A stretch of DNA of 31,214 bases from a virus. The notes beneath the pieces were generated by a model. It worked only from the letters and a program-made list of their open reading frames with translations. It did no database searches and was not told the DNA's origin. The position numbers were made by a program, and so were the translations under genes. Shown here piece after piece: positions 1 through 31,214 of the stretch (within the stretch, counting starts at the first letter, position 1; every line of letters begins with the position of its first letter). The stretch covers positions 1-31,214 of IMG/VR virus record IMGVR_UViG_3300013110_000127. One strand, 5' to 3'.

Positions 1-589
1 CAAAAGAAGGACTGTTGATAATTTTCAACTTGGTTTCTATTCCGTCGACTGAATGTGATGCCTTCATTAATTCTATAACCAATCCAGTACCATGAATTGG
101 ACATAATCCAGATTTAACAAACCTGGAGTAAGTCACTGGAGACTGGTGCGAATAGTCTTTAATGGCAAGCAATACAACTTCCACAAACTGATCAAGACTT
201 TTTATGCTATCCTTTCGCGGTAAAATATACTCGGAATAAATCACACTAAATAAATTTTCTAATTGCCTATCATACAATTCTAGCGGATTTACATACCCCC
301 TCTGTGCCACAATGATTGGTATTCCCTCTATGGGGTGAGACAACCTCTCATATTTAGCAGAAAATTCAACAAACGCATCAACAACAAAATTCAGAGCACT
401 AATCTCAGTGCCTGGGATTTGCTCTATTGCTGAGTGGTTCAATGGGGCGATAGACTTACCATTCGAATCGATACGTCCATACATCTGATGTTTCGGAGAC
501 CTATTATCAAAAGACTCAAGACTGGGTTCGAATTGAATCTCGCGCATATATCCTAAATTTTCTAGAAATTTTCTTTTTGAATCAGTCAT
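1..589 (-). CDS. Unidentified protein of the baseplate cluster, partial (3' end outside window)
   Basis: An open frame runs from an ATG at 589 to the left edge without a stop, giving 196 visible residues beginning MTDSKRKFLENLGYMREIQF. Its start overlaps the stop of the upstream hub-like gene by 8 nt (ATGACTGA), which argues for translational coupling and for this start. The visible part looks globular and mixed-charge, with no signal peptide or membrane segment. Recognisable stretches are MYGRIDSNG (about residue 36), NFVVDAFVEF (about 67) and HQSPVTYSRFVKSGLCPIHG (about 146). I do not recognise the family. Position directly after hub and wedge-type genes suggests a baseplate or other virion component, but that is inference from context only. 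The gene is real by length, coupling and strand; the function is open. Confidence 0.75.
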   Translation of the reverse strand, partial: MTDSKRKFLENLGYMREIQFEPSLESFDNRSPKHQMYGRIDSNGKSIAPLNHSAIEQIPGTEISALNFVVDAFVEFSAKYERLSHPIEGIPIIVAQRGYVNPLELYDRQLENLFSVIYSEYILPRKDSIKSLDQFVEVVLLAIKDYSHQSPVTYSRFVKSGLCPIHGTGLVIELMKASHSVDGIETKLKIINSPSF

Positions 590-3500
590 TAATCATCGCC
601 ACCGTCTCGGCATCTGTCAAGGTGTCTCCTCTTTCTATCTTTCTCATAATACGCGCAAGATTTCTTTCTTTTTTGGCCGTGGCTTGCCTCTCCAGAAGAC
701 GTTTCTTTTCTTCTTTGCTCTTGGGTTTGATTGCCTCGATGGCCTCAGCCCAATCTACGGTCGATTCATTATAACACTTAAAGGAAGTCGAAAACCCTGA
801 TGAATCAATCTTGTGTTCCACGTTAATAACGTTATAAAGTCCAGTTAGTCCAACCTCCTTAAAAACTGGTGAATCAGAAATATCTGCGACACCTATCAAA
901 CTCGGCTTAACAAAAAAGGATAATCCAGGGTAAAAATCTATCAACCCGAAGCTCGTTATATCGACATTGTAAAGCTGCGGTATCATAATCAGGCCATTCT
1001 CCGATCTAAATCCTTTTTCTATGTTATCATCTTGCTTTGCCTTCATGCTTTGGTTCTCCACCTGCTTGAAAGAAATTTTTCTTATTATGCTCTTATCCTT
1101 GCCCACTTCCCATTTCGTTAATCTTAGTGCATCTTGGATATTAAGTTCTGTCGAAGCTTGAGACATTGTGTAATAGTACACCGTTTCATCACCCCCGCCT
1201 TGTCCGTACCCTTCTGCATAGAGTTTGTCAACTGATGGCGCTGTGCGCAATTTTTTAATCTTTTCTGGCGTAGTCCTGAATTGACCCACTTTCATACTAT
1301 ATGCTGATGTGTGTTTTCCAGAATCCAGAACATAATCCCCTTGATTGTAGTACCTCTGCACTTCCCTCAATAACGATGTTATTAATTTCTGCAACGTGAA
1401 CCTTCTTGCTGTTGACTGTTCGAAATCCTTCATGATCTTTTGATAAGTTTCCAGCGCAATAGGTATTTTATATAAATTATAAAAGTCACGATTGATACGA
1501 ATATTTCCCAACATCACACTGACTTTATCTTTCTCCAGCACCTTGACACTTTCGCTAACTTTCAAAAATGAAGAAATTATATCCCCCATTGTAAAAAACA
1601 GAACAGCATGCTCGCTGTCGAGTGTCGCCAATACCTGGGCGTGGCGGGCCAACTCATCATCAAGTTCTTTTTGAGCTTTCGCTACCTGCACTGATAATGG
1701 ATCATCGAACCAACCGTCGTCGTTTCCTTTCTTGGCTCTCTCAAGTTTGTCTTGTAGAACCTTCACCTTTTTGGCATGGGTTTTGTTTTCTTCATCGAGG
1801 ACAGCCTTTCGACCTTTTTTGGTTTTGCCATCTCCCTCGGCAATCAGATCGACTTTAGATTTTATTTTCTTGGTGGGGTTGTCACTTTCAGTAGTCTTTT
1901 TAGTAGGAGATATCTCTATGTATGACTTATCAGTACCAGGCAGGCGATAATTTGCGCTATCAGCGGCGGCCTGTTCTTCCATTATACTCAACCCTGGAAG
2001 TTCATTACCTTCAGAATCTTTAGTTACGAGCATTCTTTGAACCTTTACTCGCTTTTCTTCTGGTTTTAAGAATTCCTCATCCAGCGTCTTAGAAACCTGC
2101 ATCCTAAATCTACATACTCTTCTAAAGTCCACAACTTTCTGTGATCCACCAGTTGTACGCATCTTCGGAGGGAGCATCTGGTCGTCAGCAAAATTTAACT
2201 TATAGAAGTGGGGCCTCATAACCCTATTAAAGGCAGTATCGAACAACTTCTCTCTGTATGCTTTTCCTTCTATTGCGAACCTGTACATCTTGCTATTATC
2301 TGTCAGATGATTTAGTACGGCATTTATCTTCTTTGTCTTCTTTTGTTGAAAATAATCAGTGTGGACACTTATGTGAGTGGTCACTTGGTTGTGTTCCTTT
2401 TTGGGAATCTTCTTGAAAAAGGTTCGGATCTTCTTCTTAGTATCGTCGGAAGCAGTCGGATGCACCCTATTAATATACTCGTTCACGACCCTCTGTATAT
2501 TTCTGTTCAAAGTCGGTTGTGTTTCTTTGGCCATTTGAGAGATTAATCCATCATAATAACTGTGGACGTGTGAGTCACCGTCGGACATTACATCAATATC
2601 TTGAAATACCTCACTGGTTCTTGAAACATAATCACACTGAAGCATGAAAGACCCATCCTCATTGAAGTTGAATGAGTGTTTGTAATAACTCATGACAAAA
2701 GTCTTCAATTGCCTCTTCAATGACTTTACTTGCAGGGGTGTATAGTTAAGTGATTTGATTGTCTCCGAACTGGGCATGTTCCACCCCACTGTCAACATAA
2801 GGTCTTTTGGACTACCGTCTTCGGACCCTAACCCCTCTGGCTGAATAAGTGGCAAATACAATTCACGTCCTCTCTTGCTGCTAAAAACAGACAAGTTGGA
2901 TCCATAAAAAGTTATAGTTGAATCAATGTCTCTCTTGGCGGTCTCTGGGGTGTCACCTGCAAGACGAATTGTTAAATCTTGAAGACCCAGAACACTCTGG
3001 AAGTTATTAAGGGCAGTAATTCCTGTCCTTTTTTGAGTTGATAATCCCCTATTTTGAATGGGGATCGGTTTCTTTGTTTTCTTTTCGCGGTTATATACGA
3101 AGAACTCCACCCTTGGTGTTAAAGCAGCGAGTTGGGCATTATTAAGAGTGACAAGTGGATTTACTAAAAACCCCTCATAGTCCTTATTTTTGACATACTC
3201 CATTTTAAAACTAAAAATATTGGTGAGTCTGTTTGTGTCCAGTCCTGACTTTATCGAAAAAACGCGGCCTTTTGCTGCGATCGCAGAGGTGCGGGTCATG
3301 GCAGTTGTGTTCATTATGTGCGCTCCATACATGCTTAGTAGGTGCTGATCCTTTGTTCCCTTTCTTAAGGATATATAGTTTTGTCGGATTCTATCAAAAG
3401 TGAATTCTGCGAATTGAGGTTTTATTGGGTTATCCAGTGCATGGTCTTCTGTTGCCGTTTCTTGTTCAATTTCTGCAACGACTTCTGAGTCTGTACCGTA

Positions 3501-3995
3501 CGCGGAGAGTAGTTTACCCGTTGTGGCGGCCGTTCCTAGACTCTTTTTTAATTTTGCTATTTTCTCGGCATTTGCTTCTCGGGACTTTTTATCTTTTTGG
3601 TTCTTGTTATTACGCAGGACTGTGATTAGTTCTGCAATTTCCTTATCAGCGTCGCCGCCAGCACCATATTTCTTTTCCCAGCCCTGGAGTTTCTTATAAT
3701 CCTTTTTAGGACCTAATTTATACAAATTCAAATCTTTGGACAATGGGTAGATTTTGCTATAATCTTCTACCGTCAACTCTTTGGCACTTGGGTAGTTGCC
3801 ATCGTTGCGCGGTTTGATCACTTCATTGAGATAATCATTGATTGGTTCATACTGCTTGGATTTAGGGCCATTCCTGTTGGAAGCTGCCATGTCGAGCATC
3901 TGCTTGGTGATACTTTGTTTAAAACTTTTGATGTTGCTCTCGGCTTCTGCCTTAATACTGTCAACGATTTTCTGTTCAGCTGATGTGTATTTCAT
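582..3995 (-). CDS. Very large baseplate hub-like protein
   Basis: Encodes 1137 aa from MKYTSAEQKIVDSI. I prefer the ATG at 3995 to one 12 codons earlier because it lies 2 nt past the previous stop and has GAGGGGG just upstream; the earlier ATG would be inside the previous gene. The last ~120 residues carry the pattern typical of phage hub proteins (gp27 / gpD type): LYNVDITSFGLIDFYPGLSF, then a glycine-flanked LYNVINVEHKID and a GFSTSFKC strand. Residues ~690-800 are an extremely charged Lys/Glu segment likely to form a coiled coil. T4 gp27 is 391 aa, so this is nearly three times as long; the N-terminal ~650 residues have no family I can name. Position after tape measure, junction protein and gp53-like gene fits a hub. 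The hub role is likely rather than certain; a wedge protein is the main alternative. Confidence 0.55.
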   Translation of the reverse strand: MKYTSAEQKIVDSIKAEAESNIKSFKQSITKQMLDMAASNRNGPKSKQYEPINDYLNEVIKPRNDGNYPSAKELTVEDYSKIYPLSKDLNLYKLGPKKDYKKLQGWEKKYGAGGDADKEIAELITVLRNNKNQKDKKSREANAEKIAKLKKSLGTAATTGKLLSAYGTDSEVVAEIEQETATEDHALDNPIKPQFAEFTFDRIRQNYISLRKGTKDQHLLSMYGAHIMNTTAMTRTSAIAAKGRVFSIKSGLDTNRLTNIFSFKMEYVKNKDYEGFLVNPLVTLNNAQLAALTPRVEFFVYNREKKTKKPIPIQNRGLSTQKRTGITALNNFQSVLGLQDLTIRLAGDTPETAKRDIDSTITFYGSNLSVFSSKRGRELYLPLIQPEGLGSEDGSPKDLMLTVGWNMPSSETIKSLNYTPLQVKSLKRQLKTFVMSYYKHSFNFNEDGSFMLQCDYVSRTSEVFQDIDVMSDGDSHVHSYYDGLISQMAKETQPTLNRNIQRVVNEYINRVHPTASDDTKKKIRTFFKKIPKKEHNQVTTHISVHTDYFQQKKTKKINAVLNHLTDNSKMYRFAIEGKAYREKLFDTAFNRVMRPHFYKLNFADDQMLPPKMRTTGGSQKVVDFRRVCRFRMQVSKTLDEEFLKPEEKRVKVQRMLVTKDSEGNELPGLSIMEEQAAADSANYRLPGTDKSYIEISPTKKTTESDNPTKKIKSKVDLIAEGDGKTKKGRKAVLDEENKTHAKKVKVLQDKLERAKKGNDDGWFDDPLSVQVAKAQKELDDELARHAQVLATLDSEHAVLFFTMGDIISSFLKVSESVKVLEKDKVSVMLGNIRINRDFYNLYKIPIALETYQKIMKDFEQSTARRFTLQKLITSLLREVQRYYNQGDYVLDSGKHTSAYSMKVGQFRTTPEKIKKLRTAPSVDKLYAEGYGQGGGDETVYYYTMSQASTELNIQDALRLTKWEVGKDKSIIRKISFKQVENQSMKAKQDDNIEKGFRSENGLIMIPQLYNVDITSFGLIDFYPGLSFFVKPSLIGVADISDSPVFKEVGLTGLYNVINVEHKIDSSGFSTSFKCYNESTVDWAEAIEAIKPKSKEEKKRLLERQATAKKERNLARIMRKIERGDTLTDAETVAMIND

Positions 3996-3997
3996 CC

Positions 3998-4333
3998 CTA
4001 CCCCCTCACATAATCGTATATTAATTCCCAATTGATCGGAATATAGATGGTGTCACCAATGTCAAGGTGTGCTTCGGTTGGCGCAAGATTGAAACTTGCT
4101 ATGATCCACCACAATTCTGGATCGCCATAATACCTGTCTGCAAACTTAAAGTATTTATCGCCAATTTGCCATATGGCAAGTTCATAACTTACATTCTTTC
4201 TCAAATCGTCTGGTAGGGTTATGAACTTTGGTGTTGCGAACTGTGTTATTCTCTTTGTCCCCCTATTCTTTAACGTGTTGTGATACATCTTGTGACTATT
4301 AATAACCATGGTTCTGTTTGAATATCTACTCAT
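3998..4333 (-). CDS. 53: LysM-like baseplate wedge protein (gp53-like)
   Basis: This 111-aa protein has a LysM-like C-terminal half: YELAIWQIGDKYFKFADRYYG, then DPELWWIIASFN and a closing DIGDTIYIPINW (about residues 50-105). The arrangement 'start-up strand, YGDPELWW helix, GD-x-I-x-IP strand' is the signature of gp53-like wedge proteins and of the short tail protein X family, which bind other baseplate parts rather than peptidoglycan. T4 gp53 is 196 aa, so this is a short version made mostly of the domain. Its start overlaps the upstream stop by 4 nt (ATGA), and it is followed 2 nt later by the hub-like gene, so the three are probably co-translated. The N-terminal ~45 residues are basic (Arg/Lys/Asn). 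The symbol is by analogy to T4. Confidence 0.65.
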   Translation of the reverse strand: MSRYSNRTMVINSHKMYHNTLKNRGTKRITQFATPKFITLPDDLRKNVSYELAIWQIGDKYFKFADRYYGDPELWWIIASFNLAPTEAHLDIGDTIYIPINWELIYDYVRG

Positions 4334-5274
4334 TTCTTATCTGCCTTTGGCGCGTTGGCCTTATCTATTTTATCATTGACTGCAGATTTATTTACTTGTG
4401 TTTGTTTATTTTGTTTATTGTTTCGTTTCGAATTCTTTGCGGAGGTCGACACGGAAACTTGATTGCCAGTGCCGCCTCTGGTCCTTTTCAGTGGTGAATT
4501 ATTCACTGCTGCGGATCCTCGCTTGACATCATGGAGAACGCCGCCTTGCGACTCATACCCATAGGGATATCCCGTTGCGTGGCCACCTAACCACTTCTTT
4601 GCACCACTCCACCCGAGAGAGTGTTCATGAACAACAACAAAAGACATATTAACCTCAAACACTTTAGGGACAAAAGTATGACTCTTGTTTGTGGTTTGCC
4701 TTTCGTGTGCGTCGTTTGTCCTATTATAAGACTTTACATCATTTGCGCTCATTGCTGGTGACATGTGATGAAACCCAGCTTCTAGATTGGGGGTGAAATC
4801 AACATTCTCCATCCATCCAGAAAGTCCACCCTTTAACACGCTTACTGCGTTTTGTTCTTGTCTTGCATCCTTGACAAAGTTTGCAAACTTCATTTTAAGT
4901 AACGGATAAGCGTTCATTACATTATGTCCGCCATTAGAACTGTAGGATGGATACAAAAACCCTATCAAATGCTCCAATTGGTGCATGTTGGCGTATCCCT
5001 CTTCGGGTGTAAAGGATGGAATACTCAACGATAATGAGATTCTCCTTGTAGTGTTATTCCAAGATCCAATTGGATCAGCGCGGCCGAAGACATTCTGCGT
5101 GTTCCACTGACTTGTAAAGTTCTCATTAAAACTGGTTAACCAAGCTGGAAACACACACGCCTTACCAGTTGCGATGTGCATAATTTCTATACTAAACCCA
5201 GCTTCTTCAAATCTCGACAATATCGGATCTGTGTGTTTTGCATCGACTGACCAGAATCCATCACCACCTGCCAT
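4330..5274 (-). CDS. Probable baseplate / tail-tube junction protein
   Basis: This 314-aa protein has a recognisable core at residues ~30-115: CVFPAWLTSFNENFTSQWN, NVFGRADPIGSWNNTTRRIS, SLSIPSFTPEEGYANMHQLE and LIGFLYPSY. The 'VyGR-DPI-x-x-y-x-x-T-RxISLsf' string followed by 'LYPSY' recurs in phage baseplate proteins at the tube-baseplate junction, and a later segment (PKVFEVNMSFVVVHEHSLGW, ~residues 203-222) matches the closing strand of that fold. The last ~60 residues are low-complexity Lys/Asn/Gln/Ser, probably disordered. Length is close to T4 gp54 (320 aa), the tube initiator, and the place after the tape measures agrees, but I cannot show gp54 or gp48 orthology. SD AGAGG lies 7 nt upstream of the ATG; the previous stop is 1 nt away. 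Confidence 0.5.
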   Translation of the reverse strand: MAGGDGFWSVDAKHTDPILSRFEEAGFSIEIMHIATGKACVFPAWLTSFNENFTSQWNTQNVFGRADPIGSWNNTTRRISLSLSIPSFTPEEGYANMHQLEHLIGFLYPSYSSNGGHNVMNAYPLLKMKFANFVKDARQEQNAVSVLKGGLSGWMENVDFTPNLEAGFHHMSPAMSANDVKSYNRTNDAHERQTTNKSHTFVPKVFEVNMSFVVVHEHSLGWSGAKKWLGGHATGYPYGYESQGGVLHDVKRGSAAVNNSPLKRTRGGTGNQVSVSTSAKNSKRNNKQNKQTQVNKSAVNDKIDKANAPKADKK

Positions 5275-5275
5275 A

Positions 5276-7489
5276 TTATAACCTCTTTATTGCATTGAGT
5301 CCATCGACCACCATTTGACCTGCATCCCTCTCTTTCATAGATAGTTTCAAATCCGACTTTTTTGCTGCGATTTCGGCAACGATCTCTGTGATACCTTTTA
5401 TCATCGTGGCCAAGGCGCCGTCTGCTTTAGCAGCATAAAACACATCATTCTTATCAAAAACGGGGGTCATATAATTGCGAGCAATGTTTGGAGTTGCCAT
5501 AACTGGTCCCAGTGATTGGGCTGAATTTGAATCCTCAGTTGGGGCAGCTTGGTTTGTCCCTCTCCTCGCAACCGAACTAGCACTGAACTGTAAATCCGTA
5601 CGTGCTTCGTTCTTGCCTGCCTTTACGTTGGATTTGCTTGAACCGCGAACCTTAGTGCCGCCAGGAAGTTTTAAGTTTGCATTGGCAACTGTTCCTTCCA
5701 TCCTTTTTTGAATTTCATTTAAATTATCGGGACCTTTTTTGGTGCTGCCTCCTTTTGTTGGCCACTTCTTTTCACGTTCGTCCTGTATTCTTTTTTCACG
5801 CTCTTCTCCACTGGTACCAGCGAAGCTTGCGCCTGCGCCCATGCCAATAACTGTGCCAATTTGAGCCGCCGAGCCGAGCCCGAAAGTGTTCATAGCCATA
5901 CCCATCATTATGCTCGAAAACAGAGCAATGTTATCAGTGAAAAAACTTATCATGCCCACGACGACATTTGTTAACTCCATCAAACCCTTCTCCCCGCCAA
6001 TGGCATTGACGAGCATTCTAATCGCCTGCTCCATTGCGGCGTCTATCTTTGTAGCGACTGACAACTGGTCTGCGATCTCTGATTGGGTTCCTTGCATATC
6101 TGTCGCCACTGCATCAAGACCCTCCCTGTCACTCTCTAAAAGATCAGCTTCGGCGTCCATAAACTGCTTCAATTTTGCGACGTCACCGCCGAAACCCAAT
6201 GTTGGTTCTTTTGCAAGTGCTCGCAATTCTCTTGCACTAAGTTCCTTGATCGATCTCCCTTCCTTAGCAAGGGAATCCATGATCACTTTTCTCTTTTCTG
6301 CTGGAGATTCAGCTGCTAGTAAGGCTTGAGCACTGACAAGAGGAGCACCGAAAGCAATATTGATGCTTTGGGCGAACTTTGCGGCGCCTTCAAATGTATC
6401 CATATTTTCATTCATTTGCAACAACTGGTTAACCTCTATTCCCAGTTTCGCTGCCATAAATGCTGTGTCTTTGAATATCCTGCGGCCCAGTTCTGCCTCG
6501 AACCTGGCCAGAATCGGTTGGGCGTTCTTAAAATCTTGTGCCATCTCTTGTGGAGGGCGCCCCAGTGCTCTGGCTACGCCTGCAAGGTTGAATAGAAGAT
6601 CTTTTGCCTGTTCTGGTGTTTGTCCCAGTGCCTTAACTTGAGTTCCAATAATCTGCGCCTGAGTGTCCATAGACACCCCTAGTTTGCTCAATGTACCTAT
6701 ACCAGCTGTCAATGCAACCAGTTGAGAGTCCTCTCCTGTGGTCAATTCCGAGAACGATAAAAAATTCTCTTTAAGAGAAGATGCAGCTTCGGCAGCAACT
6801 CCTTCGAGATTTGTACCTATTTGACCCATTGCGGCAGCTGCTTCACCAACATTTAACTGCTCTCTAGTGATTTGGGACCTTTGGAAGAGTGCTGCGCGTG
6901 CTTTGTCCATCCGCAACATTGTTTCAAACATTTTAGCGGTAATTGCAACTAGAACGTTTTGCCACTGCATTGTTTCCGCAATACCTTTGGTGAACCCTTC
7001 TAATAGACCTTTGCCTGATAAATTCTCCCAACCTTTTGATAATCCAAAGGTAGCTTGCAACAACCTCTCGGCAGCTGCTTCACCTTTAGCTAATCCTTTA
7101 TCGTAGTCTTCTTGAAGTTTGACTATTTTCTTGATTTCTTTATATCTCTTTCTGGCGGTTTCAAGTTCCTTTTCATCTACCTCATCCTGCGTGACCATAA
7201 ACTCAATCTTTCTTTTTAGATCATATGCCTCTTGGCCCAAGAGTTCTAGTTTCTTCTTTTCAAGATCGATAACGCCTTCTATCTTATCTTTCTGTTCTGA
7301 TAAGAGTCTATCTATGTCTTGGTATCTTTTTGAAAGTTCTTCTACACTTACTTTTCGGACATCAACTAATTGATCGCCCATCACTTCGGTAATTGCCTCA
7401 AGTAGTGTTTGGGCAAGTGCTGGATCTATTCTAGAGTTTGCAGCAGCTGCTTTGAGTTGCTCTATAAGTCTTTTACCCTGATCGCTCAT
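5276..7489 (-). CDS. Second tape-measure-like protein (paralogue of 7486..10113)
   Basis: This 737-aa protein is mostly alpha-helical. Residues ~60-125 are a strong coiled coil rich in Lys, Glu and Arg. A central region shares blocks with the upstream neighbour: NVLVAITAKMFETMLRMDKA against NILVAVFTKMFEQAKAVDEA, then LGVSMD/LGVSVT, and NIAFGAPLVSAQALLAAES against NSLLGGSFVNGVALLAADAS. A hydrophobic stretch (VVVGMISFFTDNIALFSSIM, roughly residues 510-560, running into an Ala/Gly segment) is typical of tape measures, which help DNA enter the cell. The C-terminal third is polar and Lys/Gly-rich, perhaps binding the baseplate. The start overlaps the previous stop by 4 nt (ATGA), so it is probably translated in fixed ratio with the first copy. 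T4 gp29 is 590 aa. A helical baseplate chaperone is a less likely alternative. Confidence 0.6.
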   Translation of the reverse strand: MSDQGKRLIEQLKAAAANSRIDPALAQTLLEAITEVMGDQLVDVRKVSVEELSKRYQDIDRLLSEQKDKIEGVIDLEKKKLELLGQEAYDLKRKIEFMVTQDEVDEKELETARKRYKEIKKIVKLQEDYDKGLAKGEAAAERLLQATFGLSKGWENLSGKGLLEGFTKGIAETMQWQNVLVAITAKMFETMLRMDKARAALFQRSQITREQLNVGEAAAAMGQIGTNLEGVAAEAASSLKENFLSFSELTTGEDSQLVALTAGIGTLSKLGVSMDTQAQIIGTQVKALGQTPEQAKDLLFNLAGVARALGRPPQEMAQDFKNAQPILARFEAELGRRIFKDTAFMAAKLGIEVNQLLQMNENMDTFEGAAKFAQSINIAFGAPLVSAQALLAAESPAEKRKVIMDSLAKEGRSIKELSARELRALAKEPTLGFGGDVAKLKQFMDAEADLLESDREGLDAVATDMQGTQSEIADQLSVATKIDAAMEQAIRMLVNAIGGEKGLMELTNVVVGMISFFTDNIALFSSIMMGMAMNTFGLGSAAQIGTVIGMGAGASFAGTSGEEREKRIQDEREKKWPTKGGSTKKGPDNLNEIQKRMEGTVANANLKLPGGTKVRGSSKSNVKAGKNEARTDLQFSASSVARRGTNQAAPTEDSNSAQSLGPVMATPNIARNYMTPVFDKNDVFYAAKADGALATMIKGITEIVAEIAAKKSDLKLSMKERDAGQMVVDGLNAIKRL

Positions 7490-10113
7490 GCACTGCCCCC
7501 ATTAATGGCATAGACCCTACTTCCAACCTCTAATGAGACTGAAGGGTCTATGTCTCTTAGTTTAATTAGACCTTTCCGTAAATTATCTAACTGCTCCAAA
7601 AGCACGCCGTCATGTTTTGAGTTCTCAAACTTTGCCTTCTTCATCGGAACTGGACTCATGGCAGTTAAGGTATCCTCGAACCCCATCAATTGTGATTGTG
7701 TCATCTCTTCAGCAACAAACTCCCCTTTTGCTCTTGCGATATCCTTCGGGGACATGCCAGACTTCTTCATGTGCTGTTCATCCAACTTCAATTTCATACT
7801 TCCGTCTTCAATCCCCATCTTTACAAACATCGGAACAAGGACGTTGTCGGCGAAGGCGTGCCCAATACTAGACGAAGCGAGCAATCGACCAATGTAACTT
7901 CCCAGGAGACCACCTGCCATATAAGCAAGAGGTGTCAAGGCGACACCGAGACCAGGAGCAACATTTGCTAGTTGCACAATCCAACCGCCTGCCATGCCAC
8001 CCAACCATCCGCCGAGAGCACCTGCAACTGCCTCTAGTACCCCTCTGGCTTTACCTTTCACATCCAAAGTATCATCATTCAGAACCATTGCAGACTCACC
8101 TATTGCAAAAAGGGTTTCAACAATTGGGTACTTAGCGAGGGCAGCGAGCATTTTGCTGTTTGCTAATGCTTCACCCAACTTTGATCCATATTTAGCAAGA
8201 AGTCCACCGCCCGATTTCGCTCCCGCTTCGACTGCTTCGCCTGCAACAGTAGCTCCTATACTTGATGCTGCGCCTTTCGCGACATCATCAATACCACCTG
8301 CGGCCGATCCGGCTACCGAAGATGCGGCTTGAGTGGCTGCCTCGACGCACCCTGCTGCGCCTTTTGCTGTACCTGCTGCCCTTGCTGCGGCGAGCTGAGC
8401 CTTAAGTGTACCAATTTGTAACTTCATCCTTGGTATTCGCACGAAGTTATCGAATTTTGATTTCATGTATGCTGCGCTAACTGCCATCCCTGCCAAGGCA
8501 AGTGCTGGTATAGTTATCTTGGCATGCCTGGCCAAGAATCCGACCGTTTTGGCAATAGCTGGCATGTGCTTGTTGATCTGGTTGTTAAGTTTTTGGATCA
8601 GTTCTGCCATTGCAGCATCGATTCGCTTGCTTTGGTCTAGTGTTTTTTCTGTATCCTTCTTAATCTCTTCATCCGTTGCTGCTTCGTCTAGATTAGCTAC
8701 CTTAGCATCAAAATCTGCGAATTGCCCTCTAACTATCTTTTGAAAGTTTTCTGCACTCACCCCTGCAGACCCAAGATAACCCTGCATTGCGCGTTGAACG
8801 CGTTGATGTGGTACCCCGAACTGTGCTTCTGCTCTCTGATATGCTTCTGCAATCAATCTCACCTTGCCAGATGCATCTGCAGCAAGAAGGGCAACCCCAT
8901 TAACAAAAGATCCGCCCAATAATGAATTTAGTTTGGCAGCTGTCTTCAGGGCGTTTTCTGATGTGTCCAAATCTTCAGTTAAAGACATCAAATCTTCGAT
9001 CTTTACATTTGTTGCTCTCGCTGTTGCGGCAAGTCTAGCAAACATTTGCGGTGCACGTTTCCCGAATCGAGCATATGTTGGTAAAGTTTTAGCAAAGGAC
9101 CCAAGAGACTCTTTCTGAGTCATCCCATAGTCTTTGCCCATCTTATAAAGGGCCCTTACTGTATGGTCCATCTCTTCGGCATCCATCCCGATACCCTTTG
9201 ACATGGCTTGGTATGAACTCCCCATTGCCGTAACAGACACTCCAAGGGATTTTAACCTACCAGACATATTGGCCATTCTAACGATCTCTCCAGAGTCTCT
9301 AAAATCCTTAAAAACCTTCATCTCGCTTTGAAGATCCGCTAATATTTCACCAGCAGCTGCTGGAGACCCAGGACCATACACTGATGCCAACTCTTGGCCA
9401 ATATCCATCATCTCTGTTGTGAGTCCCGACAATCCAGTCTTCTGATACAGTTTTGCTCTTGCTTCATCTACTGCCTTAGCTTGTTCAAACATTTTCGTAA
9501 ACACAGCAACCAGGATATTTGATGAGTTGACGGTTTTCTTGAGTCCTTTCCCAAATCCCTTGATCGAACCAATAATGCCGTCTGGGCCTGAAAAGGAATT
9601 ACTAACGCCGAGGACTGACTGGGTCATCTTTACTGCTATGGATTCGCCTTTTGCTAGCGACTTCAACATGCTGTCATTTTCGTCTATTTCTTGCTTTAAC
9701 AGTTTGTACTTTTCTTGTGCTCTTTTGGCAGCTTCTGTGTTCAACTCTCCAGCTATAGCATATTCTTCTATTTTGCTCTTTATTTTAGACATTTGAGATT
9801 GTGCGATCTGCTTCTTTACTTCGGAAGCCTCTTGAGTATCCCACTCCAGATATTTGCCCGCTTTTTCACTATATTCTTTATCTTTCTTGAATTTCTCTAA
9901 GAGATTTCTGAAGTATTCACCTGATGATGTACCTCCAGTGGTGCCTCCAGATTTTCTTGATAGTATCTTTTCGTATTCGGATATTAAATCACTCAATAGA
10001 GCTTGATCAGAATCGGAAATCTCAGGAGAGGTTCCGTCGCCAGGGTTGTACTCACCCCCTTGTTCGAATTTCTTAAATAATTCTTTTAATTTTTGAGGGT
10101 TTATGAATGCCAT
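7486..10113 (-). CDS. Tape-measure-like protein, first copy
   Basis: Encodes 875 aa. Residues ~90-150 are charged and helical. The middle (about 200-420) shares blocks with the 737-aa neighbour (see there). The C-terminal half has long Ala/Gly-rich hydrophobic segments, such as ITIPALALAGMAVSAAYM (near 555) and LGGWLGGMAGGWIVQLANVA continuing into a second hydrophobic run (near 695-750), as expected for a tape measure that fills the tube and is ejected ahead of DNA. Position after tube gp19, gp26-like protein and small ORFs matches the usual order tube, assembly chaperone, tape measure. The AGGGGA SD sits in the stop of the previous gene. Family knowledge: tape measures set tail length and are chaperoned during assembly. 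Which of the two copies is the ruler cannot be told from sequence. Confidence 0.7.
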   Translation of the reverse strand: MAFINPQKLKELFKKFEQGGEYNPGDGTSPEISDSDQALLSDLISEYEKILSRKSGGTTGGTSSGEYFRNLLEKFKKDKEYSEKAGKYLEWDTQEASEVKKQIAQSQMSKIKSKIEEYAIAGELNTEAAKRAQEKYKLLKQEIDENDSMLKSLAKGESIAVKMTQSVLGVSNSFSGPDGIIGSIKGFGKGLKKTVNSSNILVAVFTKMFEQAKAVDEARAKLYQKTGLSGLTTEMMDIGQELASVYGPGSPAAAGEILADLQSEMKVFKDFRDSGEIVRMANMSGRLKSLGVSVTAMGSSYQAMSKGIGMDAEEMDHTVRALYKMGKDYGMTQKESLGSFAKTLPTYARFGKRAPQMFARLAATARATNVKIEDLMSLTEDLDTSENALKTAAKLNSLLGGSFVNGVALLAADASGKVRLIAEAYQRAEAQFGVPHQRVQRAMQGYLGSAGVSAENFQKIVRGQFADFDAKVANLDEAATDEEIKKDTEKTLDQSKRIDAAMAELIQKLNNQINKHMPAIAKTVGFLARHAKITIPALALAGMAVSAAYMKSKFDNFVRIPRMKLQIGTLKAQLAAARAAGTAKGAAGCVEAATQAASSVAGSAAGGIDDVAKGAASSIGATVAGEAVEAGAKSGGGLLAKYGSKLGEALANSKMLAALAKYPIVETLFAIGESAMVLNDDTLDVKGKARGVLEAVAGALGGWLGGMAGGWIVQLANVAPGLGVALTPLAYMAGGLLGSYIGRLLASSSIGHAFADNVLVPMFVKMGIEDGSMKLKLDEQHMKKSGMSPKDIARAKGEFVAEEMTQSQLMGFEDTLTAMSPVPMKKAKFENSKHDGVLLEQLDNLRKGLIKLRDIDPSVSLEVGSRVYAINGGSA

Positions 10114-10124
10114 TTAGAAGTCCC

Positions 10125-10433
10125 CTACTTAAAAGGCCAAACTAAACCCGTATCTCTTTCAAAAGATTTGATTGACCTATCTAACTTGAATTTGTCTTTA
10201 AACGTCTTTGGATTGTTTAAACCATATTGAGACAAAGAAGAGAGGTACCTTTTTTCGCCTGCAAGCGTCCTGACAAAGGAATCCACCTGTGCTGGTGATC
10301 CTTTAACAGATACAGGAAAATATTCACCCGTAAATAGAGCGTCCAAGACCATTCTCAACCTTGCGCCCATAGCGACCAAAAAACTTTCGTCGATCTTTGT
10401 GAAGTCTATTACAATTGGTTCTTTCTTATTCAT
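10125..10433 (-). CDS. Small conserved-looking tail-cluster protein, function unknown
   Basis: Encodes 102 aa from MNKKEPIVIDFTKIDESFL. I chose the ATG at 10433 because GGAG lies 6 nt upstream of it; an ATG four codons earlier (10445) has no SD of its own. The protein has an N-terminal IDFTKIDESFLVAMGARLRM segment, a central PVSVKGSPAQVDSFVRTLAG and a C-terminal YGLNNPKTFKDKFKLDRSIK followed by FERDTGLVWPFK. It looks like a compact alpha/beta domain, with no membrane segment. The same pattern seems familiar from hypothetical proteins of T4-like phages, but I have no function for it. Its place between the gp26-like gene and the tape measures suggests tape-measure chaperoning or hub assembly; that is inference only. 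Confidence 0.7.
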   Translation of the reverse strand: MNKKEPIVIDFTKIDESFLVAMGARLRMVLDALFTGEYFPVSVKGSPAQVDSFVRTLAGEKRYLSSLSQYGLNNPKTFKDKFKLDRSIKSFERDTGLVWPFK

Positions 10434-10485
10434 AAACGTCTCCATTAGTAATTAGTTTGGCAAGTCAAAAGAGGATATTGTTTGT

Positions 10486-10647
10486 TTATTTCTTGATCTT
10501 TTCAGCTTCCTTGTTCCTTTCTTCAAAGTACTTGGAGAGTCTTTCCACAAACCACCTTCTAATGGTTATAGGTAGGTCATAAACATCGAAATAGTTCCAA
10601 TTACCGTGCTGAACTAGATAAAATATCTGTTCGTGCACATGTAACAT
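10486..10647 (-). CDS. Small ORF behind gp26-like gene, possible gp51-like or frameshift extension
   Basis: From the first ATG (10647) this is 53 aa: helical, aromatic and charged (MLHVHEQIFYLVQHGNWNYF, then DLPITIRRWFVERLSKYFEE). The compact '-DV-DLP-x-x-R-R-WF-x-x-L' pattern resembles short hub-assembly or tape-measure-chaperone helices in T4-like phages. The ATG has no Shine-Dalgarno; the frame is open further upstream to a TTG at 10728, deep inside the gp26-like gene, where it has rare-looking CGG/AGG codons and no start signal. The frame is +1 (equally -2) relative to the gp26-like gene, and a run of seven U lies at the junction, so this ORF may be reached by ribosomal frameshifting, adding 59 residues to the gp26-like protein. 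Independent initiation by reinitiation (stop and ATG are 4 nt apart) remains possible. Confidence 0.6.
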   Translation of the reverse strand: MLHVHEQIFYLVQHGNWNYFDVYDLPITIRRWFVERLSKYFEERNKEAEKIKK

Positions 10648-10651
10648 ATAA

Positions 10652-11518
10652 TCAGAGGTCAGGCCAAAAAAACGTCGCCTCCAGGGGTACCTCCGTTTCG
10701 GCTTCGGCACCGCAATACATACACTCAAAATCTTCCTTGAGTCTTACAGTTGGAACAAGGGAAGCATAGTTCTTTCTCAAGAACCTAGAATCTCTCGCTG
10801 GCATTTCACCTATCATCTCATTCAAATCAGCTGGGTTTGCGATTTCGTCAATAGATACAATGATCATCTTTAAGAAGTCCGTCGTATTGGTTTCTGCCAA
10901 CTTGTTCTTCTTCTTTGATGACATTCTACTGGCCATCCTAGATTCATCCCTAGACGTCAACAACCTAACAACAACATTTTGCCCTGACATAGGGAGAGTT
11001 GTCTCGAAGTGCCCTTGATGATTTGTCTTAAAATTCTCTGACTGTTCAAACTTCTCAAAATACTTATGATATTCTGATAGGTCAACTGTGATGTCACAGT
11101 CTGTATTGCACTCTGGGCAGGTTATCTTTACTTCATAATCAGGCCCATACCCTGTTACTCTTGCAGCGACCATAATTGCTGACTTATCACCGATAAGCAG
11201 ATCTGCTACCTGAATGCTTTGATCGACCATAATGTTCTGAATGAACTTATCAATTGCCACTCCCTTTCTTAAAAGAGCGGGAGATGTTAAGATATCTTCA
11301 TCCCTGGCTGTCATGAATCTAATCTCAACTGTCTCTTGACCGTGGAGAGGGTGATTCTGTGGATAAAACAGACCCCTAGACGGCAGTTCGACGAATTCGG
11401 TGTTTGCCGTTCTTCTTACTGCTTGTACTGGGGGTTGTGGACTTTGTAACTCCTCTGGAGCTGTTTGTTTTTTGGCAGGAGGCGCTTTGCGCGCCATCCT
11501 GTTCGAATTTCTACTCAT
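10652..11518 (-). CDS. 26: gp26-like baseplate hub / tail assembly protein
   Basis: This 288-aa protein belongs by pattern to the T4 gp26 family: residues 42-60 (FVELPSRGLFYPQNHPLHG), then VEIRFMTARDEDILTSPALL, then LLIGDKSAIMVAARVTGYG. A likely zinc site is formed by C134, C137 (CPEC) and C141, with C266 and C269 (CMYC) near the C terminus. T4 gp26 is 208 aa; the extra length is an Ala/Pro-rich basic N-terminal tail (1-35) and the C-terminal Cys pair. The family is annotated as a baseplate hub subunit or assembly factor, and it sits where other long-tailed phages keep the tail assembly chaperone. The last codons before the stop contain TTT TTT T, discussed separately as a frameshift site. 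SD GTGAGG precedes the ATG. Confidence 0.75.
   Translation of the reverse strand: MSRNSNRMARKAPPAKKQTAPEELQSPQPPVQAVRRTANTEFVELPSRGLFYPQNHPLHGQETVEIRFMTARDEDILTSPALLRKGVAIDKFIQNIMVDQSIQVADLLIGDKSAIMVAARVTGYGPDYEVKITCPECNTDCDITVDLSEYHKYFEKFEQSENFKTNHQGHFETTLPMSGQNVVVRLLTSRDESRMASRMSSKKKNKLAETNTTDFLKMIIVSIDEIANPADLNEMIGEMPARDSRFLRKNYASLVPTVRLKEDFECMYCGAEAETEVPLEATFFWPDL
10666..10682 (-). other. Candidate programmed frameshift site (U7 run with upstream SD-like GGAGG)
   Basis: On the coding strand the gp26-like gene reads ACG TTT TTT TGG four codons before its stop. The seven T run (10666-10672) lets tRNA-Phe re-pair perfectly after a +1 or a -2 slip, and either slip enters the frame of the small downstream ORF (GGC CTG ACC onward from 10665). 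A GGAGG (10678-10682) lies 5 nt before the run, and such internal SD-like sites are known to stimulate frameshifting in other genes. The slip would give a protein of about 343-344 aa that keeps all five cysteines. No frameshifting is shown directly; a homopolymer sequencing error would look similar. Confidence 0.45.
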
Positions 11519-11541
11519 TTAAACCTCACTTTACTAAAACT

Positions 11542-11561
11542 ATTATAAACCAAAATAAATA
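11542..11561 (-). promoter_or_regulatory. Possible promoter region upstream of gp26-like gene
   Basis: The coding strand carries TATAAT (11542-11547), preceded by an A/T-rich TATTTATTTTGG stretch. From the TATAAT onward (TATAATAGTTTTAGT) it is nearly the same as the leader of the 121-aa gene (TATAATCGTTTTAGT at 26908-26922). Recurrence of the same string before two unrelated genes suggests a shared signal. A -35 box is not evident. Confidence 0.3.
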
Positions 11562-11570
11562 TTTTTTTTA

Positions 11571-12197
11571 TTAAACTCCTGGTGCTAATCCAGTAAGTCC
11601 TGCCTGTGCGCCTTGCCCAGACTGTTGAACCTGACGAAGTGCGCCCTTATCTGAAACGCCCTTAGTATCAAGTCCTGCCCAATCAAATCTCATCGTAAGT
11701 TCAACGTTTACAAGATCGTCAGACTCATAATCAAGATCACCAAAGTTAACACTCTTAATCCAAGGATTATATAGAGACCAGGTCTCGATCGGAGATCCAT
11801 TCTCATCAATCGTGTGAATATACACTCTACCACCCACTGCGCTTGTTGCCTGCTTCTTAGAGAAGGTAACAATATTGCTCGCCTTACCTCTACCCAGAGG
11901 GTCATTCAAGAAGTTGTGCGGTGCAACGTAACCAGACAATTCAATCAAGTCCAACATGGTCTTTGATGCATCTGGATCAACTGGATCAACAAGAGTCATA
12001 CTGATCTCTTCCCACTCCAATCTCCCAGGGTAATAAAACTTATAGTTAATAAAACTATGCTCAGACTCCGATACCGAAAAATTGGGTTTACCCGTTGTCT
12101 TCACGATCCACTGCGGGATACCATTAAACGATAACAAAAATCTGTATTTTCTCTTTGGCTCAATTGAAGCATCTGACCAAAATTTCTGACTTGCCAT
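11571..12197 (-). CDS. 19: Tail tube protein (gp19-like)
   Basis: This 208-aa protein lies directly after the sheath gene, as in T4. The N-terminal part has the tube-protein pattern KYRFLLSFNGIPQWIVKTTG, then KPNFSVSESEHSFINYKFYY and PGRLEWEEISMTLVDPVDPD, and the core ends with ELTMRFDWAGLD: a beta-barrel that makes stacked hexameric rings. T4 gp19 is 163 aa; the added length is mainly a C-terminal Gly/Gln/Ala tail of about 35 residues (GVSDKGALRQVQQSGQGAQA and on), probably flexible. The SD is a perfect AGGAGG. The 43-nt leader holds a 17-nt palindrome. This is one of the safest calls in the window. Confidence 0.9.
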   Translation of the reverse strand: MASQKFWSDASIEPKRKYRFLLSFNGIPQWIVKTTGKPNFSVSESEHSFINYKFYYPGRLEWEEISMTLVDPVDPDASKTMLDLIELSGYVAPHNFLNDPLGRGKASNIVTFSKKQATSAVGGRVYIHTIDENGSPIETWSLYNPWIKSVNFGDLDYESDDLVNVELTMRFDWAGLDTKGVSDKGALRQVQQSGQGAQAGLTGLAPGV

Positions 12198-12213
12198 TAT
12201 AAAAATCCTCCTA

Positions 12214-12230
12214 ACACTATTAAATAGTGT
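12214..12230. promoter_or_regulatory. 17-nt perfect palindrome in tail tube leader
   Basis: ACACTATTAAATAGTGT has two 8-nt arms around one central base, lying 17 nt upstream of the tube ATG and next to the AGGAGG. In RNA it could fold as a 6-bp hairpin beside the ribosome site; in DNA it could bind a dimeric regulator. Its core is the same TAAATAG / CTATTTA element found before several other genes. There is no U-run, so a terminator is unlikely. Confidence 0.4.
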
Positions 12231-12240
12231 CTATTATTTT

Positions 12241-15200
12241 TTAATCTTCAAATGATGCACCTGAATTGGTGATCATGAAGTCGATCGCAATGAACTCAAT
12301 TGCTCTGGCAGGCTTCAAGAAGATCTTTGCGTACATGATATTTCTATCAATCAAATCTGGTGTCGTTGTTGTCTCATCAAGTACAACCTTGAATTCCGTC
12401 AAACCAAATCTAGACTTTACACCGTCCAGGAAAGGTTCTACAGAACCACGGAATCTATCCCATGTTGCTTGTACGTTCTGATCGAAAAGCAACGTTGCTG
12501 CTCTTCTTGACACCTCTTTCTTGATGTAGATCATCAAGCGACGTACATTAATTCTATCAAGTGCTGAAGGCGTTGCTTGAAGCGTCTTCTGACCAAACAC
12601 CACAATGCCCTCTGCTGGGAACTGCGCGATTGGGTTAATATTCGCCTCATATAGATCGTCTCTCTCTTTCGAAGAAACTCTCTGAGATACTGCAAGTACT
12701 GGCAGACCGCCAGCACCCTCTGACAATCCACCTCTGGTGAACCCTGCAGGTGCGAACCATAACTCAGATCTTGCCTGAGTGCTACCAAACGTTCCAAGTG
12801 CCACAACTGACGGTGGTACCCAAATCTGTCGGTCGCTGATCTGGTCAGAGACCTTAACCCAAGGATAGAAAGCACAAGCATAACTTGAGTTCAACCCTCT
12901 GTTCTCTATATTGTCAACTGCTGTTCTGACCTTTGAATTCTGAATTCGGGTCTTGAAGTCATCAGTATTCTCTGTTGATGGAATATAACCGCCTGCCTCG
13001 ATATCAATGACAGCGAGAGTGTCTGCGCGGTCCTCACACGTTCTAATCATGTGATTTGTTATTCTCGTGTTCGTGATGCCTGGGATGGCAAGAGCGTTCA
13101 TCTCTACCACCTCTGGATCTGCGACAGCGTCGATGCCGCGCTTAAGTGTCGCGATTTCGTATGCTGTTGTCTCGTCACCAGAAGAGAACTTGGAATTTCT
13201 AAATGGTTCCTTCTCCGTAATATCAAAACCATCAAACCCACCATATACTGGGCAAGTGAATTTTGCGAACCCTGCCTTAACTAGGTCCTTATATCCACCT
13301 CTCTTGGCGGTGTAGGACTTGTTGAGTGCTCTAGATCCACTGACATATACCGCTGTGCCAACATCTACTGGAGTGATTGACCCCTGGTTCTTACCAAGGT
13401 TAGATGCCAGAGATCCCGACTTACTTACTATGATAAGGTCATCCAAAGTGAACATGAATGAATTCTCTACCTTTGCGGATGCTGCAGAGGCGTCATAAAC
13501 ACCTGCGCCCAAGAACCCACTACCCATGCGGCGAGTAATGTCGACGAACGAAGGATCGAACTTTGTATCTGTTGGTGTTCTGTATGTCGAAACACCAAAG
13601 AATGAGTTCTTCGGATTTGACAGACCCTCTTCAGATGCTGAAAGTCTCATTGGTAATGTTGGATAGACCAACGATGCAGTCAATTTCTGTGGGAATCCCA
13701 AATAAGGGATGTTCGTACTACCTGCTGACTTGATACCTGTTGCGCTTGTGCCAGCGACTACGTCTGACGATGCGGCTAAAATAGCGGACCCAGTTGCTGC
13801 GCCCATAAATTTACCTTCGCCATTACTTCCAGAATCATGTACGGTAAATGCGCCAAATCCAGTTGCAACCTTGGTTTCGCCTGTAGCGATTGTACCCGTC
13901 TTGTATCTAGGCGGACCATAGAAACCGAATGGCATACTGATCGGATCGGTAACACCGTTATCAACATCCTGATCAACCAACACTCTAAAGAATGAAGAGT
14001 TGTTGTCATAATTACCGTAAACCCTGTATCTCTTGTCTGTTTCGTCCCACTCTCTGTACTTGTCACCGACTTTACGTCCGATATAGTTACTAGAGTTAGG
14101 GTTTAGATTACACTGTGAGAATCTCTCCAAAACAACTGGCCTTGCATCGTTGTCAGAAATTCTTCTGACCAACACTGAAAATGTTCCGTAAGGATCTACG
14201 TCATTACCTGCCTTTACATCGGTAATTGAAACTTTTAAGTTTCTGGTGTTCCACCCACCGTCGTTAATACCAACAAATCTAAACAACTTCTGCATCGCCG
14301 CTGCTTTGTATCCAGTACCAATAGCATTTAAATCCTGAGAAAAGATCCAAGGCGTTCTAGAGTCCTGGTGGGCGATTGCTCTTACCATGCCGCTTGTCGT
14401 ACTATGAAGAGGTACAATCATAGCGCATAGGGAACTATCAGCAGATAACTCGCCTTTGTGAAGCGATCCACTGGTTCCTAAGAATCCGTGCGTGTCTTTA
14501 GCAAATCTGTCGAATGACTCTCCCAACCAGTATTTTGTTAATCCTGCTGCCTGAGTCGTGTCACCGTTTGTCAGTGTAGGGTTCGTGTTGAACACCTTTC
14601 TAATATATTTGTCCGAATTTCTATCAAAGTTGAAGGTTACTCTTCTTTCTGCCTTTGCGCCGTCTGTAAGAAGTGCTGAGAACTCCATTTTTGATGAATC
14701 CGTCGATTGTACAAGTACGTGAGAACCAGTGCCGTGGATACGTGCGCCTGGCCAGTGTGCTTTTTCACCAGCAAGGTGTCCAATGGTGCCCGTCAATGCC
14801 ATTGCGCCCTTTTGGAAGTACCAAACAGCGGCAAGGTTACCTTCCATTGCTCTGTTTTGGTTTAGTTTCTCACCTTGTGATGTGATTGAGGCATTTTCCC
14901 CAACTAAACTGCTACGTCGGTCAACACCGCCCGTAGAAAAAAGATACAAACCATAAACTGCTGATTTGGTGTCATCGACAGCAGATGCATCCAAAGACTG
15001 ATCTAGCGTCCAACCTGCGGCGCCAGCTGAAGTTGCTTGCGGGTCTTCTGTGCCCAACAATCTAACGACATTAACAGGCCCCGCGTTTTTCAAAAATGCT
15101 TGGGCAGCATATGCGGCGTAAGTTGGCGCAGTTTCGTTGCCTTCTCTCCAAACATCACCACCCTTACCTCCTGGGATTGGGTTGCCAAACACTTCAATGA

Positions 15201-15363
15201 ATTGTGACATGCTATCGACCCTAAGAGGGATCATACCTGGACCTTTTGCTAGGCGACCAACGATCGTTGGACCTACGTCCTCTGGCTCTCTTGCCAATTG
15301 TGAGTTATCGATCTCATTGAGAAAGATACCTGGGGATACAAATTTAAATCTCTTTACAGACAT
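12241..15363 (-). CDS. 18: Tail sheath protein (gp18-like), enlarged
   Basis: Encodes 1040 aa. The start is classic for contractile sheaths: FVSPGIFLNEIDNSQLAREP, then VGPTIVGRLAKGPGMIPLRV and SMSQFIEVFG. A conserved block near residue 755 (ALAIPGITNTRITNHMIRTC, followed by ADTLAVIDIE) and the C-terminal domain (VRRLMIYIKKEVSRRAATLL; VQATWDRFRGSVEPFLD; ending in FMITNSGASFED) match the part of the sheath that packs on the tube and links neighbours. T4 gp18 is 659 aa, so roughly 380 residues are extra. They lie in the middle (about 120-650), which is Ser/Gly/Thr-rich and probably forms outward-facing domains. Preceded by AAGGAG SD. Sheath identity is firm; the inserted domains are unidentified. 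Confidence 0.9.
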   Translation of the reverse strand: MSVKRFKFVSPGIFLNEIDNSQLAREPEDVGPTIVGRLAKGPGMIPLRVDSMSQFIEVFGNPIPGGKGGDVWREGNETAPTYAAYAAQAFLKNAGPVNVVRLLGTEDPQATSAGAAGWTLDQSLDASAVDDTKSAVYGLYLFSTGGVDRRSSLVGENASITSQGEKLNQNRAMEGNLAAVWYFQKGAMALTGTIGHLAGEKAHWPGARIHGTGSHVLVQSTDSSKMEFSALLTDGAKAERRVTFNFDRNSDKYIRKVFNTNPTLTNGDTTQAAGLTKYWLGESFDRFAKDTHGFLGTSGSLHKGELSADSSLCAMIVPLHSTTSGMVRAIAHQDSRTPWIFSQDLNAIGTGYKAAAMQKLFRFVGINDGGWNTRNLKVSITDVKAGNDVDPYGTFSVLVRRISDNDARPVVLERFSQCNLNPNSSNYIGRKVGDKYREWDETDKRYRVYGNYDNNSSFFRVLVDQDVDNGVTDPISMPFGFYGPPRYKTGTIATGETKVATGFGAFTVHDSGSNGEGKFMGAATGSAILAASSDVVAGTSATGIKSAGSTNIPYLGFPQKLTASLVYPTLPMRLSASEEGLSNPKNSFFGVSTYRTPTDTKFDPSFVDITRRMGSGFLGAGVYDASAASAKVENSFMFTLDDLIIVSKSGSLASNLGKNQGSITPVDVGTAVYVSGSRALNKSYTAKRGGYKDLVKAGFAKFTCPVYGGFDGFDITEKEPFRNSKFSSGDETTAYEIATLKRGIDAVADPEVVEMNALAIPGITNTRITNHMIRTCEDRADTLAVIDIEAGGYIPSTENTDDFKTRIQNSKVRTAVDNIENRGLNSSYACAFYPWVKVSDQISDRQIWVPPSVVALGTFGSTQARSELWFAPAGFTRGGLSEGAGGLPVLAVSQRVSSKERDDLYEANINPIAQFPAEGIVVFGQKTLQATPSALDRINVRRLMIYIKKEVSRRAATLLFDQNVQATWDRFRGSVEPFLDGVKSRFGLTEFKVVLDETTTTPDLIDRNIMYAKIFLKPARAIEFIAIDFMITNSGASFED

Positions 15364-15414
15364 ACTGGAAATCTCCTTATAACGAAAAATTACAAAATAT
15401 TATTTATTTTCTCT

Positions 15415-15425
15415 CTATTAAATAG
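15415..15425. promoter_or_regulatory. Palindromic CTATTTAATAG element upstream of sheath gene
   Basis: The 11-nt palindrome sits in the 141-nt gap between the fibre gene stop and the sheath start, about 52 nt before the sheath ATG. It is the same core as the 17-nt palindrome before the tube gene, and it is followed on the coding strand by an A/T-rich AAAATAAATAATA tract. A late promoter or processing signal is possible. Confidence 0.3.
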
Positions 15426-15471
15426 TCTTTGAAAATTCCAAAAGTTAGTAAAAGAAACAAGAAAAGGAAGT

Positions 15472-15489
15472 GGGGGGCGTGAGCCCCCC
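15472..15489 (-). terminator. GC hairpin downstream of large fibre gene
   Basis: GGGGGGC and GCCCCCC pair over 7 bp around a 4-nt loop, 16 nt after the fibre gene stop. On the coding strand the downstream side is pyrimidine-rich (CACTTCCTTTTCTTG), a modest U-tract. It fits an intrinsic terminator or an mRNA 3'-end stabiliser separating fibre and sheath transcripts. Confidence 0.65.
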
Positions 15490-15504
15490 ATTTAGGTAGG
15501 TTTA

Positions 15505-17799
15505 TTATAATGTCTGTGATCCAGATAGGTACTGAACTACCACAACATCATCAGCGTCCATTGTAAGGGTTTCATGCAAGAAAACCTCGCCGCCGTTATA
15601 GTCGATTCTATAGTCACCGTCTCTTGGGTTACCTGCAACGCCGTTACTCTTCACAAGAAGAAGACCATTGAAGTAAACCATCTCCGAACCAGACACCATT
15701 GAGATGTAAGATCCTGAAGGAGGTAGAGAACAGGTTGTATATAGCGATCCAGAACCCTGAGTTGGCTGTGATCTATTCACAATCTTCTTAGAAGATCTAC
15801 TGAATATTCTTCTGTGCCAACCGACGCTCAACTGACCATTGTTGAATACAAGTCCACCATGTGAATTGGTTGCGCTTTTAACGATATCGCAATTGAGATG
15901 CGCTTTCTTGATCACATCATTTGTAACAATATCATTCAACTGCAATTTATCAACAGTGAGCGTATGCGGTGTTGTTTTGGATCCAGACAATATATCTGAA
16001 GTTATCTTATGGATCGTTGCCGTTCCAGAACCAGAAATGGTTGACGTTGCCGTCAACGTTCTAACTTCAATCTTGTCAACATCAAGTAAGTGTCCATCTA
16101 CAGTAGAACCAGACACCGTACTAGTGATCGTCATTGACACGCCGTCAACATCGTTACCAGTAAGTTTGTCTGTATCTAGGGTATGCGCCTGAACGGTTGT
16201 ACCCGAGACTGTTGTAAACGTAGCTGAGGTGCCATCCAGATCTCCAATGTTTGCTTGATTTGAATCAATTTCAAAGATCTGTGCGAGAGCACCCGTTACA
16301 GTCTGCGCATTGAAGGTAGAACCACTCATAATCGAGTCCTGGTTACCGATCGCAGTGTTGATTGTTACAGTGTGGAAAATACCCACTGAACCAGAGATAG
16401 ATCCCGTGACACCAAATCTCTGACCACCATCACTGACAGAACCACTCAAGGAAGCACCCTGTGTTGATCCGATCTTTAACAAGAGATCAAGTCCTGCTCC
16501 AGAACCAGCGTCACCCATAACAATACTTGCTACGCCAGCTGAACCAGTACCTGCTGTACCACCAATCTGAAGACCAGCGCCTTCGGCGGCCACGCCTGTT
16601 GAACCACTTGCGTACGCAATGTACTGCTTTTGTGGAACTTCGAAGTGTTCAGATGTTGTCACGCCAGAAGTAATCTTTCTAGCTGAAAGGTCATCTACCA
16701 CAATCTTGTAGAACTTACCAGATGAACCTGATATGTCATTACCAGTAACAACATGGAGGTTCGAAGTTCCAGAAGATGTGATATTGGTTGCGACTACCTT
16801 GCGGAAATCACCCTCATCACCATCAATCTTGTGAATTACTGACGTTCCAGAAGATGTGACTACGTTTGCGGTTGCCTTATTAAAGGTACCTTCGTCCACG
16901 TCTGTCTTATGGAATGTAGAAGTTCCAGAACCAGTAACGACTGTTGCAATAACCTTGCGGAAATCACCTTCGTCTGAATCAAGTTTATGAATTTGTGCCG
17001 TTCCAGAACCAGTGATCATATAAGCAGCACTTGCTCTAGCAGTGGAGAATTTAACCCCACCGAACGTTCCCTCATCAACATTAATCTGGTGGATCGATGC
17101 TGTACCTGAACCAGAGATCACAGAAGCGCCTGAATCTAGGTTTAATTTTCCTACTGTCAATGCATCAACATCACCCTTATGAAGGGTAGACTCTGCTGTA
17201 GACGACGCGGTTAACACACTTAAGTATGTCGTTCCGTACTTGTTTCCAGCTGCACCAAGATTGAGTCCGCCATCAGTAGATGGTTGAAGTGTTGTTGCAG
17301 TTAGATCCAATTCGTCTGTTCCGTTAATGTTCAACTTAAGTGTAGTTTTTGCATTAACCGTCAAAGTAGTTTTGGCACTAGAATAAATCTCGCCAGTAGA
17401 TCCTGAAACACCAGTATAAGCAAAAACTACTTTACCAGCATTTGAAGCAGTCAAATGTACACCATCTGTGGTAATCTTAGCGATACCATCGAAACCACTT
17501 CCGTCGTTATACTGAATTGCTCCTTCATTACCTCTCGCTGCATTCGAGAGAGATAGTGCAGTCTTCAGTTGAGTAAAACTAAATGCCTTGGTTTCATTGT
17601 CTGATGCGTCACCACAATAAAAATAATCACCATTCACAAAGTCAACGTGATCGTTTCTTGCCTGTGCTGATGTATCCAAATGAACAACCTGAACAGATCC
17701 AGATCCAATATCATCTCTCTGTACTGTACTCGAACCTAACTTAACTGTTGTTACGACACCATCTTTTATTAACTTGGTGCCTATCTTTGTTACTGCCAT
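15505..17799 (-). CDS. Nested fibre protein from an internal start (candidate)
   Basis: Within the 1329-codon gene, the ATG at codon 566 has a perfect AGGAGG 7 nt upstream. The 764-aa product would begin MAVTKIGTKLIKDGV, aligned from its first residue with the neighbouring 758-aa protein (MAKTKIGTKLLANSA), which has a normal start there. The SD is encoded by the Val-Gly-Gly-Ala codons at the end of the ZU5-like domain. The likely history is that two adjacent genes fused in frame while the second kept its start. This would yield a short fibre alongside the long one. Evidence is from sequence only; a sequencing error removing a stop between them would give a similar picture. Confidence 0.5.
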   Translation of the reverse strand: MAVTKIGTKLIKDGVVTTVKLGSSTVQRDDIGSGSVQVVHLDTSAQARNDHVDFVNGDYFYCGDASDNETKAFSFTQLKTALSLSNAARGNEGAIQYNDGSGFDGIAKITTDGVHLTASNAGKVVFAYTGVSGSTGEIYSSAKTTLTVNAKTTLKLNINGTDELDLTATTLQPSTDGGLNLGAAGNKYGTTYLSVLTASSTAESTLHKGDVDALTVGKLNLDSGASVISGSGTASIHQINVDEGTFGGVKFSTARASAAYMITGSGTAQIHKLDSDEGDFRKVIATVVTGSGTSTFHKTDVDEGTFNKATANVVTSSGTSVIHKIDGDEGDFRKVVATNITSSGTSNLHVVTGNDISGSSGKFYKIVVDDLSARKITSGVTTSEHFEVPQKQYIAYASGSTGVAAEGAGLQIGGTAGTGSAGVASIVMGDAGSGAGLDLLLKIGSTQGASLSGSVSDGGQRFGVTGSISGSVGIFHTVTINTAIGNQDSIMSGSTFNAQTVTGALAQIFEIDSNQANIGDLDGTSATFTTVSGTTVQAHTLDTDKLTGNDVDGVSMTITSTVSGSTVDGHLLDVDKIEVRTLTATSTISGSGTATIHKITSDILSGSKTTPHTLTVDKLQLNDIVTNDVIKKAHLNCDIVKSATNSHGGLVFNNGQLSVGWHRRIFSRSSKKIVNRSQPTQGSGSLYTTCSLPPSGSYISMVSGSEMVYFNGLLLVKSNGVAGNPRDGDYRIDYNGGEVFLHETLTMDADDVVVVQYLSGSQTL

Positions 17800-19494
17800 T
17801 GATGCTCCTCCTACGGCTATGTAATCGCTAAATGAGCTGGCGGTTACGTGTACCTGCCCGCTATCAAAACTATACTTACTGGTGGCGAGTTCTGCCCATG
17901 CACTGGAAGCGTTCGACCTTCTAAAGATTCTTATTGCCGATGTGCTACCTGTGATGTTCCAAGATAGAATCGCAGGACTACTAAAAGATGTACCGTGAGG
18001 AACAAATCTAATAATGTCTGACGATGCTCTTGGAGCAATAATCGCTGTACCTAATGCTGAAATATCCGTTGTCGCTGTGCCTTTGCCAGCACTTTGAGAT
18101 AGAATCGCTACTGTTACAGTGGTGTTACCAGATAGCGCTCCAGCTGGGATATTTGCTTGAGCGGAAGGGTTAGTGTCAGTGTTACCTGCTTGTACCAATC
18201 CACCGTTTGCTGCCACAACAGAACTAGACACCTCGCCATCAATGGCGGTGGGTTCCACAGCACCTTCGGTTCCCAGACCTGTTGTAAAGACATGAAAGTT
18301 TGTCGCAGACTGGTTAAGGGAAGCGTTTCTGCCTGGTTCCAAAGAAAGTATACCACCTCCAATAAAGATCTGCCCTGGGGCACGATCTTCTGGGTTGGTG
18401 TTGTAAATCTCTGCCATACCAGATTGAGTTAGAAACTCCGATCTCCACCCACCTGGATATCCTCCAGTGTTTGATCCATTCTCTAGAACATACACAGAGT
18501 CAATCGTAAGTGTATCGTGGTAAGTCGCATCCATTCTGTAGAATATCGAACCCTTATAGTGCTTCGAACTGTAACCAGTCAAAGCTCCCGAACCACCGTC
18601 GAAAGAGGACCCAGTCAAAGTATATGCTGGTTGATTTTGTCCAGAATATCCCTGCGATGAAGATGCGTGAACTTCTACTTGTGCGTTGTTGAAAATGAGA
18701 AGTGAATTACTTGCCGTATGCCACTCCATAGTCATACCAAAGTAAGAACTTGCCTGAGAACCAGTTATTGAGTATGCTGATGCTGCACCAGCACTTGGAA
18801 CGTATGATGGCCATCCGTCCAAACTGGATCCTGTTCTTTGAACAATCCAAACTTTATTGTTGTTGGAATCGCCAACTGCGAATTCGTCATTTGTTCTCAA
18901 CCATCTCGCAGAATAAACATCCTTTGAGGATTGGTTCGTAACTCGCACTGTTTGTGTCCAGTTCCAACCCGCATCGGCGTCGTCTGCAGAACCCGAGTTG
19001 AAGACCCAGACATACTGATCGCCAGCAGAACCAGGTTCATGGTATGCCAACAATGCGTCTTTGTCCGCACTTATCTCAAGTTTCCAATTTGTTGCGCCTG
19101 ATGAGTTGTCATTTCTGGTTATGACCTTGTGAAGACCAAAGTCGACGCCGCCGGCTGATGCCGTGACAATCCCCATTTCTTCGTATGCGTCATTTGTTGT
19201 AAAAATAAACTCTTTGTTGTTAACCCACACAAGATCGATCAATCCACTTGTTGTTCTCTGTGGGACAGAGGATATTAGATCCCAGACACCATTCGATCCA
19301 GACTTTCTAACATCAATACCGTGATTTAAACTTGAGTCGTTGTTCCTATACCTAGTAGGAATAATCATCAACTCCCCGTTTGGACTAACCAAACCTGAAC
19401 GATAACTTCTGGCATCTGCTGAACTCAATGAAGAGGAAACTGGTCCTCTCGTGTTTAGCACTCCAGCCTTATTATCTAATATTGTATAAGCCAT
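15505..19494 (-). CDS. Large fibre-like protein: beta-propeller + ZU5-like domain + repeat fibre
   Basis: Encodes 1329 aa in three parts. Residues 1-~430 show repeated W/GD motifs (VWVFNSGSADDAD-like, GWNWTQTVRVTNQ, DEFAVGDSNNNKVWIVQR) resembling FG-GAP-like beta-propellers. Residues ~431-563 match the ZU5 pattern: an IPAGAL turn, a VPHGTSFSSPAILSW strand pair and a closing SSFSDYIAVGG. From residue 566 (MAVTKIGTKLIKDGVVTTVK) the protein is homologous end to end with the 758-aa gene upstream, including His-containing 26-residue repeats and a C-terminal cap (GSEMVYFNGLLLV, DGDYRIDYNGGEVFLHE, MDADDVVVVQYLSG). I infer a virion fibre or appendage, probably host contact, from repeats and location; no tail-fibre hallmark such as a chaperone domain is seen. 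Internal start at 17799 is treated separately. SD AAGGAG precedes the first ATG. Confidence 0.7.
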   Translation of the reverse strand: MAYTILDNKAGVLNTRGPVSSSLSSADARSYRSGLVSPNGELMIIPTRYRNNDSSLNHGIDVRKSGSNGVWDLISSVPQRTTSGLIDLVWVNNKEFIFTTNDAYEEMGIVTASAGGVDFGLHKVITRNDNSSGATNWKLEISADKDALLAYHEPGSAGDQYVWVFNSGSADDADAGWNWTQTVRVTNQSSKDVYSARWLRTNDEFAVGDSNNNKVWIVQRTGSSLDGWPSYVPSAGAASAYSITGSQASSYFGMTMEWHTASNSLLIFNNAQVEVHASSSQGYSGQNQPAYTLTGSSFDGGSGALTGYSSKHYKGSIFYRMDATYHDTLTIDSVYVLENGSNTGGYPGGWRSEFLTQSGMAEIYNTNPEDRAPGQIFIGGGILSLEPGRNASLNQSATNFHVFTTGLGTEGAVEPTAIDGEVSSSVVAANGGLVQAGNTDTNPSAQANIPAGALSGNTTVTVAILSQSAGKGTATTDISALGTAIIAPRASSDIIRFVPHGTSFSSPAILSWNITGSTSAIRIFRRSNASSAWAELATSKYSFDSGQVHVTASSFSDYIAVGGASMAVTKIGTKLIKDGVVTTVKLGSSTVQRDDIGSGSVQVVHLDTSAQARNDHVDFVNGDYFYCGDASDNETKAFSFTQLKTALSLSNAARGNEGAIQYNDGSGFDGIAKITTDGVHLTASNAGKVVFAYTGVSGSTGEIYSSAKTTLTVNAKTTLKLNINGTDELDLTATTLQPSTDGGLNLGAAGNKYGTTYLSVLTASSTAESTLHKGDVDALTVGKLNLDSGASVISGSGTASIHQINVDEGTFGGVKFSTARASAAYMITGSGTAQIHKLDSDEGDFRKVIATVVTGSGTSTFHKTDVDEGTFNKATANVVTSSGTSVIHKIDGDEGDFRKVVATNITSSGTSNLHVVTGNDISGSSGKFYKIVVDDLSARKITSGVTTSEHFEVPQKQYIAYASGSTGVAAEGAGLQIGGTAGTGSAGVASIVMGDAGSGAGLDLLLKIGSTQGASLSGSVSDGGQRFGVTGSISGSVGIFHTVTINTAIGNQDSIMSGSTFNAQTVTGALAQIFEIDSNQANIGDLDGTSATFTTVSGTTVQAHTLDTDKLTGNDVDGVSMTITSTVSGSTVDGHLLDVDKIEVRTLTATSTISGSGTATIHKITSDILSGSKTTPHTLTVDKLQLNDIVTNDVIKKAHLNCDIVKSATNSHGGLVFNNGQLSVGWHRRIFSRSSKKIVNRSQPTQGSGSLYTTCSLPPSGSYISMVSGSEMVYFNGLLLVKSNGVAGNPRDGDYRIDYNGGEVFLHETLTMDADDVVVVQYLSGSQTL
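16690..17200 (-). repeat. 26-residue His/Asp repeats in large fibre protein
   Basis: About six units with the pattern [TS]-[GS]-S-G-T-S/A-x-x-H-K-x-D-x-D-E-G-D/T-F-x-K-V-x-A-x-V-x, each 26 residues (78 nt), though the second and third are longer. The His and the following Asp-x-Asp stay in register. A second block with about 30-residue spacing (VSGTTVQAHTLDTDK and similar) lies at roughly 15960-16330. The regularity suggests a beta-structured shaft. Boundaries are approximate. Confidence 0.7.
17807..17812 (-). promoter_or_regulatory. Internal Shine-Dalgarno AGGAGG for the nested fibre start
   Basis: The hexamer is a full anti-16S match, 7 nt (AGCATCA) before the ATG at 17799. Its strength equals that of the best gene starts in this window, such as those of gp23 and gp19. 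It lies inside coding sequence, reading GTA GGA GGA GCA TCA ATG in the long frame. Confidence 0.6.
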
Positions 19495-19556
19495 AATTTA
19501 ATTATTCTCCTTTTGTTATTATGTAAAATAAAATAACAAACACATAAACGAAACAA

Positions 19557-19576
19557 GAGGGGGGGTTACCCCCCTC
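19557..19576 (-). terminator. GC hairpin downstream of the 758-aa fibre gene
   Basis: GAGGGGGG pairs with CCCCCCTC over 8 bp around GTTA, 12 nt after the fibre gene stop. On the coding strand it is followed by TTGTTTCGTTTATG, a U-rich tail. Placement and form mirror the hairpin after the second fibre gene, as if the terminator was duplicated with the gene. Confidence 0.7.
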
Positions 19577-19587
19577 AAAACTAAGAC

Positions 19588-21864
19588 TTAAGAGATCGTT
19601 CCCGAGAGAAACTGAACGACAAGAATATCGTCAGCATCCATAGTAAGACTCTCGTGCAATTCAACTGTCACAGGACCATTGCTGCTGTTGTAGTCAATGG
19701 TATAGTCACCGTCGACTGGCGGTCGCTGCGTTGCTGGTGCAGGGATGAGAAGAACACCATTTAGGTATACCATCTCGGAACCTGACATGATGATCGTCGG
19801 AGCCCCGCTTGTTGTTGCCAAAGATGCAGTCGTATATAGAGAACCAGAACCCTGTGCAGGTGCTGCTGCTCTGTTTGCAACAGATGTATCTCTAGAGAAA
19901 ATCTGTCTCTGGTGTCCAATACTCAAAACACCGTTTGCAAAGTTAAGTCCACCGTTACCGTTGTCTATATCATAAACAATATCTCTGTTTAAGTTTGCTG
20001 CCTTGACAACATCAGTCGAAACGATAACACCCACGTTCAATTTGTCTGTGTCCACATTGTGTGCGGTCAAGACTGAACCAGATAATACATCTGAAGTTAC
20101 CTTGTGGATTGTTGCTGTTGCTGAACCAGAAATGGTCGATGTTGCATCTATTCTTCTAACCTCGATCTTATCGACGTCAAGAAGGTGAGCATCAACGGTC
20201 GAACCAGATACTGTTCCCGTGAATGTTGCAGAAGTTCCGTCAAGATCCTGAACGGTTACCTTGTCTGCATCAGTCGTGTGAGCCTGAACAGTTGTACCAG
20301 ATACCGTAGTAAAGGTAGCAGATGTACCGTCCAAGTCAAGGATGCTTGCCTGGTCTGCATCAATCTCGTGATACTGTACAATCGTACCTGACAAGGTGTG
20401 GAATGTACCCTTAGAACCAGAGAATGATGTTGCCGTCAATCCCTTCGCTACGTCCAATTCCTGGAAAATACCAAGAGATGCTGAAAGTGTACCAGACACA
20501 CCAAATAATACTGCGTCATTCTTTCTACCACCTGTGGTTGAAAGCGAGAGACCCTGTGTGGAACCAATCTTGAAAAGAAGATCAGAACCAGCGCCGCCGC
20601 CTGCGTTACCCAAGATTACACTTGCGATACCGCTTGAACCAGAACCTGCAGTGCCACCAATCTGAAGGCCTGCGCCCTCAACAGAATCACCTGCGGATCC
20701 TGATGCCGCAGCAATGATCTGCTTATTAACGATTTCAAAATGCTCTGAAGTCGTAATGCTGGATTTGTACGTTCTTGCGTCAAGAACATCTACAACCAAC
20801 TTGCGGAACTTACCAGAAGAACCAGAGAGTTCATCTGCCGTTACGACATGGAGGTTTGATGTACCAGAAGACGTAATGTTTGTAGCAACTACCTTACGGA
20901 AGTCGCCTTCGTCGCCGTCAATCTTATGGAAGAGCGATGTGCCCGAACCAGATACGACAGTACCGATAATCTTGTTAAAGGTACCTTCGTCAACATCAAC
21001 CTTGTGAAAGAGTGAAGTGCCTGAACCTGTAACCACAGGTGCGATAACCTTATTGAAAGTACCCTCATCTACGTCAACCTTGTGAATCTGTGCGGTTGCC
21101 GAAGCAGAGAGGTTTGTTGTCTTTACAACATTAAATGTTGCGTCATCTACGTCCAACTTGTGAAGCGTAGAGGTACCAGAACCAGTGATGGTTGTTGCTG
21201 TTACCTTTCTTGCGTCAAGACTATCTACATCCAACTTGTGGATTGTGGAAGTTCCTGAACCAGATACTGCATCAAGATACAGTGTTCCGTATTTCTTTGC
21301 TGCTGCACCGAGGTTGAGTCCACCGTCCGAAGAAGGCTGAAGTGTTGTTGCATTTAGGTCCAACTCATCGGTTCCGTTGATATTGAACTTTAATGTCGTC
21401 TTTGCATTGACCGTCAAAGTGGTTTTAGCGCTAGAATAAATCTCGCCAGTAGAACCTGAAATTGCAGTGTATGCAAACACTACCTTACCGCCGTCAGAAG
21501 CGGTCAAGTGAACACCGTCTGTTCTAATCTTTGAGATAGCGTCCATCGCATTTGTGCCGCCTTCGCCGTGAAACTGAATGTGTCCTTCGTTACCGACAGC
21601 TGCATTAGATGCTGAAACCGCTGCTTTGAGGTGTGCGAACGTGACCGTCCTCATGCCACCGCTTTTGCCCTTAGATGCGGATACGATTAAGACGTCGGCA
21701 TCCTCAAGATGCGCCACGTCGCTACGTGCTTGGAATAGGTCTAAGTGACCGACTTGAACTGAACCTGATGCGATCTTATCGCGAGTTACTGCGGAAGTAT
21801 TTAACTTCGCAGTTGTGATGGCACTATTTGCCAATAGTTTTGTGCCAATTTTTGTTTTAGCCAT
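19588..21864 (-). CDS. Repeat-containing fibre-like virion protein
   Basis: Encodes 758 aa. Residues 1-40 form a short start module (KIGTKLLANSAITTAKL, RDKIASGSVQVGHLD) of the kind used in phage fibres. Residues ~115-195 are shared strongly with the large fibre protein (YTAISGSTGEIYSSAKTTLT; NINGTDELDLNATTLQPS). Residues ~200-355 carry 26-residue repeats with one His each (TIHKLDVD, FHKVDVDEGTF and so on), then a Gly/Ala/Ser-rich section, a second repeat block (VQYHEIDAD, VQAHTTDAD, VDAHLLDVD) and a C-terminal cap with SGSEMVYLNGVLLIP and DADDILVVQFLSG. It looks like an elongated beta fibre with a terminal domain. It is the likely ancestor or twin of the following gene. SD AAGGAG. Whether it is a tail or head fibre cannot be decided. 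Confidence 0.7.
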   Translation of the reverse strand: MAKTKIGTKLLANSAITTAKLNTSAVTRDKIASGSVQVGHLDLFQARSDVAHLEDADVLIVSASKGKSGGMRTVTFAHLKAAVSASNAAVGNEGHIQFHGEGGTNAMDAISKIRTDGVHLTASDGGKVVFAYTAISGSTGEIYSSAKTTLTVNAKTTLKFNINGTDELDLNATTLQPSSDGGLNLGAAAKKYGTLYLDAVSGSGTSTIHKLDVDSLDARKVTATTITGSGTSTLHKLDVDDATFNVVKTTNLSASATAQIHKVDVDEGTFNKVIAPVVTGSGTSLFHKVDVDEGTFNKIIGTVVSGSGTSLFHKIDGDEGDFRKVVATNITSSGTSNLHVVTADELSGSSGKFRKLVVDVLDARTYKSSITTSEHFEIVNKQIIAAASGSAGDSVEGAGLQIGGTAGSGSSGIASVILGNAGGGAGSDLLFKIGSTQGLSLSTTGGRKNDAVLFGVSGTLSASLGIFQELDVAKGLTATSFSGSKGTFHTLSGTIVQYHEIDADQASILDLDGTSATFTTVSGTTVQAHTTDADKVTVQDLDGTSATFTGTVSGSTVDAHLLDVDKIEVRRIDATSTISGSATATIHKVTSDVLSGSVLTAHNVDTDKLNVGVIVSTDVVKAANLNRDIVYDIDNGNGGLNFANGVLSIGHQRQIFSRDTSVANRAAAPAQGSGSLYTTASLATTSGAPTIIMSGSEMVYLNGVLLIPAPATQRPPVDGDYTIDYNSSNGPVTVELHESLTMDADDILVVQFLSGTIS
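20800..21265 (-). repeat. 26-residue His/Asp repeats in the 758-aa fibre protein
   Basis: Six consecutive units such as TGSGTSLFHKVDVDEGTFNK, each 26 residues (78 nt). The His is followed by Lys/Val and then usually Asp-x-Asp-Glu-Gly. A second, looser block lies at about 20050-20400 with His in YHEID, AHTTD, AHLLD and IHKVT contexts. Boundaries are approximate. Confidence 0.75.
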
Positions 21865-21944
21865 TTTAATTGCTCCTTAGTGTATGTTTTTTATTTTTTC
21901 ACTAACAAAAACCAACAGCACATTAAACGGACTGGGTTTGTGAA

Positions 21945-22160
21945 TTACGAAAAGAGAACCTTCTTCAGATTTCTAACGTTATTATCAAACTTACAAAACT
22001 CACTATTCAAGAACTCTAACGAAAGAGCTTGGCACTCACCTAACCTATCATCAAACTCAAAATGAAACTTTCCTGAATCTAATCGCCTACATCTAATCAG
22101 GTTAATACCCTTTAACTGCAAGTAAGCGGCGATTCCTATATCAGATGTTGTAAAATTCAT
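21945..22160 (-). CDS. Small DUF5659-like protein
   Basis: This 71-aa protein reads TSDIGIAAYLQLKGINLIRC, then RRLDSGKFHFEFDDRLGECQ, and ends with VRNLKKVLFS. The pattern 'TSD-x-x-x-AAYL-x-x-KG-x-x-L ... F-x-F-x-D ... F ... LK-x-x-L' is that of the DUF5659 family, short proteins of unknown role found in phages and bacteria. SD GAGAGG precedes the ATG. It stands between the poly-Glu gene and the fibre pair and may not be structural. Confidence 0.6.
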   Translation of the reverse strand: MNFTTSDIGIAAYLQLKGINLIRCRRLDSGKFHFEFDDRLGECQALSLEFLNSEFCKFDNNVRNLKKVLFS

Positions 22161-22188
22161 ATTATACCTCTCTCACTTTAAATAGTCT

Positions 22189-22629
22189 CTACTGCTTAAC
22201 AAACGCTAAATTTCCTGTACCGTTGGAATCTAATTCCAATGTGTATCCTGCGTTTGGATCTAACTTATACTTTTCTCGAAGAAGTTGTAAGATTTGCTCA
22301 TTACCTTCCCTGATTCTCTCAATCTCTTCTAACATTAGAATTTTTTTCACCTCATGATCTCTCATGTAGATCCCATATTCAGTAAGTTTACCATTCATAT
22401 TATCCCTACCATCGAGCAATGATTGGGTATCATCTGGATATAAAACAACATAAGAGTCGTCAAAGGGTTCCTCTTCTTCCTCTTCTTCTTCTTCCCATTC
22501 TTCCTCAAGATCGTCGGGATCCATACCCGCCTTAAGGGTTTCTGCGGCAAGTAACGCCTTGTTGGCCAATTCTGGATTTTCTTCTTTCAAATCATCCAGC
22601 ATTCCCAATAATTTATTTAAAACTGACAT
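22189..22629 (-). CDS. Acidic protein with poly-glutamate run, unknown function
   Basis: This 146-aa protein has an amphipathic N-terminal helix (SVLNKLLGMLDDLKEE), then a strongly acidic linker at residues ~40-54 (LEEEWEEEEEEEEEPFDD) including nine consecutive Glu. A globular C-terminal half follows (SYVVLYPDDTQSLLDG; LLREKYKLDPNAGYTLELD). The Glu codons form a GAA/GAG trinucleotide tract that could vary in length by slippage. AAGGAGG SD. No family is recognised. Its place between tail-completion and fibre genes suggests a tail role, possibly an assembly factor since acidic proteins often act as chaperones, but that is a guess. Confidence 0.65.
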   Translation of the reverse strand: MSVLNKLLGMLDDLKEENPELANKALLAAETLKAGMDPDDLEEEWEEEEEEEEEPFDDSYVVLYPDDTQSLLDGRDNMNGKLTEYGIYMRDHEVKKILMLEEIERIREGNEQILQLLREKYKLDPNAGYTLELDSNGTGNLAFVKQ

Positions 22630-22646
22630 TCTCGCATCCTCCTTCT

Positions 22647-23870
22647 TTAATCAGCAATATAACTAAATAGTATGTTCGCCTCATTCTGGGGCGCTTCTTC
22701 GAAAGTAACCACCCTACCAGACAAAGTATAGTCATTATCTGCCCCGATAAGCATCAAAAGACCTTGGTTAAACACCATAAGTGTTCCTGCAACAAAATCC
22801 TCTGGTACTGTAAATTGTGTAGTCGATCCGTCAGCTGTCTCGGTGGGTGTTTGGGCAACTTTGTAATTAGTAGTTGTCACAGAGTCTGCAGAAGATGACG
22901 ATCCTCCACCTCCACCACCGCCTGTGGTAGCTTCCGTTGTTGTTGCGCCTGGGTTTCTAACTTGCTTGTAGTTTGCAATATTGTCATCAACCTTTGGTAA
23001 CAACAAGTCTGATTTAAGTCCTTCAAGTCCATACAATCTCCCGTTTACAGTATCTAGGTCATCACCAGTAATTATCCTCTCCCTCGGTATCTTAACTTCA
23101 ACAATGTTTTCTCGAATAGAAACATTTGGTTGAAGTCTATTGACATTCTCTCCAGTTAGCCACCCAAGAACCTCAATGTTGAGTTTTGTCTCAAACTTTC
23201 TTTCTTCGTTTGAAAAGTTGCTTATATTGTTGTTCTGAGAGAAGTCCTCCTGTATAAACGCTTCATACCTTAATCTCCCCTCTTCAATTATTACGTAATT
23301 GATGCCACCTGGTCTTGTTATGAAGGGTGTCACTATTTGATTCATTTGTTGTTGATATTCCGTTCTTAGGGTTATTTCATACTGGACCGTGACATAGACT
23401 GGTAGTGGGATTGTTAATGTCTCATAGACTATCTTGCTATTCTTCTTTGAGAAATTTAATTGTCCTGCCCTTTTATACATCGAAGCATTTGCAAAATTAG
23501 AAGTCTTATCTTGCTTAATTCGCCTGGAAACTGATATGGATCCGCCCTTTACTTTATCAATAGGTGGAATATTTGCAAACACAGTACCCTTCCTCGAAGG
23601 ATCCTTGGTGATGTTAGATCTCTCTATTGTTATAACTGGCAGAACCAGGGTACCGTCCTTGTCCCTGAATCTACTATCCTTCTTACTTTGAAATAACCTT
23701 TCAGATGAAGTCCATACCACTGGCACTTTCTTAAACCCAGTTGGCGTAATGCACCTAATGTCTAGCGTTTCTTCTATAAATTTATGCATTGCTAGATCGA
23801 TCGTTTCCATCGTGGACGGGGGAAAAGGAATATCTTCCAATCTTCTAGATTTTGTGACTGATAATACCAT
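22647..23870 (-). CDS. gp15-like tail completion protein, second copy with C-terminal added domain
   Basis: Encodes 407 aa. Residues ~25-270 are closely related to the preceding gene: GFKKVPVVWTSSERLFQSKK, PVITIERSN, PLPVYVTVQYEITLRTEYQQ and NFSNEERKFETKLNIEVLG. This fold pattern (KVPV, then [LM]P-I-x-[IL]-x, then a Y-x-[IL]-x-[IL]-x-T-x-Y-[EQ]-x-[QD]-[MI] strand and helix) matches T4 gp15, the tail sheath stabiliser. After residue ~310 comes a linker with seven Gly and four Ser, then a ~75-residue domain (DGSTTQFTVPEDFVAGTLMV, NQGLLMLIGADNDYTLSG) absent from the first copy and similar in pattern to the C-terminal caps of the two fibre proteins. It may expose a domain at the neck or tail terminus. 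Role inferred from the family and the gp13-gp14-gp15 order. Confidence 0.65.
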   Translation of the reverse strand: MVLSVTKSRRLEDIPFPPSTMETIDLAMHKFIEETLDIRCITPTGFKKVPVVWTSSERLFQSKKDSRFRDKDGTLVLPVITIERSNITKDPSRKGTVFANIPPIDKVKGGSISVSRRIKQDKTSNFANASMYKRAGQLNFSKKNSKIVYETLTIPLPVYVTVQYEITLRTEYQQQMNQIVTPFITRPGGINYVIIEEGRLRYEAFIQEDFSQNNNISNFSNEERKFETKLNIEVLGWLTGENVNRLQPNVSIRENIVEVKIPRERIITGDDLDTVNGRLYGLEGLKSDLLLPKVDDNIANYKQVRNPGATTTEATTGGGGGGGSSSSADSVTTTNYKVAQTPTETADGSTTQFTVPEDFVAGTLMVFNQGLLMLIGADNDYTLSGRVVTFEEAPQNEANILFSYIAD

Positions 23871-23878
23871 GCCCTACC

Positions 23879-24724
23879 TCACAACCCATATTTTGCCAAC
23901 TCATCTGGGTCGACAATGGTCCTTTCTTTTGGAATCTTAACTTCTACGATTGTCTCATTAACTACCTTGTGAGGTGTCTCTTGATTTATGCCACTTCCAA
24001 TCAGGTGCCCAAGCACCTTAATATCGAATTTTGTTTCGAATTTTCTTTCTTCGTTTGAAAAGTTGCTTATGTTGTTTTCATGTGAATAGTCCTGCTGGAT
24101 AAATCCTTCATACCTGTGATTACCATCTCTGATGATGATATAGTTAATGCCGCCTGGAACTGTCATAAAAGGCACTACAAGGTCGTTCATTTGCTGCTGG
24201 TACTCCGTTCGGAGGGTAATCTGATACATCACCGTAACATAGACTGGCAAGGGGATAGAGACCGTCTTATACACGGTTTTTTCAGTTTTATCTGGAAAGT
24301 TCAATTGCCCTCTCCTTCTCTTGGAGTGGGCGTTCTTGTAGTTGGAAGTCTTATCTTGCACGATCTTCTGCATAACGGGGATGGTGCCACCCTTTATCTT
24401 ATCTGTTGATGGTATGTTTGCCCACACTGTGCCCTTCTCGCTAGGACTTTTTGTCATCGAGGTCCTCTCGATAGTGATAACTGGCATGATTAGAGCGCCT
24501 TCAGCATCCCTAACACGACTATCCTTTTTGCTCAACACTGATCTTTCAGCTGATGACATTATAACTGGTACTTTCTTAAACCCAGTTGAGGAATTTACGT
24601 GTAGATTCATTTGCTCATCCACGAACTTATACATAGCAGTATCTATATTCTCAATTCTTGAATCGAAAATACGCTTGCCTTCGTAGTCGTTAAGTTGTTC
24701 GCTGAATGGTTTATGACGTTCCAT
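23879..24724 (-). CDS. 15: gp15-like tail completion / sheath stabiliser protein, first copy
   Basis: This 281-aa protein follows gp13- and gp14-like genes, as gene 15 does in T4, and has nearly the length of T4 gp15 (272 aa). Shared pattern: TGFKKVPVIMSSAERSVLSK, MPVITIERT, PLPVYVTVMYQITLRTEYQQ and QMNDLVVPFMT, matching in order gp15's VPITYASKEHF, LPRINLHLV, MIYELSIFTRYEDDMF and VEQILPYF. gp15 forms a hexameric ring that caps tail tube and sheath and binds the neck. The gene starts 14 nt inside the gp14-like gene, with AGAGGG as SD, so the pair is probably coupled. Duplicated in the next gene. Confidence 0.7.
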   Translation of the reverse strand: MERHKPFSEQLNDYEGKRIFDSRIENIDTAMYKFVDEQMNLHVNSSTGFKKVPVIMSSAERSVLSKKDSRVRDAEGALIMPVITIERTSMTKSPSEKGTVWANIPSTDKIKGGTIPVMQKIVQDKTSNYKNAHSKRRRGQLNFPDKTEKTVYKTVSIPLPVYVTVMYQITLRTEYQQQMNDLVVPFMTVPGGINYIIIRDGNHRYEGFIQQDYSHENNISNFSNEERKFETKFDIKVLGHLIGSGINQETPHKVVNETIVEVKIPKERTIVDPDELAKYGL

Positions 24725-25202
24725 TAAATAGACCCTCTCTTGCCTTTATGCATTCGGCACTTATTTCCATCATGTGGTCGCGCTGACCAAAGATTTGAGT
24801 TGGTTCATTTAAAGTCGCGATCTCATAATAAGTTTCACCATACAAAATAAAATCACCCTCTCTAACAAACAAATTCTGATCCTCTGTCAGTCTGCGTTTA
24901 TGAAAATGCACTACAATTTTTGACAATCGATCTACGCCTAAGTTGGTCGTTTCCGTCTCATACCCTTGCCACTCCACAAGAGCATAGACCATAATTGGAT
25001 TGAGAAAGGTCTTGTTCATTGCTTCGCCGTATATTGGATGAAAATTTGTTTCCTCAATAGACACTGGGTAGTAGACCACCTGTTGCCCAATGACTCTTTC
25101 GATAATTTCATCACTAACCTGTTTTACAAGGTCTCGTTCCTTCTTACCAGTAAAGAGCGGTGGTGGTGGCGCTTCTGGTTGATTCCACTTATTATCTCCC
25201 AT
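24711..25202 (-). CDS. 14: gp14-like neck protein
   Basis: This 163-aa protein fits T4 gp14 in order: an N-terminal helix then RVIGQQVVYYPVS (T4 MRGVECYYVPRE), FLNPIMVYALVEWQGYE (T4 AAYLNSFEGYEG), and VREGDFILYGETYYEIATLN followed by IFGQ (T4 [20 protein letters not shown], then YQLGQ). gp14 closes the neck with gp13 after DNA packaging. T4 gp14 is 256 aa; the C-terminal ~80 residues of T4 are missing here, so this is a core-only version. The start lies 6 nt after the gp13-like stop without a strong SD, indicating coupled translation. N-terminal residues PEAPPPPLF form a flexible proline-rich lead. Confidence 0.7.
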   Translation of the reverse strand: MGDNKWNQPEAPPPPLFTGKKERDLVKQVSDEIIERVIGQQVVYYPVSIEETNFHPIYGEAMNKTFLNPIMVYALVEWQGYETETTNLGVDRLSKIVVHFHKRRLTEDQNLFVREGDFILYGETYYEIATLNEPTQIFGQRDHMMEISAECIKAREGLFNGTS

Positions 25203-25208
25203 AGTATA

Positions 25209-26462
25209 TTACCCCACATACACCGAATAGGGTATTCTCTGCAAGACTTTTTCAGCTGCTTCGACCTCCAGTGCCTCCTTTTCCGCAATCTTTTGATAAG
25301 TAAGTTCGGAAAGAGTTGTTTTAAGTTCTTCTCTGAGAGCGTTCTGTTCTTCTTTGCCCTGTGATACTAAATCAGTTCCGTTGAGGGTTATACTATCACC
25401 AGGAATGGGCAATGAAGCAAACTTGGATCTGACCTGTCCTAGTGTTTCCTTGGATAGAGCGAGCGCGAATCTCCTGATCCACTGCTTACCAATTGAATTG
25501 ATAGTGTCATAAGGCAAGTTAGAGAATGGCAATGTATTCATGTTATTAACCCCCTCTAGTTCGCCTCGACCATTAGTGTCATCGTCCAAGTTAGATGAGG
25601 GGACAGAGAATTCTACCCACATTTTAGTAGGTCCGCCACCATATGGAATCGGAAACAATCTTATCTTATTGTTCCTAAGTTCATATGACCAATGAGACAT
25701 TCTAGTGTATATGGCGTCCTCGAATGCAAGTGCTTGTGCCTTGTTTTGCCATGCTGGTACAAGCTGGAAAGTGGAATCATCCGAGAATTGTCCATAATTG
25801 TGAAAATTGCCAATCACATTCAACCCACCGTAGTACCCATAGAATCTCCACATTGCACTAGGCGTCTTGTAATACACTTTTTTAATCAATATCCTTTTGC
25901 CATTAATCTTGCCAGTGTATGGTGCGCCTGATTCAGAGGAAATTATGTCCTGTAGATCATAATCTTGCTGCCCTACAGTGACATCAAATGACGCGGAGTA
26001 TTGTACAGAATCCTTTAATCCTATTTCTGATCCAATTTTCTCAGAGACGCGTCTGGAAAAACCATAATCAAATTTAGGATACTTCAAACTACCCGAGGCT
26101 GCGCCTGAAGTTAGTTCACCCTTATGATCGAATGTCCCTGTTGCATGACCCAAAAAACTAGGCAATGCATTGTTTGCCTGATGTATGTTTATAAGATATG
26201 AATACTCAAGTACTGCTTCTTCGTATGCAGCATATATGTTTCCATCTGAAAGTTCTATATCCAGCACATCACCGCCAAGTTTCTTATATGTGTGTGCAAC
26301 CTGGTCGACCGCACCTGAAATAAAGTTTCTAGAATACAGCACACTACTGTTTAATGAATATATTTTATATGGTAAAGATTTATTCACATTACCATGACTA
26401 CCAGTCTCTGGCAAGATGCTCTTGCTAGAAGTGCTAGCTGGTCTTAATGTTGGTAAAGACAT
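25209..26462 (-). CDS. 13: gp13-like neck protein
   Basis: Encodes 417 aa against 309 in T4 gp13. Both ends match: N-terminal LGGDVLDIELSDGNIYAAYE (T4 [20 protein letters not shown]), and C-terminal IGKQWIRRFALALSKETLGQ (T4 [20 protein letters not shown]), LPIPGDSITLNG (T4 LPGGVTIDG), EEQNALREEL (T4 EKEALREEL) and the final VYVG (T4 ILVG). The middle is longer than in T4 and Tyr/Asn/Gly-rich. gp13 joins the head vertex to the tail-side neck. An insertion of ~25 charged residues (TTLSELTYQKIAEKEALEVE and on) lies between the last two shared blocks. SD GGAGG, 9 nt before ATG. Confidence 0.8.
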   Translation of the reverse strand: MSLPTLRPASTSSKSILPETGSHGNVNKSLPYKIYSLNSSVLYSRNFISGAVDQVAHTYKKLGGDVLDIELSDGNIYAAYEEAVLEYSYLINIHQANNALPSFLGHATGTFDHKGELTSGAASGSLKYPKFDYGFSRRVSEKIGSEIGLKDSVQYSASFDVTVGQQDYDLQDIISSESGAPYTGKINGKRILIKKVYYKTPSAMWRFYGYYGGLNVIGNFHNYGQFSDDSTFQLVPAWQNKAQALAFEDAIYTRMSHWSYELRNNKIRLFPIPYGGGPTKMWVEFSVPSSNLDDDTNGRGELEGVNNMNTLPFSNLPYDTINSIGKQWIRRFALALSKETLGQVRSKFASLPIPGDSITLNGTDLVSQGKEEQNALREELKTTLSELTYQKIAEKEALEVEAAEKVLQRIPYSVYVG

Positions 26463-26529
26463 TTAATTGGTCCTCCGTGTCTAAGTAATTAGTCTTAAAC
26501 TTAACAAAACGCTAGGACTTCAAATTTCT

Positions 26530-26895
26530 TTACTCTTCAGTCTTCTTTGTAGTTCTTCTTGTAGTTGTTGTTTTTTTTCTTGTTGTGCGCTTCTTTCTGG
26601 GTTTTGGCGTCTCAACATCAACAACCTCATCTTTAACTGGTTCTTCGATTTGGACTACCTGAAGTTCTGGTTCGGGAATCCGTGGAGGTGCTTGGACCTC
26701 TTTCTTTTCTTCAACTGGTTCGTTTGTTACAACTTGAACCTGCTCTTCTTGCTTGATCTCTTCACTGGTGTTCATGTCAATTTCGATCAATTTGTTCTCA
26801 ACCTCTCTCTTGTCAAAACCAAGTGCTGATCGCTTTGCAGCATACTTCTTGGCATATCTTGTCATTGTCATTCTTTTTCTACGTTTACCCATCAT
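26530..26895 (-). CDS. Small protein with basic ends and acidic middle, unknown function
   Basis: This 121-aa protein begins very basic (MGKRRKRMTMTRYAKKYAAK), has a Glu/Val/Pro-rich acidic middle with repeated EEP/EPV motifs, and ends in a Lys/Arg/Thr tail (KPRKKRTTRKKTTTTRRTTK) resembling histone-like or protamine-like DNA-binding tails. There is no predicted globular core. Two adjacent ATG codons follow AAAGGAG; the second (26892) has the better spacing, so the protein may be one residue shorter. It stands between head genes and neck genes and could be a head-internal DNA-associated or linker protein. The MTRYAKK heptapeptide also occurs in the capsid protein. Function unknown. Confidence 0.65.
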   Translation of the reverse strand: MMGKRRKRMTMTRYAKKYAAKRSALGFDKREVENKLIEIDMNTSEEIKQEEQVQVVTNEPVEEKKEVQAPPRIPEPELQVVQIEEPVKDEVVDVETPKPRKKRTTRKKTTTTRRTTKKTEE

Positions 26896-26916
26896 TAAAC
26901 TCCTTTAACTAAAACG

Positions 26917-26932
26917 ATTATAACATAAATAG
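26917..26932 (-). promoter_or_regulatory. Possible promoter upstream of the 121-aa gene
   Basis: On the coding strand CTATTTATG is followed directly by TTATAAT (TATAAT at 26917-26922), then CGTTTTAGT and the AAAGGAG SD. The string TATAATNGTTTTAGT recurs before the gp26-like gene. It lies just after the terminator of the upstream gene, where a new transcript would be expected to start. Confidence 0.35.
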
Positions 26933-26947
26933 GTTTTTAATAAAGAA

Positions 26948-26976
26948 AAACCCCCAACCAAATTGGAAGGGGGTTT
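26948..26976 (-). terminator. Intrinsic terminator after 144-aa gene
   Basis: AAACCCCC and GGGGGTTT form an 8-bp stem with an inner CCAA/TTGG pairing. On the coding strand the stem is followed by TTTTTCTTTATT, a good U-tract. It lies 25 nt after the stop of the 144-aa gene. Confidence 0.85.
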
Positions 26977-27001
26977 GACTTGTAGTAAGGCGAGTTACTT
27001 T

Positions 27002-27436
27002 TTACTGGTCAGCAAATGCTGGTGCTGTTTCGCTAACCACGCCGCCAGACAAGTACCAAAGGGTTCCATCAGAAACACATTCAATTCTTGTGCCTCCTGC
27101 TGGGTCATTTAAGGTTAACTTACTGTTACTGCTGCCGTTTGGTGCAACAGATGCGTTGTCTGCATTTGTATCTAAGTGAACCACGCCGCCCAAAAAGTAT
27201 CTATCATCTGAACCCGTGTCAATAATCAATTCATCATTACCTGCCTGTGAGGTTACAATAAATGTAAACACGGTGCCGTTCTCTGGAGCGGAAGGAAGTG
27301 TAATTGTACAATCTGCCGCTAGTGCAATTGCATAAATCTCTCCACTTTCTGCAAGTGTTAAAGTCTTGCTCGTTGCTGTAATCTTTTCTAGTCTTCTTCT
27401 AGAAGCATCATATGCTGCTCTACCTACTTTTGCCAT
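27002..27436 (-). CDS. Small beta-rich structural protein, possible capsid-associated
   Basis: This 144-aa protein begins MAKVGRAAYDASRRRLEKIT and is then made of short beta-strand motifs: SKTLTLAESGEIYAIALAAD, CTITLPSAPENGTVFTFIVT and TRIECVSDGTLWYLSGGVVS. The 'TITLP-x-x-x-x-G-x-x-F-x-x' and 'ECVSDGT-x-WY' patterns are common in phage virion proteins, often in beta-helical or decoration-type modules. It has its own leader with AAGGAG SD and lies between two strong terminators, so it is transcribed as a single gene directly after the major capsid gene; abundant production, as for a decoration protein, would fit. This is inference; a short fibre-like protein is the alternative. Confidence 0.6.
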   Translation of the reverse strand: MAKVGRAAYDASRRRLEKITATSKTLTLAESGEIYAIALAADCTITLPSAPENGTVFTFIVTSQAGNDELIIDTGSDDRYFLGGVVHLDTNADNASVAPNGSSNSKLTLNDPAGGTRIECVSDGTLWYLSGGVVSETAPAFADQ

Positions 27437-27486
27437 TTTATAAATCTCCTTTTAATTAATAAAGGCTATCGCCTTACCTTTTATAT

Positions 27487-27495
27487 TATAAATAG
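27487..27495. promoter_or_regulatory. TATAAATAG element between capsid terminator and 144-aa gene
   Basis: The plus strand reads TATAAATAG, a perfect T4-type late promoter core, but it points away from the gene it precedes. On the coding strand it is CTATTTATA, 51 nt before the ATG. The 144-aa gene must have a promoter in this interval because a terminator lies just upstream. Confidence 0.35.
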
Positions 27496-27518
27496 TTTAA
27501 ACTAAACCAAACTCACAC

Positions 27519-27553
27519 AAAAAAACGCCCTACCACAATATTATGGTAGGGCG
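27519..27553 (-). terminator. Strong intrinsic terminator after major capsid gene
   Basis: CGCCCTACCA and TGGTAGGGCG form a perfect 10-bp stem with an 8-nt loop (27526-27553). On the coding strand it is followed by TTTTTTGTG. It begins 25 nt past the capsid gene stop. It insulates the highly expressed capsid gene from the genes behind it. Confidence 0.93.
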
Positions 27554-27578
27554 AATCTTTTAGTTGTCGGACACTTTA

Positions 27579-29330
27579 TTAAGCGCCTGCCTCACCAAGG
27601 AGACCTCTTACGACAACAAGACCATACATATCTGGTCTAACCATCTTCTTAGCGTAACGGGTCATGACACCCTTACGTGGTACGAAGTCTTCCGTACCGA
27701 AAATGGTAGGTGTTACCTGGAGTGGTACATATGGAGCGTACACATAACCGCTTTCAAGGAAAGAGTTACCTCTACGACCTACAAGAAGAATGTTTCTTGG
27801 GAAGTATGGATCAACCATAACATCAAACTTCTTGCTCAATGAACCAGTCTTAACAGCACCAATGTCACCACGGTCAGCGTCTGCCGTAACAGATGCGCGG
27901 AAACCGCTTGTGAACTCAAGGATGTTAGCAACCTCTGGACCACAAACAACAAAGTTTGCGCCACCACGAAGTGTCTTTCTGTGGATCTGAGCGCTCACGT
28001 CATTGATTGTCTCAATGAGAGTCTCATACCACTCGCTAACAGTACCTGTGAAGTCAGGTGAAGCACTGGTTGCACCAAGTTCACTGCCGTTGCTATCAAC
28101 GAAAAGACCTGGAGCGCGTGACCAGTAGCGTGTACCTGCCTTAGCACCCTGGATCAAGTCAGAGAGAATCTCCTGGTCGATTTCAAGAGCAATTTGCTCA
28201 GAAAGAATACCAGTTAATTCAACCTCTGCGTCAAGGTTGTGATAAGCATTGAGGTCCTGACCTAATTCAGGAGTCCACTTTGCCTTCAACTTCTTTGTAG
28301 CAGCTGTGACCGCTACGCTGTCGACCTTGATGTCGATTTCTGGGATGTTTCTTGGGTTGCTATTGTTAACTGTTGATCCACCTGTGGTATCACGACCAGC
28401 ACCTTCAAGCTCCCACGGCTCTCCACCAACGACTGAACCAAGTCCGCCGCCAGCTGAAAGCGTATCTGCTATCGGGAACGCTAGAGATGCATCATCTCTG
28501 GTAGGCGCGAACACGTCCGAAGCATGTCCGGTGAAAGTCAAAAGCAAGACCTCCTGGCTAGCACCTGTACCACCAGAGCCGGTGATTCTCGTCAAACGGC
28601 GGACCAGCTTTGCATGTCCGTAGTTTCCAGAACCGTTAGATGCCGAAATTGCCGAAGCATTGACCGCACCAGATGGGAAAGTAGTCGGCAAGTGATTTCT
28701 ATAAATAGAAACAACCGAAACTACGTCGGTGCCCGAAAGAAGATCAGGATCCCAGCGAATCAACTTCTTCTGTGCGGCAGTCATTGACGAAGGCGCTACG
28801 TTAGTAAGCCCCGTGCTCATGACCTTTGCCTGGCTCTGTGAACCAGTTGCGCTAGTGTAACCATTCGCCAGGTCATAAAAACCACCTGCTCCAACGCCCG
28901 TAGCAGGATTAAGATCAACACCGTCAATCAACCCCTTCGCTACAACGTTACCACCATAGATAGATTGTCCTGCTAGACCGCGAAGGCGATCATCAGTCAT
29001 TGTAAAGTCCAAGAAGAAGATAAGTCCACTTGGAAGACTCATTGGCTGCACGCTAACGAGTTCATTTGCAATCAACCCACCGAATACACGACGGACGATT
29101 GGGAAAGCAACTGATGCGAAACCTTCAACATCACCTGCTGCCATTGAGGACGCTTCACGAAGAAGCTCCTTTGCTTGGTTCTCAAGGAGAACCGCCATAC
29201 CATTCTTGGATTGCTCATCAGTAATACCTTCTAAGAGACCAGTCTTTTCCCACTTCGCAAGAAGTGCTTGACCTTCCTTAGACACGTCACGTCGAACAAT
29301 ACCTTCAGTTAATTTTTCTAATACAGACAT
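27579..29330 (-). CDS. 23: Major capsid protein (gp23-like)
   Basis: Encodes 583 aa against 521 in T4. The N-terminal region EKTGLLEGITDEQSKNGMAV, then AVLLENQAKELLREA, then FASVAFPIVRRVFGGLIANE, VSVQPMSLPSGLIFFLDF is the gp23 signature, and the C-terminal part (EQIALEIDQEILSDLIQGA; FVVCGPEVANILE; VGRRGNSFLESGYVYAPYVP; KGVMTRYAKKMVRPDMYG) continues it. It forms the HK97-fold hexamers of the head. An L-R-E triplet ending at E59 suits cleavage by the prohead protease, close to T4's site at residue 65. Codons look more biased toward CGT, GCT and TAC than in neighbours, consistent with high expression. SD AGGAGG. The gene is preceded by the scaffold and followed by the strongest terminator in the window. 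Confidence 0.95.
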   Translation of the reverse strand: MSVLEKLTEGIVRRDVSKEGQALLAKWEKTGLLEGITDEQSKNGMAVLLENQAKELLREASSMAAGDVEGFASVAFPIVRRVFGGLIANELVSVQPMSLPSGLIFFLDFTMTDDRLRGLAGQSIYGGNVVAKGLIDGVDLNPATGVGAGGFYDLANGYTSATGSQSQAKVMSTGLTNVAPSSMTAAQKKLIRWDPDLLSGTDVVSVVSIYRNHLPTTFPSGAVNASAISASNGSGNYGHAKLVRRLTRITGSGGTGASQEVLLLTFTGHASDVFAPTRDDASLAFPIADTLSAGGGLGSVVGGEPWELEGAGRDTTGGSTVNNSNPRNIPEIDIKVDSVAVTAATKKLKAKWTPELGQDLNAYHNLDAEVELTGILSEQIALEIDQEILSDLIQGAKAGTRYWSRAPGLFVDSNGSELGATSASPDFTGTVSEWYETLIETINDVSAQIHRKTLRGGANFVVCGPEVANILEFTSGFRASVTADADRGDIGAVKTGSLSKKFDVMVDPYFPRNILLVGRRGNSFLESGYVYAPYVPLQVTPTIFGTEDFVPRKGVMTRYAKKMVRPDMYGLVVVRGLLGEAGA

Positions 29331-29351
29331 TGTATTGTAACCTCCTAATAT

Positions 29352-30431
29352 TTAATTGTCTTTATTAATACCAGCTAATCGCTGCATTCTTTCAGCAAAA
29401 ATATCTGCTGAAGTAGCTCGTTTCTCTTCACGAGAACGAACCAGTAAGCTAGATCTTCTATTGTTAACTGCCTCACTCAGCGATTCTGGACTCTTCTTTT
29501 GACTAGTCTCCACTGTGTTTTGAAGGGTTTCATAGATAACCTTTGCTTGTTTTGCATCTTCGGCCTTAGCGATTGCTTCAACAATACTCTTTTTCTGTCG
29601 CTCATTCAGGGAGCCACAATCCAAAGTCCGATTGATATAAAGTAACTTTGCGTTTGATGTATTAACAGCATCAAACTTTTCTTTTATTTGTGAGACAACA
29701 GACTTATGAGCATTAATCTCGTCTGTTTTCATCTCATTTTCTTTAATTAAATCTTTATTTTGTTTATTGAGATTCTTGTTGGATTCTTCCAACTTACCAA
29801 GTGCTGCCTTGAGTGCCTCAAGTTGCTCCTTGATATCGTCATCTTGTAATCTGGCAAGTTCTTGCTCAACTGCAAGATCCAACTCTTCATTGGAAGTCCC
29901 CATCCATCCACTCTTTTGTGGCTTGATGTCAACCTTAAGAGATTCCATGATCTCATCAACGAATAATTCTTCCATCTCTTCTTCTAATTGAGTGAGTGTT
30001 TCGGTCGCAAGAGAACTTGCGTCAGCAGAAGCTTGAATTTCATCAGACATACCAGCAGCAAGATCATCATGATCTACCTTATCTGCTTGAAGTACATCCG
30101 TTGCTTCAATTCCCTCTTCGTCTTCAATTTCTTTAATTCTTTTTTCGATCGCGTCAAGATCTAACTCGACCTGACCCGACTCAGATGAGGGGATATCATC
30201 CATTGCCTCTTCATCAGACTTTGCAGATACAGTATCGTCAGACCCCTCATCGCTAGATGGTTCAAGATCTAACCCTAAGTCCATCTCTTCTTCCTCTTGC
30301 TCAAGAAGAGATGACACGGCATCCTTAATTTGTTCTGAATACTTTTCAATTACCATTTGTTCTGCATTTTTGAGCGCAGCGGATTTAAGCGCCTTGGCGT
30401 CAATGATTGCTTGTTCTAGAAGTGATGACAT
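29352..30431 (-). CDS. 22: Prohead core scaffolding protein (gp22-like)
   Basis: Encodes 359 aa from MSSLLEQAIIDAKALKSAAL. The ATG at 30431 follows AAGGGG and begins the family motif; an ATG 20 codons earlier lacks an SD and gives an unrelated hydrophobic lead. The N-terminal ~50 residues form a helix, followed by a very acidic stretch (EEEEMDLGLDLEPSSDEGSD), a long coiled coil at ~215-270 (LEALKAALGKLEESNKNLNK) and a C-terminal ESLSEAVNNRRSSLL plus ADIFAERMQRLAG typical of T4-like scaffolds. It assembles inside the prohead to guide gp23 and is then degraded. Directly upstream of gp23, as in T4. The prohead protease gene is not in the window and should lie further to the right. Confidence 0.85.
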   Translation of the reverse strand: MSSLLEQAIIDAKALKSAALKNAEQMVIEKYSEQIKDAVSSLLEQEEEEMDLGLDLEPSSDEGSDDTVSAKSDEEAMDDIPSSESGQVELDLDAIEKRIKEIEDEEGIEATDVLQADKVDHDDLAAGMSDEIQASADASSLATETLTQLEEEMEELFVDEIMESLKVDIKPQKSGWMGTSNEELDLAVEQELARLQDDDIKEQLEALKAALGKLEESNKNLNKQNKDLIKENEMKTDEINAHKSVVSQIKEKFDAVNTSNAKLLYINRTLDCGSLNERQKKSIVEAIAKAEDAKQAKVIYETLQNTVETSQKKSPESLSEAVNNRRSSLLVRSREEKRATSADIFAERMQRLAGINKDN

Positions 30432-30462
30432 AGTTTGCCCCTTATATAAAAATATGTTCAAT

Positions 30463-30493
30463 AATAAATAGTTGAAGTGTTCTCTAAACACCT
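30463..30493 (-). promoter_or_regulatory. Scaffold leader: small hairpin and CTATTTATT element
   Basis: In the 97-nt gap before the scaffold gene, the coding strand holds AGGTGTT / AACACTT (30475-30493, 7 bp with one G-U) and 3 nt later CTATTTATT (30463-30471). It could be a weak terminator for the 194-aa gene followed by a promoter. A TATAAT also occurs further upstream (about 30500-30510). Confidence 0.3.
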
Positions 30494-30528
30494 GAAATTT
30501 ATTATACTACAATGTAGGAGTGTTTTTT

Positions 30529-31113
30529 TTAATTTGCTACTGGGTTCGTTCTTAGGGAGGATAACCCTGGTATGGTCATCCTGAGAGGGGTGTACCCAGA
30601 TGGGTTTATGCCCCCAGAGAAAGCGATAGTTGGCATACCATGTATGTTGGAAGTTATGATCTCGTGTCCAGCGGTGCCGATGGGTCCAGTCTTTGTTATG
30701 GTTATTGTCGCGCCATCCCTAGTAGCGGAAATAGTATGGTCGGACTCCGAAGCACCACCATTGATGGCGGTTGTTAAAACTGTTGCTAAGTGAGTAGAGT
30801 TTGTGGCGTCGGATGTGCATACTGTGACAATTCCACTAGAGGGTCCAGTTCCGTCGGTGGCGGACATGTTGGCAGAATCGTTAATTCGATACTCTACAGT
30901 TCCAGTACCTGCCGAAGTTCGAACATTATTAATTGTTAAGTGCTGATTAGTTGCAAGTTGCGATATGTCTGTGACATTTACAGTGAATGTTACCTTAGAT
31001 CCTGTGCCGCCGACATTACCAGCAGGAGTGTTGTTGACCACTAGAGGATCTTCTTGTAGATCTCTTATGTTATCAATCACAAAATCAGGTCTTATGGTGT
31101 GCTTTCTCTTCAT
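30529..31113 (-). CDS. Beta-rich structural-type protein, unknown function
   Basis: Encodes 194 aa from MKRKHTIRPDFVIDNIRDLQ. I prefer the ATG at 31113 to an upstream TTG because the previous frame ends only 2 nt before it (TAACCATG), which fits termination-reinitiation; there is no SD. Residues ~45-170 are beta-strand-rich with the pattern of small repeated structural domains in phage proteins: VTFTVNVTDISQLA, HLATVLTTAINGGASESDHT and ISATRDGATITITKTGPIGT. It ends LRMTIPGLSSLRTNPVAN. It is placed upstream of the scaffold, where T4 keeps portal and protease genes, but resembles neither. Probably a virion protein; no function assigned. Confidence 0.6.
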   Translation of the reverse strand: MKRKHTIRPDFVIDNIRDLQEDPLVVNNTPAGNVGGTGSKVTFTVNVTDISQLATNQHLTINNVRTSAGTGTVEYRINDSANMSATDGTGPSSGIVTVCTSDATNSTHLATVLTTAINGGASESDHTISATRDGATITITKTGPIGTAGHEIITSNIHGMPTIAFSGGINPSGYTPLRMTIPGLSSLRTNPVAN

Positions 31114-31115
31114 GG

Positions 31116-31214
31116 TTAGAATGTGGAACAGGCAGCATATACTGCATCGGGTGCATCTCCCCAAGTGCCAGCATCTCTTACGAACGCAACACGATCAACA
31201 CCATTTATTTCAAT
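31116..31214 (-). CDS. C-terminal end of an upstream gene (partial)
   Basis: The frame is open from the right edge to a TAA at 31116-31118 and gives 32 residues ending VDRVAFVRDAGTWGDAPDAV and then YAACSTF. Codons and the 2-nt spacing to the next gene suggest a real coding end. Too short to identify; the VRDAGTWGDAP segment looks like the end of a structural protein. Confidence 0.6.
   Translation of the reverse strand: MEINGVDRVAFVRDAGTWGDAPDAVYAACSTF

Follow-up and report, generated by a model that had tools for sequence, protein, structure and literature searches.

Near the end of a gp26-like phage gene, a run of seven U's is followed by a small ORF in another frame, raising the question of whether the two are expressed as separate genes or joined by ribosomal frameshifting. 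The whole locus lies on the minus strand of the virus record IMGVR_UViG_3300013110_000127, all 31,214 nt of which make up the window analyzed here. An earlier inspection of this DNA, made from the letters alone and referred to below as the sequence-only reading, had suggested that a slip on the U-run may join the small ORF to the gp26-like protein and that the pair resembles G and GT of phage lambda. That suggestion is borne out here by a conserved site and frame relation, purifying selection in the shifted frame, the lack of a conserved start, a correspondence to T4 gp26 and gp51, and gene order. We conclude that the locus probably encodes a programmed +1 ribosomal frameshift in a tail assembly chaperone gene of the T4 gp26 type, giving a short form of 288 aa and a long form of 343 aa; judged from comparative sequence evidence, we put the probability of this reading at about 0.88.

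A small ORF without a start of its own lies behind a putative slip site

The gp26-like gene (10652..11518, minus strand; 288 aa) encodes a proposed tail assembly chaperone that belongs to the Pfam family T4_baseplate (PF12322; 45.4 bits against a cut-off of 24.5, E = 1e-11) and matches the PHROGs group phrog_150, baseplate hub (1.1e-13). As the sequence-only reading had stated, it ends in ACG TTT TTT TGG CCT GAC CTC TGA, with the T7 run (U7 in the mRNA) at 10666..10672 and the zero-frame stop TGA at 10652..10654. Also in agreement with that reading, the small ORF is in the +1 frame relative to the gp26-like gene and open backwards across T7 (its stop ends at 10486), and its first in-frame ATG past the slip (10645..10647) has no Shine-Dalgarno (SD) sequence upstream. 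In our proposed reading the P-site codon would be UUU (10669..10667), base 10666 would be skipped, and the next codon in the +1 frame would be GGC (10665..10663), leaving four sense codons between the P-site codon and the stop. The C-terminal ORF (C-ORF) entered in this way spans 59 codons plus a stop (10486..10665), and virtual translation of complement(join(10486..10665,10667..11518)) gives a predicted fusion of 343 aa, the proposed long form. Together these parts make up a G/GT-type locus: a short ORF, a start-less ORF in another frame, and a slip site in the overlap.

The junction is conserved across the gp26 family

Five other IMG/VR contigs (L002-L006) that carry the same gp26 protein have an identical junction. 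Two diverged relatives, L008 and L009 (81% and 78% gp26 identity, respectively), keep both T7 and the frame relation, and their small-ORF proteins are nearly unchanged despite many silent changes. U7 is therefore not an assembly artefact. Homopolymers are error-prone in general, and an assembly error or a broken gene whose true run has 6 or 8 T's would mimic a frameshift site, but the same run stands in those five contigs and, between differing flanks, in dozens of diverged relatives, leaving this explanation next to no probability.

A profile search with N-terminal motifs, applied with no selection on the junction, returned at least 597 confirmed loci, of which the best 80 were kept (L022-L101). 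In these best 80 of at least 597, the gene ends in [TC]TT TGG without exception (75 TTT TTT TGG, 3 TTT CTT TGG, and 2 TTC TTT TGG), and the +1 frame is open for at least 24 codons beyond the stop in 79; in the 80th, the contig ends. Scans of other branches contributed all 35 SP-15-type loci, the best 80 of 362 jumbo-phage loci, and the best 80 of at least 598 cyanophage loci, to which annotated phages were added. We set aside before counting the window's own copy (L001), two loci missing the 3' end (L007 and L010), and T4 (L102), which is treated apart. Of the 301 rows counted (the window plus 300 loci, with L022 and L006 being the same place), four have no stop within the contig, and the other 297 reduce to 261 distinct junctions, 260 of them testable; L097 is too short to test, although it does carry the motif of the window's group.

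A slip motif together with a shifted frame that stays open for 24 codons or more was present at 252/260 testable gp26 junctions. The combination was present at 9/796 control ends, taken from other ORFs (mechanical ones and genes alike) that reach 150 codons in these loci; as the motifs were picked after the first loci had been seen and the rows are related, these counts are not probabilities. The open shifted frame alone, a weaker kind of evidence, was found at 256/260 junctions and 261/796 control ends. The 252 junctions divide into 104 of +1 type and 148 of -1 type. We refer to the +1 junctions followed by TGG, the window's own motif-defined group, as group A (84 distinct junctions), and to those followed by C, the SP-15-type sister group, as group B (20 junctions). 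Three or four sense codons separate the P-site codon from the stop in 83/84 group A junctions.

The remaining 8/260 junctions fit neither strict motif: L012 (TTT CTA), L015 (TTT TTT AGT), four with TTY AAT CCC AGT, and L145 and L146, which carry A_AAT_TTT, a heptamer of the -1 type. In all eight, the shifted frame is open across the stop. In L129, L132, L134, and L138, the Phe-Phe (FF) run has given way to TTY AAT CCC AGT with an open +1 frame, and to judge by these letters the slip has perhaps moved to a CCC_A +1 site. We looked at 15 annotated phage records that contain a locus of this kind, and none has a joined gp26 CDS.

The shifted frame is conserved as protein and rarely has a start signal

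Immediately after the slip, the +1 frame encodes Gly-Leu in 84/84 group A junctions, and the zero-frame codon that follows TGG is CCT, TCT, ACT, or CTT. For the part of the C-ORF past the zero-frame stop, a crude dN/dS is about 0.04 across 19 group A pairs, which are close and not independent; the differences in these pairs fall 148/70/415 on codon positions 1/2/3. By these comparative measures, the shifted-frame ORF is under purifying protein selection.

A rival reading makes the small ORF a separate gene, translated from an ATG of its own or by ribosomes that re-initiate once they have passed the gp26 stop. An in-frame ATG does occur soon after the stop in the window, and an ATG falls within codons 1-20 of the shifted ORF in 39/84 group A, 3/20 group B, and 104/148 -1 junctions, so that separate starts may be used in individual phages; in Vibrio phage K575 and PBECO4 there is a TAATG overlap and the annotation shows two genes. 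However, 30/84 group A and 11/20 group B junctions have no ATG, GTG, or TTG at all within those 20 codons, and a start with an SD-like 4-mer occurs there in just 0/84 group A, 1/20 group B, and 15/148 -1 junctions. Moreover, the +1 frame is conserved straight from the slip, and T4 gp51 runs across the junction as a single chain (see below). We thus consider a separate gene very unlikely and favor a fusion.

The 58-aa peptide of the small ORF had no significant match in Pfam or PHROGs. A tblastn search of annotated phages with this peptide gave one clear match, in Microcystis phage Mel-JY01 (3e-6), and, at E 0.3-0.4, 18 Vibrio records; baseplate hub assembly catalyst is the name given in 17 of these.

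Direction of the shift and the second Phe codon

The gp26 family splits into a +1 clade, which holds the window, Flavobacterium and Microcystis phages, and SP-15, and a -1 clade, which holds cyanophages, Aeh1, and jumbo phages and whose site is mostly U_UUU_UUC. Group A junctions read TTT TTT TGG in 78 cases, TTT CTT TGG in 4, and TTC TTT TGG in 2 (n = 84). In group B, the second Phe codon is TTT in 20/20, the first is TTC in 7/20, and the next codon is CGT in 14/20. The second Phe codon of the -1 group is instead TTC in 145/148 and TTT in 3/148. Assigning direction from the open frames alone, without any motif, again gives TTT in 99/99 +1 junctions and TTC in 145/148 -1 junctions, with 14/261 junctions ambiguous or lacking FF in this count. 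Elsewhere in these genes, 72-75% of Phe codons are TTT.

What both +1 groups share is thus a YUU with U or C after it, on which a P-site tRNA can re-pair one base on; all 80 of the loci L022-L101 (the best 80 of at least 597) have it. The exceptions within the +1 clade are L012, L015, and the four CCC AGT junctions.

The sequence-only reading had left open whether the shift is +1 or -2. A -2 shift at the same site would reach the same frame and add one extra Phe to the product; U7 in the window permits full re-pairing after such a slip, and gpGT of phage Mu is described as using -2 (PMC3498833). But nine junctions with the +1 frame relation read TTC TTT (2/84 in group A and 7/20 in group B) and another 4/84 in group A read TTT CTT, so that on slipping back the tRNA would meet UCU, or tRNA-Leu would meet UUC. 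Because these variants break -2 re-pairing, +1 is favored, and we regard -2 as unlikely.

Run length bears on a further possibility, slippage of RNA polymerase on T7, which would generate mRNAs with 6 or 8 U's and an in-frame fusion without any ribosomal shift. Although the full T7 run in 78/84 group A junctions would suit such slippage, the run is just T3-T4 in 6/84 and, in the sister group, T3 in 7/20 without any loss of the frame relation, and we hold this explanation to be highly improbable. In the comparison of relatives, which the sequence-only reading had proposed as a check, the site and the frame relation are both conserved.

We built a tree from 90 gp26 proteins after cutting out the slip region. 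In it, +1 rows form a group apart from -1 rows (SH-aLRT 96) and the direction changes at least twice, although this is a quick tree in which 39/87 inner branches are open. L012 falls in the +1 clade without the motif, T4 gp26 falls inside the -1 clade, and L014, a -1 locus, falls inside the +1 clade. L014 (LR756511, a 595 kb phage) has, from 3001, a -1 type GGT TTT TTC, past which the zero frame runs on for 21 codons, and a TAATG overlap; this locus may have reversed its direction or changed over to re-initiation.

On balance, we lean toward a scenario in which evolution sets the direction at one Phe-Phe codon pair, a second codon UUU going with +1 and UUC with -1, in which there was one deep split between +1 and -1 clades, in which T4 later exchanged the shift for two genes, and in which the +1 clade includes a type of site, [UC]UU_UGG, that we have not found described in open-licence papers.

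Candidate stimulators of the shift

The sequence-only reading had pointed to GGAGG 5 nt upstream of the U-run. This SD-like sequence is present as described (10678..10682, minus strand), but it is not a family feature: SD-like 4-mers lie upstream of the site in 7/84 group A and 5/20 group B junctions, against 19% of control positions in each case, so that the motif is in fact depleted in group A. We therefore rejected GGAGG as a stimulator, and it probably has no part in the mechanism.

An SD-like upstream stimulator acts in dnaX. In the -1 group, SD-like 4-mers occur in 94/148 junctions against 15% of control positions, mostly 11-13 nt upstream (for example, in L103 and L225-L304); they may be a stimulator or a by-product of a conserved Glu-Gly-Leu. 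RNA folding gave no convincing signal in 35 representatives, with mean z of -0.89 upstream (-60..0) and -0.21 downstream (+9..+69). Between SD-like motifs and RNA folding, then, we found no conserved stimulator. The Trp codon UGG is not obviously slow.

T4 gp26 and gp51 look like the short and long forms

T4 itself has the gp26 family in another arrangement. We built a profile of virtual -1 fusions from 9 T4-like loci and 25 of 77 cyanophage loci. T4 gp26 aligns to this profile only up to FF (positions 20-244), whereas the alignment of T4 gp51, a single chain, crosses the junction and enters the C-terminal domain (profile 25-289). The two T4 proteins resemble each other directly (blastp, 2e-6), and genes 26 and 51 lie on opposite strands. 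T4 gp26 ends in GAG TTC TTT GAG TTA CTA TAA, with no C-ORF behind it. On this evidence, T4 gp26 and gp51 look like the short and the long form, with two genes apparently having replaced the shift.

The connection of the window's C-ORF to gp51 is indirect. A profile of group A C-ORFs matches those of group B at 97.7%, T4-like C-ORFs at 86.6%, jumbo-phage C-ORFs at 37.7%, and cyanophage C-ORFs at 23.6%; matched directly to the T4 gp51 tail it reaches 0.03%, with four reversed controls reaching up to 0.43%. T4-like C-ORFs, in turn, match cyanophage C-ORFs at 99.2% and the gp51 tail at 79.9%. Since the direct match is nil and those to cyanophage and jumbo-phage C-ORFs are weak, the link from the window to gp51 runs via T4-like intermediates. 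By way of these intermediates, the window's +1-frame ORF may encode a gp51-type C-terminal domain.

The link between gp26/gp51 and G/GT logic, drawn by the sequence-only reading, was already in print. Vladimirov, Gautam, and Davidson 2022 (Virology 566:9), as cited in passages of PMC10885494 and PMC12846349, identified T4 gp26 and gp51 as tail assembly chaperones, and our two-gene reading of T4 agrees with the account given by those citing papers. For Vandenendeviridae and Andersonviridae, and on the strength of a citation for T4-like phages as well, PMC12846349 also reports a poly-T signal of the -1 type. In searches of open-licence PMC papers, we found neither a gp26-type gene with a +1 shift nor a YUU_UGG site. 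The new part appears to be the +1 clade, the gp26/gp51-chaperone link having been published.

Gene order and fold in the chaperone assignment

Tail assembly chaperones of the G/GT kind are encoded ahead of the tape measure, and the sequence-only reading had put the small ORF before the tape measures. Upstream of the gp26-like gene, the window has a tail tube protein gene (11571..12197, minus strand; phrog_4542, 8.9e-26). Downstream are two tape-measure candidates, inferred from size and position, of 875 aa (7486..10113) and 737 aa (5276..7489), both on the minus strand; they are paralogues (blastp, 27.9% over 420 columns, 4e-31), and neither has a family match in Pfam or PHROGs. They are near the small ORF but not immediately behind it: an ORF of 106 aa (10125..10445, minus strand), with no significant family match in Pfam or PHROGs, intervenes. 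The start region of this ORF is kept in L008 and L009. Two tandem tape-measure-like proteins (5276-7489 and 7486-10113) look unusual. Elsewhere in the window, at 15472-15489 and 19559-19574, G6-7 runs face C6 runs between large ORFs and are candidate terminator-like hairpins.

Annotated tape measures lie downstream of the locus in the relatives immuto, LIS04, and SP-15, so that the tube upstream in the window and the tape measure downstream in relatives together place the locus between the two. Among loci with enough sequence, an ORF of at least 350 codons follows within 700 nt in 58/62 and 18/18 +1 loci and in just 63/121 -1 loci. In PA5oct and PBECO4, gp26 adjoins the portal region, and in these phages the pair may have become separated from the tape measure.

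Family searches place the gene with gp26: 33/33 members of A7 match PF12322 at E 0.01 or better, and no match to tail chaperone families was obtained in Pfam or PHROGs. The AlphaFold model of the short form (pLDDT 90.7) matches gp26-type viral proteins. Against the PDB, its top-ranking structure is the HK97 tail assembly chaperone 2ob9_B (Z 5.4, 89 aligned, rmsd 7.1; next row Z 2.8). A model from the -1 clade (pLDDT 87.5) finds the same structure with its N-terminal part (Z 6.0, 86 aligned, rmsd 4.6), at rank 10 and tied with many rows; the two models come from different clades, and both matches are under Z 8, below the level trusted alone. Sequence searches of the PDB gave no credible match, and Foldseek in the PDB gave no match at E 0.001 or better.

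Proposed mechanism and its implications

Most ribosomes would halt at UGA and release the 288-aa short form. In the minority, whose P site holds tRNA-Phe paired with UUU while UGG occupies the A site, the tRNA would slip one base forward (UUU_UGG to U_UUU_GGC), and at the CUU variants a P-site tRNA-Leu would do the same. These ribosomes would go on to make the 343-aa long form with its gp51-type C-terminal domain, a minor product beside the short form, like gpGT beside gpG. If the pair works as G/GT does in lambda, the tape measure protein would be coated by the short form, and tail tube subunits would be recruited by the additional domain of the long form. That the shift occurs, its efficiency, its exact P-site mechanism, and the chaperone function are points we infer from the anatomy and conservation of the locus.

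If correct, this reading adds nearly every gp26 family member sampled to the frameshifting tail chaperones, among them those of phages whose records leave the downstream exon without annotation or list it as a gene of its own, and annotators should join the gp26 ORF to the shifted C-ORF. Opposite directions at the same two codons also make the family a compact test bed for what determines +1 versus -1 shifting, worth a test at the bench.

Comparison with known systems

The +1 shift site of bacterial prfB, which encodes release factor 2, is CUU_UGA. It is a YUU_U slip, and the TTT CTT TGG variants of the window's group resemble it. Influenza A PA-X is another relevant case: its +1 site, UCC_UUU_CGU, is described as a P-site slip on UUU_C (PMC3498833), and the sister group has UUU_CGU in 14/20 junctions. 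PA-X belongs to an unrelated gene and host, however, and the A-site codon in the window's clade is UGG rather than CGU.

Closer in gene position are the HF1-like haloviruses, for which a +1 shift at TTT-CGC has been proposed in chaperone genes between tube and tape measure (PMC7230728). They share the +1 direction, UUU followed by C, and the gene position, and thus resemble the SP-15-type sister group; these viruses are archaeal and the window's site is UUU_UGG, and the comparison is one of site and position, gp26 homology aside. A +1 shift is also called very likely in HSTV-2 in the review PMC5009743.

That review describes G/GT frameshifting as widespread, gives a lambda G:GT ratio of 30:1, and sets out the roles of G and T (PMC5009743). 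What lambda G/GT has in common with the locus studied here is a short protein and a low-frequency frameshift extension of it, encoded ahead of the tape measure (PMC5009743). The lambda shift is -1, whereas that proposed for the window's clade is +1, and the locus studied here matches none of the chaperone families in Pfam or PHROGs.

T4 is called the exception in the same review (PMC5009743). It shares with the window's clade the gp26 family and a short and a long form, but has two genes where the clade would have a +1 shift. In its account of phage 0305phi8-36, PMC2147016 describes a two-gene tail chaperonin in which no frameshift was found. Leaving gp26 homology aside, that phage shows that two related genes can replace a frameshift pair (PMC2147016), as we propose for T4.
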